Part shown: positions 1 to 64,000 of the stretch, piece by piece | Layout: each line of letters starts with the position of its first letter | How positions within the stretch are numbered: the stretch's first letter is position 1 | Assembly: GCF_009707865.1 (NCBI RefSeq) | Contig: NZ_WMBA01000027.1 | Coordinates: 1-64,000 of the forward strand | Length of the DNA stretch: 64,000 bases | Direction: 5' to 3' | Source of the DNA: Amycolatopsis pithecellobii | GTDB taxonomy: Bacteria; Actinomycetota; Actinomycetes; Mycobacteriales; Pseudonocardiaceae | Made by a program: the position numbers and the translations under genes | Notes under the pieces: generated by a model | Told to the model about the DNA's origin: nothing | What the model saw: only the letters and a program-made list of their open reading frames with translations | Databases searched by the model: none

Positions 1-42
1 GTGCAAACCCGTGAGAAGGCTCGTCAACCAGGAGTCCTACTG

Positions 43-978
43 TTGTCAGTTGTGAGTAACCCTGCGGTCGAGATCACCGGGCTGGTGAAGCGTTACGGCG
101 CGACGACCGCGGTCGACGGCCTCGATCTCAAGATGCACCGCGGCCGGCTGCTGGCCTTGCTCGGGCCGAACGGGGCCGGGAAGACGACCACGGTCGAGAT
201 CTGCGAGGGCTTTCTGCGCGCGGATGCCGGCCGGGTGCGCGTGCTCGGGCTCGACCCGGCGCGGGACGGCGCCGCGCTGCGGCCGCGGATCGGCGTGATG
301 CCGCAAGGCGGTGGCGCGTATCCCGGCGTGCGGGCGGGCGAAATGCTCGGGCTCGTCGCCGCGTGCGCCGCCGAACCCCTGAATCCGGCTTGGCTGCTGG
401 ACATCCTCGGACTGGACGGCGCCCGCCGCACCCCGTTCAAGCGGCTCTCCGGCGGTCAGCAGCAACGCCTGTCACTGGCCTGCGCGCTCGTCGACAGGCC
501 CGAACTGGTGTTCCTCGACGAACCGACCGCCGGCATGGACCCGCAGGCGCGGCGTCTGGTGTGGGATCTGCTGGGCGCACTGCGCGCGGACGGCGTGAGC
601 GTGCTGCTGACGACGCACCTGATGGAAGAGGCGGAAGCACTGGCCGACGACGTGGTGATCGTCGACCACGGCAAAGTCATCGCCGAAGGCACGCCCGCCG
701 CGCTCACCGCCGAGGAAGGCGACGCGGCCCAACTGCGGTTCAAGGCCCGGCCCGGGCTCGACACCGAACTACTGGCGGCCGCACTGCCCGAGGGCTACCG
801 GGTGCACGAACCCGCCCCCGGCACCTACCAGGTGCTCGGCCGCGTCGATCCGCAGGTGGTGTCGACCGTGACGTCGTGGTGCGCGCAGCAGGGCGTGCTC
901 GCCGAGGAACTACACGTGGGCAGGCGGGACCTGGAAGAAGTGTTCCTCGAGCTGACCGGGCGGGAGCTGCGCTCATGA
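43..978 (+). CDS. ABC transporter ATP-binding protein (ABC-2 exporter type)
   Basis: Cytoplasmic ATPase that would power the membrane permease encoded next to it. The Walker A motif GPNGAGKTT, the ABC signature LSGGQQQRLSLA and the Walker B motif ELVFLDEPTAGMD are all present and in order, followed by the switch histidine in LLTTHLMEEAE. The ~310-residue length, with a short C-terminal extension ending in DLEEVFLELTGRE, is typical of DrrA/CcmA-like exporters. I chose TTG at 43 because AGGAG (30-34) lies 8 nt upstream. GTG at 52 is the alternative, and the frame stays open to base 1. The stop overlaps the permease start (ATGA), so the two are co-translated. The substrate is unknown. The pair sits beside ctaA, as in mycobacteria. 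Confidence 0.93.
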   Translation: MSVVSNPAVEITGLVKRYGATTAVDGLDLKMHRGRLLALLGPNGAGKTTTVEICEGFLRADAGRVRVLGLDPARDGAALRPRIGVMPQGGGAYPGVRAGEMLGLVAACAAEPLNPAWLLDILGLDGARRTPFKRLSGGQQQRLSLACALVDRPELVFLDEPTAGMDPQARRLVWDLLGALRADGVSVLLTTHLMEEAEALADDVVIVDHGKVIAEGTPAALTAEEGDAAQLRFKARPGLDTELLAAALPEGYRVHEPAPGTYQVLGRVDPQVVSTVTSWCAQQGVLAEELHVGRRDLEEVFLELTGRELRS

Positions 979-1760
979 GCACCTTCGCCCCCGGCACGTT
1001 CACCCCGAAGCCCGGCGCCGGGCGCCGCAGCCGGATGCTGCTGCGGCACGCCAAGGTCGAGGCGAGCCTGACGCTGCGCAACGGCGAGCAGATCCTGCTG
1101 ACCCTGTTCATCCCGCTGGCCCTGCTGATCGGCCTGACCCTGCTGAACATCGTGCCCTCCGGCGACCTCGGCCCGGTGTCCAAAGTGGACTGGGTGACGC
1201 CGCGGATCTTCGCGCTCGCGGTGATGTCCTCGGCGTTCACCGGGCAGGCCATCGCCCTGGGCTTCGATCGCCGCTACGGCGTGGTCAAGCGGTTGTCCGC
1301 GACGGCGCTGCCGCGCTGGCTGCTGGTGGCCGGGCGGATCGTGGCGGCGCTGGTCGTGGTGGTGCTGCAGGTCGTCGTGCTCGGGGTGGTCGCCGCGGTC
1401 ATGGGCTGGTCCCCGTCCGCCGCCGGGGTCGCCGAGGCGGTGCTGCTGCTGGTGCTCGGCACGCTGAGTTTCGGCGCGCTCGGGGTGCTGCTCGGCGGCT
1501 CCCTGCGGGCCGAGGCGGTGCTGGCGCTGGCGAACATCGTCTGGTTCGCGCTGCTGCTCGGCGGCGGCATCCTGCTCGCCCCGTCCGCACTGCCGGCGGG
1601 CGCGGCGGCGGTCGTGGAGCTGCTGCCGTCCGGGGCGCTGGCCGAAGGGCTGCGCGAGGCGCTGGTGAACGGAACCCTGGCGTGGCAACCGGTTCTCGTG
1701 CTGATCGGCTGGGGTGTGCTCGCCGGCGGCCTCGCCACCCGGACGACGAAGCTGACCTGA
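975..1760 (+). CDS. ABC-2 type transporter permease
   Basis: Integral membrane partner of the upstream ATPase, 261 residues. After a basic cytoplasmic N-terminus (residues 1-35) there are about six hydrophobic segments, beginning with the stretch around LLTLFIPLALLIGLTLL. This fits the ABC-2 membrane fold. The ATG overlaps the ATPase stop by 4 nt. The next gene, ctaA, begins 47 nt further on the same strand, so all three may share a transcript. In M. tuberculosis the equivalent pair also neighbours the heme A synthase gene. That suggests an old association, but the transported substrate is not evident from sequence. Confidence 0.9.
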   Translation: MSTFAPGTFTPKPGAGRRSRMLLRHAKVEASLTLRNGEQILLTLFIPLALLIGLTLLNIVPSGDLGPVSKVDWVTPRIFALAVMSSAFTGQAIALGFDRRYGVVKRLSATALPRWLLVAGRIVAALVVVVLQVVVLGVVAAVMGWSPSAAGVAEAVLLLVLGTLSFGALGVLLGGSLRAEAVLALANIVWFALLLGGGILLAPSALPAGAAAVVELLPSGALAEGLREALVNGTLAWQPVLVLIGWGVLAGGLATRTTKLT

Positions 1761-1807
1761 GCGACCCGTCTCCGCGGGACCAAAGTCCCGGCGCTTATTC
1801 TCGGTTC

Positions 1808-2782
1808 GTGGCTTTGAACTCGCTCGTCGCCCGGTTGCCCTATCCCTCGCGCGGCGTGCAGAAAGGCGTCGGCCTCGCCGCGATCGTGGCGCAGGCCGGC
1901 ATCGGCGTGACCGGGTCGGTCGTCCGGGTCACCGGCTCCGGCCTCGGCTGCCGGACCTGGCCGCAGTGCCAGCCCGGCAGCATGGTGCCGGTGCGCCACG
2001 ACGAGCTGCACGCGGTCACGCAGTGGATCGAGTTCAGTAACCGGCTGCTCACCGGGCTCGTCATCGCCGTCGCCGCGATCGCGGTGCTCACGGCCTGGCG
2101 GGTGCACGCCGACCATCCCCGCAAGCGGCTGCTCGCGCTGGCATGGACGATGCCGGGCGGGGTGGTCCTGCAGGCCGTCGTCGGCGGCATGACCGTGCTG
2201 GCGAAACTGGAATGGTGGACCGTCGCGATCCACTTCCTCGCCTCCACTCCCCTGATCTGGTGCGCGGTCCTGCTGCTGCACGGGTTCCTCGAAGGCGACG
2301 AACCACCGCGTCCGCTCGTGCCGCCCGCCGCCCGCACATTGCTGGTGGTGCTCACTGTCGCGATGTGGGCGGTCCTGGTCGCCGGCACGACGGTCACCGG
2401 TGCGGGCCCGCACGGTGGCGACCCCGACACCCACCGGCTGGACGCGCCCATCGAAACCCTCGCCAGGGTCCACAGTGGACTTCTCGTCGGGTACCTGCTC
2501 GTCCTCGCCGTGTTCGGGCTGATGCTGCTGCGCGCGGGTGCGCCGAAACGGCTGTGGCAGCGTTACGCCGCGGTGTGGCTGGTCGCCGTCGCACAAGGCA
2601 TCCTCGGCTTCGTGCAGTACGCCCTGGGGGTGCCGGAAGCCCTGGTTTCCTTGCACGTGCTGGGTTCCGCGCTCGTCATCATCACCACGGCCGCGCTGTG
2701 GTGCGCCGCCCGTGACCGGGGTGCTCCCGCGCCGCGGGCGAACTTCCCGGAACCGGCAGGCGAACTGACGGCAGCCGGCTGA
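1808..2782 (+). CDS. ctaA: Heme A synthase (COX15/CtaA family)
   Basis: Membrane enzyme that oxidises the C8 methyl of heme O to heme A for the aa3 cytochrome c oxidase. The 324-residue protein has about eight hydrophobic segments. It carries the family motif VRVTGSGLGCRTWPQC near residue 40 with its paired cysteines, plus conserved histidines in the membrane (for example in the VHSGLLVGYLL and LHVLGSALV regions). GTG at 1808 gives the expected N-terminus; a longer frame back to 1682 runs into the permease gene and is unlikely. CtaB, which supplies heme O, is encoded at 29684-30664. In mycobacteria these genes are close neighbours, and here about 27 kb of other genes separates them. Confidence 0.94.
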   Translation: MALNSLVARLPYPSRGVQKGVGLAAIVAQAGIGVTGSVVRVTGSGLGCRTWPQCQPGSMVPVRHDELHAVTQWIEFSNRLLTGLVIAVAAIAVLTAWRVHADHPRKRLLALAWTMPGGVVLQAVVGGMTVLAKLEWWTVAIHFLASTPLIWCAVLLLHGFLEGDEPPRPLVPPAARTLLVVLTVAMWAVLVAGTTVTGAGPHGGDPDTHRLDAPIETLARVHSGLLVGYLLVLAVFGLMLLRAGAPKRLWQRYAAVWLVAVAQGILGFVQYALGVPEALVSLHVLGSALVIITTAALWCAARDRGAPAPRANFPEPAGELTAAG

Positions 2783-2919
2783 AATGTCCCGACCACCAGA
2801 AATCATCCTGCCGTAATGCCATCGCGGCCCGATCGCCAGAACCGGGTACTAGGCTCGGCAGTACCAGGCGCGGATTGTCCGTTTTCCGCGCAGGAACCGG
2901 AGTGAGGTCAGAAGCCCGC

Positions 2920-3855
2920 ATGAGTGCCACCGACATCCGCCCCGGCGCGAAGCCGCTGATTTCGCACCGCCGGGGCACCGGCCAGATGCTCGTGCTCAAG
3001 GCGTTCCTACTGGTCCCCTTCGTGGCTTTGATCGCCGCGCTGCCACTGGCCTGGGGCTGGGGACTGAACTGGGTCGACCTGGCGCTCGCCGCGGTGTTCT
3101 ACGTCCTGGGAACGCTCGGCGTGACCGTCGGGTACCACCGCTATTTCACGCACGGTGCGTTCAAGGCGGCCCGGCCGCTGCGGGTCGCGCTGGCGATCGC
3201 GGGCAGCATGGCGGTGCAGGGGTCGGTGATCTTCTGGGTGGCCAGCCACCGCCGGCACCACGCGTTCGCCGACCGGGAGGGCGATCCGCACTCGCCGTGG
3301 CTGTTCGGCACCTCACCGGTGGCGCTCGTGCGCGGGTTCTGGCACGCGCACATGGGCTGGATGTTCCAGCGGGAGGTCACCAACTACGACCGGTTCGCCC
3401 CGGATCTCGTGGCCGATCGCGACCTGCGGGTGGTGAACCGGTACTTCTGGCTGTGGATCACGTTGAGCCTGGCGCTGCCCGCGGTGCTGGGCGGCCTGCT
3501 GAGCTGGTCGTGGTGGGGCGCGGTGACCGGGTTCTTCTGGGCTGGGCTGGTGCGGATCGCGTTCCTGCACCACGTGACCTGGTCGGTGAACTCGATCTGC
3601 CACATGATCGGTGACCGCCCGTTCGCCAGCCGGGACAAGGCGGCCAACTTCTGGCCGCTGGCGATCCTGTCGATGGGCGAGTCCTGGCACAACTCGCACC
3701 ACGCCGACCCGACCTGCGCCCGGCACGGCGTGCTGCGCGGCCAGGTCGACGTGTCGGCGCGGGTGATCTGGTTCTTCGAGAAGGTGCGCTGGGCCTGGGA
3801 TGTCCGGTGGCCCAAGGCGGAACGCCTCGCCGCGAAGCGCGCCAAGGCGGCCTAG
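2920..3855 (+). CDS. Acyl-CoA / fatty acid delta-9 type desaturase
   Basis: Membrane di-iron desaturase that introduces a cis double bond into fatty acyl chains. All three histidine boxes are visible: HRYFTH (residues 73-78), HRRHH (110-114) and HNSHH near residue 250, the last in the context SWHNSHHADPT. Hydrophobic segments surround the boxes, and the 311-residue length is normal for actinobacterial DesA3/Ole1-like enzymes. ATG at 2920 (MSATD) is preferred, with GAGG about 12 nt upstream; the frame is open from 2875. The last 4 nt overlap the 3' end of the convergent MFS gene. Whether it modifies membrane lipids or a product of the adjacent NRPS locus cannot be told. Confidence 0.93.
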   Translation: MSATDIRPGAKPLISHRRGTGQMLVLKAFLLVPFVALIAALPLAWGWGLNWVDLALAAVFYVLGTLGVTVGYHRYFTHGAFKAARPLRVALAIAGSMAVQGSVIFWVASHRRHHAFADREGDPHSPWLFGTSPVALVRGFWHAHMGWMFQREVTNYDRFAPDLVADRDLRVVNRYFWLWITLSLALPAVLGGLLSWSWWGAVTGFFWAGLVRIAFLHHVTWSVNSICHMIGDRPFASRDKAANFWPLAILSMGESWHNSHHADPTCARHGVLRGQVDVSARVIWFFEKVRWAWDVRWPKAERLAAKRAKAA

Positions 3856-5228
3856 CCGCTGGTCTGCCGCCCGGCCGGCGCCAGGTGCCGTGCTTCCGGC
3901 AGGGCACCGGTCGTGGCCCAGGCCAGCAGCAGCACCGTCGCACCACAGCCGGCGATCACCCACCATGCCGTGGTGGTGCGGCCCGCGGCGATCAGCGCAC
4001 CGGCCGTCGCGACGCCGAGCGCCGAGCCGACCTGCCGGCCGGCCGCGACGATCGCGGCCGCGACCCCGGCCTGGTCGCGGGGAAGCCCGGAAACGGCGGT
4101 GTTGGTGATCGGGGCGTTCACGAAGCCGAAACCGATGCCGAACAGCACGAAGGCGGGATAAATCAGCACGTCGCTGCTCTCGGCGTGCGCGGCGGCCAGC
4201 AGGATTCCGGCCGCGGTCAGCCCGGCGCCCGCGACCAGCAGCGGCAGGCGGGGACCGTAGCCGGCGAGCAGCCGGCCGGACAGCGGCGAACTCACCAGGC
4301 CCATGGCGGCCATCGGCACCATGTGCACGCCCGCTTCGAGCGCGGAAAACCCACGCTCGCCCTGGAAATACAGGGTGGTGGCGAAGAGGAACCCGCCGAG
4401 TGCGGCGAAGGCGCACACCGCGGTGATCATCGCGCCGGTGAACGAGGCCCGGCGGAACAACCGCAGTTCGATCAACGGCTCGGCGCGGCGGGGTTCGTAG
4501 ATCAGCAGGCCGACGAGCGCGACCACGGCGACGGCCGCCCCGGCCAGCGGCGCCCGGCCCCCGGACGGTGCTTCGATGACGGCGTAGGTCACCGACCCCA
4601 GCAGTGTGATGACCAGCAACTGGCCCACCGGATCCACCCGGCGGGGGCGCGCCGCCCTGGACTCGGGCACGAACCGCGTCGCCAGCACCAGCGCGGCGAG
4701 TCCGATCGGGACGTTGACCCAGAAGATCGCCCGCCAGCCGATGGTCTCGACCAGCGCCCCGCCGAGGATCGGCCCGGTCGTCATGCTGATCCCCGCCACG
4801 CCGCCCCACCAGCCGATCGCCCGCGCCCGCTCGCGCGGGTCGACGAAAGTATTGGTGACGATGGCCATCGCGACCGGGTTCAACATGGCGCCGCCGACGG
4901 CTTGCAGCACCCGGAACACCACCAGCCACGGCAGACTCGGCGCGAGAGCGCACAACGCCGAGCCGAAGGCGAACGAGGCCAGCCCGATGCGGAACACCCG
5001 GCGCCGGCCGATCCGGTCCGCGGTCGACCCGCCGAGCATGAGCAGCGAAGCCAGCACCACGAGATAGGCATCGATCGTCCATTGCAGACCCGCAACCGAC
5101 GCGTGCAGTTCCCGTCGCAGCGAGGGCAACGCCACGTTGAGCACTGTGTTGTCGAGGCTGACGACGAACAATCCCGCGCAGCAGATCGCGAGGATGACCC
5201 ACCGCTGCCGTGCGCCGGGCTCGGTCAT
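3852..5228 (-). CDS. MFS drug/metabolite exporter (DHA2-like, EmrB/QacA type)
   Basis: Proton-driven efflux permease of the inner membrane, 458 residues. The N-terminal segment SLDNTVLNVALPSL and the following QWTIDAYLV are typical of the DHA2 group, and GSTADRIGRRR is the cytoplasmic loop 2-3 motif of MFS carriers. It is the last gene of the minus-strand dihydroxybenzoate/NRPS operon, and its ATG overlaps the NRPS stop by 4 nt (ATGA). That placement makes it the probable exporter of the operon's product, as in many siderophore clusters. This role is inferred from position only; no substrate motif is visible. Confidence 0.92.
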   Translation of the reverse strand: MTEPGARQRWVILAICCAGLFVVSLDNTVLNVALPSLRRELHASVAGLQWTIDAYLVVLASLLMLGGSTADRIGRRRVFRIGLASFAFGSALCALAPSLPWLVVFRVLQAVGGAMLNPVAMAIVTNTFVDPRERARAIGWWGGVAGISMTTGPILGGALVETIGWRAIFWVNVPIGLAALVLATRFVPESRAARPRRVDPVGQLLVITLLGSVTYAVIEAPSGGRAPLAGAAVAVVALVGLLIYEPRRAEPLIELRLFRRASFTGAMITAVCAFAALGGFLFATTLYFQGERGFSALEAGVHMVPMAAMGLVSSPLSGRLLAGYGPRLPLLVAGAGLTAAGILLAAAHAESSDVLIYPAFVLFGIGFGFVNAPITNTAVSGLPRDQAGVAAAIVAAGRQVGSALGVATAGALIAAGRTTTAWWVIAGCGATVLLLAWATTGALPEARHLAPAGRQTSG

Positions 5229-8194
5229 ACGTCCGCGAGATTCGTCCGCAGCAGGCCGAGGAACTCCTCGCGCAGCTGATGTAGTTGGGCCTCGTCCATG
5301 AGCGCGTACCGGGTGTGCAGGTCGAAGGCGGCCGACTCCCCCGCTCGGCGCAGATAGCCCAGCAGGTCGAACTTCACCCCGCAGCCCAGATCCCGGTAGC
5401 TGGGCCGCCGCAACGTCGCCGCCTGGTCGGGTGGGACGTCCATCAGCGAGATGGCCACCGTGGTCAGCGGAAAGCGGTCGTCGTCGGGCTCGGCGCCGAC
5501 GTCGGCCATCACCTGGTCGTATTGGTAGTCCTGGTTTTCCATCGCACGGACGGTGCGTTCCTGCAGCCGCTGTACGAGGTCGGTGAAGGAGTTTTCCTCG
5601 CCCGAGCGGTGCCGGATGCCGACCAGGGAAATGAAATTTCCGATGAGATGCTGGAACTCGGGACGGGTCCGGCCGGCCGCCGGGGTGGCGACCACCAGGT
5701 CCGCCCGGCCGTACAGCTCGTGGACCAGCAGGAAATACGCGGCGAAGTAGACGGAGAAAGCGGTTACACCTTGCGCGCGGGCGAACCGGTCCACCTGTGC
5801 GGTCAGGTCGTCGTCGATCGGGAACTGGTAGGCCACCCCCCTGGCCGGATCCTCGACCGCGTGCCGGACCGGCAGCAACGGCCGTTCGTATCGGTCCGCG
5901 AAGACCTCTCGCCAGTATTCGCGCGGCGCCGGGTCGTCGCCTCGTTCCGCCCGCCATGCGATGTAGTCGCGGTAGGAGATGGGCAGCGGCGGCAGCTTTT
6001 CCGGCGGAGTCCCGCCGAGCACTGCGGTCAGCTCCCGCCGGAACAGCTGCTGGCTGAACCCGTCGGAGACGAGGTGATGGACGTTCCACAGCAGGGTGGC
6101 GCGGTCGTGAAACCGCACCAGGGTCGCCCGGAACAACGGCGGCGCGGCTGTCGGCAGCAGCGTGTAGGACTCCGCGATCCGGAGGCGGTCGACATTCGCG
6201 GTGTACTGCTCCTCGGACAGGTGCGACAGATCGACGGTCTCAACGGTGAAATCCACGCTGTCGGCGAAGTGCTGGACGTCTCCGTCGAACCAGGCACGGA
6301 GGCTGTCGTGGCGGTCCACCACCACACCGAGCGCCCTGTGCACCGCGGCCGCGTCCGTGCCGTCAGGCAACGTGAACAAGGCAGGCATGTTGGCCCAGGT
6401 GCGGTTGCCCTCGGGCAGGAAAACGTTGCGGTAGCGGCGTTGTTGCGGAGACAGTCCAGTGGTCGCCACCGGCTCCCGCCGGGGAATCGGCGCCTGCTCG
6501 TCGGCGGCCCGCGCGCGGACCGCGGCCAGCAGGTTGGCCGGCGTGCGCAGCTGGTAGATCTCCCGCATCTCGATCCGGCGTCCGGTGGCATTGAGCAGCC
6601 GGGTGCTCAATTCGGCGGAGTCGAGCGAAGTACCACCGAGAACGAAGAAGTCGGCGTCGGCGGACACGGAACCGAGCACTGCCTCGAAGGCGTCGAACAC
6701 CGCCCTGCCCACGGAATCGAGGCTCTCGCGGTCGTGCGACTCGGGACCGGTGGCGAGCGGGTCCGGGAGCGCAGACCGGTCGATCTTGCCGTTGGCCGCG
6801 AGCGGAAGTTGGGGCAGGCTCAGGAAAACCGACGGTACCTGGGCTGCGGGAAGCCGCTCCCCCAGCCACGTGCGCAGGTCCTCTCCGGCGGCGGCACCGA
6901 CGTAGTAGGCCGCCAGGTAGGTGGCGCCGTCGGGCCGGGTCCGCGCGGTCACCACGGCGTCGCGGACTTCGCGGTGGCCGCGGAGCAACGCGGTGAGCCC
7001 TTCCAGCTCGACCCGGTTGCCGTTGATCTTCACCTGGAAGTCCGCCCGCCCACGCAGGTGCAGCAGGCCGTCCCCGTCCACCACACCGAGATCACCGGTG
7101 CGATACCAGACTTCCCCGCTTTCGGAGACGAATCGCCGGGCTGTCTCGTCCGGGTCGTCGAGGTACCCGCCGGTGCGGTGCGGAGTGCTGATCCACACCT
7201 CCTCGTCGACGAGGCGGAAGTCCGTTTCGGGAAGCGGGCGGCCCACCGGCTGGATGCCAGGAACCGGTTCCCCGATCTCGTGGCTGAACTTGGCGAGGGT
7301 GGTTTCGGTGGGACCGTAGAGATTCACCACGCGAGTGTGTGGAAACTGCTGTCGCCAGGCCGTGACGGTGGTGTCGGGCAGTGGTTCGCCCGCGAGGAAT
7401 GACAGCCTCAGCGCGGCCTGCTCCCTCGCCGGGGCCGCCGTCGCGAGCCAGCGCGCGGCGAGGCTCGGCACGGTGTGCACGACGGTGATCCCGGCCTCGC
7501 GCAGCCAGCCGATTATCCCTCCATTGTGGACAGCGACGTTGTCCGGTGGGACGCAGATGGTGGCGCCGGCGGCCAAGGGGGTGAACACATCCCGGAGGAC
7601 GACGTCGAAGGAGAGCGCGGTGAGCTGGGCGAATCGGTCGCCGGGACCGATGGCGAACCGATCCCGTTGCCAGCGCACGAAGTGGGCGATCGCCGACTGC
7701 CGCCCCACGACCGCCTTCGGGGTCCCGGTCGTGCCCGAGGTGAAGAAGATGTACGAGCCCACACCCGGTTCGCCGGCGTGGACGGGCAGGGCGTCGAGGA
7801 CTTCGCCGGTGCTCGTGATCCGGTGCACCGGCAACTCGGCCGGAAGACCGGTCGCGGAGGTTTCGTCGGTCACGAGGACGAGATCGGCCGCAGCACGTTC
7901 GGTCATGAACACACGGCGAGCCGCGGGCAGTTCGGGATCCACGGTGACCAACCGCACCGGTGCGGTCATCGCGGCCAGCACCGCGACCACGAAACCCGTG
8001 CCCCGCCGTCCGGTGACGGCCACCGTGGCGGCACCGGCGTCGCGCAGCCCTGAGGCGAGCGCGTCGGCTGCGTCGACCAGCTCCCGGTAAGTGAGGCTAG
8101 CCTCGGGGGCCTCCACCGCGACCGCCTCCGGGTGGCCTGCCGCGACTTCCCGCACGAGATCGGCAAGCGGGGCAAGGGATTCCAGCGATACCAC
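5225..8194 (-). CDS. Nonribosomal peptide synthetase, adenylation-carrier-condensation (A-T-C)
   Basis: Single-module synthetase of 989 residues. The adenylation domain spans about 1-475, with A3 TSGTTGTPK (152-160), A5 NLYGPTETT (291-299), A7 YRTGD (364-368), A8 starting GRADFQVKI (382) and the A10 lysine K470 in NGKIDR. The carrier domain has LGGTSLDS with the phosphopantetheine serine S523. A condensation domain occupies about 575-989 with active-site HHLVSDG (706-712). Asp197 in SFDVVLRDVF takes the place of the amino-group-binding Asp, pointing to an alpha-amino acid substrate and not an aryl acid. There is no thioesterase and no leading C domain. The start is GTG 8194, with AGGAG 6 nt upstream. 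It lies 14 nt after the isochorismatase gene, so the product probably combines dihydroxybenzoate with an amino acid (inference). Confidence 0.93.
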   Translation of the reverse strand: MVSLESLAPLADLVREVAAGHPEAVAVEAPEASLTYRELVDAADALASGLRDAGAATVAVTGRRGTGFVVAVLAAMTAPVRLVTVDPELPAARRVFMTERAAADLVLVTDETSATGLPAELPVHRITSTGEVLDALPVHAGEPGVGSYIFFTSGTTGTPKAVVGRQSAIAHFVRWQRDRFAIGPGDRFAQLTALSFDVVLRDVFTPLAAGATICVPPDNVAVHNGGIIGWLREAGITVVHTVPSLAARWLATAAPAREQAALRLSFLAGEPLPDTTVTAWRQQFPHTRVVNLYGPTETTLAKFSHEIGEPVPGIQPVGRPLPETDFRLVDEEVWISTPHRTGGYLDDPDETARRFVSESGEVWYRTGDLGVVDGDGLLHLRGRADFQVKINGNRVELEGLTALLRGHREVRDAVVTARTRPDGATYLAAYYVGAAAGEDLRTWLGERLPAAQVPSVFLSLPQLPLAANGKIDRSALPDPLATGPESHDRESLDSVGRAVFDAFEAVLGSVSADADFFVLGGTSLDSAELSTRLLNATGRRIEMREIYQLRTPANLLAAVRARAADEQAPIPRREPVATTGLSPQQRRYRNVFLPEGNRTWANMPALFTLPDGTDAAAVHRALGVVVDRHDSLRAWFDGDVQHFADSVDFTVETVDLSHLSEEQYTANVDRLRIAESYTLLPTAAPPLFRATLVRFHDRATLLWNVHHLVSDGFSQQLFRRELTAVLGGTPPEKLPPLPISYRDYIAWRAERGDDPAPREYWREVFADRYERPLLPVRHAVEDPARGVAYQFPIDDDLTAQVDRFARAQGVTAFSVYFAAYFLLVHELYGRADLVVATPAAGRTRPEFQHLIGNFISLVGIRHRSGEENSFTDLVQRLQERTVRAMENQDYQYDQVMADVGAEPDDDRFPLTTVAISLMDVPPDQAATLRRPSYRDLGCGVKFDLLGYLRRAGESAAFDLHTRYALMDEAQLHQLREEFLGLLRTNLADV

Positions 8195-8208
8195 GACGTT
8201 CTCCTGTT

Positions 8209-8853
8209 CTACCCGCGCGGTAGTTCGGCCAGCATTTCGTCGACGGTCACCACGCGGGCGCAGCGCCCGGCCGCGTAGCGAAGCGCAAGGTCGTGCTCTT
8301 CACGGGAGAAATCCGCGGTCGCGTCCGCCACCAGAAACGCCTCGATGTCACGCATGAACGCGTCGGTCGCGGTCATCAGGCAACCGATGTGCGCGTAGAT
8401 TCCGGTCACCACAAGCTGATCCCGGCCCCAAGCGTCGAGCAGCCCGGCCAACTCGGTGCGGTGAAAGGCGTTGTAGCGCCATTTGGTCAGTTTCGTGTCG
8501 CCCGGCAATGGAGCGAGGTCGTCCACGATCGCGGCGTCACCCTCCGCCGAACCGACCCCGGCACCCCACATGTCCAGCTGCAACCCCCGCTGCTGGGGAG
8601 TCTGACCACCTGGCTGCGCCGAGTACACGACCGGCACGCCGAGCTCACGACACCGCGCGATGAGCGACCGGATGCCCTCGATCAGCTCCGTCAACGGGCT
8701 GGCTCCGGCGGGAAAGGCCCGGACGAAGTGGTTTTGCATGTCATGGACCAGCAGCACGGCACGGTCCGGGTCACACTTCCAGCCGACCCGGTTGGCCGGC
8801 AGCTCCGCCGCGGTAGGCATCCGGTACGGCGCGATCGAAGGCAGACCACTCAC
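8209..8853 (-). CDS. dhbB: Isochorismatase, stand-alone (EntB N-domain/DhbB/PhzD-like)
   Basis: Hydrolyses the enol ether of isochorismate to 2,3-dihydro-2,3-dihydroxybenzoate and pyruvate. The 214-residue protein aligns end to end with the isochorismatase domain. It has Asp38 in LLVHDMQ, Lys124 in LTKWRY and the motif [16 protein letters not shown], in which Gly157 takes the place of the cysteine nucleophile of related amidases, as expected in true isochorismatases. The C-terminal aryl carrier domain of EntB and DhbB is absent, so no site here can hold an aryl thioester. GTG at 8853 overlaps the upstream isochorismate synthase stop (GTGA). A PhzD-type role on 2-amino-2-deoxyisochorismate is the alternative, but the DhbA gene in the operon argues for dihydroxybenzoate. 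Confidence 0.92.
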
Positions 8854-9977
8854 CGTGCCACCCCCAGCGCACGCAGCAGGGTACCGAATTTGGCCTCGGT
8901 CTCGGCCAGCTCACCGTCCGCAGTGGACTCCGCCACCACGCCCGCGCCCGCGAACAGCCGCAGGGCATCGCCCTTGACCTCGGCACAACGGATCGCGAGC
9001 GCCCACTCCCCGTCACCGCGCGTGTCGGTCCAGCCGACCATTCCCGAATAGAACCCCCGGTCGACCGTCTCGAGCTCCCCGATCACCGCCCGGGCGAGCG
9101 TGGTCGGGTGGCCGCAGACGGCCGGTGTCGGATGCAGTGCCTGCGCGAGGTCGAGCGCCGTCAACCCGTCCCGCGGAGTGCCGGTGATCCGGGTGGACAG
9201 ATGCCACATCGCGCCCGTCCGCATCAGCTCGGGCTCGGCCGGGACGTCCAGGCTCCGGCACAGCGGGCCGAGCACGTCGGCGACCGCGTCGACGACCACC
9301 TTGTGCTCACGCCGGTCCTTGGCCGAGCGCAGCAGCTCGGTGGCGTTTCGCCCGTCGCGCCCGGGATGGGGATCGCGAGGCGCCGATCCCGCGAGCGGGT
9401 TGGCCACCATCGTCCCGTTTCGCTGCGACACGAGTAGCTCCGGGCTGGCTCCGACCATCGTCCGGTCACCGAGGTCGGCGGCGTAGATGTAGGCGTACGG
9501 GTCGCCTGCGGCCAGCGCGGCGAGCAACCCGGCGACCGGAATCACCCGGTCCGCGGTCAGATCGGCGGAGCGGGCGAGCACCACCTTGTCCAGCTCGCCC
9601 TCCGCCATCCGCCGGAGCGCGCTGGAGACGGCGGCCCGGTACCCGTCCGCATTGTCCTCGCCACGAGACCACCGGATCCCGTCCAGCGCGGCCGGCCGGG
9701 GGAATCCGGCCGCGCCGGCGGGTTCGGCGCGGCGGACGGCGGCGGACACGCCCAGCCGCGCCGGACCGGTGCGGTCGAAGGGAAGTACGCCCACGAGCAC
9801 CGCGTCGGGGCCGGCGACGGCGAGTGCGGCCAGCGCCGCGTCCGCGGAGGCCAGCTCGTAGCCGGGATCGTCCGCCAGCAGCACGCCGCGCGGCGACGAC
9901 AGGAAGAAGGATTCCGGCCGGTAGTCCCGCAACAGCGTCGTCGCGAGGTCCAGCCGCGGTGTTCGTGCACCCAGCAA
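8850..9977 (-). CDS. dhbC: Isochorismate synthase (DhbC/EntC family)
   Basis: Chorismate-utilising enzyme that converts chorismate to isochorismate, the first committed step of dihydroxybenzoate synthesis. The C-terminal chorismate-binding domain shows ELDKVVLARSADL, the YAYIYAADLGDRTMVGASPELLV segment, NPLAGSAPR, the LHPTPAVCGHP loop and the FYSGMVGW segment, all characteristic of isochorismate synthases. The 375-residue length matches DhbC/EntC. The start is TTG at 9977: AAGGA lies 7 nt upstream and no ATG or GTG fits as well. It follows the dehydrogenase gene by 36 nt and overlaps the isochorismatase by 4 nt. Confidence 0.93.
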   Translation of the reverse strand: MLGARTPRLDLATTLLRDYRPESFFLSSPRGVLLADDPGYELASADAALAALAVAGPDAVLVGVLPFDRTGPARLGVSAAVRRAEPAGAAGFPRPAALDGIRWSRGEDNADGYRAAVSSALRRMAEGELDKVVLARSADLTADRVIPVAGLLAALAAGDPYAYIYAADLGDRTMVGASPELLVSQRNGTMVANPLAGSAPRDPHPGRDGRNATELLRSAKDRREHKVVVDAVADVLGPLCRSLDVPAEPELMRTGAMWHLSTRITGTPRDGLTALDLAQALHPTPAVCGHPTTLARAVIGELETVDRGFYSGMVGWTDTRGDGEWALAIRCAEVKGDALRLFAGAGVVAESTADGELAETEAKFGTLLRALGVAR

Positions 9978-10013
9978 AATTCGTTCCTTTTCGTTGCGCG
10001 AGGCGGAAAGCGG

Positions 10014-10778
10014 TCAGGCGCGCAGGGTCGCCCCGCCGTCGACGTAGAGGTCATGCATGGTGATGTGCCTGGCGCGATCGGACACGAGGAAGAGCACCGC
10101 CTCGGCGATGTCCACGGGCTCGGCGAGCCGGCCGAGCGGGATGCCCACCCGGTACTCCTCGGGAACCCCTTCGATGACCCGCCGGGCACCGTCCTCGTCC
10201 CACAGCGCGCGTTGCATGTCGGTGTCGGTCGAGCCGGGAGAGACGATGTTGCAGCGGACACCGTGCTCGGCCAGCTCCAGTCCCAGGCACCGGACGAACA
10301 TCGTCGAAGCCGCCTTGGCCGCGGCGTAGGCCGCCATACCCCGGCGGGGTACCCCCGCGGCGTTCGACCCGATCAGCACGATGTTGCCCTTGCCCCGGGC
10401 CGACATCCGCCCGGCGACGGCGCGGCAGAGCCGGAACACAGCGGTCGTGTTGACCGCGAAGGTCGCCGTCCAGTCCTCATCGGAAATGTCGGTCACCAGC
10501 CCCGGCCGGAGAATTCCCGCGACATTTACCAGAGTGTTCACCGGCCCCAGTTCCCGTTCCACCCGCGCGACCAGATCATCGGCCGCGTCTGCCGCCGCGA
10601 CGTCCGCCGGATACGCGTGCACGTGCGGACCGGCCGTGTCCGCGAGCTCCTCCGCCCGCATATCGACGGCGGCAACCACGACGCCGTTTTCGGCCAGGAC
10701 ACGGGAAACCGCGGCACCGATACCGCGAGCCGCACCCGTGACCAGCGCCACACCGGCATTGTCGAGATCAGTTCCCAT
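10014..10778 (-). CDS. dhbA: 2,3-dihydro-2,3-dihydroxybenzoate dehydrogenase (SDR, DhbA/EntA type)
   Basis: Short-chain dehydrogenase expected to oxidise the isochorismatase product with NAD+ to 2,3-dihydroxybenzoate. It has 254 residues. The cofactor loop TGAARGIG is at 14-21, NVAG at 85-88, the catalytic serine at 138 and YAAAK at 151-155 (Tyr151, Lys155). The assignment to DhbA and not a generic SDR rests on its place as first gene of an operon with isochorismate synthase and isochorismatase. The ATG at 10778 is within the less GC-rich leader 10779-10870. I found no recognisable iron box (IdeR/DmdR type) in that leader, so iron control is unproven. Confidence 0.88.
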
Positions 10779-10919
10779 ACCAGGCCCCGGTTTAAGACAT
10801 ATGAACGAATAACCCCTGTTGTTGGAAAATCTTATCCGGGACGGGTAATCGCACTCCACCGAAACGACAGGTGCTTGATGATGATTTGAGATTTGCCCGC
10901 GGTGGCACCGGACTCGAGG

Positions 10920-10933
10920 CGGGGCTTGCCCCG
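10920..10933 (-). terminator. Short GC hairpin downstream of the 10975-11298 gene
   Basis: CGGGGC and GCCCCG form a perfect 6-bp inverted repeat separated by only TT, so a real hairpin would open to a four-base loop. It lies 41 nt past the stop of the minus-strand hypothetical gene and ahead of dhbA. No T-run follows. It could be a weak terminator insulating the dhb operon from the upstream gene. Confidence 0.3.
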
Positions 10934-10974
10934 TGCGAGAGTGCGCCGGGGTGCTCAGGAACCGGGTTTCCGGG

Positions 10975-11298
10975 CTAGCGGCCGGCCATCCGGTGCCGGT
11001 GCGCGGGACCGATCTTGACCGCGCCGACCGTCCTCGCGTCCCACTCGGCCGGTTCCAGGTCCTCGACCGCCTCGATGAGGGCCGCGCCGGTGTCCGCACC
11101 GGGCACGATCACGTCGCCCAGTGCGCCGTCCGCACCGATGAGCACGACCCGTGCCCCCGCCCGGCCGATGGTCTCCACCACGCCCTTGGCCGGCTTGCCG
11201 TGCTCGGCAACGAACCTGCGCGCCGCCGCCAGCTGGCGGGCGGTCGGAGCCGGAGTCTTCTCATCCTGTTCGGCCACACCAGGAATGTACAACGGCAC
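10975..11298 (-). CDS. Small actinobacterial protein of unknown function
   Basis: I do not recognise a family with a known role. The frame encodes 107 residues from GTG 11298, or 100 from GTG 11277 (VAEQDEKT). It has an Ala/Arg-rich helical N-terminal third ([15 protein letters not shown]), then [20 protein letters not shown], which looks like alternating strands with a small alpha/beta character. There is no signal peptide or membrane segment. Composition and codon use match the surroundings, which supports a real gene. It is divergent from the quinone oxidoreductase gene (about 70 nt between starts). The sequence gives no clue to function. Confidence 0.7.
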
Positions 11299-11369
11299 GA
11301 ATCATCTCCGCAGGGCCGGTGTGCGGTGCCTAAGGTAAGGGCACCAGCACTGACCAGCAGGAGGACCTC

Positions 11370-12341
11370 ATGCCCAGCGCAGTACAGATCCGGCGGACCG
11401 GCGGCCCCGAGGTACTGGAACTCACCGGGGTCACCATCGGCGATCCCGGACCCGGCCAGCTGCTCGTGGACGTCGCGGCGGCCGGGGTGAACTACCTGGA
11501 CACCTACCAGCGCAGCGGCCTCTACTCCATCGAGCTGCCGGCGGTGCTGGGCCTGGAAGGCGCCGGCAGGGTCGTGTCGGTCGGCAAGGGCGTGACACAG
11601 TTCAGGCCGGGCGACCGGGTCGCCTGGCAAAACGCGTTCGGCAGCTACGCCACCCAGGCCCTGGTGCCCGAGCGGGTCGCGGTAGCCGTGCCGGACGCGG
11701 TGTCCGACGAGATCGCGGCCGCCTTGCTGCTGCAGGGCATCACCGCGCACTACCTCGCGCGCTCCCTGTACCCGGTCGCCGAGGGCGACAACGTGCTGGT
11801 GCACGCGGCAGCGGGCGGAACCGGCCTGCTGCTGACCCAGCTGGTGAAGGCGCGCGGCGGCCGCGTGCTCGCCACCGTGTCGTCCGAGGAGAAGGCGAAG
11901 CTCGCCCGTGAAGCCGGGGCCGACGAGGTGATCCGCTACGACGAGGTGGATTTCGCCAAGCAGGCGCGCGAACTCACCGGCGGCGAGGGCGTGGCCGTGG
12001 TGTACGACGGGGTCGGCAAGAACACGTTCGACGGCAGCCTCGCGAGCCTGCGGGTGCGGGGCACGCTCGCCCTGTTCGGGGCGGCGAGTGGTCCGGTCCC
12101 GCCATTCGACCCGCAGCGCCTCTCCGCGGGAGGCTCGCTGTTCCTGACGCGGCCGACGGCCTACGACTACATCCGCACCCGCGAAGAACTCACCTGGCGC
12201 GCCGACGAGCTGTTCCAGTCCGTTGTGGACGGTAAGCTGACCGTCCGCATCGGACACCGCTACCCGCTGGCCGAAGCCCGCCAGGCCCATGAGGACCTGC
12301 AGGCCCGCCGCACCACCGGCAAGCTTCTCCTGCTGCCCTGA
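11370..12341 (+). CDS. qor: NADPH:quinone oxidoreductase (zinc-free MDR family)
   Basis: Medium-chain reductase, 323 residues, that should transfer electrons from NADPH to quinones or other enones. The N-terminal GroES-like domain carries AAGVNYLDTYQRSGLY. The cofactor domain has HAAAGGTGLLLTQLVKARG (about 147-165), the AxxGGxG fingerprint of quinone reductases. There are no zinc-ligand cysteines. A strong GCAGGAGGA ribosome site precedes ATG 11370. A palindromic terminator follows directly. In M. tuberculosis the orthologue also sits between ctaA and a PucR-type regulator, so this gene looks ancestral to the locus while its flanking clusters look inserted. Confidence 0.93.
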   Translation: MPSAVQIRRTGGPEVLELTGVTIGDPGPGQLLVDVAAAGVNYLDTYQRSGLYSIELPAVLGLEGAGRVVSVGKGVTQFRPGDRVAWQNAFGSYATQALVPERVAVAVPDAVSDEIAAALLLQGITAHYLARSLYPVAEGDNVLVHAAAGGTGLLLTQLVKARGGRVLATVSSEEKAKLAREAGADEVIRYDEVDFAKQARELTGGEGVAVVYDGVGKNTFDGSLASLRVRGTLALFGAASGPVPPFDPQRLSAGGSLFLTRPTAYDYIRTREELTWRADELFQSVVDGKLTVRIGHRYPLAEARQAHEDLQARRTTGKLLLLP

Positions 12342-12343
12342 TA

Positions 12344-12380
12344 GAAAGCCGGGTGGCCGCCGGACGGCCACCCGGCTTCC
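12344..12380. terminator. Bidirectional hairpin terminator between qor and hpnH
   Basis: A perfect 14-bp inverted repeat pairs AAGCCGGGTGGCCG (12346-12359) with its complement at 12365-12378 around a 5-nt loop (CCGGA). It lies 2 nt after the qor stop and ends 12 nt before the hpnH stop on the other strand, so it can terminate both convergent transcripts. A-rich and T/C-rich flanks are short, as is usual in high-GC genomes. Confidence 0.85.
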
Positions 12381-12391
12381 CGTCAGTCGTG

Positions 12392-13396
12392 TTACACGCC
12401 GACGGCGGCCCGCAGGGTCTCCTTCAGCGAGCTGGTGGTCGCGATGACCGCCGTGGGCTCGTAACCGCAGTGTGCCATGCAGTTCGCGCAGCGCGGATCC
12501 TTGCCACGGCCGAACTTGTCCCAGTCCGTGTCCTCGATGAGCTCACGCCAGGTCTTGGCGTAGCCGTCGTCGAGCAGGTAGCACGGGCGCTGCCAGCCCA
12601 GCAGCGAGTACGACGGGATGCCCCACGGCGTGCACTCGAAGTCCCGCTTGCCCTCGATGAAATCGAGGAAGAGCGGCGAGTGGTTCAGCCGCCACTTCTT
12701 GCGGCGCCCGTCGGCGAACGCCTTCGAGAACAGCTCGCGCGTCTGCTGCACACCGAGGAAGTGCTCCTGGTCGGGCGCCTTCTCGTAGGCGTAGCCCGGC
12801 GAGAGCTGCATGTTGTCGACGCCGACCTCGTCGTTGAGGTAGTCGAGCACGTCGATGACGTCCTGCGGGGTGTCGGTGTTGAAGAACGTGGTGTTCGTCA
12901 TCACCCGGAAACCCTTTTCCTTGGCCAGTTTGATCGCGTCGACCGCGGCCTGGAAACCACCCTCCTTGCGCACCGAGGCGTCGTGCTTGTCCTCGAGGCC
13001 GTCGATGTGCACCATCCACGCGAAGTTACGGTGCGGCTTGAACTTGTGGATGTGCTTGGGCAGCAGCAACGCGTTCGTGCACAGGAACACGATCTTGTTG
13101 CGCTCCAGCAGGATCCGCGTGATCTCGTCGATCTGCGGGTGCATCAGCGGCTCGCCACCGGCGATGGACACCATCGGCGCGCCGCTCTCCTCCACCGCGC
13201 CGACCGCCTGCTGCACTGGCATCCGCTGCTTGAGCAGATGGGCGGGCTGCTGGATCTTGCCGCAGCCACCACACTTGAGGTTGCACGCGAACAGCGGTTC
13301 CAATTCCACCAGAACCGCGTACTTGTCCTTGCGCTGCAACTTCTGCTTCGCCAGGTACGCGCCGAGCCGGATGGACTGGCGCAACGGCATTGCCAT
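12392..13396 (-). CDS. hpnH: Adenosyl-hopane synthase, radical SAM (HpnH)
   Basis: Radical SAM enzyme that joins the 5'-deoxyadenosyl group to diploptene to make adenosylhopane, the first step of the extended hopanoid side chain. In its 334 residues the iron-sulfur motif CNLKCGGC places Cys38, Cys42 and Cys45 in CxxxCxxC spacing. VSIAGGEPLMHP is the SAM-contacting GGE motif, and a cysteine-rich C-terminal stretch (RCANCMAHCGYEP) is typical of HpnH. It is the last gene of the seven-gene hopanoid operon, 3 nt after the HpnG-IspH gene, and is followed by a strong terminator. Confidence 0.95.
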   Translation of the reverse strand: MAMPLRQSIRLGAYLAKQKLQRKDKYAVLVELEPLFACNLKCGGCGKIQQPAHLLKQRMPVQQAVGAVEESGAPMVSIAGGEPLMHPQIDEITRILLERNKIVFLCTNALLLPKHIHKFKPHRNFAWMVHIDGLEDKHDASVRKEGGFQAAVDAIKLAKEKGFRVMTNTTFFNTDTPQDVIDVLDYLNDEVGVDNMQLSPGYAYEKAPDQEHFLGVQQTRELFSKAFADGRRKKWRLNHSPLFLDFIEGKRDFECTPWGIPSYSLLGWQRPCYLLDDGYAKTWRELIEDTDWDKFGRGKDPRCANCMAHCGYEPTAVIATTSSLKETLRAAVGV

Positions 13397-13399
13397 GAT

Positions 13400-14872
13400 C
13401 TACCCCACCTCTCGAGGTAATGTGAATCGGACGTCTTCGTCGGCCACCTGGCTGTCCCGCACCGAAGTGCGGCCGAGCCCCGCCAGGCACTGGGTCAGCT
13501 CCTCCACCAGATGCGGCGGCGCGGAAGCACCCGCGGTGATCCCGATCCGCCGCGCGCCGGCAAGCCAGCGCATGTCCACTTCGGACACATCATCGATCAG
13601 GTGCGCCCGCGCCCCGCACCGTCGTGACACCTCCACCAGCCGTTTCGAGTTCGACGAGTTCGCCGACCCGAGCACGAGCACCACGTCGGCGTGTTCGGCG
13701 ACCGCTCGTACGGCACGCTGCCGGTTCGTGGTGGCGTAACAGATATCGTCGCGCCGCGGCGCGGCCATCCCCGGAAAACGCGCCCGCAGCACGGAAGCGA
13801 TCTCCTCGGCCTCGTCGACGGCCAGTGTCGTCTGCATCGCGTACGCGACCTTGCCCGCGTCGGGCACCCGCACCTGCGCGGCCACCGACGCGTCCTCCAC
13901 CACGATCACCTGCCCCGGGGCCTCCCCGACGGTCCCTTCGACCTCTTCGTGCTCGGCGTGCCCGATCAGCAGCACCGTGTCCCCGCGCGAGGAGTACCGG
14001 CGGACCTCGTTGTGCACCTTCGTGACCAGCGGACAGGTCGCGTCGATCAGCCGCAGGTCCTTCGCCGCCGCGGCCTCGCGGACGGCCGGTGCGACGCCGT
14101 GCGCCGCGAGCACCGTGGTGGCGCCCGGCGGCACCTCGTCGACCTCCTGCACGAACACCGCACCCAGCTGTTCGAGCCGGCGCACGACGTGTGCATTGTG
14201 GACGATCTGCCGCCGGACGTACACCGGGGCGCCGTACCGTTCCAATGCCCGCTCGACGATCTCGATCGCCCGGTCCACGCCCGCACAGAACGACCGCGGG
14301 CTGGCGAGCAGGATCTCGCCCGGCCCCGCGGCCGCGCACCATTCCCGCAACACCGGCGCCGCCGTGTGCAGCGAGCGCAGGCCGGTGATCCCGCGGCGCA
14401 CCGTGCCCGGCCGCAGGAGTGGATGGTCCGGAGTGTCCACAATGGCCCGGACCACGGCCAGCGGCCCTGGCACCGCGGCGAACTGGGCAGACTCCATGTC
14501 CACCGCCAGCGCCCCCCGCTCGGCGAACCGGTCGCGGTCGGCGCCGTCCACCAGCGCGTCGGACGAGGCGATCGGTCCGGTGTGGACGGTCAGGCCGGCC
14601 CGCCGCAACGCGCCCGCGAGCAACGGCGCCGATTTCAACGGCACGGGGCCGTCCGGACCATCGATCCGCGTGGCCACCACGACATCCCCGGGACGCACCC
14701 CTTCGGCGACCGCTCCCCCGATCCCGGCCACGACAACCGGGGTGCCCTCGCCGAGCCGCTCGACCGAATCCGCGGTGCGGCGCGGACCGATTCCCGTGTG
14801 CAGCACCCGGACGCCCGGCACGCGCAGCGCGGCGGCCTCCAGGTGCATGGGAGCGCAGACGACCCCGGTCAT
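13400..14872 (-). CDS. ispH: HpnG-like nucleosidase fused to IspH (HMBPP reductase)
   Basis: One unbroken 490-residue frame joins two enzymes. Residues 1 to about 183 are a purine phosphorylase/nucleosidase domain (VVVAGIGGAV, then AVDMES at 123-128), as in HpnG, which removes adenine from adenosylhopane. Residues about 186-490 are a complete IspH, which reduces HMBPP to IPP and DMAPP in the MEP pathway. The iron-sulfur cysteines are Cys196 (SPRSFCAGVDRA), Cys280 (DATCPLVTKVH) and Cys378, and the active-site residues are His226, His258, His308 and Glu310. The junction has no internal stop or convincing internal start. It overlaps the cyclase stop by 4 nt. The fusion couples precursor supply and side-chain maturation in one polypeptide. 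Confidence 0.93.
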   Translation of the reverse strand: MTGVVCAPMHLEAAALRVPGVRVLHTGIGPRRTADSVERLGEGTPVVVAGIGGAVAEGVRPGDVVVATRIDGPDGPVPLKSAPLLAGALRRAGLTVHTGPIASSDALVDGADRDRFAERGALAVDMESAQFAAVPGPLAVVRAIVDTPDHPLLRPGTVRRGITGLRSLHTAAPVLREWCAAAGPGEILLASPRSFCAGVDRAIEIVERALERYGAPVYVRRQIVHNAHVVRRLEQLGAVFVQEVDEVPPGATTVLAAHGVAPAVREAAAAKDLRLIDATCPLVTKVHNEVRRYSSRGDTVLLIGHAEHEEVEGTVGEAPGQVIVVEDASVAAQVRVPDAGKVAYAMQTTLAVDEAEEIASVLRARFPGMAAPRRDDICYATTNRQRAVRAVAEHADVVLVLGSANSSNSKRLVEVSRRCGARAHLIDDVSEVDMRWLAGARRIGITAGASAPPHLVEELTQCLAGLGRTSVRDSQVADEDVRFTLPREVG

Positions 14873-16779
14873 GCCGGGCTCTCCGGTGCCAGGTACCGCC
14901 CGAGCGCCGAGATCGGGAAGACCAGCCGGTACAGGTGGTAGTTGATGTAGAAGTCGCCGGGGAAACCGGTGCCGGTGAACTGCGGCTCGTCCCAGGTACC
15001 GTCGGCACGCTGGGTCCGCGCGAGCCAGTCCACCCCGCGCTCCACAGTGGACGATTCACGCTCGCCGGCCGCGAGCAGCGCCAGCAGCGCCCACGCGGTC
15101 TGTGACGCGGTCGAGTCGCCCTTGCCGACCCAGGCCGGGTCCCGGTAGGAGCGCAGGTCCTCACCCCAGCCACCGTCCGCGTTCTGCACCTGTTCGAGCC
15201 ACGCCACCGCCCGCCGGATCACCGGATCGGCGGGGGAAACCCCGGCCGCGACGAGCGCGGGCACAGCCGCCCCGGTGCCGTACAGGTGGTTGGCGCCCCA
15301 GCGGCCGAACCAGGATCCGTTGTCCTCCTGGGCATCCAGCAGCCAGCGCACCCCACGGCGGCACTCAGTGGTGCCCGCAAGCCCTTCCGCCGCCAGCATT
15401 TCCACCACATGCGCGGTAACGTCCGCCGAGGGCGGATCGATCACGGCACCGAAGTCGCAGAACGGCAGTTTGGTGGTGAGCTCACGCGTGTTGTCCGCGT
15501 CGAACGCGGCCCACCCACCGTCGGAGGACTGCATGCCCTGCACCCACGTGATCGCCCGCTCGACAGCGCCCTTGAGCCGTGGCCGGTCCGGGAACGCCGT
15601 GCGGCGCAAGGCAAGCACGATCTCGGCGGTGTCATCAGTGTCGGGATAGATGTCGTTGGCGAACTCGAACGCCCAGCCGCCGGGCGGGGTGGCCGGGCGC
15701 TTCACGGCCCAGTCACCCGTGACCCGGATTTCCTCGCCCAGCAACCAGTCCGCGGCCTGCACCAGTGCCGGATCGTCGGCGGGCACGTGTGCGTCGTGCA
15801 GCGCGGTCATCGCGAGCGCGGTGTCCCACACCGGGGACTGGCAGGCTTCCAGCCGCCGCACCCAGCCGTCCGGCGTCTGCTCGCGGACGATGAACCCGTC
15901 GAGGCCCTTCAACCCGGCCTTCATCGCCGGATGCTCGAAGGAGTAGCCCAGCAAATGCAGTGCCAGCAACGAATACACCCATGGCGGCTGGATACCGCCC
16001 CACGAGCCGTCCGCCTCCTGGCGGGCGAGGATCCATTCCGCGGCCTGGCGCATCGCCCACCCGCGCATCGGTTTCACCGGCAGCTTCGCGTAGGTGTGCA
16101 GCGCCTTGTCCAGGTACTCGAACGCGCCGGACCACGTCCACGGCTTGAGGTTCTTGCGCGGCCGTTTGCCGGTGCGCAGCTCGTCCACGCCGAAAGCCAA
16201 GGGACGCACCGGTTTCAGCGTGGCCACTACGGTCAACGGCACCACCGTCTGCCGGGCCCAGCAACCCCAGTCGTAGACGTTGAGCGGGAACCACGAGGGC
16301 AGGAAGATCAGCTCCGGCGGCATGTTCGGCAGCTCGTCCCACGACCACAGGCCGAACAGCGCGAGCCAGACCCGGGTGAACACCCGGCTGTTCTCCAGAC
16401 CCCCGTTGGCCAGTACGAATTCCTGCGCGGCACGCATGTGCGGTGCGGCGACCGCGTCACCGGCCAGCCGCAGCGCGACCCATGCCTCGATCGTGGTGGA
16501 CAGCTCACCCGGCCCGCCGTAGAACGTCGCCCAGGTGCCGTCTTCCCTTTGCTGCGAACGAATCCAGCGCGCGGCCTCGTCGGTTTCGGTCGCTGTGCGG
16601 ATACCGAGGAATTCCCGCAGCAGCAGATCCTCGGCGTCCATCGTGACGTTCGTTTCGAGCTCGCCCTTCCACCACCCGGCGCTTTCCTGCAGCCCCTTGA
16701 GGTGCGCGACCGCGCGCGCCAGCGTGCCGGCTGCGTCGGTCGCCTCCGCGGTCGCCGCGGGCAGTGCCGTGACGGTCAT
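14869..16779 (-). CDS. shc: Squalene-hopene cyclase
   Basis: Class II triterpene cyclase (HpnF) that protonates squalene and folds it into hopene and hopanol at the membrane surface. It has 636 residues. The catalytic acid motif DTDD is at 380-383, and several QW repeats are seen (QEADGSWGG, QSSDGGWAAF, QEDNGSWFG, QNADGGWGE, QRADGTW). The start is ATG 16779, which shares one base with the stop of the prenyl synthase gene, so translation is coupled. Upstream genes supply squalene by the hpnCDE route; the two downstream genes process the hopene side chain. Confidence 0.96.
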   Translation of the reverse strand: MTVTALPAATAEATDAAGTLARAVAHLKGLQESAGWWKGELETNVTMDAEDLLLREFLGIRTATETDEAARWIRSQQREDGTWATFYGGPGELSTTIEAWVALRLAGDAVAAPHMRAAQEFVLANGGLENSRVFTRVWLALFGLWSWDELPNMPPELIFLPSWFPLNVYDWGCWARQTVVPLTVVATLKPVRPLAFGVDELRTGKRPRKNLKPWTWSGAFEYLDKALHTYAKLPVKPMRGWAMRQAAEWILARQEADGSWGGIQPPWVYSLLALHLLGYSFEHPAMKAGLKGLDGFIVREQTPDGWVRRLEACQSPVWDTALAMTALHDAHVPADDPALVQAADWLLGEEIRVTGDWAVKRPATPPGGWAFEFANDIYPDTDDTAEIVLALRRTAFPDRPRLKGAVERAITWVQGMQSSDGGWAAFDADNTRELTTKLPFCDFGAVIDPPSADVTAHVVEMLAAEGLAGTTECRRGVRWLLDAQEDNGSWFGRWGANHLYGTGAAVPALVAAGVSPADPVIRRAVAWLEQVQNADGGWGEDLRSYRDPAWVGKGDSTASQTAWALLALLAAGERESSTVERGVDWLARTQRADGTWDEPQFTGTGFPGDFYINYHLYRLVFPISALGRYLAPESPA

Positions 16780-17789
16780 CAGGCCTCCCTCGTGACGATG
16801 AATTCGGCCAGCGACAGCAATTCCTCGCGCGGGCGCTCGGGAACGCCGACCGCTTCGAGCTTGTGGCGGCCATCGGCCATCCGGCGGTAGGCCTCGTCGA
16901 GCGCCCACTTGCGCCCGCCTGCCTGCTCGATCAGCCCGGCGGCATGCCGCACGGACTCCTCCCCCGGCGTGTCCGGGCGCGCGAGCCAGTCCGCCAGCTC
17001 GCGCCCCAGCGCCCCGCCGTGCGTGATCGCGTACGTCACCGGCAGGCTCTTCTTGCGCGCGTGCAGATCGGAGAACACCGGCTTGCCGGTCACCGCGGTC
17101 TCGCCCCAGATCCCGAGCACGTCGTCGACCAGCTGGAAGGCGAGGCCGAGATCGGCGCCGAAGCCCGCCAGCGCTTCGATCACCGGCTGGGGCGCACCGG
17201 CGAGCACCGCCCCGATCGCCGTGCTCGCGGACAGCAGCGCGCCGGTCTTCCCGGCGGCCATGTCGAGACATTCGTCGAGACCGACGTCGTTGCGCTGTTC
17301 GAACGAGACGTCCAGCACCTGACCGCGGATGAGTTCGTTGGTGGCGTCGGCGAGCAGCCGCGCCGCGGCGAACGAGCACGGCGCGTCGCCGTCGAGCAGG
17401 ATCTCCTGTGCGAGCGAAAGCATCGCGTCGCCGGTGAGGATCGCACTCGCCGCGCCGCGCACCGTCCATACCGTCGGCCGGTGGCGGCGCTCGGTGTCGC
17501 CGTCCATCAGATCGTCGTGCAGCAAGGAAAAGTTGTGCACCAGCTCCACCGCGACCGCACCGGGAAGGCCCACCTCGGCCTCGGCACCGGCGGCCTCCGC
17601 GGACAGCAACGCCAGCGCGGGCCGCACAGCTTTGCCGCCACCCTCGGTCGGGTTGCCGTCGAGATCGGTCCAGCCCAGGTGATAGTGGGCGGTCGAGCGG
17701 CTGATGGGGTCGAGCCGGTCGAGCGCCGCACGCATCGCGGGCAGGATGGTTTTCCGGCCCTGTTGCAGAGAATCGAGCACCGCGGTCAT
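16779..17789 (-). CDS. Polyprenyl diphosphate synthase (farnesyl/geranylgeranyl type)
   Basis: Trans-isoprenyl diphosphate synthase that condenses IPP with allylic diphosphates. The first aspartate-rich motif DDLMD is at 92-96 (HNFSLLHDDLMDGD) and the second, DDVLG, is at 222-226 (FQLVDDVLGIWG). The 336-residue length is typical. Its place between hpnE and the cyclase gene makes farnesyl diphosphate the likely product, feeding presqualene formation, although chain length cannot be fixed from sequence alone. The start overlaps the hpnE stop by one base (TGATG). Confidence 0.94.
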   Translation of the reverse strand: MTAVLDSLQQGRKTILPAMRAALDRLDPISRSTAHYHLGWTDLDGNPTEGGGKAVRPALALLSAEAAGAEAEVGLPGAVAVELVHNFSLLHDDLMDGDTERRHRPTVWTVRGAASAILTGDAMLSLAQEILLDGDAPCSFAAARLLADATNELIRGQVLDVSFEQRNDVGLDECLDMAAGKTGALLSASTAIGAVLAGAPQPVIEALAGFGADLGLAFQLVDDVLGIWGETAVTGKPVFSDLHARKKSLPVTYAITHGGALGRELADWLARPDTPGEESVRHAAGLIEQAGGRKWALDEAYRRMADGRHKLEAVGVPERPREELLSLAEFIVTREA

Positions 17790-19150
17790 CAGCTGTCCTT
17801 CCTCCTGGAAAGGAAACGAGTCCGGTCGGGACGGGCATCGAGGAGGGCGGCCGCGGCCGCGTCACCGCTGCGCACGGCACCCTCCATCGTCGCGGGCCAG
17901 CCGGTGGCGGTCCACGCACCGGCGAGCACGAGCCCCTCGGCCGCCGTGACGGCTTGCGGGCGCAACCCGGCGGTACCGGGCGAGGGCCGGAACGTGGCGT
18001 GGCGCTCGCGGGTGACGAAGAAATCGCGCACCTCCACGCCCTCGGACCGGGGCAGAACCTGCCGCAGCGCGGGAAGAATCCGCTCACGGATTTCCCGCAC
18101 CGGGACGTCGATGAGATCGTCGGCGGCCGACAGCGACACGGCCACGTACTGTCCACTGTCCACACCGGACTGACGAGTGCGGTCGAAAACCCACTGCACG
18201 GGGGAATCGACCGCCGCGAAGAACGGCTCGGTCAGCACCGTGCGGTCGAAAACCACGTGCACGTTGACGATCGGGGAGCTGCCGAGTTCCCGCGCCCAGC
18301 CGGCGGGAAGGTCGACGGCACCAGGCGGCAGCAGCCGGTGCGCGACATCCGGCGGCACCGCCAGCACCACCTGGTCGGCGAGCACCACCGAATCGCCGGC
18401 GACGACCCGCCATCCACCGTCCACACTGGACAGTTCGGTGACCTTGGTGCCCAGCAGCACCTGGGCACCTGCCTCGGTCAGCCGTGCCTTGGCCGGTTCG
18501 CCGTGCAGTTCGCGCAGCGGAACTTCCGACCAGCCGATGTCGGCCGCGGCGGCGTCGGTGAGCAGGCCCAGCTGGAACACCGTGGCGGCAAGGGAAAGTG
18601 ATGCCGCCGTGGCGGGAGCGTTGAGCGTCGCGATGCCGACCAGGTCCCACAACTTCGTGATCGCCTGCTCGCTCTGGCCGTGCCGGCCCAGCCAGTCCCC
18701 AAAGGACTGCGCGTCGGTCGCCGGTGCCGCCGGGTCCACCCCGCGCAGCGCGAGCGCGGCCGTCGCGAACTTGAGCCGGTCCCCCAGCGGCAGCGGCCGG
18801 TACTTGAGCACCGAGTCCGCCAGGTGCAGCGGCGCGGGCAACCCGTTGCGCCGCAACCACACCGGCCGTGGCTGCCGGGGTGAGCGGACCTGGATCGCGA
18901 GCTTCGGCTGCAGGTGCACCTTGCCCGTCACCCGCAACCGGTCGAGCAGGTCCAAATAGGACGTGCAGCAACGGAGGAACACATGCTGCCCGTTGTCCAC
19001 GTCGAGCTCGCCACGGCGGAAGGAATGCGTGAGCCCGCCGAGATGTCCTTTGGCTTCCAGCAATGTCACGTCGAGACCCGCGTCCGCGCAGCGAAGTGCG
19101 GCGGTGATGCCGGCGAGCCCTCCGCCGACGACCACAGTCCGTGCGCTCAC
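17789..19150 (-). CDS. hpnE: Hydroxysqualene dehydroxylase (HpnE)
   Basis: FAD-dependent amine-oxidase-like enzyme that reductively removes the hydroxyl of hydroxysqualene to give squalene. The N-terminal dinucleotide fold is clear (VVVGGGLAGITAALRCADAG, residues 5-24), with Glu in LLEAKGHLGG at the end of strand 2. The C-terminal FAD motif is VLAGAWTATGWPATMEGAV. It has 453 residues. GTG at 19150 is chosen because it overlaps the hpnD stop (GTGA) and begins exactly at the flavin fold. It is the third gene of the hpnCDE squalene module. Confidence 0.94.
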   Translation of the reverse strand: MSARTVVVGGGLAGITAALRCADAGLDVTLLEAKGHLGGLTHSFRRGELDVDNGQHVFLRCCTSYLDLLDRLRVTGKVHLQPKLAIQVRSPRQPRPVWLRRNGLPAPLHLADSVLKYRPLPLGDRLKFATAALALRGVDPAAPATDAQSFGDWLGRHGQSEQAITKLWDLVGIATLNAPATAASLSLAATVFQLGLLTDAAAADIGWSEVPLRELHGEPAKARLTEAGAQVLLGTKVTELSSVDGGWRVVAGDSVVLADQVVLAVPPDVAHRLLPPGAVDLPAGWARELGSSPIVNVHVVFDRTVLTEPFFAAVDSPVQWVFDRTRQSGVDSGQYVAVSLSAADDLIDVPVREIRERILPALRQVLPRSEGVEVRDFFVTRERHATFRPSPGTAGLRPQAVTAAEGLVLAGAWTATGWPATMEGAVRSGDAAAAALLDARPDRTRFLSRRKDS

Positions 19151-20004
19151 GCCGGCCGTCCGGACAGCGCACGCGCCGCCACTGTCAGCTTTTCGCGGCC
19201 GGACAAGGAAAGCCGGCGGTCGAACACGAGCGAAGGCTGGTCGTTGATGCGCTCCAGCAGCTGCCGGTAGATGCCGGCCATGGCAAGGCAGGACGCCTTG
19301 CTGCGCCAGTCGAGCAGCGGCGCGAGTCGCAGCCCGTCGGCATACCATTCGCGGGCGCGATCGGCACTGTGCCGGATGAGCGCGGTGAGCCCGCGGCCGG
19401 TGTCGGTCAGCCTGCCCTGCTCGTCGACGGAAAGCTCCACCCCGAACGCGTCGAGATCCTCCTGCGGCAGATACACCCGGCCGTTGAGGAGATCCTCGCG
19501 GATGTCGCGCAGGATATTGGTCTGCTGCAAGGCGATGCCGAGCGCGTCGGCGTACCGCGAAGCGTCGGGATGCGGCTTGCTGCCGAACACGCCGAGGCAC
19601 AACCGCCCGATGGAACCGGCCACGCAGCGGCAGTACGTGGTCAGCTCCTCGAAAGTCTGGTACCTGCGGCCCTCGATGTCCATCCACACCCCGTCGAGCA
19701 ACTCGTCGAAGGCGTTCAGCGGGATCGGGTAGTGCTTGGCCGCGTCGGCGACGGCGACCAGCACCGGGTCGGTCGTGGTGTCCAATTCGGCCAGTGACTT
19801 CCGGACGGTGTCGAGCTGGTCGGCCTTCTGCTCGATCGGCAGCTCCCCGTCACCGATGTCGTCGACCCGGCGTGCGAGCGCATACACCGCGCACAGTGCG
19901 GCGCGCCGGCCCGTCGTCAACAGCCGGATACCGTAGTAGAAATTCCGTGCCTCGGTCTTGGTGATCCGTTCACACTCGGCATACGCGGCTTCGATATCGG
20001 TCAA
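19147..20004 (-). CDS. hpnD: Presqualene diphosphate synthase (HpnD)
   Basis: Squalene/phytoene synthase family enzyme, assigned to head-to-head condensation of two farnesyl diphosphates to presqualene diphosphate. Of 285 residues, the first Asp motif is DDIGDG (48-53) and the second lies in LQQTNILRDIREDLLNGRVYLP, longer and closer to canonical than in HpnC. The start is TTG at 20004: GGGGAGG lies 6 nt upstream and the codon overlaps the hpnC stop (TTGA). A longer frame exists upstream but runs inside hpnC. The HpnC versus HpnD roles are assigned by gene order and motif similarity. Confidence 0.93.
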   Translation of the reverse strand: MTDIEAAYAECERITKTEARNFYYGIRLLTTGRRAALCAVYALARRVDDIGDGELPIEQKADQLDTVRKSLAELDTTTDPVLVAVADAAKHYPIPLNAFDELLDGVWMDIEGRRYQTFEELTTYCRCVAGSIGRLCLGVFGSKPHPDASRYADALGIALQQTNILRDIREDLLNGRVYLPQEDLDAFGVELSVDEQGRLTDTGRGLTALIRHSADRAREWYADGLRLAPLLDWRSKASCLAMAGIYRQLLERINDQPSLVFDRRLSLSGREKLTVAARALSGRPA

Positions 20005-20894
20005 CGACGGCCTCCCCGCACCAGCAGCTTCACCAGATGTATCAGCACGTCCCGCTTGCGGGGCCGGGGTGTCACGGAAAGCACGTCCCAGTCCGCGCGC
20101 CGGAGTGCGTCGACGGTTGCCAGGCCGCCGGCGAGGTAACCGGCGATGGCCAGGCGCGCCCAACCCTGCAGCAGTCCGACGAGTGGCGCACCTGCGGTCA
20201 GCTGATCGAGTGCTTTGCCTGCCTGCGCGGCGACGGCCCGCCGTACCGCCGCATTCGCCGTGCCCGCGTCCAGGTCGGACTCGGTCACCCCGAACCCGTC
20301 GAGATCCTCCCGCGGCAGGTAGATCCGGCCGGCGCGCTTGTCCTCCGCCACGTCCTGGCAGTGCTCGATGAGCTGCAGGGCGGTGCAGACCAGATCCGAG
20401 AGGCGTTCGGCCTCGGGTGAGCGGACCCCGAAGATCCGCAGCACGATGCGGCCGACGGGATCGGCGGACAATGTGCAGTACTGGGCGAGCTCGGCCTGCG
20501 TGGCGTACCGGGTGACCTTCTGGTCCTGCAGGTTGGCACGGACCAGCCGGTCGAAGGGCTCCCGCTCCAGTTCACGCGCGTGGATGGCCGGCACCAGGCG
20601 GCGCAGCACCGGGGTCGTGGGCTTCCCTTCCCACGCCCGGGAAAGATCCTCGCGAAAGCGGAGCAAAGCGGCGGTCCGGTCGCCTTCCGACTCATCACCG
20701 ATATCGTCGATGGCACGTGCGACGTCGTACACCGCGCCGAGGTCACGGCGGAGCGCACTCGGCAGTATCCGCAGTGCTACCGGGAAGTTTTCCGCTTGTT
20801 TCTTTTCGGCCAGTATCTCGTCGGTTGGCGTGACAATGGCCGCGCCGACCGTGTCGGAGCCTGTCGATACCGGCTTCATCGGCCCATAATCCAT
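20001..20894 (-). CDS. hpnC: Hydroxysqualene synthase (HpnC)
   Basis: Squalene/phytoene synthase family member that converts presqualene diphosphate to hydroxysqualene. It has 297 residues, with Asp motifs DDIGDE (63-68) and QDVAED (180-185); ENFPVALRILP near the N-terminus is typical of HpnC. It is the first gene of the hopanoid operon hpnC-hpnD-hpnE-prenyl synthase-shc-hpnG/ispH-hpnH, whose members overlap or are spaced by 3 nt or less. ATG 20894 has only a weak ribosome site. Two inverted repeats in the 120-bp region toward the divergent PucR gene may carry its control. Confidence 0.94.
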   Translation of the reverse strand: MDYGPMKPVSTGSDTVGAAIVTPTDEILAEKKQAENFPVALRILPSALRRDLGAVYDVARAIDDIGDESEGDRTAALLRFREDLSRAWEGKPTTPVLRRLVPAIHARELEREPFDRLVRANLQDQKVTRYATQAELAQYCTLSADPVGRIVLRIFGVRSPEAERLSDLVCTALQLIEHCQDVAEDKRAGRIYLPREDLDGFGVTESDLDAGTANAAVRRAVAAQAGKALDQLTAGAPLVGLLQGWARLAIAGYLAGGLATVDALRRADWDVLSVTPRPRKRDVLIHLVKLLVRGGRR

Positions 20895-20904
20895 CGGAGC
20901 GGAG

Positions 20905-20936
20905 CCGGAATTCTTCGCACGGGAAACAAATTCCGG
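20905..20936. promoter_or_regulatory. Possible operator: inverted repeat upstream of hpnC
   Basis: CCGGAATT (20905-20912) and AATTCCGG (20929-20936) form a perfect 8-bp inverted repeat with a 16-nt gap. It starts 11 nt upstream of the hpnC ATG. The AT content is unusual for this genome. It is a candidate regulator site or part of the hpn leader; no protein is assigned to it. Confidence 0.4.
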
Positions 20937-20941
20937 GAACG

Positions 20942-20974
20942 TCGGGTTATCACGAGCTGACAGTCTTAACCCGA
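20942..20974. promoter_or_regulatory. Possible operator: second inverted repeat in the hpnC/PucR divergent region
   Basis: TCGGGTTA (20942-20949) and TAACCCGA (20967-20974) form a perfect 8-bp inverted repeat with a 17-nt gap, midway between hpnC and the divergent PucR-type gene. Size and spacing suit a dimeric regulator. The neighbouring PucR protein is the obvious candidate, but this is inference from position. Confidence 0.4.
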
Positions 20975-21013
20975 ACGAAGTACGGCCTACGACGTAAGGG
21001 GTGGCGGTATCCA

Positions 21014-22228
21014 GTGGACGGTGGCAGACGAGTGGATCCCGCGGAGTCGAAGCTGGAGGAACTCGCCGCCGCGACCGCCGACCGGCTGCCGAAGATGCTC
21101 GACGACGTCACCCGGCTGCTGAGCCGGGACTGGCCGGACTACGCCGAATTCATCGTGACCGAACGCGAGGAAGTGCTGGTTTCGGCGTCCATGTTCCTGC
21201 ACCGGCTCATCACGATGGCCCAGTGGGACATCACGGAGCTGCCCGGGGTGTCCGACGAGCAGCCCGAACCGCTGGGCGAGCAGCTGCTGTTCGAGGAGAT
21301 CGGCCGCGCCCAGTGGCAGCAGGGCCGGGACCTGACGAGCCTGCTGTCGGCCTACCAGCTCGGCGCCAGGGTCGCCTGGCACCACGTGGCCGAGGCCGCG
21401 CTCCAGGTCGGCGTGCCATCCGATGTGTTCGCCTCGCTCGCCGAAGGGGTGTTCATCTTCATCGACCGACTCTCGTCGGCGTCGGCCCGGGGTTACGTGC
21501 TCGAACAGTCCGAGGCGGCTGCAGCCCGGGAGCGGCTGCGTGACGAGCTGGGGAACATGCTGCTGTCGGACCGGTCGGACACGGGTGCCATCCGCGCCGC
21601 CGCCGCGCGCATCGACTGGCCGGTGCCGCGGGAGGCCTCCGTGGTCCTCGTCGAACCGGACAATCCCGTCGGGGTCGCGCTGCTGTCCCGGCTCGATCAG
21701 TCGTGCCTGCACGTCCGGCGCCAGCGCATGCTGTGCGCGATCGTGCCCGACCCCGGTGGCCCAGGACGGCGGGACCGGCTCGCCACCACACTGGCCGGCG
21801 CGGGCGCGGTGATCGGGCACGCGGTACCGCTGGAGAACCTGCCCGCGAGCATGCGGGTCGCGGAGGCCGCCGCCCAGCTGCGGCGGACCCAGGTGCTGGT
21901 GGACGATCCGGTGTTCGTCGACGAGCATCTTGACTCGATCATCGTGCACCGCGACCCGCGGCTGCTGGACGCGTTCCGCGCGAAAGCCCTTGCCCCGCTG
22001 GACGAACTGGGCCCGGTGACCCGGCAACGGCTGTGCGAAACGCTGGCGTCGTGGCTCCGTCACCTCGGCGACCGGCGGGCCGTGGCCGAGGAGCTGCACA
22101 TCCACCCGCAGACCGTCCGGTACCGGCTGACCCAGCTGCGCGAACTGTTCGGCGACAGCCTCGACGACCCGGACAACCGCCGCCGCCTCACGCTCGCGCT
22201 CGCCTGGGGCCTGCCCGAGGGAAACTAG
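21014..22228 (+). CDS. PucR-family transcriptional regulator
   Basis: Regulator of 404 residues with the C-terminal PucR helix-turn-helix (AVAEELHIHPQTVRYRLTQL, near residues 354-373). An N-terminal sensory region of unknown ligand fills the first ~180 residues, and the middle resembles the GGDEF-like domain of CdaR/PucR proteins. GTG 21014 or GTG 21032 (VDPAESK) may be the start. It is divergent from the hopanoid operon, so control of hpn genes is possible. However, the M. tuberculosis homologue lies in the same qor-PucR-ctaB neighbourhood without hopanoid genes, so the regulator probably predates the hopanoid insertion. Confidence 0.9.
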   Translation: MDGGRRVDPAESKLEELAAATADRLPKMLDDVTRLLSRDWPDYAEFIVTEREEVLVSASMFLHRLITMAQWDITELPGVSDEQPEPLGEQLLFEEIGRAQWQQGRDLTSLLSAYQLGARVAWHHVAEAALQVGVPSDVFASLAEGVFIFIDRLSSASARGYVLEQSEAAAARERLRDELGNMLLSDRSDTGAIRAAAARIDWPVPREASVVLVEPDNPVGVALLSRLDQSCLHVRRQRMLCAIVPDPGGPGRRDRLATTLAGAGAVIGHAVPLENLPASMRVAEAAAQLRRTQVLVDDPVFVDEHLDSIIVHRDPRLLDAFRAKALAPLDELGPVTRQRLCETLASWLRHLGDRRAVAEELHIHPQTVRYRLTQLRELFGDSLDDPDNRRRLTLALAWGLPEGN

Positions 22229-22232
22229 GCGG

Positions 22233-23063
22233 TCAGTGCGCGAACGCCTCGGTGCCGAGCACGCGGAGGAGGTCGAGGCGGCCGGCGTCTTCGCTGTCCG
22301 GTTCGGCGGAGTAGGCGATGATGTGCAGGGCACTGCCCGGTGTCTGCAGGACGTCGCTGTCGAGAGTGAGCCGGCCGACCCGGGGGTGCTCGACGCGTTT
22401 GCGGGCCGTCCGGTGCCGGGCCGGGCGCCCGGCGGTCCACCTGGCGGCGAAATCCGTGCTGCGGGTGCGAAGTTCGGCGACCAGCCGGCGCAGGCCAGGG
22501 TCGTCGGGATGTTCGATGGATGCCACGCGCAGGTCGGCGACAAGCGCGTCGCGGAAGGCAGCGCGTTCCGCCGGAGTGAGGACGACACGGGCCGGGGTGT
22601 CGGTGAACTCGTGCCAGATCAGGTTGCGTGCCCGGCCGAGCAGGGCGGCCGGGTCACCGAGCAGGGCGGCCCACAGGGCGTTCCAGCGCAGGAGCCACCA
22701 ATCGGCGGAGTAGACGGCGACCGGCCAGTCGTCGAGACGCCGCAGGAGGCGCTCGACCCCAGGCGGCATGTCGGTGGTCACGGCTCCCGCGGGCACGGCG
22801 AGGCCCGCGGCCTGATGCAGCAGCGCGGCGTCGTCGCCGGACAGGCGTAGCGCCCGGCACAGCGCCGAGACGACGTGCGCCGAGGGCCGGACCGCCCGGC
22901 CCTGCTCCAGCTGGACGAGATAGTCCACGGAGAGACCGGCCAGCCCGGCGAGCTCCTCGCGGCGCAGCCCTGGCGAGCGCCGGGCCGTTTCGATCGCGCC
23001 GACCGACGCCGGGCTGGTGCTGTCCCGCCAGCCTCGCAGCAGCGCTCCGAACTCACTGGTCAC
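22233..23063 (-). CDS. XRE-family regulator with MmyB-like ligand domain
   Basis: DNA-binding repressor or activator of 276 residues. An N-terminal helix-turn-helix (RREELAGLAGLSVDYLVQLE, about residues 34-53) is followed by the MmyB-like domain with VYSADWWLLRWNALWAALLG and the terminal GSALHIIAYSAEP segment. The start GTG 23063 is preferred; further upstream the frame runs through the intergenic region toward the SDR gene. It is divergent from the SDR at 23167 with ~100 bp between. This layout is standard for MmyB regulators that control a neighbouring oxidoreductase. The effector is unknown. Confidence 0.92.
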   Translation of the reverse strand: MTSEFGALLRGWRDSTSPASVGAIETARRSPGLRREELAGLAGLSVDYLVQLEQGRAVRPSAHVVSALCRALRLSGDDAALLHQAAGLAVPAGAVTTDMPPGVERLLRRLDDWPVAVYSADWWLLRWNALWAALLGDPAALLGRARNLIWHEFTDTPARVVLTPAERAAFRDALVADLRVASIEHPDDPGLRRLVAELRTRSTDFAARWTAGRPARHRTARKRVEHPRVGRLTLDSDVLQTPGSALHIIAYSAEPDSEDAGRLDLLRVLGTEAFAH

Positions 23064-23166
23064 GACCCCAGTATGGCTTCGCGGCGGGCTGGGGTGGGTG
23101 GTGCTGCCAGTCCCACCGACAGGCGCTACCTTCTCCGGCTCTGGCCATCGCGGCACGCTGACCGGC

Positions 23167-23865
23167 ATGGACACGATCACCTTGATCACCGGGGCCAACA
23201 AGGGCCTCGGGTACGAAACCGCCCGCCGCCTGCGCGAGGCGGGGCACACCGTGCTGCTCGCCGCCCGCGATCCCGAACGCGGTCAGGCCGCCGCGGACAG
23301 CCTGGGGGTGCCGTTCGTCCGGCTCGACGTCACCGACGAGGACATCGTGACGAACGCCGCGTCGTGGGTGCGTGCGCAATACGGGCGGCTCGACGTGCTG
23401 GTGAACAACGCCGGCATCAACGGGCCGGTGATCCCGGTCGACCAGGCCACCGCCGCTGACGTCGCCGCCGTCTTCGACACGAACCTGCTGGGCGTCGTGC
23501 GCGTGACGGCCGCCTTCCTGCCGCTGCTGCGCACCAGCGCCAACCCGCGCATCGTCAACGTCTCCAGCGGGACGGGCTCGTTCACGCTGACCGAACAGAA
23601 CGGCTGGTGGGAACCCGAGCACGTGCCGCCGGTCTACGCGACGAGCAAGGCCGCGCTGACCAAGCTGACGATCTTCTACGCGCACGCCCTACCGGACATG
23701 CGGGTCAACGCCGCCGACCCGGGCTGGACGGCCACCGATCTCAACAACTTCCAGGGCGTCCAGACCGTGCACGAGGGCACCGACGCCATCGTCGAACTGG
23801 CGACGCTGCCCAAGGACGGCCCGACCGGGACTTATCTCAACCGGCACGGCGCCGTCCCGTGGTGA
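23167..23865 (+). CDS. Short-chain dehydrogenase/reductase
   Basis: NAD(P)-dependent oxidoreductase of 232 residues. The cofactor motif TGANKGLGYETARRL is at about 8-22, NNAG follows LDVLV near residue 80, and the active site is Ser in NVSSGTGS with YATSK (PPVYATSKAAL). This resembles the plant-like carbonyl reductase subgroup (TGANKGLG). ATG 23167 lies about 100 bp from the divergent XRE gene, its likely regulator. The substrate is unknown. Its 3' end is 7 nt from the convergent acyltransferase gene. Confidence 0.9.
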   Translation: MDTITLITGANKGLGYETARRLREAGHTVLLAARDPERGQAAADSLGVPFVRLDVTDEDIVTNAASWVRAQYGRLDVLVNNAGINGPVIPVDQATAADVAAVFDTNLLGVVRVTAAFLPLLRTSANPRIVNVSSGTGSFTLTEQNGWWEPEHVPPVYATSKAALTKLTIFYAHALPDMRVNAADPGWTATDLNNFQGVQTVHEGTDAIVELATLPKDGPTGTYLNRHGAVPW

Positions 23866-23872
23866 CCCGCGG

Positions 23873-25150
23873 CTAGGCCAGCTCGTCGAGGATTTTGCGG
23901 AACTCCTTGAGAAACAGCTCGGCGTCGTCGACGAAGGCCGGGTCCGTGGCGACGCTCATCGAGAACGCGCCGTACCAGCCGAGCACGCCGACGACGAACG
24001 GGGTGCCCGGCGCGATCGGGATGATCGGGTACGCGGTGTCCAGCGGGAAATCGCCGAACGCGACCTGCCAGGACGCGCCCGGCATGTTCGACACGGTGCC
24101 GTTGAAGAACCGTCCACCGTAGACGGTGCGGGCGAACCACGCGTGAAACCACGGAGGCATCAGGTTCGCCACCGTGTGCTGCACGAACCGGGACGCGATC
24201 GCGCGGGTGCCGGTGCGCAGCCTGGCAGTCGCCTTCGCGATGTCCGCCAGCCGGTCGGCCTCGGCCATCTCCCCCGTCGGCACCTCGACCATCACCGCCG
24301 CGGTCACGTTGCCCGCCATGCCCGCCCGCGCCTCGGCGGCCATCAGCGGCACCGACAGGAGCAGCTTCTCCGGCAGCGGCGCCTTCGTGATCCGGCGGAA
24401 CGCGGCCGTGCTCGCCGACAGCAGCACGTCGGTGACCCGCACCGCGCGCCGCCGCGCCAGCTCCCGCACCCACTCCAGGTCCAGCTTGAGCGTGGCGAAC
24501 TCGCGGGCCGCCCCGTCTTGCGACACCGGCAGCCGTCCCTTCGGGCGCGAGTCGGTCGCCAGCTGCGCGATCCCGATGACACCACCGGCCAGCTGCGTGA
24601 GCGTGCCCGGCCGCCGCACCTCGCCCAGCGCCGACGTCAGATCCGGCGAATCGAACAGCGTCAGCATGAGGTTGATCATGCCGATCCCGTCGGCGACCGA
24701 GTGGTGCGCCAGCGACACGACCGCGGCGAGGTTTTCCTCCACCCCGGTCACGACGCAGAACCGCCACAGCGGCCGGTCACGCGGCAGCTGCTGGGCAGCG
24801 AGGTCGGCGACGAGCCGGTGCAGCGCGCCCATCCCGCCGGGCCTGCCGTCGCGCGCGAGATCGAACACCGGCACATGCCAGTCCCAGTCGATGCCGGTGT
24901 GCTCGACCCAGCGCCAGCGCCGCCACCGGGTCCGCGGCCCGAGGCGTTTGCGGAATTCCGGCCGCTCGGCGAGCTTCGCGGTGATCACCGCCTTCGCCAG
25001 CTCGTGGGTGGGCAGCCCGTCCGCGCGCGAGGTGTCCAGCATGATCAGGCCGCCGACATGTTGCGGCGCCTGGGAAGTTTCGACGTGCAGGAAGAACGCG
25101 TCCGACGCGGGGATGCGGTCCGGGTTTCGTCTCGCCACATCCGCGATCAT
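23873..25150 (-). CDS. Wax ester synthase / diacylglycerol acyltransferase (WS/DGAT)
   Basis: Acyl-CoA-dependent acyltransferase that makes triacylglycerol or wax esters for lipid storage. In 425 residues the catalytic motif HHSVADG is at 149-155, preceded by PLWRFCVVTGV. The conserved VTDVLLSASTAAFRR and NGTVSNMPG segments (the latter resembling the family's SNVPGP) are present. ATG 25150 (MIADVARRNPDR) fits family N-termini. It is followed on the same strand direction by no close gene; the SDR gene 44 nt upstream may be co-transcribed and could provide an alcohol substrate (speculation). Confidence 0.93.
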   Translation of the reverse strand: MIADVARRNPDRIPASDAFFLHVETSQAPQHVGGLIMLDTSRADGLPTHELAKAVITAKLAERPEFRKRLGPRTRWRRWRWVEHTGIDWDWHVPVFDLARDGRPGGMGALHRLVADLAAQQLPRDRPLWRFCVVTGVEENLAAVVSLAHHSVADGIGMINLMLTLFDSPDLTSALGEVRRPGTLTQLAGGVIGIAQLATDSRPKGRLPVSQDGAAREFATLKLDLEWVRELARRRAVRVTDVLLSASTAAFRRITKAPLPEKLLLSVPLMAAEARAGMAGNVTAAVMVEVPTGEMAEADRLADIAKATARLRTGTRAIASRFVQHTVANLMPPWFHAWFARTVYGGRFFNGTVSNMPGASWQVAFGDFPLDTAYPIIPIAPGTPFVVGVLGWYGAFSMSVATDPAFVDDAELFLKEFRKILDELA

Positions 25151-25193
25151 GACATCAGCCCCCGCCACGGCGACAGCACCGCGCCGCGTTCGT

Positions 25194-25955
25194 TCAGCTC
25201 GAGCCGCCGAACCGGGCGGCGAGCGTCCGGTACATGCCCGGCAGCACCCCACGGATCACCACGGGCAGCCGCAGCCAGGCGGGAACGTACACCTCGGCGC
25301 GATCGTCGCGGATCGCACGCAGCACCGCCGCCGCGATCCGGTCCGCCCCAACGGGTTTCGGTGAGCTGCGCTCGTACGGCCGGCCGCGCCGCGCGAAGAA
25401 CTCGGTGTCCACCACACCCGGCACCACGACGCCGATCTTCACCGTCGTGCCGGACAGCTCGAAGCGGAGGCTGTCGGCGAACACATCCAGCCCGGCTTTC
25501 ACCGCCGAGTAAACCGATTCCCCCGCCACCGCGGTCCGGCCGGCGATCGAAGTGACGAAAACCACGCGTGCGGCCGGGCGGGTGCGCAACGCGGGCAGCA
25601 GCGCCCGGGTCAGCTCGACCGGGGCGGTGAGGTTCACGTCGATCACGCGCCGCACGTCGGCGGCCGTCATCTCACCGAACGGCCCGGCCCAGCCGACCCC
25701 GGCGTTGTTGACCAGGATGTCGACCTCGCCGAACCGGCCGAGAATGTCTTGCGCCAGCGCGGGAATCGCCGCAGTGTCGGCAAGATCACCGGTCACCACC
25801 TGCCCACCGGTGCGCCCGGCGAGCGCGGCGAGCCGCTCGGTGTCCCGGCCGTGCAGGACGAGCCGGGCACCTGCCTCGTGCAGTGCCAGCGCGGTGGCGG
25901 CGCCGATCCCGGACGACGCGCCGGTCACCACCGCCACGGTCCCCCGCGGCCGCAT
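25194..25955 (-). CDS. Short-chain dehydrogenase/reductase
   Basis: SDR of 253 residues with TGASSGIGAATALALHEAG (cofactor loop), NNAGVGWAG, a serine in VTSIAGR and YSAVK as the Tyr-Lys pair. The C-terminus (YVPAWLRLPVVIRGVLPGMYR) is basic and hydrophobic, like lipid-associated DHRS-type SDRs. That would suit the neighbouring wax ester synthase/DGAT gene 44 nt downstream. ATG 25955 lies 2 nt after the stop of the FKBP lipoprotein gene, so at least these two share a transcript. The exact substrate is unknown. Confidence 0.92.
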   Translation of the reverse strand: MRPRGTVAVVTGASSGIGAATALALHEAGARLVLHGRDTERLAALAGRTGGQVVTGDLADTAAIPALAQDILGRFGEVDILVNNAGVGWAGPFGEMTAADVRRVIDVNLTAPVELTRALLPALRTRPAARVVFVTSIAGRTAVAGESVYSAVKAGLDVFADSLRFELSGTTVKIGVVVPGVVDTEFFARRGRPYERSSPKPVGADRIAAAVLRAIRDDRAEVYVPAWLRLPVVIRGVLPGMYRTLAARFGGSS

Positions 25956-25957
25956 CG

Positions 25958-26644
25958 TCAGCCGGCGACGCTGACCGCGTCCACGACGAACACGAGCGTC
26001 TCGTTGGGCTTGATCGTCTGGTTGCCCTGCGCGCCGTAACCCTTGTCCGGCGGGATGATCAGCAGCCTGCGGCCACCCTGCTTGATCCCGGCGAGGCCCT
26101 CGTCCCAGCCCTGGATGACGCTGCCGCCGCCGAGTGTCAGCGGGAACGCGCCGGAGGCGAACGAGTTCTGCTGGTCGACCTTGTCCGACCAGGTGTACAG
26201 GTCGTAGTTGACCTGCAGCTGGCTGCCGTTCTTGGCGGCCGCGCCGGTGCCCGGCTCGAGGTCCTTGGTCAGCAGCGTCGCCGGGGCCGAGCAGGTGTCC
26301 GGGATGGTCACGGTCGGCTTGCTGCCGAACTTCCCGGTCACCTTGACGTCGTCGGCCGTGCACGGCTTGAGCTGCTGCGTCGTCGGCGACGCGGCGGCCG
26401 ATGCCGAGACACCCGCCGGGTTGGGCGCGGGATAGGTCGGGCCATCACCGGGCGGGAACGACGACGGGCTCTGGCCGTTGTCGCAGGCGGCGAGACTGAG
26501 CGCGGCGGCCACCGCGAGGGCGAAGATGCCAGCTATACCAATCCGACCTAAAGCAGGCCGAGCCTGATCAACCGGAAGCCGGCCTACGCCACGCGGATCG
26601 CCGTGACTGCCGGTCGGATTGGTATCGGACGACACAGTACGCAT
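25958..26644 (-). CDS. FKBP-type peptidyl-prolyl isomerase lipoprotein, signal region interrupted by a MITE-like element
   Basis: Secreted, membrane-anchored prolyl isomerase. The FKBP domain fills the C-terminal half (VNYDLYTWSDK, SVIQGWDEGLAGIKQGGRR, then IPPDKGYGAQG). A lipobox LAAC gives the modified Cys54 after the hydrophobic stretch FALAVAAALSLAAC. The 34-residue stretch before that hydrophobic core is abnormally long. Residues 7 to about 37 come from an inserted palindromic element (26536-26624). Removing 87 nt keeps frame and leaves MRTVSSDIAGIFALAVAAALS, an ordinary lipoprotein signal. The gene therefore appears to have absorbed an in-frame insertion. The protein is 228 residues from ATG 26644. 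Confidence 0.9.
   Translation of the reverse strand: MRTVSSDTNPTGSHGDPRGVGRLPVDQARPALGRIGIAGIFALAVAAALSLAACDNGQSPSSFPPGDGPTYPAPNPAGVSASAAASPTTQQLKPCTADDVKVTGKFGSKPTVTIPDTCSAPATLLTKDLEPGTGAAAKNGSQLQVNYDLYTWSDKVDQQNSFASGAFPLTLGGGSVIQGWDEGLAGIKQGGRRLLIIPPDKGYGAQGNQTIKPNETLVFVVDAVSVAG
26536..26624. mobile_element. MITE-like palindromic element, copy 1 (inside FKBP lipoprotein gene)
   Basis: An 85-bp core begins CCAATCCGACC (26538) and ends with its exact complement GGTCGGATTGG (26622), with TA on both sides (26536-26537 and 26623-26624). The palindrome extends one more base at each end. Internally it shares AAAGCAGGCC and GATCGCCGTGACTGCC with copy 2 at 52785-52871. Arms differ from copy 2 by a matched change on both sides, so pairing is preserved. 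There is no coding capacity of its own. TA flanks resemble those made by IS630/Tc1-type transposases, which is inference. Confidence 0.8.
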
Positions 26645-26675
26645 GGCGCACACCATATCCGGGGCTGACCAGTCC

Positions 26676-28961
26676 TTATCCGGCACCCACGAGTGGTTCC
26701 AGGCGCCGCTCGGTGTAGACGACGCCGAGCCGGCGGGTCGCACGGGTGAGCGCCACGTAGAGATCGTTCCAGCCGCGGGGCGAACCGGCCGCGATCTCCT
26801 CCGGCGCGATCACCAGCACACCGTCGAATTCCAGGCCCTTGGCCTCGTCCACGGTCAGCAGCGAAAGCCGTTCATCCTCCGGGAGTTCCGCGCGCAGCAC
26901 GGAAAGTCGTTCCGGCGGGCACAGTACCGCGACGGTGCCACCGTCGGCCGCGCGCAGCTCTTCGTCCACTGTGGACGGAAGAGAGCACTCGCCGATCGGC
27001 CGCTGCCACGGCTGGGTTCCGCTCTCCCGTACCGAGTCCGGCGCGCGCAACGCCGGGTCGACCTTCGCCAGCGCACCCGCGGCGAGGTCCATGATCTCGG
27101 CGGGGGTGCGATAGTTCACAGTCAGCTCACGCAGCCGCCACCGGTCTTCCACGTACGGGCTCAGCATTTCGTGCCACGACGACGCTCCCGCCGGCGCGCC
27201 GGTCTGCGCGACATCGCCGACCAGGGTCATCGACCGGCTCGGGCAACGGCGCATCAGCAACTGCCAGTCCATGGGGGACAGTTCCTGCGCCTCGTCGACG
27301 ATCACGTGCCCGAAGGTCCAGCGGCGGTCGGCGGCGGCGCGCTCGGCCGCGGTCAGCTCGCCGCGCCGCTGCTGGCGCTCAGCGAACAGCTCGGCGTCGA
27401 GGATGTCGCTGACCCGCAGGACCTCCTCGTCGACGATTTCTTCGTCCTGGTCGAGGATGTCGAGCACGCCCTCGGCGTACGCGCGCTCCTCGCGTTCGGC
27501 GCGCTCACGTGCCGCGCGCTGCTCGCTGTCGTCCTCGCCGAGCAGCTCGGCCAGCTCGTCGAGCAGCGGCACGTCGGCCGGAGTCCAGCGGGATTTCGCC
27601 GGCCGCACCAGGAAAGCGCGCTCGCCCTCGGTCAGCCGCTGCCCCGCCGCGGTGGCCAGGCGCTCCGGGGATGACAGCAGATCGCGCAGCAGCCGTTGCG
27701 GGGTCAGCCTGGGCCACAACGAGTTCAGCGCGTCCCGGACCTTGTCCGACTCCGCGAGCTCCGCGCGGATATCGGCGCGATCGCCCGCGTCGAGGACCTC
27801 GGCGTCGCCGGTTTCCCCTTCCTCCAAGGCGATTTCCGGCACGCCTTCGAACAGGTCCACCTCGAACCGCTCGGTGGCCTGTTCCGCGAGCGAGTCGAGC
27901 AACTCGGCGACGAACACGCGGCGGGCGACGTTGTGCGGGCGCTGCGTGCCGCGTGCCTTGGCGCGGGCACGCTCGCAGGTGTCGCGGTCCAGGGTCAGCA
28001 CGCTGCCATCGAACTCGACGTTCAGCTCGTTTTCGGGAATCTGCTGGCGATCCGCGACGGCGTCGGCCAGCATGGCGGTCATGATCCGGCGACCCTTGAT
28101 CTCCGCGGCTTCGCGAGTGTCCTCGCCGGTGGCACGGATGCCGGGAAACAGCTGCCCCACTGTCGACAACAGCACGCCGGTCTCGCCGAGCGACGGGAGC
28201 ACCTGGCCGATATAGCGCAGAAACGTGCTGTTCGGGCCGACGACAAGCACACCGCGCGTCGCGAGCTGCTGACGGTAGGTGTAGAGCAGGTACGCGGCGC
28301 GGTGCAGTGCGACGGCGGTCTTGCCGGTGCCGGGGCCGCCCTGCACGACGAGCACCCCACTCAGCTCGTCGCGGATGATGCGGTCCTGCTCGGCCTGGAT
28401 GGTGGCGACGATGTCGCTCATCTCGCCGGTGCGACGGCGTTCCAGGGCCGCCAGCAACGCCGCCTCACCCGCCAGCCCGAGGTCATGACCCTGGTCGGCG
28501 GCGTGCAGATCGAGGATCTCGTCGTCGAGCGCGACGACGCGGCGGCTCAACGTCCGGATGTGCCTGCGGCGGCGCACGCCCTCCGGCGAGGCCGCGGTCG
28601 CGAGGTAGAACGGCCGCGCCGCCGGGGCGCGCCAGTCCAGCAGCAGCGGCTCGTACTCGCCGTCTTCGTCGAACAGGCCGAGCCTGCCGACGTAGGCGGT
28701 TTCGCCGTCGTGGAAATCGAGGCGGCCGAAACACAGCCCCTGCTCGACGGAGGCCAGCTGCGCGAGGCGATCGGAGTAGGTGGTGGTCGCGACGTCCCGC
28801 TCGGTGCGCGCCTGCGGGGTGCCGCCGGTCTGGGTGAGCGCCCCGGTCAGACGCCGCTGCGCGGACTCACGTTCGGCATCCAGCCTGCGGTAGAGCATCG
28901 ACACATAGTCCTGCTCGGCCGCGAGGTCTCCTGTGCTGTCGGGTTCCCGTTCTGGGGCCAC
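26676..28961 (-). CDS. HelD-like superfamily 1 ATPase (RNA polymerase-recycling factor)
   Basis: UvrD-like P-loop ATPase of about 761 residues. Family knowledge: HelD proteins lever stalled RNA polymerase off DNA, and some actinobacterial members (HelR) also displace rifamycins. Seen here are an N-terminal coiled-coil-like region (residues 1-75), the family motif DWRAPAARPFYLA near 109, Walker A GGPGTGKT (208-215), Walker B-type VIVDEAQELSPMDWQ, and motif VI-like YVALTRATRRLGVVY. The start is GTG 28961 or TTG 28967, the latter having the better spaced ribosome site. No rifamycin-associated inverted repeat was found upstream. HelD or HelR subclass cannot be settled by eye. Confidence 0.88.
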   Translation of the reverse strand: MAPEREPDSTGDLAAEQDYVSMLYRRLDAERESAQRRLTGALTQTGGTPQARTERDVATTTYSDRLAQLASVEQGLCFGRLDFHDGETAYVGRLGLFDEDGEYEPLLLDWRAPAARPFYLATAASPEGVRRRRHIRTLSRRVVALDDEILDLHAADQGHDLGLAGEAALLAALERRRTGEMSDIVATIQAEQDRIIRDELSGVLVVQGGPGTGKTAVALHRAAYLLYTYRQQLATRGVLVVGPNSTFLRYIGQVLPSLGETGVLLSTVGQLFPGIRATGEDTREAAEIKGRRIMTAMLADAVADRQQIPENELNVEFDGSVLTLDRDTCERARAKARGTQRPHNVARRVFVAELLDSLAEQATERFEVDLFEGVPEIALEEGETGDAEVLDAGDRADIRAELAESDKVRDALNSLWPRLTPQRLLRDLLSSPERLATAAGQRLTEGERAFLVRPAKSRWTPADVPLLDELAELLGEDDSEQRAARERAEREERAYAEGVLDILDQDEEIVDEEVLRVSDILDAELFAERQQRRGELTAAERAAADRRWTFGHVIVDEAQELSPMDWQLLMRRCPSRSMTLVGDVAQTGAPAGASSWHEMLSPYVEDRWRLRELTVNYRTPAEIMDLAAGALAKVDPALRAPDSVRESGTQPWQRPIGECSLPSTVDEELRAADGGTVAVLCPPERLSVLRAELPEDERLSLLTVDEAKGLEFDGVLVIAPEEIAAGSPRGWNDLYVALTRATRRLGVVYTERRLEPLVGAG

Positions 28962-29063
28962 GGACAAGAAAAACCCGCCTTCATTCGGTGGTCGATGGTC
29001 GGACTGGCAGACCAACGACACTACCCGCCGCGGAATTCCCGCCACGGCCGATTCGGGAGCGGC

Positions 29064-29405
29064 TCAGAGACCGAGCACGCGCCGCAAGCCTTGATCGACG
29101 TCGTGCATCAGGTTGCCGGGGACGGAACCTACCGGACCTTCCAGTTCGTCCTTGTTCAAGGTGACCAGAGCTGTCACGTCGACCACCGAATCCCGAGGCA
29201 ACCCCGTCGCGACCGAGGGCAGGAACACATTGCCCGGCATCGCCGCCAGCCCCGTGTTGGACGTGATCACGACCGCCAGTACGGTCGCGAGCCGGCTGCT
29301 GTTGTAGGGCCCCGCTTGGACGACAAGTACCGGTCGTCGCTTCGCCGGCCGGTTGCCTACCGCTGGTCCGGGATCGACCCAGTAGACATCGCCCCTTGCA
29401 ATCAC
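29064..29405 (-). CDS. mazF: MazF/PemK-like mRNA interferase toxin
   Basis: Growth-inhibiting endoribonuclease candidate, 113 residues. The N-terminal RGDVYWVDPGPAVGNRPAKRRPVLVVQ is the MazF fold signature (short strand, then the RPVLVV core), and SVVDVTALVTLNKDEL corresponds to the conserved C-terminal part. Its ATG overlaps the stop of the antitoxin gene by 4 nt, the usual antitoxin-first order. Target sequence cannot be predicted. It sits alone between helD and ctaB genes. Confidence 0.9.
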   Translation of the reverse strand: MIARGDVYWVDPGPAVGNRPAKRRPVLVVQAGPYNSSRLATVLAVVITSNTGLAAMPGNVFLPSVATGLPRDSVVDVTALVTLNKDELEGPVGSVPGNLMHDVDQGLRRVLGL

Positions 29406-29647
29406 CAGTCGTCGTCACCGGCCGCGAGCCGGACGTGGCCGGCCGACGCCGCCGCCGCATTCGAGTCGTCGCTTCCGGCCAGCGCCAAGGCTTCGTCGAT
29501 CACAGCTGTCGCCGACTCCGCGGCAAGCTGATCAAGATAGCGGCGCACGGCTCGCGTGAAGAATTCCGACCGGCTCAACCCCAGCGATGCGGCTTGCCGG
29601 GTCGCCGCCTCGAATGTCTCGTCCGGCATCGAGATCGCAGTCTTCAT
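29402..29647 (-). CDS. Ribbon-helix-helix antitoxin of the MazEF-like pair
   Basis: Antitoxin of 81 residues. The start MKTAISMPDETFEAATRQA followed by LGLSRSEFFTRAVRRYL is a classic RHH (CopG/MazE-like) DNA-binding fold. The acidic, disordered C-terminus (ending AAGDDDW) is suited to bind and mask the toxin. The first gene of the pair is expected to repress its own promoter, which would lie in 29648-29683 before ctaB. Identification rests on size, fold pattern and overlap with the toxin gene. Confidence 0.88.
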   Translation of the reverse strand: MKTAISMPDETFEAATRQAASLGLSRSEFFTRAVRRYLDQLAAESATAVIDEALALAGSDDSNAAAASAGHVRLAAGDDDW

Positions 29648-29683
29648 ACGGCGAGTATAACCGGGTATGACCGGTCGCCGCCG

Positions 29684-30664
29684 CTAGAACGGCAGGCCGA
29701 GGGTGGGCAGGCCGATCGCGGAGTCCACGGCCAGTGCGACGAACACGATCATCAGGTACGTGTTCGAGCGGTGGAACAACGCCATCGGCTTGGTCTCGAC
29801 ACCACGCGCGACCTGACGCTGCAGGCGATGTGCGTAGAACAGGAACCACGCGCCGGCCAGTACCGCGAAACCCGCGTACAGCCAGCTGGTCACCGGCAGC
29901 AGCAGCAGCGTCCAGGCGACCATCACCCACGAGTAGATGACGATCTGGCGCGCCACGTGCTCCGCGGTCGCGACCACCGGCAGCATCGGCACGCCCGCGC
30001 GCTCGTAGTCCTCGCGGTACTTCATGCCCAGCGCCCAGGTGTGCGGCGGGGTCCAGAAGAAGATCACACCGAACATCACGAACGCGGGCCACTGCACGGT
30101 GCCGGTCACCGCGGCCCAGCCGATCACCACCGGCATGCAGCCCGCGGCCCCGCCCCACACCACGTTCTGCGCGGTGCGCCGCTTGAGGCCGAGGGTGTAC
30201 ACGAAGATGTAGAACAGGATCGTCGCGATCGCGAGCACGGCGGCGAGCAGGTTCACCGTGAAGAACAGCATCACGAACGAAGCGGCACCGAGGACGAGGC
30301 CGAACACCAGGGCGTTGCGCCGCGGCACCGAGTCACGCACGAGCGGGCGCCGCTTCGTGCGGTTCATCACCTTGTCGATATCCGCGTCGATCACGCAGTT
30401 GAGGGCATTGGCGCTGCCGGCCGCCATCGCCCCGCCGGTCAGCGTGGCCAGGATCAGCCACGGCGACGGGATGGTCCGGGCCGCGAGGAACATCGCGGGG
30501 ATGGTCGTGACCAGCAGCAGCTCGATAACCTGCGGCTTGGTCAGCGCGACATACGCGACCACGCGGGCACGAAGCCCTCGCAGGCCACGGCCGGGCGGTT
30601 GCCCCCCGGGGTGGTCGGCGCTGGTGCCGGCACTGCGCCCGTGCGCAGCGTTCACCAACGACAT
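29684..30664 (-). CDS. ctaB: Protoheme IX farnesyltransferase (heme O synthase)
   Basis: UbiA-family membrane prenyltransferase that attaches farnesyl to heme b, giving heme O for CtaA. The prenyl-PP motif is in [23 protein letters not shown], with the second Asp motif region [15 protein letters not shown]. About eight or nine hydrophobic segments are present. The start ATG 30664 has GGGAG 6 nt upstream; the in-frame extension to 30763 is not needed. The 326-residue length is normal. It is divergent from the transketolase gene, an arrangement conserved in actinobacteria. Confidence 0.95.
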
Positions 30665-30973
30665 TTCGCTCCCTGGTTCAGTTTCGGGCGGCGTCGGCGC
30701 TGGGCGGGACACCACAACAGATCGTAACCACGGGTTGCCGGGTAATGGCTTCTGGGGTGCCACCCGATGTCCCGCGGTGGCCGGGAGTGTCGGGGCCGGG
30801 GCGCCTGGGTAATCGACCTACTAGGCTGCCCTCGGAGGGCTTGCCGGTAGCTCGTGCGCATGCCCCTCAACCAGGAATATCGACCCTTCGGGATCGATTG
30901 AGATATGTGGGGCCCGCGCGGGTGCGCGGGAGGCAGAAACAGACCAACGACGAGCGTCGGGAGTTCGAGTTCA
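30665..30973. promoter_or_regulatory. ctaB/tkt divergent intergenic region with a UUCG-type leader hairpin
   Basis: This 309-bp gap between the start codons of ctaB and tkt carries no convincing gene. Close to tkt, ATCGACCC (30879-30886) and GGATCGAT (30891-30898) flank TTCG and would fold in RNA into an 8-bp stem with one mismatch and a stable tetraloop, about 75 nt before the tkt GTG. A smaller GC stem lies at 30828-30840 (GCCCTC, one base, GAGGGC). The hairpin may be a leader element of the pentose phosphate operon. Promoters for both directions must be here but I cannot fix them. Confidence 0.45.
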
Positions 30974-33076
<2,103 letters not shown>

Positions 33077-33098
33077 GCATCCGAAGGGGATGAACGTC

Positions 33099-34220
33099 AT
33101 GAGCGAAAGCAACAAGGATCAACTGGCTCTGCTTTCTCAAGCCGGGGTGTCCATCTGGCTCGACGACCTTTCGCGCGAGCGGCTGGACTCCGGCAACCTC
33201 GCCGGGCTGATCCGCGACCAGCACGTCGTCGGTGTCACCACGAACCCGACCATCTTCGCCAACGCGCTGTCCGCCGGCGAGGCCTACGACGAGCAGGTCC
33301 GTGAGCTCGCCGCGCGCGGCGCGGACCTGGCCCAGACCGTGCGTGAGCTGACCACGACCGACGTGCGCAACGCCGCGGACCTGTTCCGCCACGTCTACCG
33401 CGCCAGCAACGGGGTGGACGGCCGCGTCTCGATCGAGGTCGACCCGCGCCTCGCCAAGGACGCGGAGCGCACCGCCGCCGAGGCCAAGGACCTGTGGAAG
33501 ACGGTGGACCGGCCGAACATCTTCATCAAGATCCCGGCCACCGAAGAGGGCCTGCCCGCCATCACCGCCACCCTCGCCGAGGGCATCAGCGTCAACGTCA
33601 CGCTGATCTTCTCCGTCGAGCGCTACCGCAAGGTGATCGAGGCGTTCTTCGCGGGGCTGGAGCAGGCCAAGGCCAACGGCCACGACCTGCGCACGATCGA
33701 GTCGGTGGCGTCGTTCTTCGTGTCCCGCGTGGACACCGAGGTCGACAAGCGTCTCGACGCGCTCGGCACCGACGAGGCCAAGGCGCTGCGCGGTGAGGCC
33801 GCCATCGCCAACGCGCGGCTCGCCTACGCCGCCTACGAGGAACTGTTCGCCTCCGACCGGTGGGCCGCGCTCAAAGCCGAGGGGGCGAACTCGCAGCGCC
33901 CGCTGTGGGCCTCCACCGGCGTGAAGGACCCGTCCTACTCCGACACCCGCTACGTCGACCAGCTCGTCGTCGCCAACACGGTGAACACCATGCCGGAAAA
34001 GACGCTGTTCGCGGTCGGCGACCACGCCGAAATCGACGGTGACAAGGTGACCGGCACGGGCGCCAAGGCGCAGGCGGTGTTCGACCAGCTCTCGAACGTC
34101 GGCATCGACGTGCCGGACGTGTTCCGCACGCTCGAGGACGAGGGCGTGGAGAAGTTCGAGAAGTCGTGGCAGGAGCTGCTCGACACCGTCGAAGGGCAGC
34201 TCGGGAAGGCGAAGAACTGA
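33099..34220 (+). CDS. tal: Transaldolase
   Basis: Moves a dihydroxyacetone unit between sugar phosphates in the non-oxidative pentose phosphate pathway. The Schiff-base lysine is Lys144 in NIFIKIPAT, and [13 protein letters not shown] near residue 45 is the substrate loop. It has 373 residues, the long actinobacterial form. ATG 33099 is chosen because AAGGGGA (33084-33090) is about 8 nt upstream, while ATG 33090 overlaps that site. The pgi gene starts 2 nt after its stop. Confidence 0.96.
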
Positions 34221-34222
34221 CC

Positions 34223-35842
34223 ATGGCGGGGGAAGAGACCACTGTCCGCATCGCCGACGAAAACCTCGCGGCCAAGGCGGCGCCGCTGATCGGCAAGCTG
34301 GTCGCCGACCAGGTCGCTTCGAAGCTCACGGCCCAGGACCCGACGCTGTGGGGCCCGGACGCCGAATCCGAGTCCTCGATCCGGCTGTCCTGGACCACGC
34401 TGCACAAGACGTCGCGGCCGTTGATCGGCGAGATCGAGGCGTTGCGCGAGGAGCTTCGGGGCGAGGGCGTCGACCGGGTCGTGCTCGCCGGGATGGGCGG
34501 CTCGTCGCTGGCGCCGGAGGTCATCACCGGTACCGAGGGTGTGCCGCTGACCGTGCTGGACACCACCGATCCGGGCCAGCTCGCCGACGCGCTCGCCGGT
34601 GACCTGCAGCGCACGGTGCTCGTGGTGTCGTCGAAGTCCGGCGGCACGGTCGAGACCGACAGCCACCGCCGCATCTTCGCGGAGGCGTTCGCCGAAGCCG
34701 GAATCGACGCGGCGCGGCGCATCGTCGTCGTCACCGACCCCGGCTCGCCGCTGGCGCAGCTGGCCGAGACCGAGGGCTACCGCAAGGTGTTCCTCGCCGA
34801 CCCGCACGTCGGCGGGCGCTACTCGGCACTGACCGCGTTCGGGCTCGTCCCGGCCGGTCTCGCCGGCGCCGATGTCGCGCGGCTGCTCGACCAGGCGGCC
34901 GCCGCGGCGCAGGTGCTCGGCGACGACAACGCCGAGAACCCTGGGGTGGTGCTGGGCGCGGCCTGGGCCGCGGCGCACGCCGAGGGCGCCGAGAAGGTCG
35001 TGCTGGCCGATTCCGGCTCAGGTATCAAGGGATTCCCGGACTGGGCCGAGCAGCTCATCGCCGAGTCCACCGGCAAGCTCGGCACCGGGCTGCTGCCGGT
35101 CGCGGTCGACGGGCCGGACGCGCCCGGTTTCGCCGACGCCGGGTCCGACGCCACCCCGATCGCGATCGGGCCGGGCATCCCGGCCGCGAAGATCGCCACC
35201 GGGGGGACGCTGGGCGCGCAGTTCCTGCTGTGGGAGTTCGCCACCGCGATCGCGGGCCGCCTCCTGGAGATCAACCCGTTCGACCAGCCCGATGTGGAAG
35301 CCGCGAAGGCCGCCACGCGCGCGTTGCTGGACAACCCCGCTTCGCTCGAAGACGGCGGCTCACCATCCACTGTGGACGGTTCGGTCGAGGTGTTCGCACC
35401 GGAAGGCGTTGACACCACGGGAACTCTGGCCGACGTGTTGCGCTCGTTCCTCGCGACGGCGCCGGAGCACGGCTATCTCGCGGTGCAGGCCTACCTCGAC
35501 CGGCTCGACGACGCCTCGGCCGAGCTGCTGCGCCCCGAACTCGCCAAGCGCACCGGCCTGCAGACGACGTTCGGCTGGGGCCCGCGGTTCCTGCATTCCA
35601 CCGGGCAGTACCACAAGGGCGGCCACCAGAACGGCATCTTCCTGCAGGTCACCGGCAACGCCGAAACCGACCTGGAGGTGCCGGACCGCCCGTACACGCT
35701 GGGCAAGCTGCAGCACGCCCAGGCCCTGGGCGACGGCCAGGTGCTCACCGAGCACGGGCGCCCGGTGCTGCGGCTGCACCTCACCGACCGTGCCGCCGGA
35801 CTCGCCCAGCTTGTCCGTGCTGTACAGGAGGTTGCCCGGTGA
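34223..35842 (+). CDS. pgi: Glucose-6-phosphate isomerase
   Basis: Interconverts glucose 6-phosphate and fructose 6-phosphate. The 539-residue protein belongs to the divergent group often found next to transaldolase in actinobacteria and cyanobacteria. The SIS-fold motifs GMGGSSLAPEV and VSSKSGGTVET hold the phosphate, and FGWGPRFLHSTGQYHKGG is the C-terminal active-site block with the catalytic His and Lys. In some bacteria these two activities are fused in one protein; here they are two genes, 2 nt apart. Its stop overlaps the zwf start. Confidence 0.94.
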   Translation: MAGEETTVRIADENLAAKAAPLIGKLVADQVASKLTAQDPTLWGPDAESESSIRLSWTTLHKTSRPLIGEIEALREELRGEGVDRVVLAGMGGSSLAPEVITGTEGVPLTVLDTTDPGQLADALAGDLQRTVLVVSSKSGGTVETDSHRRIFAEAFAEAGIDAARRIVVVTDPGSPLAQLAETEGYRKVFLADPHVGGRYSALTAFGLVPAGLAGADVARLLDQAAAAAQVLGDDNAENPGVVLGAAWAAAHAEGAEKVVLADSGSGIKGFPDWAEQLIAESTGKLGTGLLPVAVDGPDAPGFADAGSDATPIAIGPGIPAAKIATGGTLGAQFLLWEFATAIAGRLLEINPFDQPDVEAAKAATRALLDNPASLEDGGSPSTVDGSVEVFAPEGVDTTGTLADVLRSFLATAPEHGYLAVQAYLDRLDDASAELLRPELAKRTGLQTTFGWGPRFLHSTGQYHKGGHQNGIFLQVTGNAETDLEVPDRPYTLGKLQHAQALGDGQVLTEHGRPVLRLHLTDRAAGLAQLVRAVQEVAR

Positions 35843-37368
35843 CGGAGCAGTGGACCAACCCGCTGCGGGACCCGCGCGACAAGCGGCTGCCGCGGATCGC
35901 GGGCCCGTCGAGCATGGTGATCTTCGGGGTCACGGGCGACCTGTCGCGCAAGAAGCTCATGCCCGCGATCTACGACCTCGCCAACCGGGGCCTGCTGCCC
36001 GCGGGTTTCTCGCTCGTCGGGTTCGCCCGGCGGGACTGGGAGCACGAGGACTTTTCGCAGCTGGTGCACGACGCCGTGGCCGAGCACGCGCGGACACCGT
36101 TCCGTGAGTCGGTGTGGCACCGCCTCGCCGAAGGCATCCGGTTCGTCCAGGGCAGCTTCGACGACGACGACGCGTTCGACCGGCTCGCCGACACCGTCCG
36201 CGAGCTCGACGCCGAACGCGGCACCGGTGGCAACACCGCGTTCTACCTGTCGATCCCGCCGGGCGCCTTCCCCGTCGTGACCAAACAGCTGGCGCGCTCC
36301 GGCCTGGCTCAGGGGGACGCGCAGTCCTGGCGCCGCGTCGTCATCGAGAAGCCGTTCGGGCACGACCTGGCCAGCGCCAAGGAACTCAACGCGATCGTCA
36401 ACGACGTGTTCCCCGAGGAGTCGGTGTTCCGCATCGACCACTACCTCGGCAAGGAGACGGTGCAGAACATCCTGGCGCTGCGGTTCGCCAACCAGCTGTT
36501 CGAGCCGATCTGGAACGCCAACTACGTCGACCACGTGCAGATCACCATGGCCGAGGACATCGGCCTCGGCGGTCGCGCGGGCTATTACGACGGCATCGGC
36601 GCGGCGCGGGACGTGATCCAGAACCACCTGCTGCAGCTGCTCGCCTTCACCGCGATGGAGGAGCCGCTGTCGTTCGAGCCGCGGGCCCTGCGCGCGGAGA
36701 AGATCAAGGTGCTGTCGGCGATCACCGCGCCGCAGCCGTTCGACGAGACGACCGCGCGCGGCCAGTACTCGGGTGGCTGGCAGGGCGGCAAGAAGGTGCC
36801 CGGCCTGCTGCAGGAGGCCGGATTCGCGAAGGACTCGACGACCGAGACCTATGCCGCGGTGACGCTGGAGGTGCAGAACCGCCGCTGGGCGGGCGTGCCG
36901 TTCTACCTGCGCACCGGCAAGCGGCTGGGCCGCCGCGTCACCGAGATCGCGGTGATGTTCAAGCGTGCCCCGCACCTGCCGTTCGACCGCACTTCGACCG
37001 AGGAGCTGGGGCAGAACGCGCTGGTGATCCGGGTGCAGCCGGACGAGGGCGTGACGATGCGGTTCGGTTCGAAGGTGCCGGGCACGACGATGGAGGTCCG
37101 CGACGTCACGATGGACTTCGGGTACGGGCACGCGTTCACCGAGTCCTCCCCCGAGGCCTACGAGCGGCTCATCCTGGACGTGCTGCTCGGTGAGCCATCG
37201 CTGTTCCCGGTGAACGCCGAGGTCGAGCTGTCCTGGCAGATCCTCGACCCGATCCTGGACCACTGGGCCAAGAACGGCACACCCGAGCCGTACCCGCCGG
37301 GGAGCTGGGGTCCCGCTTCGGCGGATGAAGTGCTGGAACGTTCCGGCCGGAACTGGAGGCGCCCGTGA
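35839..37368 (+). CDS. zwf: Glucose-6-phosphate 1-dehydrogenase
   Basis: Oxidises glucose 6-phosphate to 6-phosphogluconolactone with NADP+, opening the oxidative pentose phosphate branch. It has 509 residues. The nucleotide-binding motif is FGVTGDLSRKKLMPA (29-43), the substrate lysine lies in EKPFGHDLASA, and the active-site signature RIDHYLGKE is complete. GTG 35839 overlaps the pgi stop by 4 nt and the zwf stop overlaps opcA the same way. Both overlaps indicate coupled translation. Confidence 0.97.
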   Translation: MTEQWTNPLRDPRDKRLPRIAGPSSMVIFGVTGDLSRKKLMPAIYDLANRGLLPAGFSLVGFARRDWEHEDFSQLVHDAVAEHARTPFRESVWHRLAEGIRFVQGSFDDDDAFDRLADTVRELDAERGTGGNTAFYLSIPPGAFPVVTKQLARSGLAQGDAQSWRRVVIEKPFGHDLASAKELNAIVNDVFPEESVFRIDHYLGKETVQNILALRFANQLFEPIWNANYVDHVQITMAEDIGLGGRAGYYDGIGAARDVIQNHLLQLLAFTAMEEPLSFEPRALRAEKIKVLSAITAPQPFDETTARGQYSGGWQGGKKVPGLLQEAGFAKDSTTETYAAVTLEVQNRRWAGVPFYLRTGKRLGRRVTEIAVMFKRAPHLPFDRTSTEELGQNALVIRVQPDEGVTMRFGSKVPGTTMEVRDVTMDFGYGHAFTESSPEAYERLILDVLLGEPSLFPVNAEVELSWQILDPILDHWAKNGTPEPYPPGSWGPASADEVLERSGRNWRRP

Positions 37369-38351
37369 TCATCGACCTGCCTTCGACCACGACCTCGCAG
37401 GTCAACCGCAAGCTCGTCGAGCTCAGGGAACGCGGCGGTGCCGTGGCGCTGGGCCGGGTGCTGACCCTGGTGATCGTCGACGACGACGGCGAGCACCTGG
37501 AGGAGCACATCGACGCGGCGAACGAGGCCAGCCGCGAGCACCCGTGCCGGGTCATCGTGATCGCCCGCGGTTCCCGCACGGCGGCGGCCCGCATCGACGG
37601 CCAGATCCGCATCGGCGGGGACGCCGGGGCGAGCGAGGTCATCGTGCTGCGGCTGTACGGGCCACTCGCGGCGCAGGGCCAGAGCGCGGTCGTGCCGTTG
37701 CTGCTGCCGGACGCACCGATCGTGACGTGGTGGCCCAGCGCCGGCCCGAAGGCCCCGGCCGAGGACCCGATCGGTCAGCTCGCACAGCGCCGCATCACCG
37801 ACTCGGCGGCCGAGCGGAACCCGATCCGCGCGCTGACCACCCGCCGGAAGGCCTACACCCCCGGTGACACGGACCTGGCGTGGACTCGGCTGACGAACTG
37901 GCGCGCCCAGCTGGTCGCCGCGCTCGACCTGCCGCCGTACGAGGCGATCACCGGCGCCACCGTCACCGGTGAGGCGGACTCGCCGTCCACCGAGCTGCTG
38001 GCCGGCTGGCTCGCCGAGTACCTCAAGATCCCGGTGAAGCGGATCAAGGTGGCCGGCGCGCAGGGCATGGTGTCGGTGTCGCTGGAACGGCGTTCGGGCG
38101 TGGTGGAGCTGCACCGGCCGGACGGCAAGGTGGGCACGCTGAGCCAGCCTGGCCAGCCGACGCGGCGGATCGCGCTGCATCGCCGCAACACCAAGGACTG
38201 CCTGATCGAGGAGCTGCGGCGGCTCGACTTCGACGAGGTCTACGAGGCCTCGTTGCACGGGCTCGACAAGCTCGCCCCGGGTTCGGCGAAAAGCGAGAGC
38301 AAGGCCAAGAACGGGGCCAAGAACGGCAAGAAGGCCAAGGCGAGCGCATGA
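37365..38351 (+). CDS. opcA: G6PDH assembly/activator protein OpcA
   Basis: Allosteric partner that assembles and activates glucose-6-phosphate dehydrogenase, 328 residues. The whole OpcA family pattern is present: an N-terminal domain from MIIDLPSTTTSQVNRKL, the central WWPSAGPKAPAEDPIG, and a C-terminal domain ending in a lysine-rich tail (residues ~310-328). Found in actinobacteria directly after zwf, as here. GTG 37365 overlaps the zwf stop (GTGA). Confidence 0.95.
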   Translation: MIIDLPSTTTSQVNRKLVELRERGGAVALGRVLTLVIVDDDGEHLEEHIDAANEASREHPCRVIVIARGSRTAAARIDGQIRIGGDAGASEVIVLRLYGPLAAQGQSAVVPLLLPDAPIVTWWPSAGPKAPAEDPIGQLAQRRITDSAAERNPIRALTTRRKAYTPGDTDLAWTRLTNWRAQLVAALDLPPYEAITGATVTGEADSPSTELLAGWLAEYLKIPVKRIKVAGAQGMVSVSLERRSGVVELHRPDGKVGTLSQPGQPTRRIALHRRNTKDCLIEELRRLDFDEVYEASLHGLDKLAPGSAKSESKAKNGAKNGKKAKASA

Positions 38352-39127
38352 GTGAGCCCGAGGTCGTCGTCTACGCCAACCCGGATCTGCTCGCCGCGGC
38401 GGTGGCCGCCCGCCTGGTGACCAGGCTGGTGGACCTGCAGGCGGCCAAGGGCTCGGCCTCGTTGGCGCTGACCGGTGGCAGCACCGGGATCGCCGTGCTG
38501 GAGCAGCTGCACCAGTCCCCCGCGCGCGACGCGGTGGACTGGTCGCGGCTGGATCTGTACTGGGGCGACGAGCGGTTCGTACCCGCGGACGACGACGAGC
38601 GCAACGAGAAGCAGGCCCGTGAGGCGCTGCTCGACCACGTGCCCATCGATCCGAAACGGGTGCACGCGATGGCCGCCTCGGACGGCGAGTTCGGTGACGA
38701 CCCGGACACCGCCGCCGAGGCCTACGCGCGGGTGCTCGCCGCGCATGCGTTGCCGGAGAACCACGGCACCGTGCCAGGCTTCGACATCACGCTGCTCGGT
38801 CTCGGCGGCGAGGGGCACACCGCGTCGGTGTTCCCCGAATCGCCCGCAGTGTATGAGACCGAACGTTCCGTGGTCGCGGTCCGCAACTGCCCGAAGCCGC
38901 CGCCGACCCGGATTTCGCTGACGCTGCCCGCGATCCGCCGCTCGCACGACGTGTGGTTGCTGACCACGGGCGAGGCGAAGGCGGACGCGGTGGCGCTGGC
39001 GTTGTCCGGCGCCGGTGAGGTCCAGTTGCCCGTCGCGGGTGCGCGCGGCCAACGCCGGACGCTGTGGCTGATCGACCGGGCCGCGGCGGGGAAACTTTCC
39101 CATCTGTACCAGCCGCCCACGGCGTGA
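38348..39127 (+). CDS. pgl: 6-phosphogluconolactonase
   Basis: Hydrolyses 6-phosphogluconolactone, the Zwf product. The 259-residue DevB-type protein shows LALTGGSTGIAVLEQL (about 39-54), the active-site block LYWGDERFVPADDDERN, and LLGLGGEGHTASVFP. It is the last gene of the six-gene operon and overlaps opcA by 4 nt. No hairpin terminator is obvious in the 121 bp before the next gene. Confidence 0.96.
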   Translation: MSEPEVVVYANPDLLAAAVAARLVTRLVDLQAAKGSASLALTGGSTGIAVLEQLHQSPARDAVDWSRLDLYWGDERFVPADDDERNEKQAREALLDHVPIDPKRVHAMAASDGEFGDDPDTAAEAYARVLAAHALPENHGTVPGFDITLLGLGGEGHTASVFPESPAVYETERSVVAVRNCPKPPPTRISLTLPAIRRSHDVWLLTTGEAKADAVALALSGAGEVQLPVAGARGQRRTLWLIDRAAAGKLSHLYQPPTA

Positions 39128-39248
39128 CTTCGCAGGCCGACTCACCCACAGGCATTAGCATCCGCACATTAATTTCCATCCTTGCGTCCCAGCGGGCTCC
39201 GGATGGCGTCTCACCGTCAAGTTCATGAGACGAGTGAGGGCCGATCAC

Positions 39249-40430
39249 ATGAGCACTGAGGGACTTCCCATCGGCATTTCCGTTGGTGGCGCAGGCGTAC
39301 CGGGGCGATATGGCGCGCGATGGGAATTGCTGACCAGACGCCGGACCTGGATACCACTCGCGATCGACGGTGCCGCCATGCTGCTGGCCGCACTCGACGT
39401 CTGGCTGGTCATCCCCGACAAGGCACCGCCGTATTCGATCTACCTTTCCGCGCTCGCGTGTCTGGTACTCCCGGCGCGTCGCCGGCTGCCGTTCGTCACG
39501 GTGCTGGGCACGATCCCGGGTTTCCTGACCGGCTGGTCGCAGCTGGCCGCGATGATCGCGCTCGGCATGCTGGCGACCCGCAAGCAGACGCACTGGCAGG
39601 TGTGGGTCGGCGCGGCGCTGGTCTGGGCGTGCCGGTTCGTGCAGTGGCCGCCGGCGGATTTCGCGCAGCTGAGCTGGCGCGAGCATGTGCTGGACGGCAT
39701 CTACGGGATCCTGGTCGCCGGGATGCCGATCGCGATCGGGCTGCTCATCGGGGCGCGGGCGCAGCTGTCGCAGAAACTGGCCGAGCTGGCGGCGAGCCGT
39801 GACCGCGAGCAGCAGCTGCACGCTGATGCGGTGCGGGCGGAGGAACGGGCCCGGCTGGCGCGGGAGATGCACGACGTCGTCTCGCATGACATCACGTTGA
39901 TCGCGATGCAGGCTGGGGTGCTCGCCGCGGGCGACGGGGCGAACGCGCAGCAGACGGCGAAGGTGATCCGCGAGCTGTCGACCCGCACGCTGGAGGAGCT
40001 CAGGTCACTGGTCGGGGTGCTGCGTTCCGGCTCGGGTGATGACGACGGCCCGCGGCCCGGGATCGGTGAGCTGGGCCAGCTCGTGCGCGACAGCGAGGTG
40101 CCGGTGCGGCTGACCATCGACAGCGTGCCCGAGCAGCTGCCGTCGAAGGTGTCCGCGGCGGCCTACCGGACGGTGCAGGAGTGCCTGACCAATGTCCGCA
40201 AACACGCCCCGGGTGCGGCCGCGACGGTCGTGATCCTCGGGGACGGGGACACCCTGAACATCGAGGTCCGCAACGACAGCCCGAACCTGCCCGTGACCCC
40301 GCTGCCCTCGGGCGGACACGGCCTGACCGGACTCGCCGAGCGGGCCCGCCTGCTGGGCGGCAGCTTCGAAACGAACCCGACCCCCGACGGCGGCTTCGAA
40401 GTCCACGCCACCTACCCCGTGGGGTCCTGA
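39249..40430 (+). CDS. Orphan NarL-type sensor histidine kinase
   Basis: Membrane sensor of 393 residues. About four to five hydrophobic segments occupy residues ~35-170. They are followed by a HisKA_3 dimerisation domain with the phosphorylated His208 in ARLAREMHDVVSHD, then an HATPase_c domain with the N-box TVQECLTNVRKHA and G-boxes up to GGHGLTGLAERARLLGG. Such kinases normally pair with an adjacent LuxR/NarL response regulator, but none is encoded nearby; a terminator and a repeat array follow. ATG 39249 (MSTEG) is preferred over 39225. Confidence 0.92.
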   Translation: MSTEGLPIGISVGGAGVPGRYGARWELLTRRRTWIPLAIDGAAMLLAALDVWLVIPDKAPPYSIYLSALACLVLPARRRLPFVTVLGTIPGFLTGWSQLAAMIALGMLATRKQTHWQVWVGAALVWACRFVQWPPADFAQLSWREHVLDGIYGILVAGMPIAIGLLIGARAQLSQKLAELAASRDREQQLHADAVRAEERARLAREMHDVVSHDITLIAMQAGVLAAGDGANAQQTAKVIRELSTRTLEELRSLVGVLRSGSGDDDGPRPGIGELGQLVRDSEVPVRLTIDSVPEQLPSKVSAAAYRTVQECLTNVRKHAPGAAATVVILGDGDTLNIEVRNDSPNLPVTPLPSGGHGLTGLAERARLLGGSFETNPTPDGGFEVHATYPVGS

Positions 40431-40440
40431 CAACGCCATC

Positions 40441-40468
40441 GGGGCCGGTGTCAACCAACACCGGCCCC
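40441..40468 (+). terminator. Hairpin terminator after the histidine kinase gene
   Basis: GGGGCCGGTGT (40441-40451) pairs perfectly with ACACCGGCCCC (40458-40468) around the loop CAACCA, giving an 11-bp stem 10 nt after the kinase stop. It is immediately followed by the 22-bp repeat array, which itself can fold and may reinforce termination between these convergent genes. Confidence 0.85.
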
Positions 40469-40470
40469 CG

Positions 40471-40734
40471 CGCGAGTTGAGCGTTGCGTGCGCGCGAGTT
40501 GAGCGTTGCGTGCGCGCGAGTTGAGCGTTGCGTGCGCGCGAGTTGAGCGTTGCGTGCGCGCGAGTTGAGCGTCGGGAGCGCGCGAGTTGAGCGTCGGGAG
40601 CGCGCGAGTTGAGCGTCGGGAGCGCGCGAGTTGAGCGTCGGGAGCGCGCGAGTTGAGCGTCGGGAGCGCGCGAGTTGAGCGTTGCGTGCGGCGGGAACGC
40701 GCAACTCGCGCAGCGGGAACGCTCAACTCGCGCG
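40471..40734. repeat. Array of 22-bp repeats: ten direct units plus two inverted units
   Basis: The unit starts CGCGAGTTGAGCG and repeats exactly every 22 bp at 40471, 40493, 40515, 40537, 40559, 40581, 40603, 40625, 40647 and 40669. The rest of the unit is TTGCGTGCG in units 1-4 and 10 (the last slightly degraded) and TCGGGAGCG in units 5-9. Two units in the opposite orientation follow (40696-40711 and 40718-40734), again 22 bp apart, ending 10 bp from the rbpA stop. This fills the whole kinase/rbpA intergenic space. There are no spacers, so it is not CRISPR. Frames read through it give only repetitive peptide. Confidence 0.95.
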
Positions 40735-40744
40735 GACCCGGGAA

Positions 40745-41089
40745 CTAGATGATCTGGCGGCGTTGGCGGAGGCGCTCCAGTGCCTCGGCGAGAATGGCCT
40801 CACCGTCGGCGTCGCTACGGCGCTCCTTCACGTACGCCAGGTGGGTCTTGTACGGCTCGGTCCTTGGTGCCGCCGGCGGGTTCTTGGCGTCCTGCCCGCC
40901 GGGCAGCCCGCACCTCGGGCAATCCCATTCGTCCGGGATTTCGGCGTCCATCGAAAACGACGGAACCGACTCGTGCCCGTTGGCACACCAGTAGGAAACC
41001 CGGCGCCGTGGCGCGGACTCGCCGCGCTCGGACTCACCGGATGGACCGGCACCGACCCTGGTGCCTCGAATCGCGTTACCGCCAACCAT
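40745..41089 (-). CDS. rbpA: RNA polymerase-binding protein RbpA
   Basis: Essential actinobacterial factor that binds RNA polymerase and the housekeeping sigma factor and stabilises the open complex. It has 114 residues. Zinc ligands Cys35, His39, Cys57 and Cys60 are seen in YWCANGHE and DEWDCPRCG. A basic linker (RTEPYKTHLAYVKERRS) leads to the C-terminal sigma-interacting helix EAILAEALERLRQRR. The 3' end abuts the 22-bp repeat array. A HelD-like RNA polymerase factor is also encoded in this window. Confidence 0.95.
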   Translation of the reverse strand: MVGGNAIRGTRVGAGPSGESERGESAPRRRVSYWCANGHESVPSFSMDAEIPDEWDCPRCGLPGGQDAKNPPAAPRTEPYKTHLAYVKERRSDADGEAILAEALERLRQRRQII

Positions 41090-41141
41090 GAATCCTCACA
41101 GAGTGATAGGCGGCGCGCCCCCCATAGGCACGCCCGTGCAC

Positions 41142-41372
41142 TCAGACCTTCAGCAGCAGACCGAGGCCCACGATGCTGATCAACCAGATCGCGCCGAGCA
41201 ACAGGGTGATGCGGTCGAGGTTCTTCTCGGCCACGCTCGACCCGGACAGACTCGACTGCATCCCACCGCCGAACAACGAGGACAAGCCGCCACCACGCCC
41301 ACGGTGCAGCAATACCGCGATGACCAGCAGCACGCTGGATGCGATCAGCAGGATTTGCAGGAACAGCTTCAT
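41142..41372 (-). CDS. secG: Preprotein translocase subunit SecG
   Basis: Small membrane subunit of the SecYEG channel, 76 residues. Two hydrophobic segments (about residues 4-22 and 57-74) flank the conserved glycine-rich loop HRGRGGGLSSLFGGG. Position directly downstream of tpiA-pgk-gap is conserved in actinobacteria. It lies 85 nt after tpiA and 52 nt before rbpA on the same strand. Confidence 0.95.
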   Translation of the reverse strand: MKLFLQILLIASSVLLVIAVLLHRGRGGGLSSLFGGGMQSSLSGSSVAEKNLDRITLLLGAIWLISIVGLGLLLKV

Positions 41373-41457
41373 GTCGTCCTCTGAGTCTCCCGGGTGAAAA
41401 GTGTTCCCTGGTCGTGTGACGGTCTGAGGTTGCCAGACTACTCGGCGGGCGCAAGCC

Positions 41458-42246
41458 TCACGGCAGCGGACCCCCGGCGGCCAGCGCGCACAGCTTCGTG
41501 AACTCGTCGGCCTGCAGGCTCGCCCCGCCGACCAGTGCGCCGTCGATGTTGTCGCAGGCGACCAGCTCCGAGATGTTCGCCGACTTCACCGAGCCGCCGT
41601 AGAGCACCCGGACCTCGTCGGCGACCTCGGCGCCGTACTTGTCGGCCAGTGCCCCGCGCAGCGCCTTGCACACCTCCTCGGCGTCAGCCGGGGTGGCGAC
41701 GCGCCCGGTGCCGATCGCCCACACCGGCTCGTACGCGATCACCACCTGCTCTTTGACCTGCTCGGTCTTGAGCCCCTTGAGCCCGGCGATCAGCTGCTGG
41801 GTGCAGTGCTCGACGTGACCGCCGCTCTCGCGCACGTCGAGCTGCTCGCCGACGCACAGGATCGGGCGGATGCCGTGCTTGATCGCCGCGCGGACCTTCT
41901 TGTTGACGACCTCGTCATCCTCGTGGTGGTACTCGCGCCGCTCCGAGTGACCCACGGTGACGTAGGCACAGCCGAGCTTGGCGAGCATCGGCCCGGACAC
42001 GTCCCCGGTGTAGGCACCGGAGTCGTGCGGCGAAAGGTCCTGCGCGCCGTAGCTCATCAGCAGCTTGTCGCCGTCGACGAGGGTCTGGATGCTGCGGATG
42101 TCGGTGAACGGGGGCAGGACCGTGACGTCCACCTTCGCGTAGTACTTCTCCGGCAAGGCGAACGCGATCTTCTGCACCAGGGCAATGGCCTCGAGGTGGT
42201 TGAGGTTCATCTTCCAGTTGCCGGCGATGAAGGTTTTGCGCGCCAT
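41458..42246 (-). CDS. tpiA: Triosephosphate isomerase
   Basis: Interconverts dihydroxyacetone phosphate and glyceraldehyde 3-phosphate. It has 262 residues, with Lys12 in GNWKMN, catalytic His100 in VGHSERR and Glu173 in [11 protein letters not shown], plus the phosphate loop LYGGSVK. ATG 42246 shares one base with the pgk stop. It is the third gene of the gap-pgk-tpiA operon. Confidence 0.97.
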
Positions 42247-43445
42247 CAGGCCTCCTCCTCCAGCACCGCCACGCCCGGAAGTTCCTTACCCTCCAAGTAC
42301 TCCAGTGACGCGCCGCCACCGGTGGAGATGTGCGAGAACTTCTCCTCGGGCAGGCCGAGCACCCGCACCGCGGCGGCCGAGTCGCCACCACCGACGACGC
42401 TGAACGCGGCGCTGTCCGCGATGGCCTGCGCGACCCCGCGCGTGCCGGCCGCGAACGGTGCGAGCTCGAACACCCCGGCCGGGCCGTTCCAGAACACCGT
42501 CTTCGCGCCGGCGATCTTGCCCGCGAACGCTTCGACGGTGCGCGGGCCGATGTCCAGGCCCATCCAGCCGGCCGGGATCGCGTCCGCGGAGACCGTGTCG
42601 GTGGCGGCGTCGGCGGAGAACGCCTCCGCCACGACGACGTCCTCCGGCACCACGATCCGGTCGGAGTGCTCGTCGAGCAGCTTGCGCGCGGTGTCGATGA
42701 AATCCTTCTCCAGCAAGGACTTTCCGACATCGTGGCCCCGCGCGGCGAGGAACGTGAAGGCCATCCCGCCGCCGATGAGCAGCGTGTCGACCTTCGGCAG
42801 CAGCGCCTCGATGACAGCGAGCTTGTCGGAGACCTTCGACCCGCCGAGCACCACGACGTACGGCCGGGCCGGCTCGCCGGTCAGCTTGCTCAGCACGTCG
42901 AGCTCGGCCAGCACCAGGCCACCGGCGTAGGCCGGCAGCACGCGGGCCACGTCGTAGACCGAGGCCTGCTTGCGATGCACGACCCCGAACCCGTCGGAGA
43001 CGAACGCGTCCGCGAACTGCGCCAGTTCGGCGGCCAGTTCGGCGCGCTCGGCGTCGGACTTGCTGGTCTCGCGCGGATCGAACCGCACGTTCTCCAGTAG
43101 CACCACCGAACCGCCGGCCTGCTCGCTGGTGAGCGCTTTCGCTTGCGCACCAACGACATCCCCGGCGAGTTGCACATCCGCGCCAAGGAGCTCACCGAGC
43201 CGGCCGGCGACCGGCCGCAGCGAGTACTTCTCGTCGGACTCGCCCTTGGGGCGGCCGAGGTGTGCCGCGACGACCACCTTCGCGCCCGCGTCCGCGAGGC
43301 GCTTGATGGTCGGCAGCGCGGCGCGCACCCGGCCATCATCGGTGATGACCGAACCGTCGAGCGGGACGTTCAGATCCGACCGGACCAGCACCCGGCGACC
43401 CGAAACGCCTTCGGCCAGCAGATCTTCCAGAGTTTTGACAGCCAT
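42246..43445 (-). CDS. pgk: Phosphoglycerate kinase
   Basis: Transfers phosphate from 1,3-bisphosphoglycerate to ADP. It has 399 residues. Substrate-binding motif [20 protein letters not shown], the hinge region [10 protein letters not shown] and the nucleotide loop GGGDSAAAV near the C-terminus are all present. ATG 43445 ([10 protein letters not shown]) is chosen over the longer frame, which enters gap. It lies 5 nt after the gap gene, so the operon is tightly coupled. Confidence 0.97.
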
Positions 43446-43450
43446 GGCCT

Positions 43451-44521
<1,071 letters not shown>

Positions 44522-44585
44522 CTAGCGTGCTGGCCTGCGCGGACCGACATGGACCGGCGAGACACACGCCACCCGGGTAAATCGA

Positions 44586-45752
44586 TCAAGAAACCAGCTC
44601 TCTCTCCAGTGGGATGCGGAATTTCGGGGTCACCCTGACCGCGCCGAGCCAGTCGTGCAACCGCCCCGCCGCGCGCTCGATCTCAGCGGCCGCGTCGGCA
44701 CCCACGTCCTCCAGCAGCCGCCAGACGATCTCACCGGAGGGCCGCTGGGCCCAGCCACCCACGATCCGGCCCGCCCACCACACGGTCGGCCCGATGTTGC
44801 CGGTCCGGTCGAACAACGCGGCCTGATGCTCGCCCAGGTACCAGTCGCGGCGTACCCAGCCCATCGGCGTCGGATCAAGCGCGGGCAGGAGCGCCGCGAC
44901 GGGCTCGGGCGGAGGCACCGGCTCCAGGTCGTCCGGCAGCGCGATGCCGGGGGCGCCGTCGAGGTCCACCTCGGCCGGGCCGATCTCGGCGAGCGCCTTT
45001 TTCGTCTGCCCCGCGGTCCAGCCCGCCCACCATTTGAGGTCCTCGACGGGCGCCGGCCCGAAGGCACGCAGCCACCGGCGCGCCAGCTCCACCCGCGCCG
45101 CATCGGGCTCGAGCGCGGGAATCTTCTCGCCCAGCCAGGATTCCGCGGTCGCCCACGAATACTGCGTGGACAGCCACGAGCCGCGCGGGCGACCCCGGAC
45201 GATGCGTCCCTGTGCGGCCAGCAGAAACAGCACCCGGTTGGTGATATAACCCCGCGTTTCGTACGGCTTTCCTTGTGCCACCACGATTTCCGTGCGCAGC
45301 CGGGGCTCGTCGTCGGCGATCTGCTGTGCGTGCGCCGCGCCGCGGGCGGCGAGTGCGGCATACGCGCCCTCCTCGACGTCGGCCAGCCACGGCTCCAGGT
45401 CCTCGTCGAGCGCGGCGGTGGCGAGGTGCTGGATGAGCAGTTTCCGTTGTTTGCGCTCGATGTCGTCGGCGCATGCGGCCTGCACGACGGGCGCGAGCGC
45501 GACCGGGACGACGAACACCGTGCGGCGCATGCCCAGCATCCGCAGCACCGTGCGGTCCTCGTACAGCGCTTGCTCGGCGGTGCCGGGCTCGCGCAGCCGT
45601 GCGGCGGTGGACAGGTGCACCGTCGCCGGATCGGTGGCGTGCAAGGCCACCAGGCTGTCCGCGACCTGTTCCACGCTGTCCGCGGGTGCGCTGAGGTGGT
45701 GGCGGGTCATCAGCCGGGCCCGCCGTTCGTTCACACCGATCCGTTTCGCCAC
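44586..45752 (-). CDS. Winged-helix DNA-binding domain protein (AlkZ/YcaQ-like, HTH_42)
   Basis: A 388-residue protein matching the HTH_42 family, whose studied members are DNA glycosylases that unhook crosslinks or remove bulky alkyl lesions. Seen: the N-terminal helical block RARLMTRHHLSAPADSVEQV, DPATVHLSTAARLR, and the C-terminal block PMGWVRRDWYLGEHQAALFD followed by VVWRLLEDVG-like sequence. Whether the catalytic QxQ or QxD motif of AlkZ/AlkX is present was not clear by eye, so glycosylase activity is unproven. GTG 45752 is the start; upstream the frame runs into a repeat cluster. It is downstream of, and on the same strand as, the JetC-type gene. Confidence 0.8.
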   Translation of the reverse strand: MAKRIGVNERRARLMTRHHLSAPADSVEQVADSLVALHATDPATVHLSTAARLREPGTAEQALYEDRTVLRMLGMRRTVFVVPVALAPVVQAACADDIERKQRKLLIQHLATAALDEDLEPWLADVEEGAYAALAARGAAHAQQIADDEPRLRTEIVVAQGKPYETRGYITNRVLFLLAAQGRIVRGRPRGSWLSTQYSWATAESWLGEKIPALEPDAARVELARRWLRAFGPAPVEDLKWWAGWTAGQTKKALAEIGPAEVDLDGAPGIALPDDLEPVPPPEPVAALLPALDPTPMGWVRRDWYLGEHQAALFDRTGNIGPTVWWAGRIVGGWAQRPSGEIVWRLLEDVGADAAAEIERAAGRLHDWLGAVRVTPKFRIPLERELVS

Positions 45753-45803
45753 ACCTGATGTCCTAGCACGGGGGTCCGACAAAATCGGTTTCCCGCACTC
45801 CGG

Positions 45804-45890
45804 GCGAGTTGAGCTTTCCCGCTGCGCGAGTTGCGCGTTCCCGTCGAACGCAACGCTCAACTCGCGCGCTCCCAACGCTCAACTCGCGCG
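45804..45890. repeat. Second cluster of the 22-bp repeat family, facing units
   Basis: Two units in plus orientation (GCGAGTTGAGC at 45804-45814 and a variant GCGCGAGTTGCGCGTT at 45824-45839) face two units in minus orientation, AACGCTCAACTCGCGCG at 45852-45868 and 45874-45890, exactly 22 bp apart. The last unit ends one base before the jetC stop. The facing units can form a long RNA hairpin after jetC. Core sequence and period match the 40471-40734 array. Confidence 0.9.
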
Positions 45891-45891
45891 T

Positions 45892-48800
45892 CTACTCGCT
45901 CGATTTCGTGAACAGGCGGGTGGCCGACAGGTGTGACGTGCCGTCCGGGTCGGCAAGTTCGTCGAGGTGGTTGCGGATCGTCGCGTCGACCGACAGGTAC
46001 TTGCGACCCGCCCGCAGGTCCGCGTCGTTGCGCAGCCGCACGATCAGCGGGAACTCCGACAGGGCGCCCGCGTCGAACAGGCCGGTGGTATAGACCAGCT
46101 GCACGCCGAGCGCCTCGGCGACGACCCGTTGCAGCTCCAGCAGATACCCGGCCGAAGCCCGTCCGATCGGGTTGTCCAGGAACAGCACCCCGGAATGCCG
46201 GTTGCGCAGCTTGCCGCGGTTGTTGGCCCGCAGCGCGGCGAGCGTGCAGTACAGGATGATCGCGGCGGTCAGCTGCTGCCCGCCGGAGAACACGTCGCGG
46301 ATCTCCGACACGCGCTGCCGTTCGGTCCGCAGCACCGAGTCCGGTTTGAGCATGTCCACCCGGAACCCCTTGGGCACCGCGGCCCGCACACCGCGCAGCA
46401 CGAGCGTCATCCCGTCACGCTTGACATCGCGGCCGTCGCTCGTCTTCCCGGCGGCGGCCTCGTCGACGACTTGGCCGAGTGCTTCGCTCAGCTCGGGTTC
46501 TTCCGGGTCGGCGAACCGGATCCGCAGGAACTCCTGCCCTGACCAGTCGCCGAGCCCTTCGGGCAGCCGGGAAAGCCGTTGCGCGGACCGCAGCAGCCGC
46601 AGCGCGCCTTCGACCATGCCCTGCAGGCGCGCGACGATTCCCGAGCGGTGCCGGTCGATCTGGGCGAGATCGTCGGTCAGTGTGCGCAACCGGGGCCGCA
46701 GCGCGCTCGCCCATTCCGCCGCGCCGGCAGGGAGACTGTCGCGGCGCACCGAGATAATCTGCTGCCGGACCGGGCTGGTCAGTTTTTCGAATCGCTTGCC
46801 CGTCGCGTACTGGGCCAGCGCGTCGGCCGCCGCGCGAACGCGTTTCTCCGAGCTGTCCACAGTGGACTCCGCTTCGGTGAGCGCGGAGGTCAGCTTGCGG
46901 TACCGGTTCTGCGCAGCCTCGACATCGCCGTCGAATACGCTTTCCGGTTCCCCGTCGACGACCAGATGCGCCATCGACTCGGCGAGCAGCCGGAAGCCCG
47001 CCGCCGACACGGTCGCCGCCTCCGACGCACGTTCCGCCTCGGCACGACGGGCCTGGGCCTCTTCCCACGCGCGGGCGGCGGCGCCGGCCTCTTCGGTCGC
47101 TTCGTCAATCAGCTCACGGCCGTGCTCGGCGTCCCGCGGGCGGGTTTCCAGTGTGATGCCTTGTTTCGGCAGCTGGTCGAGCTCGGCCTTGCGGGTGGCG
47201 ACCTCGCCGATCGCTTCGCTGTGCTCGGCTTCCAGTGCCGCCACCACCCGGCCCGCGCGTGCCTGCGCGGCCGCGCGGGTCGCCGCGTCGGAGCCGTCGG
47301 GGGTTTCCAGCAGCCGGGACGCCTGCTCGCGCACGGCCGGATCGAGCACCTCCAGCGCGGCCCGTGCCGTGGACTCCGCCGATTCCGCCTGCTCGAGTTC
47401 CGCCCGCAGATCGCTGCCGACCTCGACCTTGGCGTAGGCATCGCTCGCCGAGGCGAACGCGCGTCGCAACGCGTCCACCGGCTCCTTCGGCGCGGGGTCC
47501 TTTTCGGACACCGAGCCGCCGCCGGGTACTTCGGCGAGTTCGGCACGGGCACTGCTGACCGTGCGGCGATGCCCGTCCGCGGTGCGCTGTTCCTCGGCAG
47601 CCACTTCCCTGGCGCGGCCGGCTTTTCCGCTCGCCTGCTCGGCGTCCGCCTCGGCACGGGCGAAGATCTCCCGCGCGCGCCCGGACTCGTCGGTCCACTG
47701 TGGAATCCGGGCGACCTTCTCGGCCAGCTCGCCGAGTTTGCGCGCGCGTTCCTCACCGGTGCGTGCTTCGATCCGTAGCGCGGGAACCATTTCGCGCAGC
47801 CTTGCCCGGCGGGCGGTGAGCCCGGCCAGGTTTTGTTCCGCGGCAACGACCGCGTCCTGGCTCTCGGCCAGTTCGCCCGCCGCGGTTTCGGCTTCCTCGG
47901 ACAGGGTGGCTAGCGCGCCCGGCGGGTAGTCCTCGCGCCAGGTGGTGAGTTTCCATTCCAGCGCGGCATCGTCGCCGATGGCACCGGCCAGTGCTTCGAG
48001 TTGCTTGCGGCGGCGGGCATGCCGGGCGAGGATGGCCTGCCGCTCGGTGTCGGCGGCCTCTTCGTCGTACATCGCGGGGTTGGGCGGCACCAGGAAATCC
48101 ACGCCCGGCGCGGCACCGTCCTGGCCGAGTGCCGCCGTCGTGCCGACCGGAAGAACCGTGCTGGGCAACAGTTTCGCGTCCGCGAGCGCCGTGCGCGCCC
48201 TGGGCAGTTGCGCCGGGTCGTTGACGAGCACACCGCCGAGCAGATGCGGCATCCGCACCAGCGCCTGCTCGCGCGCCTTGGCATCCATTGTGGACAGATA
48301 GCGCCAGCCCGACCACGCGGTGACGCCGGCCTCCTCCAGTACGGCGAGGGCGGCCTGCACCTCCGGCGGCGCGGGCAGCAGGCCACCGTCACCCAGCGCG
48401 GCCAGCGCGCGCTCGTCGGCGGATTCCTCCATGCGCAAGGCCGTCTGCTCGCGTTCGGCGGCCGATCGCGCTTCCCGCAACCGTTTCAGCAATGCGGGTG
48501 TGTCGGTTTCCGGCTGGACGTTCTCGCCGCCGAGCAGTTCCAGCAGCCGCGGGTGGGCGGCGAGGGAGTCGGTGCGGCGATGCGCCTTGGCCAGTTCACC
48601 CGCCGCCCGGTCGGCGCGTCCTTGTGCCACCGAAGCTTGCTGCTGTGCGGCGTGCAGCGCTTGCTGCGCCTCGGCGTGCTCTTCCGCGACACGTTCCAGC
48701 TCCGCCTCGCGCGCGACGAGTTCCGCGACCGCGTTTTCGCCGCGGGCAAGGGCTTCCCGTGCGGCTTCGGCGACCTGGGTGCCGTCGTCCAGTAGCCCGT

Positions 48801-50319
48801 CCCGCACGGCTTGCCGTACCTGGTCACGGACCTCTTCGATCCGCGCGGACAGCTGCGCCTCCTCCGCGCGATACCTCGCCGCGGTGCTCGCGGCCTCGTC
48901 TCGCTGGTCTTGCGCCTGCGCCGCCTCGGCAAGCGCGGCCGCGGCCCGCTCCTCGGCCGCCTGCGCCTGCTCCCCCGCTTCGCGCGCGAGCGCGAGCAGC
49001 CCGCGGGCAAGCGCGTTCGCCGCCGCGTTTTTCGCTTCCAGCGCGGGTTTCGCGGTCTGCTCACGCTCGCCGACGAGGGCGCGGATGTCGGCGGCCTTGC
49101 GGACGGCGTTGACCTGCGCGAGCACGGTGCTCGTCTCGCGCCAGGCCTCCGCGCTCGCGCGGGCCTGCGCCAGTTCCTCGTCGAGGCGCTGCTTGCCCGC
49201 CGTGGCATCGGCGAGACGCAGCTCGGCGACGACACGCCGCAGCTCGGTCACGATCGCGGACAGCCGCCGGTGATCGCCTTCGGCGAGCTTCTCCGCGTCA
49301 CGGGTTTCCTCGACGAACTCGGCGAGCCCGGCCAGGCGGTCGGCTTCCAGCCGGTGCCGGGCCGTCACCGAACCGGCGCAGGCCTGAGCGTCCGAGCGGG
49401 CGACCGTGGCGAGCTTACGTGCCGCGGCGGCCAGCGATTCCGCTTCGGACAGTGGACCCAGCAACTCCAGTGCCCCGGCGACGAAATCGCGCTCGGCCAT
49501 GAGCTCACCGCGCTGACCAAGGTTGTGCGCATAGGTCTGGACCACATCGGCGAGGTCGCGCGGGTCGTCCTCGGGAATGACGGCCTTGAGCAAGAACTCG
49601 ACGAACGCCTCGTCGGAGGTGAAGGCGAACGCGTCCGCCGCCTCGCCTTCGCCCGCGTTCATCGCACGCTGGTAGCGGAACAGTTCGGTGTCCAGGCCGA
49701 GGGTGTCGAGACGTTCGGTCCACTCGTGCTGGCGCCGGGTCCACGACAGCTCCAGCTCGGGCTCGGCTTGGTGTGCCTCGTCGAGCCGCTCCTGGAACCC
49801 GGACATCGTCAACAGGCGGCCACCTTCGGTGAACGGCAGCGATTCGAGCCCGGTGGATGCGCTGGGACGAAAACAAAACCACGAGTCGATGAGGTTCGCC
49901 GGGTCGTTGGACACGACATGCCCGCGCCATTCGGACACCTTGCCGGTGATGATCCGCTGCCCGGTCTCGGTGTGCTGCCACTCCAGCACCACATGCGAAA
50001 CATCCTTGGCGGCAACGAACTTCTCCAGCACGCGGGTGTTCGTCGTGCCGACCACCTGGCGGCGGCCCGGCAGCATCACCGAGAAGATCAGCTTGATGAG
50101 CACCGACTTGCCGCCGCCGTTCTCCAGGAACAGCACACTCGCCGGCGACGGCCTTCGCGGCAGGCCCTGCTCAGCGGAGTGGATGCCCGCGGTGAACAAC
50201 GCGTCCTGCGCAGGCGCGGTGACCACCGGCCCGACGCCGGAGAAGTCCAGCACCACGTCCTGGTACCGCGCGCCCGCCGGGCCCACCGAATGCAAGCGCA
50301 CCCTCGACAGCTCGTACAT
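45892..50319 (-). CDS. SMC-like ATPase, MukB/MksB/JetC type
   Basis: Giant coiled-coil ATPase of 1,475 residues. The N-terminal head has Walker A NGGGKS (67-72) after SVLFLE. Several hundred residues rich in Glu, Ala and Arg heptads follow, interrupted near the middle by a hinge-like globular region (about 590-760). The C-terminal head holds the ABC signature FSGGQQLTAA and Walker B GVLFLDNPIG. Family knowledge: JetC and MukB proteins extrude DNA loops; in Wadjet they detect plasmids. The start ATG has AGAGGAGC 5-6 nt upstream. It follows a JetB-type gene by 184 bp and a JetA-type gene. No JetD nuclease gene is adjacent. Confidence 0.9.
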   Translation of the reverse strand: MYELSRVRLHSVGPAGARYQDVVLDFSGVGPVVTAPAQDALFTAGIHSAEQGLPRRPSPASVLFLENGGGKSVLIKLIFSVMLPGRRQVVGTTNTRVLEKFVAAKDVSHVVLEWQHTETGQRIITGKVSEWRGHVVSNDPANLIDSWFCFRPSASTGLESLPFTEGGRLLTMSGFQERLDEAHQAEPELELSWTRRQHEWTERLDTLGLDTELFRYQRAMNAGEGEAADAFAFTSDEAFVEFLLKAVIPEDDPRDLADVVQTYAHNLGQRGELMAERDFVAGALELLGPLSEAESLAAAARKLATVARSDAQACAGSVTARHRLEADRLAGLAEFVEETRDAEKLAEGDHRRLSAIVTELRRVVAELRLADATAGKQRLDEELAQARASAEAWRETSTVLAQVNAVRKAADIRALVGEREQTAKPALEAKNAAANALARGLLALAREAGEQAQAAEERAAAALAEAAQAQDQRDEAASTAARYRAEEAQLSARIEEVRDQVRQAVRDGLLDDGTQVAEAAREALARGENAVAELVAREAELERVAEEHAEAQQALHAAQQQASVAQGRADRAAGELAKAHRRTDSLAAHPRLLELLGGENVQPETDTPALLKRLREARSAAEREQTALRMEESADERALAALGDGGLLPAPPEVQAALAVLEEAGVTAWSGWRYLSTMDAKAREQALVRMPHLLGGVLVNDPAQLPRARTALADAKLLPSTVLPVGTTAALGQDGAAPGVDFLVPPNPAMYDEEAADTERQAILARHARRRKQLEALAGAIGDDAALEWKLTTWREDYPPGALATLSEEAETAAGELAESQDAVVAAEQNLAGLTARRARLREMVPALRIEARTGEERARKLGELAEKVARIPQWTDESGRAREIFARAEADAEQASGKAGRAREVAAEEQRTADGHRRTVSSARAELAEVPGGGSVSEKDPAPKEPVDALRRAFASASDAYAKVEVGSDLRAELEQAESAESTARAALEVLDPAVREQASRLLETPDGSDAATRAAAQARAGRVVAALEAEHSEAIGEVATRKAELDQLPKQGITLETRPRDAEHGRELIDEATEEAGAAARAWEEAQARRAEAERASEAATVSAAGFRLLAESMAHLVVDGEPESVFDGDVEAAQNRYRKLTSALTEAESTVDSSEKRVRAAADALAQYATGKRFEKLTSPVRQQIISVRRDSLPAGAAEWASALRPRLRTLTDDLAQIDRHRSGIVARLQGMVEGALRLLRSAQRLSRLPEGLGDWSGQEFLRIRFADPEEPELSEALGQVVDEAAAGKTSDGRDVKRDGMTLVLRGVRAAVPKGFRVDMLKPDSVLRTERQRVSEIRDVFSGGQQLTAAIILYCTLAALRANNRGKLRNRHSGVLFLDNPIGRASAGYLLELQRVVAEALGVQLVYTTGLFDAGALSEFPLIVRLRNDADLRAGRKYLSVDATIRNHLDELADPDGTSHLSATRLFTKSSE

Positions 50320-50503
50320 GAAGCTCCTCTAGAACGGTTTGCGTGGCGGCGCGGGTAGCGGAACCTCAGTCCCGCCCGCCCGTCGCCCACCACCACCCTC
50401 AACGGACGCGCTTCGCACGACTGGCCCGCCTCGAAACCCGCGGCGGTGCGAGCTCACTGCGTGGCGAAAGCGGCTCCGCCGCCTGTCAAACAATGTCGTC
50501 CCC

Positions 50504-51292
50504 CTACAAAGTGTCCGAAATGGACGGACGTAAGGTGCCGCCCGCGTCGGCGACCGCGACCACGCCCAGTTCCAGGAGTTCGGAGAACGCACTGTCCGCC
50601 GCCAGCTCCCGGACCTGGATCTGATAGCGCGGCGTGGTCCGGTAGGTGCCGCCCTGCTCTCCGCTGACCTGCACCAGAAACCCTTGGTCGGCAAGGAACC
50701 GCAACGCCCGCGACACCATCCCGCGGGTGGTGTCGGAGGCGAGCCTGCCGTCCTTCGTCGCGGCCGCGGCGGGGCGGCGCGCGTACGCCCGCCACGCCTG
50801 TTCCAGCTCCGGCGCTCCGGCCAGCGGATCGTTGTTCTGCTCGGCCTTCGCCGCCCGCTCGTCGAGGATGCGGCACGCCTCCCGCACGACGCCGTCGACC
50901 TGCTCCACGCTGACCCGCCCGATGTAGGTGTCACTGGCCAGATCGTCCGGGCGCGGGTAACCCAGCGCGGCGGTGGCCAGGTGTACCAGACCGTGCAGCA
51001 CCTTCTCCGTCTCACGGCGCTCGCGGATCTTGCTCTGCCGGGCGTAGGAATCCATCTTGATCTCGAACACGGACTCGTCGGTGGCCGCGAGCACCGCGCC
51101 GGCCTGCGTGCTGACGTCGAGCACCATCAGCCCGAGCCCGGCCGCGACCGAGTTCGTCAGCTGCTTGAAAGCGCTGTCTTCGCCGTACCGGCGGACCAGA
51201 TCGCCGTAGACGACATCGCGCCCCGGCAGCTGCTTCGGCCGCATGCCGAAGGAAATCAGCCGGGCCGCCGACTCCACGTCGGTGGTGTTCAC
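50504..51292 (-). CDS. MukE/JetB-like subunit (winged-helix kleisin partner)
   Basis: A 262-residue protein without recognisable enzymatic motifs. Helical N- and C-terminal parts with a probable winged-helix segment (TTRGMVSRALRFLADQGFLV, then strands) resemble MukE/MksE/JetB (DUF4194-like) proteins, which bridge kleisin and SMC heads. Assignment rests mainly on operon position between kleisin-like and SMC-like genes and on size. GTG 51292 overlaps the JetA-type stop (GTGA). A 184-bp gap without a gene separates it from the SMC-type gene. Confidence 0.75.
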   Translation of the reverse strand: MNTTDVESAARLISFGMRPKQLPGRDVVYGDLVRRYGEDSAFKQLTNSVAAGLGLMVLDVSTQAGAVLAATDESVFEIKMDSYARQSKIRERRETEKVLHGLVHLATAALGYPRPDDLASDTYIGRVSVEQVDGVVREACRILDERAAKAEQNNDPLAGAPELEQAWRAYARRPAAAATKDGRLASDTTRGMVSRALRFLADQGFLVQVSGEQGGTYRTTPRYQIQVRELAADSAFSELLELGVVAVADAGGTLRPSISDTL

Positions 51293-52761
51293 GCCGCCCC
51301 CTCTTCTTCCTCACGCTCGATCCGTGCCGTGGTCAGCAACAGGTCCGCGCCACCGAACTCCTCGTCCTCCAGCGGCGTGCCGTCGTCCACGGCGAGCAAC
51401 GTGCGATCGTCCCCCTGCCGGACGGCCGCACCGATCTCCGGACTGTACGAGTGCAACGCCCGCAGCGCGACCAGACGCGCCACCCGCGAGTCGGTCTCAC
51501 GCGCCTCGGCCAGCAGACCGGACAGCCGCCGCGGGACCTCCGGCAGGTCCAGCAGCTCGTCCGCGCGGCGCCATTGCTCGTCACTGTAGTAGTCGGTCTG
51601 CTCGGCGGGGACGAGCTCCGGCTCGGGCACCTCGCCGACCAGCTTGTCGCGTTCGGGCGCGGGCCGCAGCAGCATAGACACCAGCGAGGACAGCGACGGC
51701 ACCGTCGGCACCTCCGCGCCGGCGACCGCGTGGAAGAAACCCTCGACCGGGGCGAGCGCATCGGCGATCGGCAGTTCCAGGGCCGGTACCAGCAGCTGAC
51801 CGAACAGGTCGATCGTGGCGCGCTGCGGTGGTCCGGAGAACTGCTGGCGGTCCTGCTCGGCGCGGAAGATCGCACCCGCGGCCTGCAACCGCGACTGCAG
51901 CTGGGTGTGCCTGCTGATGCAGTCGCTCACGATGTCCACCAGCTCCGCCGCGCGGCGCTTGTGGTCGGGTTCCTCGGCCTCGTCGCGGGCGCGCGTGATG
52001 TTGCGCAGGATCGCGTTCTCCGCCCGGAACCGGGCCTCGATATGCGACAGCGCGGAGTCGAGCAGTTCGGGCATCTCGCGCACCCAGTCCACCGCGCGCA
52101 CGTCACGGCGGGTCGCGTCCAGCTTGGCGCGCAACGTTTCCCCGTACTGCACCGTGCGGTAGCGGGCCTGTTCGGCGGCAAGTTTCGCGTCGGCGAGCCT
52201 GCCCCGGCTGATCAGGTTCTCCAGCTTCACCTCGGCCGCGATCTGGGCCGACTCCACATCGGTGTCCAGCGCGCCGACGAGGACGTTGATCGCCTCGTCA
52301 CTCGCCCGCAGATACACCTCGCCACTGGGTGCCGCGAGCTCGATCAGGAGCTTGAAGTCGAACGCGCGGCGGCGGTACGCGCCGGTCTCGTCGACGCTGC
52401 CGTACACCCGGCGGAACCCGCGGTCGGCGGTGCCGACGTTGATCAGGTTGTCCAGCACCCAGCGCGCCACCCGCTGATGCTCCGCCGTGCCACGACCAGG
52501 CGCCTGTGCGGCGATGAACGGCTGCAGCCGGCGCACGACATCCTCGTGGTCCGCGCCGGTGTCGAAGTCCATCGCGATGGTGACCTGGTCGATCGTGTGC
52601 AGCGCGATCTCGGCCATCTGGTAGACCGTCGCGTCGGCCCAGTCCAGCTTCGCCTTGCGGGCGTCGAGATCATGCAGCGGCGCGGTGCAGGCCAGCGCCT
52701 TGAGGCGGCGGGCCAGGCCCTCGTCCACCAGGCTGCCGCTGATCAGGTCCGGTTCTCGCAC
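51289..52761 (-). CDS. MukF/JetA-like kleisin subunit
   Basis: A 490-residue, mostly helical protein, first gene of the SMC-like operon. A central helical stretch (about residues 175-330, with RGRLADAKLAAEQARYRT and LDSALSHIEARFRAENAIL) and a C-terminal winged-helix-like region fit MukF/MksF/JetA kleisins. Direct sequence resemblance is weak and identity is argued from context. GTG 52761 is the likely start; no ribosome site is evident, and a MITE-like palindrome ends 24 bp upstream, so expression may depend on sequence inside or beyond that element. A longer frame to 53112 would run through it and into the divergent gene. Confidence 0.72.
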   Translation of the reverse strand: MREPDLISGSLVDEGLARRLKALACTAPLHDLDARKAKLDWADATVYQMAEIALHTIDQVTIAMDFDTGADHEDVVRRLQPFIAAQAPGRGTAEHQRVARWVLDNLINVGTADRGFRRVYGSVDETGAYRRRAFDFKLLIELAAPSGEVYLRASDEAINVLVGALDTDVESAQIAAEVKLENLISRGRLADAKLAAEQARYRTVQYGETLRAKLDATRRDVRAVDWVREMPELLDSALSHIEARFRAENAILRNITRARDEAEEPDHKRRAAELVDIVSDCISRHTQLQSRLQAAGAIFRAEQDRQQFSGPPQRATIDLFGQLLVPALELPIADALAPVEGFFHAVAGAEVPTVPSLSSLVSMLLRPAPERDKLVGEVPEPELVPAEQTDYYSDEQWRRADELLDLPEVPRRLSGLLAEARETDSRVARLVALRALHSYSPEIGAAVRQGDDRTLLAVDDGTPLEDEEFGGADLLLTTARIEREEEEGAA

Positions 52762-52784
52762 AACGCACGAGCCTAACTGCTTGT

Positions 52785-52871
52785 TACCAAGCCGACCGAA
52801 AGCAGGCCAACCCGCCCAACCGGCGGTCGAGGCACTTTTGCCCGATCGCCGTGACTGCCGTCGGCTTGGTA
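52785..52871. mobile_element. MITE-like palindromic element, copy 2 (between the JetA-type gene and PPOX gene)
   Basis: An 83-bp core begins CCAAGCCGAC (52787) and ends GTCGGCTTGG (52869), with TA at each side (52785-52786, 52870-52871) and a palindrome that extends two more bases outward (GT/AC). It shares AAAGCAGGCC and GATCGCCGTGACTGCC with copy 1 at 26536-26624. The changes in the arms relative to copy 1 are compensated on the other side. It fills most of the 136-bp divergent promoter region of the kleisin-type and PPOX genes. Confidence 0.8.
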
Positions 52872-52897
52872 ACCGCCAACACAGTAGTTTGAGGGCC

Positions 52898-53335
52898 ATG
52901 CATGCCATGAGTCGCGAAGAGTGGTGGACGTTCGCGAGCGAGGGGACGCGCACCGGCAAGCTCGCCGTCGTGCGGGCCGACGGGTCGCCGCATGTGACGC
53001 CGATCTGGTTCGTGCTCAACGAAACCGCCGACGGCGACGAGCTGATCTTCAACACGGGCGTGAACAGCGCGAAGGGCAAGGCGCTGCGCCGCGAGCCACG
53101 GATCTCGCTCACGGTCGACGATCAGGCACCGCCGTTCTCGTTCGTCCAGTTCACCGCCGTCGCGTCGCTCCACGAGGACCTCGACGAGATGCTGCGATGG
53201 GCCACCGCGATCGGCGCCCGCTACATGGGCGAGGACAGGGGTGAGGAGTTCGGCAAGCGTAACGCCATGCCGGGCGAGTACCTCGTGCGCGCCAAGATCA
53301 CCAAGGTGCTCGCGTACGGCGATCTGACCGGCTGA
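52898..53335 (+). CDS. PPOX-class F420/FMN-dependent oxidoreductase-like protein
   Basis: A 145-residue split beta-barrel protein of the pyridoxamine phosphate oxidase-like superfamily. Seen are TGKLAVVRADGSPHVTPIWF near residues 20-39 and the following ELIFNTG and KALRREPRISLTVDD, matching actinobacterial F420-dependent (Rv1155-like) enzymes. Cofactor choice between F420 and FMN cannot be settled. ATG 52898 or ATG 52907. It is divergent from the kleisin-type gene with the MITE-like element between them, and is followed 43 nt later by a 2OG oxygenase gene. Confidence 0.87.
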   Translation: MHAMSREEWWTFASEGTRTGKLAVVRADGSPHVTPIWFVLNETADGDELIFNTGVNSAKGKALRREPRISLTVDDQAPPFSFVQFTAVASLHEDLDEMLRWATAIGARYMGEDRGEEFGKRNAMPGEYLVRAKITKVLAYGDLTG

Positions 53336-53378
53336 TTTCCGCCAGCGCGCCCCGCCGGCGGGTGCGCACACTGGCGGG

Positions 53379-54086
53379 ATGAAGCTCACCGAACGCGTCG
53401 ACCGGCTGGACTGGGCCGCGCTCGCGGCCGAAGTGAACGAGTACGGGTGCGCGCTCACCCCGCGCGTGCTCACGCCCGCCGAATGCCGCGAAATGTCCGC
53501 CCGTTACGACGATCCCGCGCAGTTCCGCTCGACGATCGACATGGCCCGCTACCGCTTCGGTGCCGGGCAGTACCGCTATTTCGGCTACCCGCTGCCGGAA
53601 CCGGTCGCGCAACTGCGCGCCGCCTGGTACCCGCGCCTGCTGCCGATCGCGCGGGACTGGGCGGCGAAGCTCCGGCGTCCGGCACCGTGGCCCGACGAGC
53701 TCGAAGAGTGGCTGGCGCGGTGCCACGCCGCCGGGCAGGACAAGCCGACGCCCATCCTGCTGCGGTACGGCGCGGGCGACTGGAACGCGTTGCACCGCGA
53801 CCTGTACGGCGAACTCGTGTTCCCGTTGCAGGTGGTGATCGGGCTCGACGAGCCGGGCACCGATCACACCGGCGGCGAGTTCCTGCTCGTCGAACAGCGG
53901 CCGCGGGCACAGTCCCGTGGCACCGCGACCCTGCTGAAGCAGGGGCACGCGCTGATCTTCACCACCAGGGACCGGCCGGTGCGCTCGGCGCGCGGGTACT
54001 CGGCGTCACCCGTGCGCCATGGCGTCAGCACCGTCCGCAGCGGTCGAAGGCACACCCTCGGCCTGGTGTTTCACGACGCGAGCTAA
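53379..54086 (+). CDS. 2-oxoglutarate/Fe(II)-dependent oxygenase
   Basis: Putative hydroxylase of 235 residues. The iron triad is visible: His139 and Asp141 in NALHRDLYGE, and His214 in VRHGVSTV, with Arg224 (RRHTLGLVFH) positioned to bind 2-oxoglutarate. The domain order matches a family of small bacterial 2OG-Fe(II) oxygenases, some annotated as prolyl hydroxylase-like. The substrate is unknown. Its 3' end overlaps the convergent gpgS stop by 4 nt. Confidence 0.85.
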   Translation: MKLTERVDRLDWAALAAEVNEYGCALTPRVLTPAECREMSARYDDPAQFRSTIDMARYRFGAGQYRYFGYPLPEPVAQLRAAWYPRLLPIARDWAAKLRRPAPWPDELEEWLARCHAAGQDKPTPILLRYGAGDWNALHRDLYGELVFPLQVVIGLDEPGTDHTGGEFLLVEQRPRAQSRGTATLLKQGHALIFTTRDRPVRSARGYSASPVRHGVSTVRSGRRHTLGLVFHDAS

Positions 54087-55099
54087 GCGATCTCCCGGCT
54101 CTCGGCCAGGAACTCCGCGAGCGGCGGGCGCTGCCGGCAGGACACGTCGGTCAGCACCATCTCGCGCTCGACCCCGTGACCGGACTCGCCCCGGCGGAAC
54201 TGCGCGAGCAGCGTCGCCGGCGGCTGGGCCGTGATCAGGCGCCCGTACTGGCCGAGCCGGTCGAACAGCGTCTGCATGATCTGCCCCGACATCCGGCCCA
54301 GCGCCTGCGTGCTCTGGTGGCGATGGGTGCGTTTGCCCAGGTCCACCTGCGCGAGCGCGTCCAGCCCGTGCGCCTGCAGGATGTCGATCAGGTGCCCGAC
54401 CTCGACGCCGTAGTTGACCACGAACGGGATGCCTTCCAGCACCTCGCGGCGGCCCGCGTACTCACCGGCCAGCGGCTGCACGAACCCGGCGAGCTCGGGC
54501 CAGTACATGTTCAGCAGTGGCCGCGCCACCAGCTCGGTGACCCGCCCACCGCCCTCGGCGTCCGTGCCGCCCGCGCCGGTCAGCGGCCGGTGGTAGAAGC
54601 CCTTGACGTAGGCCACCGACTCGTCGGTCAGCAGCGGGCCGAGCAGTCCGCTGACGTAGTCGCTGGTGAAGTCGTAGAGATCGCCGTCGACGAACACCAC
54701 GAAGTCACCCGTGGTGGCGGCGAGCCCCTTCCACAGGGCCTCGCCCTTGCCCGCCATCCGCGGCAGCGCCGGCAGGACCGAGTCCTGTGCGACCACGGTC
54801 GCGCCCGCTTCGGCGGCGACCCGGGCCGTCGCGTCCTGCGAACGCGAGTCCACCACCAGCACCTCGTCGACGAGCGGGATGCCGTCCACGAGATCACGGC
54901 GGATGGTGCGCACGATGTCGCCGACGGTGTGCTCCTCGTCCCGCGCCGGGATGACGACGCTGACGGTCCTGCCGCCCTTCGCCGCGAGGAGATCCGCCGG
55001 CCGCCAGTCGGCGGCGTGGCTGCTGCGCCGGGGGAGCCAGCTGCCCACGTCGGCGGAGACTTTCAGCTCCGCCTTGTCGTTCGTGCCGTTGATGCGCAC
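54083..55099 (-). CDS. gpgS: Glucosyl-3-phosphoglycerate synthase
   Basis: GT81-family glycosyltransferase that transfers glucose from a nucleotide sugar to 3-phosphoglycerate, starting glucosylglycerate and methylglucose lipopolysaccharide synthesis. SVVIPARDEEHTVGDIV binds the nucleotide sugar, VFVDGDLYDF holds the metal-binding motif, and GEYAGRREVLEGIPFVVNYGVEVGHLID is the acceptor region typical of GpgS. GTG 55099 is chosen: AAGGGG lies 6-7 nt upstream and the 338-residue length fits better than the 363-residue frame from 55174. Confidence 0.93.
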   Translation of the reverse strand: MRINGTNDKAELKVSADVGSWLPRRSSHAADWRPADLLAAKGGRTVSVVIPARDEEHTVGDIVRTIRRDLVDGIPLVDEVLVVDSRSQDATARVAAEAGATVVAQDSVLPALPRMAGKGEALWKGLAATTGDFVVFVDGDLYDFTSDYVSGLLGPLLTDESVAYVKGFYHRPLTGAGGTDAEGGGRVTELVARPLLNMYWPELAGFVQPLAGEYAGRREVLEGIPFVVNYGVEVGHLIDILQAHGLDALAQVDLGKRTHRHQSTQALGRMSGQIMQTLFDRLGQYGRLITAQPPATLLAQFRRGESGHGVEREMVLTDVSCRQRPPLAEFLAESREIA

Positions 55100-55244
55100 G
55101 AGTATCCCCTTCCCCGAACTGGACCTGCCACGATCCAGCGTCGGTTCGCCGGGTTTCACCAGTCCTGCCACCATGAAACCGCTACGTTACGGCTCCCGAT
55201 CTTCCGGGGAACGCCGGTAACACCCCGGGTACATCAGTCCCCGC

Positions 55245-56231
55245 CTAAGCCTCCTCCTCGAGCATTTCCGCGGTGACGGCGGATTCGGTGTCGGGAATCT
55301 CCAGGTCATGGGCCCGTTTGTCGGCCATCGCCAGCAAGCGGCGGATCCGGCCCGCCACCGCGTCCTTCGTCATCGGCGGGTCGGACAGCTGGCCCAGTTC
55401 CTCCAGCGACGCCTGCCGGTTGGACAGCCGCAGCTTCCCGGCCGCCAGCAGATGATCGGGCGCGGTGTCACCGAGGATGTCCAGCGCGCGCTCGACCCGT
55501 GCGGCCGCCGCGACCGCCGCGCGCGCGGAGCGGCGGAGGTTCGCGTCGTCGAAGTTGGCGAGGCGGTTCGCCGTCGCCCGCACCTCGCGGCGCATCCGGC
55601 GCTCCTCCCACTGCAGCACGCTGGCATGCGCGCCGAGCCGGGTCAGCAGGGCGCCGATCGCGTCCCCGTCACGCACGACGACCCGGTCCGCGCCGCGCAC
55701 CTCGCGTGACTTGGCCTGGATGCCGAGCCTGCGGGCGGCGCCGACGAGCGCCAGCGCGGCCTCCGGCCCAGGGCAGGTGACCTCGAGCGAGGACGAACGC
55801 CCCGGCTCGGTCAGCGAACCGTGCGCCAGGAAAGCACCACGCCAGGCGGCTTCCGCGTCGGCGATCCCGCCGGAGACGACCGCGGCGGGCAGCCCCCGGA
55901 CCGGCCGGCCCCGGTTGTCGATCAACCCGGTCTGGCGGGCCAGCCCCTCGCCGTCCTTGACCACGCGCACGAGATACCGCGTGGTCTTGCGCAGCCCGCC
56001 CGCGGACAGCACGTGCACATCCGACTGGTGCCCGTACAGCTCGTGGATCTCCCGGCGCAACCGCCGCGCGACCGATCCGGTGTCGAGCTCGGCCTCGACC
56101 ACCACCTTGCCCCCCACGATGTGCAACCCACCCGCGAACCGCAGCATCGACGCCACCTCCGCGCGCCGCGGCCCGATCTTGGTGATCTGCAACCGGCTCA
56201 GCTCGTCCTTCACCGCGGCGGTCATCGCCAT
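55245..56231 (-). CDS. whiA: Sporulation/cell division regulator WhiA
   Basis: DNA-binding regulator with a LAGLIDADG-like N-terminal domain and a C-terminal helix-turn-helix. In Streptomyces it works with WhiB to switch on sporulation division genes. The start [14 protein letters not shown] and [22 protein letters not shown] are diagnostic, and the C-terminal HTH ([22 protein letters not shown]) is intact. It has 328 residues. ATG 56231 has GGGAGGGG close upstream; ATG 56225 would give a 4-nt overlap with yvcK. The order uvrC-rapZ-yvcK-whiA is conserved. Confidence 0.96.
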
Positions 56232-57235
56232 GGCCCCTCCCTGCTGTCTCCACCGTCCCGGTCTCGCGCACCTGCACGGCGACCGAGAGCCTCTCGCACA
56301 CACGCCGCGAGCGCATCCGGATCATGCAAACCCCGCACGTTCGGGTCCGCCACATCCGCCAGCTGCGCTCGCGCCCCCAACTGTCCCGCCGCGTCCCGCA
56401 GGCGCGCCGGCGCCGCCACCGACGCGCGGTCCGCGATCACCACGTCCACCCGCAGCCCGGGAGCGTGCTCGAAGAGTACGTCCAGATGCCGTTCCGGGGA
56501 GAAACCCGCCGTCTCTCCCGGCTGAGGGACCAGGTTCAGGATCACCACCTTCGTCGCCATGGTCTGAACCAATGCGTCGTGCAGGGCCGGCACCAGCAGA
56601 TGCGGCAGCACGCTGGTGAACCACGAGCCGGGGCCGAGGAACACCACGTCCGCACCCAGCACCGCGTCCACCGCCTCGGCACACGCCGCCGGCACCCCGC
56701 CGGGCCGCTGCGGGGTGCGCAACTCGATCCGCCGCACCCGGCCCGGCGTGCTGGCGACCGCGACCTGACCCCGGATCACCCGCGGCTCGTCGTCGTTCGT
56801 GAGACCGGTGACCTCGGCCTCGATCTCCAGCGGTTCCGGCGACATCGGCAGCACCCGGCCGGACACGCCGAGCAGCCGGCGCGCCTCGTCCAGTGCCGCC
56901 ACCGGATCGCCGAGCACCTCGAAAAGCCCGGCCAGCACCAGGTTTCCCACGGCGTGGCCGGTGAGCGCGCCGCTGCCGCCGAAGCGGTGCTGAAACAGCC
57001 GCGCCCACAGCGACTCGCCGATCTCCGCGTCCGCGAGCGTCGCCAGTGCCTGACGCAGATCGCCGGGCGGCAGCAGCCCGAGCTCCCGGCGCAACCGCCC
57101 GGAGGACCCGCCGTCGTCGGCAACCGTGACCACGGCGGTGATGTCCGGCGTGACGCGTCGCAGTGCGGTCAATGTCGCCTGGAGCCCGTGACCGCCGCCG
57201 AGTGCGACCGCCCGGACAGGCCGGTCCGGGGTCAC
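56222..57235 (-). CDS. yvcK: YvcK-family UDP-sugar-binding regulator (gluconeogenesis factor, CofD-like)
   Basis: Cytoplasmic Rossmann-fold protein of 337 residues. Homologues bind UDP-GlcNAc and link cell-wall synthesis to central carbon use. Seen: [17 protein letters not shown] (11-27), [33 protein letters not shown] and [16 protein letters not shown], all family motifs. It overlaps rapZ by 4 nt and whiA by up to 10 nt. Confidence 0.94.
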
Positions 57236-58131
57236 TCGCGACCCAGATCCCGGTGGATCACCTTCACCGCCATTCCGTCCTCATTGGACAACAACTTGGC
57301 CAGCTCCTCGGAAAGTGCCACACTGCGGTGCTTTCCGCCGGTGCAGCCGACGGCGAGGGTCAGATAGCGCTTTCCCTCACGCTTGTACCCGGCACCGATC
57401 AGCCGCAGCAACTGGTGGTAGCGGTCGAGGAACTCCTCCGCACCTTCCTGCGACAGCACATAGTTGCGCACCTCCGAGTCCAGCCCGGTGTGATCGCGCA
57501 ATTCCGGGATCCAGAACGGGTTCGGCAGGAACCGCACGTCCATCACCAGATCCGCGTCCATCGGCAGGCCGTACTTGTAGCCGAACGACAGCACGGTGAC
57601 CCGGGTCTGGGTGGCGGACTCGGTGCCGAACGCGTCCTCGATCTTGGCGCGCAGATCGTGCACCGACAACGCGGACGTTTCCAGCACCAGATCGGCTTCC
57701 TCGCGCAACGGCGCCAGCAGCGCGCGCTCGGCGGTGATGCCGTCGGCGAGCCTGCCGTCCCCCTGCAGCGGATGCCCGCGCCGCACCGACTCGAACCGGC
57801 GCACCAGCACCGCGTCGGTGGCTTCGAGGAACAGCACGCGAGGCTTGTACCCGCGCGCATCGAGGTCCTTGATCACCGAGGCGAGGTCATCGGTGAAGGC
57901 ACGCGAGCGCACATCCATCACGACGGCCACCCTCGTCACCGCTCCCCTGGCCTGCACCCCGAGCTCGACCATGGTCGAGATCAGCTCGGGCGGCAGGTTG
58001 TCCACCACGAACCAGCCCAGATCCTCCAGGCATTTCGCGGCGGTGGACCGGCCTGCCCCGGACAACCCGGTGACGACCGCGACCTCGATCCCCGACGGGT
58101 GGCCGCCTGGATTCCCGTCGTTCTCCGTCAT
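57232..58131 (-). CDS. rapZ: RapZ-family nucleotide-binding protein
   Basis: P-loop protein of 299 residues. In E. coli RapZ binds small RNAs and GlcN6P to control GlmS; actinobacterial function is less clear. Walker [10 protein letters not shown] is at 22-30, DNLPPELI follows, and the C-terminal sugar-sensing domain contains [13 protein letters not shown] and [16 protein letters not shown]. It overlaps uvrC and yvcK by 4 nt on each side. Confidence 0.95.
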
Positions 58132-60071
58132 GACTCCCTCTCCCCTTGCCCTTTCTCCCCTTGCAAAGCCGCGACCACGGCCTCCGCCGTGCGCATGCCC
58201 ACCCCCGGCACCTGTGCGATCTCTTCCACGCCCGCGGCCCGGAGCTTCTTCACCGAACCGAAGTGCTTGATCAGCGCGGCACGCCGAGTCTGCCCCAGCC
58301 CCGGCACACCGTCCAAAGCGGACACCTGCACCCGCTTGGACCGTTTCTGGCGGTGGTACCGGATGGCGAACCGGTGCGCCTCATCCCGCACCCGCTGCAG
58401 CAGATACAGCGACTCGGACGTGCGCGGCAGGATCACCGGGTCCGGATCGGCGGGCAACCACACCTCTTCCAGCCGCTTGGCCAGCCCGATCACCGCGATA
58501 TCGGTGATGCCCAGTTCCGCGAGCACGTCCGCGGCGGCCGTCGCCTGCGGGCCGGCGCCGTCGACGACGAGCAGGTTCGGCGGATAGGCGAACTTGCGCG
58601 GGCGACCGGTTTCCGGGTCGATCCCGGGAGTCGGCTCGTCCGCGGCATTTTCTTTGAGGTAGCGGTGAAAACGCCGTCGCACGACCTCGGCGATGGAGGC
58701 GACATCGCCCTCGGTGGCCGCCTCGCGCAACGCGAACCGCCGGTATTCGGACTTGCGGGCCACGCCGTCCTCGAACACCACCAGCGACGCGACGACGTCA
58801 CTGCCCTGGATATGGCTGATGTCGATGCACTCGATGCGCAGCGGTGCGCTGTCCAGGCCGAGTTGCTCCTGCAGTTCGGCGAGCGCGGCGGAACGCGCCG
58901 TCAGATCGCCCGCGCGGCGCAGTTTGTGTTGCTGGAAGGCCTCTTCCGCGTTGCGCCGCACGGTTTCGGCGAGCGCGCGTTTGTCCCCGCGCTGGGGCAC
59001 GCGCAGCTGCACCCGTGAGCCACGCAAGTCCGAGAGCCATTCGGAGAGCGCGTCGGCGTCGGTCGGCAGCTCCGGCACGAGCACCTCGCGCGGTACCGGC
59101 GTGCCCTCGTTCACGATCTGTTCGGCCAGCTCGGCCTGCTCACCGTAGAACTGGCTGAGGAACTGATCGACGAGGTCGCGCACGCCCATCTCCTCGACCT
59201 TGTCGATCACCCAGCCACGCTGGCCGCGCACCCGCCCGCCGCGGACGTGGAAGACCTGAACGGCGGCTTCGAGCTCGTCGTGGGCGAACGCGACGACATC
59301 CGCGTCGGTGCCGTCTCCGAGCACGACGGCCTGCTTCTCCATGGCGCGGCGCAGCGCGTCAAGATCGTCGCGAAGCCGGGCCGCGCGCTCGAACTCCAAC
59401 TGGTCGGCGGCTTCGGCCATTTCCTTCTCGAGCCTGCGCATCATCACATCGGTGCGGCCGGCGAGAAAATCGCAGAAATCCTCGACGATCGACCGGTGCT
59501 GCTCCGCGGTCACCTTGCCGACACACGGCGCCGAGCACTTGTCGATGTAGCCGAGCAGGCAGGGACGGCCGATCTGGGTGTGCCGCCGGAACACCCCGGC
59601 CGAGCAGGTGCGGGCAGGGAAGACACGCAGCAGCAGGTCGAGCGTCTCGCGGATGGCCCACGCGTGCGCGTACGGACCGAAGTAGCGCACGCCTTTCTTG
59701 CGCGGGCCGCGGTAGACGTGCAGGCGCGGGAACTCCTCGTTCATCGTCACCGCGAGCACCGGGTACGTCTTGTCGTCGCGGTAGCGGACGTTGAAGCGGG
59801 GGTCGAACTCCTTGATCCAGTTGTATTCCAGCTGAAGCGCTTCGACCTCGGTGCCGACGACGGTCCACTCGACGCTCGCCGCCGTGGTCACCATCTGCCG
59901 GGTGCGGGGATGCAGCCCCGCGAGATCGGCGAAGTAGGAGTTCAGCCTGCTGCGCAAGCTCTTCGCCTTGCCGACGTAGATGACCCGCTTCGCCGCATCG
60001 CGAAACTTGTACACGCCGGGCTGCTCGGGAATACTCCCCGGCGCGGGACGGTAGGTCGACGGGTCAGCCAC
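58128..60071 (-). CDS. uvrC: Excinuclease ABC subunit C
   Basis: Dual-incision nuclease of nucleotide excision repair, 647 residues. The GIY-YIG domain is at the N-terminus ([20 protein letters not shown], 19-38), followed by a Cys-containing linker and the UVR motif ([22 protein letters not shown]). Next come the RNase H-like domain with [20 protein letters not shown] and VVDGAGPQ, and a C-terminal double HhH ([28 protein letters not shown]). First gene of the uvrC-rapZ-yvcK-whiA operon. Confidence 0.97.
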
Positions 60072-60117
60072 ACATCAAGCCTATGGCTCGGGTGTGACAG
60101 TTCCGCGCACCCCTCCC

Positions 60118-60522
60118 TCAGCGCGGCACGAGGCGGACGGTGACATCGGACAGCTCCTCGAACTTCGCCTTCGCGTCGGTCGTCACCAGCACCCGCGCAG
60201 TCGCGCGGGCGGTCGCCGCGATGATCAGGTCGTGCGCCCCGCGCGGCGTGCCCGTGCGAGCCACTTCCGCCAGAAGGACTGCGTGGTGCTCTGCGACCGA
60301 CGGCGTGTAGTCCTCAACCGGAACGACGGCCAGCACCCGGCTCAGGAACTCGCGTTGCTCGGCGCGACGCTCCTCGTCTCGATCACGATGAAGGCCCGCC
60401 AGGTATTCGGCCAGCGCGACAGCCGGCAGGGCTACATCGTCCTCGTCGGTGAAGGCCCGCGAACGCAGCCGCCCGCGGCCGGCTGCGACCAACACACCGG
60501 TGTCGAGAATCAGTCGCGCCAA
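60118..60522 (-). CDS. vapC: PIN-domain ribonuclease toxin (VapC-like)
   Basis: Toxin of 134 residues. Conserved acidic residues of the PIN fold are seen: Asp7 in LILDTGVLVAA, Glu in VALAEYLAGL, Asp in GAHDLIIAATA and the final Asp in LVTTDAKAKF. These coordinate metal for RNA cleavage. Its start overlaps the antitoxin 3' end by 13 nt. No other nearby gene shares the operon. Confidence 0.92.
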   Translation of the reverse strand: MARLILDTGVLVAAGRGRLRSRAFTDEDDVALPAVALAEYLAGLHRDRDEERRAEQREFLSRVLAVVPVEDYTPSVAEHHAVLLAEVARTGTPRGAHDLIIAATARATARVLVTTDAKAKFEELSDVTVRLVPR

Positions 60523-60776
60523 GGGTCGCTGTCCAGCTCCGCGGTCACCGAGGTCCTTGCCGCGGCAACGTTTTCCTCGAATGCTTCGTCAAGTGCGTCG
60601 CGACCGCGCCAGTCCTGCACAACTTCCAGCAGGGCTTTGCCGTTCGCCCGGGGTGCCGGGGCGATGAGGGCCACTCGGCGCCCGCCGCGGTGCACCACGA
60701 TCGTCTCGCCGTGCTCCGCGGCGTCGAGCACGGCGGAGAAATTCCGCGACGCTTCGGAAGCCGACATCTCACGCAT
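60510..60776 (-). CDS. vapB: Phd/YefM-like antitoxin (VapB)
   Basis: Antitoxin of 88 residues with the Phd/YefM fold pattern: SASEASRNFSAVLDAAEHGETIVVHRGGRRVALIAP. An acidic C-terminal tail (ELDSDPWRD) should bind the toxin. Probably autorepresses; the putative promoter faces the divergent xthA gene 65 nt away. ATG 60776 or ATG 60767 may be used. Confidence 0.92.
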   Translation of the reverse strand: MREMSASEASRNFSAVLDAAEHGETIVVHRGGRRVALIAPAPRANGKALLEVVQDWRGRDALDEAFEENVAAARTSVTAELDSDPWRD

Positions 60777-60841
60777 CGATTCAGAATATCAGATCGCGCC
60801 CTCGACGGGGCTCCCCGAGAACGTGTGCCATCCTCGGGCGC

Positions 60842-61618
60842 ATGCGCATCGCCACCTGGAACGTCAACTCCGTCACCGCCCGGCTGCCGCGGCTGCTCGC
60901 GTGGCTGGAGTCGGCGAAGCCGGATGTGCTGTGCCTGCAGGAACTCAAGTGCACCACCGAAGCCTTCCCGCCGGAGGTGGCCGAGCTCGGCTACGAGGTC
61001 GTCGCCTACGGGCTCGGTCGCTGGAACGGGGTGGCCATCGTGTCCCGTGCGGGGATTGAGGACGTGCGGCGCGGGCTGATCGGCGAACCCGCCTACGAGG
61101 ACGCGACCGAACCCCGCGCGATCGGCGCGACCTGCGGCGGTGTCCGGGTGTGGTCGGTGTACGTGCCCAACGGCCGTGAACCCGGCCACGCGCACTACGA
61201 GTACAAGCTGCGCTGGCTCGAGGCCCTGCACGCCACGGCGGTCGCGGAGTCCGCCGACGAGCGGCCGTTCGCGCTGATGGGCGATTTCAACATCGCGCCC
61301 GCCGACGACGACGTGTGGGACATCAGCCTGTTCACCGGCTCCACGCACGTGACCGAACCGGAGCGTATGGCGCTGAAAGTGTTGCGGGAAGCGGGTTTGC
61401 GTGACGTCGTGCCCCGCCCGCTGAAATACGACCGGCCCTACACCTATTGGGACTACCGGCAGCTGGCGTTCCCCAACAACCACGGCATGCGGATCGATCT
61501 GGTGTACGCCAACGCCGCTTTCGCCGGCGCGGTCACCGACGCCTACGTCGACCGCGAGGCACGCAAGGGCAAAGGCCCGTCCGATCACGCGCCCGTCGTG
61601 GTGGACCTGACCCGCTGA
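60842..61618 (+). CDS. xthA: Exodeoxyribonuclease III
   Basis: AP endonuclease/3'-phosphodiesterase of base excision repair, 258 residues. N-terminal ATWNVNSV places the catalytic Asn, LQELKC the metal-binding Glu, ALMGDFNIAP the Asp-Asn pair, and GPSDHAPVVVDL the final Asp-His dyad. The active-site Tyr region (WSVYVPNGREPG) is intact. The start is ATG 60842. Its stop is 3 nt from the convergent PH-domain gene. Confidence 0.95.
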   Translation: MRIATWNVNSVTARLPRLLAWLESAKPDVLCLQELKCTTEAFPPEVAELGYEVVAYGLGRWNGVAIVSRAGIEDVRRGLIGEPAYEDATEPRAIGATCGGVRVWSVYVPNGREPGHAHYEYKLRWLEALHATAVAESADERPFALMGDFNIAPADDDVWDISLFTGSTHVTEPERMALKVLREAGLRDVVPRPLKYDRPYTYWDYRQLAFPNNHGMRIDLVYANAAFAGAVTDAYVDREARKGKGPSDHAPVVVDLTR

Positions 61619-61621
61619 CGG

Positions 61622-63863
<2,242 letters not shown>

Positions 63864-63885
63864 GCGCCCACCTCGCTGCGCTCAC

Positions 63886-64000
63886 TCACACGTCCTCCTC
63901 AAGCGTCCCGGCTCCATTGTGCGCCGCATGGCCGGGCAGGTGCGGCGTGGCCAGCTTCTCGACGTATTTGGCTACTACATCGACTTCGAGGTTGACCAGG
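63886..64000 (-). CDS. ribE: Riboflavin synthase alpha subunit, C-terminal fragment (cut by window end)
   Basis: The last 115 bases read on the minus strand as a C-terminus containing LVNLEVDVVAKYVEKL and ending in EEDV before TGA. VNLEVDxxxKYxEKL is the conserved end of the second lumazine-binding domain of riboflavin synthase. Only about 37 codons are present; the rest lies beyond the window. Its position immediately before ribBA fits the operon. The frame was found by direct translation of the window edge. Confidence 0.85.
   Translation of the reverse strand, partial: LVNLEVDVVAKYVEKLATPHLPGHAAHNGAGTLEEDV

What the first reader, a model, noticed from the sequence alone, without database searches (positions are those of the whole stretch)
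26536..26624. A MITE-like element sits in frame inside a lipoprotein signal peptide
Seen: an 85-bp core with perfect terminal inverted repeats (CCAATCCGACC) and TA on each side lies within codons 7-37 of the FKBP lipoprotein gene. Removing the core plus one TA takes out exactly 87 nt (29 codons). This leaves MRTVSSDIAGIFALAV..., a normal lipoprotein signal with its LAAC box. The present protein has an odd 34-residue run before its hydrophobic core. So the element appears to have inserted without breaking the frame, and both ends read through. Inference: a TA-targeting transposase in the genome mobilises it.
Basis: partly seen in the sequence, partly recalled or inferred. Interest (0 to 1): 0.8.

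Follow-up and report, generated by a model that had tools for sequence, protein, structure and literature searches.

The report
Mobile palindrome inserted in-frame in genes
A roughly 100-base mobile DNA element, present in about a hundred copies in this actinobacterium, has jumped into a lipoprotein gene without breaking its reading frame, and sister copies have done the same inside several conserved enzymes, much like the palindromic elements known from Rickettsia.

Summary
Window 26535-26548 and 26612-26625 are perfect 14-bp inverted arms. The repeated unit runs further, to TA at 26638-26639. In the genus, 17 of 18 orthologous FKBP genes have a single-TA site and one (G004) is filled at the same TA. 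The insert is 102 nt (34 codons): the lipobox Cys is residue 54 in both filled genes and 20 in eight empty ones.

The family is patchy: 99 model matches in this genome, 62, 41 and 39 in three relatives, none in 11 of 19 genomes of the genus. Of 236 copies sampled, 16 interrupt a gene: 15 of 16 inserts are divisible by three, 12 of 16 stay open. Four hosts (helicase, thiolase, amidohydrolase, hydantoinase) align to solved structures in two pieces that part at the element.

No mobiliser was identified. Y1 transposase is absent. IS630-type genes are commoner in element-bearing genomes (6 of 7 against 3 of 12), but those examined lack the element's ends. It works like Rickettsia palindromic elements, with asymmetric ends.

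The parts
26536..26639 (+). the whole element with the TA at each side (100 bp between the two TAs; net insert 102 nt); + is the direction of the family model
   Evidence: family alignment, covariance-model match 26532-26643, empty sites in 17 of 18 same-genus orthologues
26535..26548 (+). left inverted arm, flush with the left end
   Evidence: perfect 14-bp pair with 26612-26625
26612..26625 (+). right inverted arm, lying inside the right end
   Evidence: the shared sequence continues past it
26626..26637 (+). tail that makes the ends asymmetric, ending CACAG before the right TA
   Evidence: conserved across copies
26536..26537 (.). left TA, the target duplicate
   Evidence: single TA in empty sites; T 0.91, A 0.83 over the copies sampled
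26638..26639 (.). right TA, the target duplicate
   Evidence: single TA in empty sites; T 0.78, A 0.76 over the copies sampled
25958..26644 (-). FKBP-type lipoprotein gene that hosts the element near its start (228 residues, lipobox Cys at residue 54)
   Evidence: ORF, Pfam FKBP_C, orthologues
52785..52886 (+). second copy of the same family in the window, between genes (net insert 100 nt)
   Evidence: profile match E=3e-22, sequence

Best explanation
Window 26536-26639 is one copy of a family of non-autonomous mobile palindromic elements (about 100 bp plus TA) that spread in some Pseudonocardiaceae. A copy enters a TA, mostly in a GTTA context, and leaves a TA at each side. The commonest net insert is 102 nt and the antisense frames are often free of stops, so a copy landing in a gene on the opposite strand is often read through as 34 extra residues. 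Here it lies just after the second codon of the FKBP lipoprotein gene; the protein is most likely made with a lengthened signal-peptide n-region and keeps its lipobox. Shown: the family, the empty sites, the insert length, the open frame, and in-frame copies inside conserved enzymes. Inferred: that the insert is translated, that the lipoprotein still works, and that an enzyme acting in trans moves the elements.
For: Family and controls. Empty sites in 17 of 18 orthologues. Lipobox Cys at 54 in 2 filled genes, at 20 in 8 empty ones. Target context over 236 copies. In-gene copies: 15 of 16 inserts divisible by three against 122 of 220 others (Fisher p=0.0016; stratified by nearest-copy identity z=2.06), 12 of 16 open. 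Alignments to solved structures that part at the element: HrpA (query 67-502 and 536-1031 on chain 37-474 and 474-975), thiolase (7-80 and 121-443 on 1-72 and 80-399), amidohydrolase (47-309 and 347-552 on 85-318 and 322-512), hydantoinase (12-504 and 543-934 on 320-814 and 815-1229).
Against: No autonomous parent or mobiliser was found. The inverted arms are not both terminal. Four of 16 in-gene copies carry stops or break the frame (L015, L100, L158, L248), and the sigma-factor host in A. iheyensis looks truncated further on, so being in a gene does not prove the gene works. Openness in genes (12 of 16) is not clearly above what the elements' own make-up predicts (about 9 of 16, my arithmetic). 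Multiples of three may partly reflect young copies. The FKBP element shows no clear coding constraint of its own.
Confidence: 0.8

Rival explanations
1. An IS630-type (DDE_3) transposase of the host moves the elements in trans, as proposed for the RUP elements of Streptococcus pneumoniae. This concerns the mobiliser, not the nature of the element.
For: TA target; DDE_3 in 6 of 7 element-bearing and 3 of 12 other genomes of the genus, p=0.02; the RUP precedent (PMC2229807 passages).
Against: G009 has 41 element matches and no DDE_3 match; G012 has 17 DDE_3 matches and no element. The DDE_3 loci lack the element's ends, and where TA-flanked inverted ends could be found (some loci of G006, G010, G018, G003, G012) they differ from the element's. 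IS630 ends are symmetric (recalled), these are not.
Confidence: 0.25
2. The FKBP gene is silently decaying: the insert blocks export or expression and the open frame is a leftover.
For: dN/dS is 0.48 for G000-G004 and 0.62 for G004-G007, against 0.17 to 0.31 for three other pairs; some host genes elsewhere are broken.
Against: Frame, start and lipobox are intact in both filled species; dN/dS stays below 1, G000-G007 is 0.31, and one empty pair (G018-G009) also reaches 0.51.
Confidence: 0.2
3. The element is removed from the RNA, or skipped by the ribosome, so that the normal protein is made.
For: Copies lie inside conserved enzymes; the RNA or DNA strand folds well (z -2.4 to -4.9 for six sequences folded as DNA).
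Against: Removal would not need a multiple of three or an open frame, yet 15 of 16 in-gene inserts are divisible by three. A frame-breaking copy lies in a YidC gene of G007, but that genome has a second, uninterrupted YidC.
Confidence: 0.05
4. A Y1 (IS200/IS605-type) transposase moves the element as a single-strand hairpin.
For: Asymmetric ends, hairpin, T-TA left context.
Against: PF01797 matches 1 of 19 genomes of the genus, G012, which has no element match.
Confidence: 0.03
5. Native coding sequence: the 34 residues are an ordinary part of this lipoprotein and the palindrome is chance.
For: The frame is open and G004 has the same residues in part.
Against: 17 of 18 same-genus orthologues lack them; the same DNA recurs about a hundred times in the genome.
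Confidence: 0.01

Closest known systems
Rickettsia palindromic elements (RPE)
   Same: Palindromic, 105-146 bp, several families, found in frame inside conserved protein genes as well as between genes (PMC2229807 and PMC10969869, passages)
   Different: Other phylum, GC-rich host; TA at both sides with a target context; asymmetric ends; no sequence comparison with RPE was made. The passages do not give a mobiliser for RPE either
ERIC / RU-1 of enterobacteria
   Same: Small (127 bp), hairpin-forming, TA at the ends and TA duplication, found fused to reading frames, way of transfer not elucidated (PMC2229807, PMC2759123, passages)
   Different: The 2007 paper reports fusions mainly at C-terminal regions and none inside conserved domains of superfamily proteins; here four conserved enzymes are split
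RUP of Streptococcus pneumoniae (IS630-linked)
   Same: 107 bp, TA target, 108 copies (PMC2229807 passages)
   Different: RUP shares its ends with an IS630 element and has stops in all six frames; no such partner was found here and antisense frames are often open
Correia/NEMIS elements of Neisseria
   Different: 24-bp terminal inverted repeats at both ends (table); here one arm lies inside the end

Membership tests
Canonical MITE | Short and without a transposase gene of its own | tested here: met
   about 104 bp with both TAs
Canonical MITE | Many dispersed copies in one genome | tested here: met
   99 model matches in G000, candidates capped at 150; 87 full-length copies read
Canonical MITE | Short target-site duplication | tested here: met
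   TA at both sides, single TA in empty sites; a TA shared by chance cannot be told from a true duplication at one site
Canonical MITE | Inverted repeats terminal at both ends | tested here: not met
   left arm flush, right arm inside the end with a conserved tail after it; hence 'MITE-like' only
Canonical MITE | Ends shared with an autonomous element | tested here: inconclusive
   none found among 19 stretches of G000 with unpaired ends or 14 DDE_3 loci; other transposase families were not searched
Rickettsia palindromic elements | In-frame copies inside conserved protein genes | tested here: met
Rickettsia palindromic elements | Sequence relation to RPE families | not tested
   no RPE sequence was compared
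IS630-derived element (RUP type) | TIR match to an IS630 in the host | tested here: not met
   14 DDE_3 loci of 8 genomes examined, no matching ends; not every DDE_3 match was fetched
IS200/IS605-derived element | Y1 transposase available in the genome | tested here: not met
   PF01797 matches only G012 of 19 genomes
Structured RNA of a known Rfam family | Match above the gathering score | tested here: not met
   two weak matches outside the element

The most novel reading that the evidence does not exclude
The family is a 'gene-tolerant' mobile palindrome: it keeps a net insert of 34 codons and stop-poor antisense frames, its asymmetric hairpin-plus-tail is recognised by an unknown enzyme acting in trans, and it can enter the same preferred TA more than once or leave it precisely. 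The last point rests on G000 and G004 both being filled at the FKBP site while G007, whose nearest upstream flank groups with G000, is empty.
Probability: 0.22. Interest if true: 0.75.

Novelty: new variant of a known kind. Interest (0 to 1): 0.57.

Why it matters
In the passages I read, in-frame mobile palindromes inside conserved genes are described chiefly for Rickettsia. A GC-rich actinobacterial family with about a hundred copies, clean empty sites and enzymes split at the insert offers natural tests of how proteins tolerate 34 extra residues and whether such elements seed new protein segments. Translation, function and mobility can be tested in relatives of Amycolatopsis. The asymmetric ends without an identified transposase also pose a concrete question about how ERIC-type elements move.

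Tried and rejected
Rfam search of the locus: two weak matches outside the element. One plasmid search and one viral pattern scan: no match. Exact end pattern in the named genome collection: one locus, Amycolatopsis iheyensis; exact matching, and the possible omission of near genomes, make this a weak census. Y1 transposase: rejected. IS630: I first took it as not tracking the elements; recounting showed an association (6 of 7 against 3 of 12), so it stays as a rival at 0.25, up from what I had meant to give it, and the odds of the novel case were lowered a little. Parent element by unpaired ends: of 19 stretches of G000 one had a second end more than 110 bp away, 738 bp apart around a TetR-family gene. 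Six TetR relatives in five other genomes lack the ends, so cargo capture is unproven. RNA-level removal: a frame-breaking copy in YidC looked promising, but G007 has an uninterrupted YidC. Selection for open frames beyond the elements' make-up: not shown.

Rows dropped or added for the in-gene count: one search gave 15; L306 and L290 were dropped because the two sides look like different genes; L206 and the two FKBP copies were added by hand because they lie close to the gene start. L093 (CutC-like by eye, open) was left out because its insert is 101 nt. The Fisher test (14 of 15) is superseded. The single G001 match and one of the three G010 matches do not look like the element when read.

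Full report
WHAT IS THERE. The arms ATACCAATCCGACC / GGTCGGATTGGTAT at 26535-26548 and 26612-26625 are perfect complements 63 nt apart. A search of the window's own genome (G000, 7.9 Mb, 144 contigs) with 161 bp around them gave 44 matches. An alignment of 39 of the first 40 loci (L023, a lone right half, left out) shows that the shared sequence does not stop at the right arm but goes on to a conserved ...CACAGTA. Interiors fall into at least three types with the same ends. A covariance model found 99 matches in G000, 62 in G004, 41 in G009, 39 in G007, 10, 8, 3 and 1 in four more genomes, and none in 11 of 19 genomes of the genus (at most 150 candidates scored per genome). The single G001 match and one of the three G010 matches are not the element when read. 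In the family 31 of 297 genomes had matches, mostly strong ones in a second genus; in an even draw of 397 genomes of the order 8 had them, 7 of these in the same family.

THE FKBP SITE. The gene runs from ATG 26644-26642 down to 25958. In 17 of 18 same-genus orthologues the start reads ATGCGTA followed within two bases by GCTGGC; G004 alone has an element there, in the same orientation. The net insert is 102 nt. In ten genomes compared the lipobox cysteine is residue 54 in two filled genes and residue 20 in eight empty ones. No in-frame ATG lies between the start and the lipobox; in-frame GTG codons stand at positions 4 and 45, the latter only nine residues before the cysteine. So translation most likely runs through the element (inference).

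TARGET AND LENGTH. Over 236 full-length copies (87 from G000; 17 source labels, one of which pools several genomes) the left border reads G 0.54, T 0.81, T 0.91, A 0.83, C 0.93, and the right border CACAG, T 0.78, A 0.76. The FKBP empty site, read in the element's direction, is GTTACG and fits. The net insert is 102 nt in 130 of 236, 101 in 47, 100 in 23. Head-to-tail copies sharing one TA or CA occur in L145 and L195. A home-made gene caller places most copies between genes, often within tens of bases of a gene end; scarcity of TA in GC-rich coding DNA may explain it (inference).

INSIDE GENES. Joining the flanks in a script shows whether one frame crossed the site before insertion. Sixteen of 236 copies interrupt a gene (with two rows dropped and three added, see Tried and rejected). 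The insert is divisible by three in 15 of 16, against 122 of 220 other copies (Fisher p=0.0016; stratified by nearest-copy identity as a stand-in for age, z=2.06). Twelve of 16 are open: two FKBP copies, an HrpA-type helicase (L003), an AsnC-type regulator (L087), an MMPL transporter (L094), an ETF-type protein (L133), an amidohydrolase (L198), a hydantoinase (L199), a thiolase (L124), an Nramp transporter (L235), a thioesterase (L206) and a sigma factor of A. iheyensis (L214). All but L003 and FKBP were named by Pfam, FKBP and L003. In some of these (L087, L094, L235) the element lies between or just past the Pfam domains. Four are not open: L015, L100, L158, L248. Four proteins were compared with solved structures; each alignment falls into two pieces that part at the element, with 0 to 7 residues of the homologue left between them. 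The sigma-factor gene looks truncated further on.

IS THE FRAME SELECTED? In G000 antisense frames are open in 177 of 261 cases against a shuffle mean of 111.7 (max 123); in G004 62 of 120 against 53.8 (max 61), in G007 46 of 75 against 31.75, in the second genus 93 of 174 against 76.2. Copies share ancestry, so these are not independent. From the G000 rates one expects about 9 open of the 16 in-gene copies (10 antisense, 6 sense); 12 were seen. The in-frame habit may therefore be largely mechanical, with some selection on length. For FKBP, dN/dS is 0.48 (G000-G004), 0.62 (G004-G007), 0.31 (G000-G007), 0.35 (G004-G006), and among empty pairs 0.17, 0.28 and 0.51: constraint persists, and relaxation in G004 is possible but not shown. 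Within the element 11 nucleotide changes give no clear coding constraint.

SHARED BY TWO SPECIES? Trees of both flanks pair G000 with G007, which is empty; a yidC tree is unresolved. Most of the signal sits in one downstream stretch (43 of 66 sites), the rest is close to a three-way split, but within 150 bp upstream five sites join G000 with G007 and none joins G000 with G004; in the 150 bp downstream two join G004 with G007 and one G000 with G007. The two FKBP elements are 89.4% identical, and each is closer (91.3%) to another G004 copy, L212. Two entries at one TA, precise loss in G007, or recombination all fit; unresolved. Few other sites are shared: flanks matched at both sides between G000 and G004 in 2 cases among the copies sampled.

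MOBILISER. Y1 transposases match only G012, which has no element match. DDE_3 (IS630-type) occurs in 6 of 7 genomes with the element and 3 of 12 without (p=0.02), yet G009, with 41 matches, has none. The 14 DDE_3 loci fetched lack the element's ends. Other transposase or recombinase families were not searched. The consensus hairpin has 8 of 20 pairs with double changes; this may mean recognition of a single strand or just two matched protein-binding repeats.

ORIENTATION. In G000 and G004 the gene after the tail lies on the same strand in 57 of 82 cases (p=0.0005); part comes from divergent gene pairs, but tandem pairs also lean 31 to 15 (p=0.026). Gene calls are from a simple script, so this is a lead only.

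COMPARISON. In behaviour the nearest analogue is the Rickettsia palindromic element; in anatomy ERIC and RUP (passages, not whole papers). Terminal repeats at both ends, a defining feature of a MITE, are not met, so I call it MITE-like. I saw no report of it in searches (listings); subscription journals are largely not held.

Noticed in passing
window 52785-52886 (+): A second copy of the same family, between genes, with a net insert of 100 nt.
   Followed up: partly
window about 40560-40740: A 22-bp unit repeated in tandem with inverted versions of its core beside it, giving many perfect inverted arms.
   Followed up: no
window 26536-26639 (FKBP frame): The window's copy brings a TTA leucine codon into the FKBP gene where G004 has TTC (from the sequences); in Streptomyces TTA codons depend on bldA (recalled).
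   Followed up: no
L131 370-1107 (G000:C80:23269-24006): A left and a right end of the element lie 738 bp apart around a TetR-family gene; relatives of that gene elsewhere lack the ends.
   Followed up: partly
L145 and L195 (G000:C100 and C82): Head-to-tail copies that share a single CA or TA at the junction.
   Followed up: partly
L175 (G000:C88) and L164 (G027): In two genera an element of different type lies between the same two genes, and in both the upstream protein seems to end in element-coded residues; the genes look like murI and a metallo-beta-lactamase-fold gene by eye.
   Followed up: partly
L011 (G000:C80): An element seems to bridge a hydrolase-like C-terminus and a HisC-like gene in one open frame (names by eye).
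   Followed up: no
G007:C16:649500-650250 (L320, L321, L248): A second YidC-type gene is split by a frame-breaking copy, while an uninterrupted YidC gene lies on C12.
   Followed up: yes
G000 and G004 copies: The tail points towards a downstream gene on the same strand more often than not, 57 of 82.
   Followed up: partly
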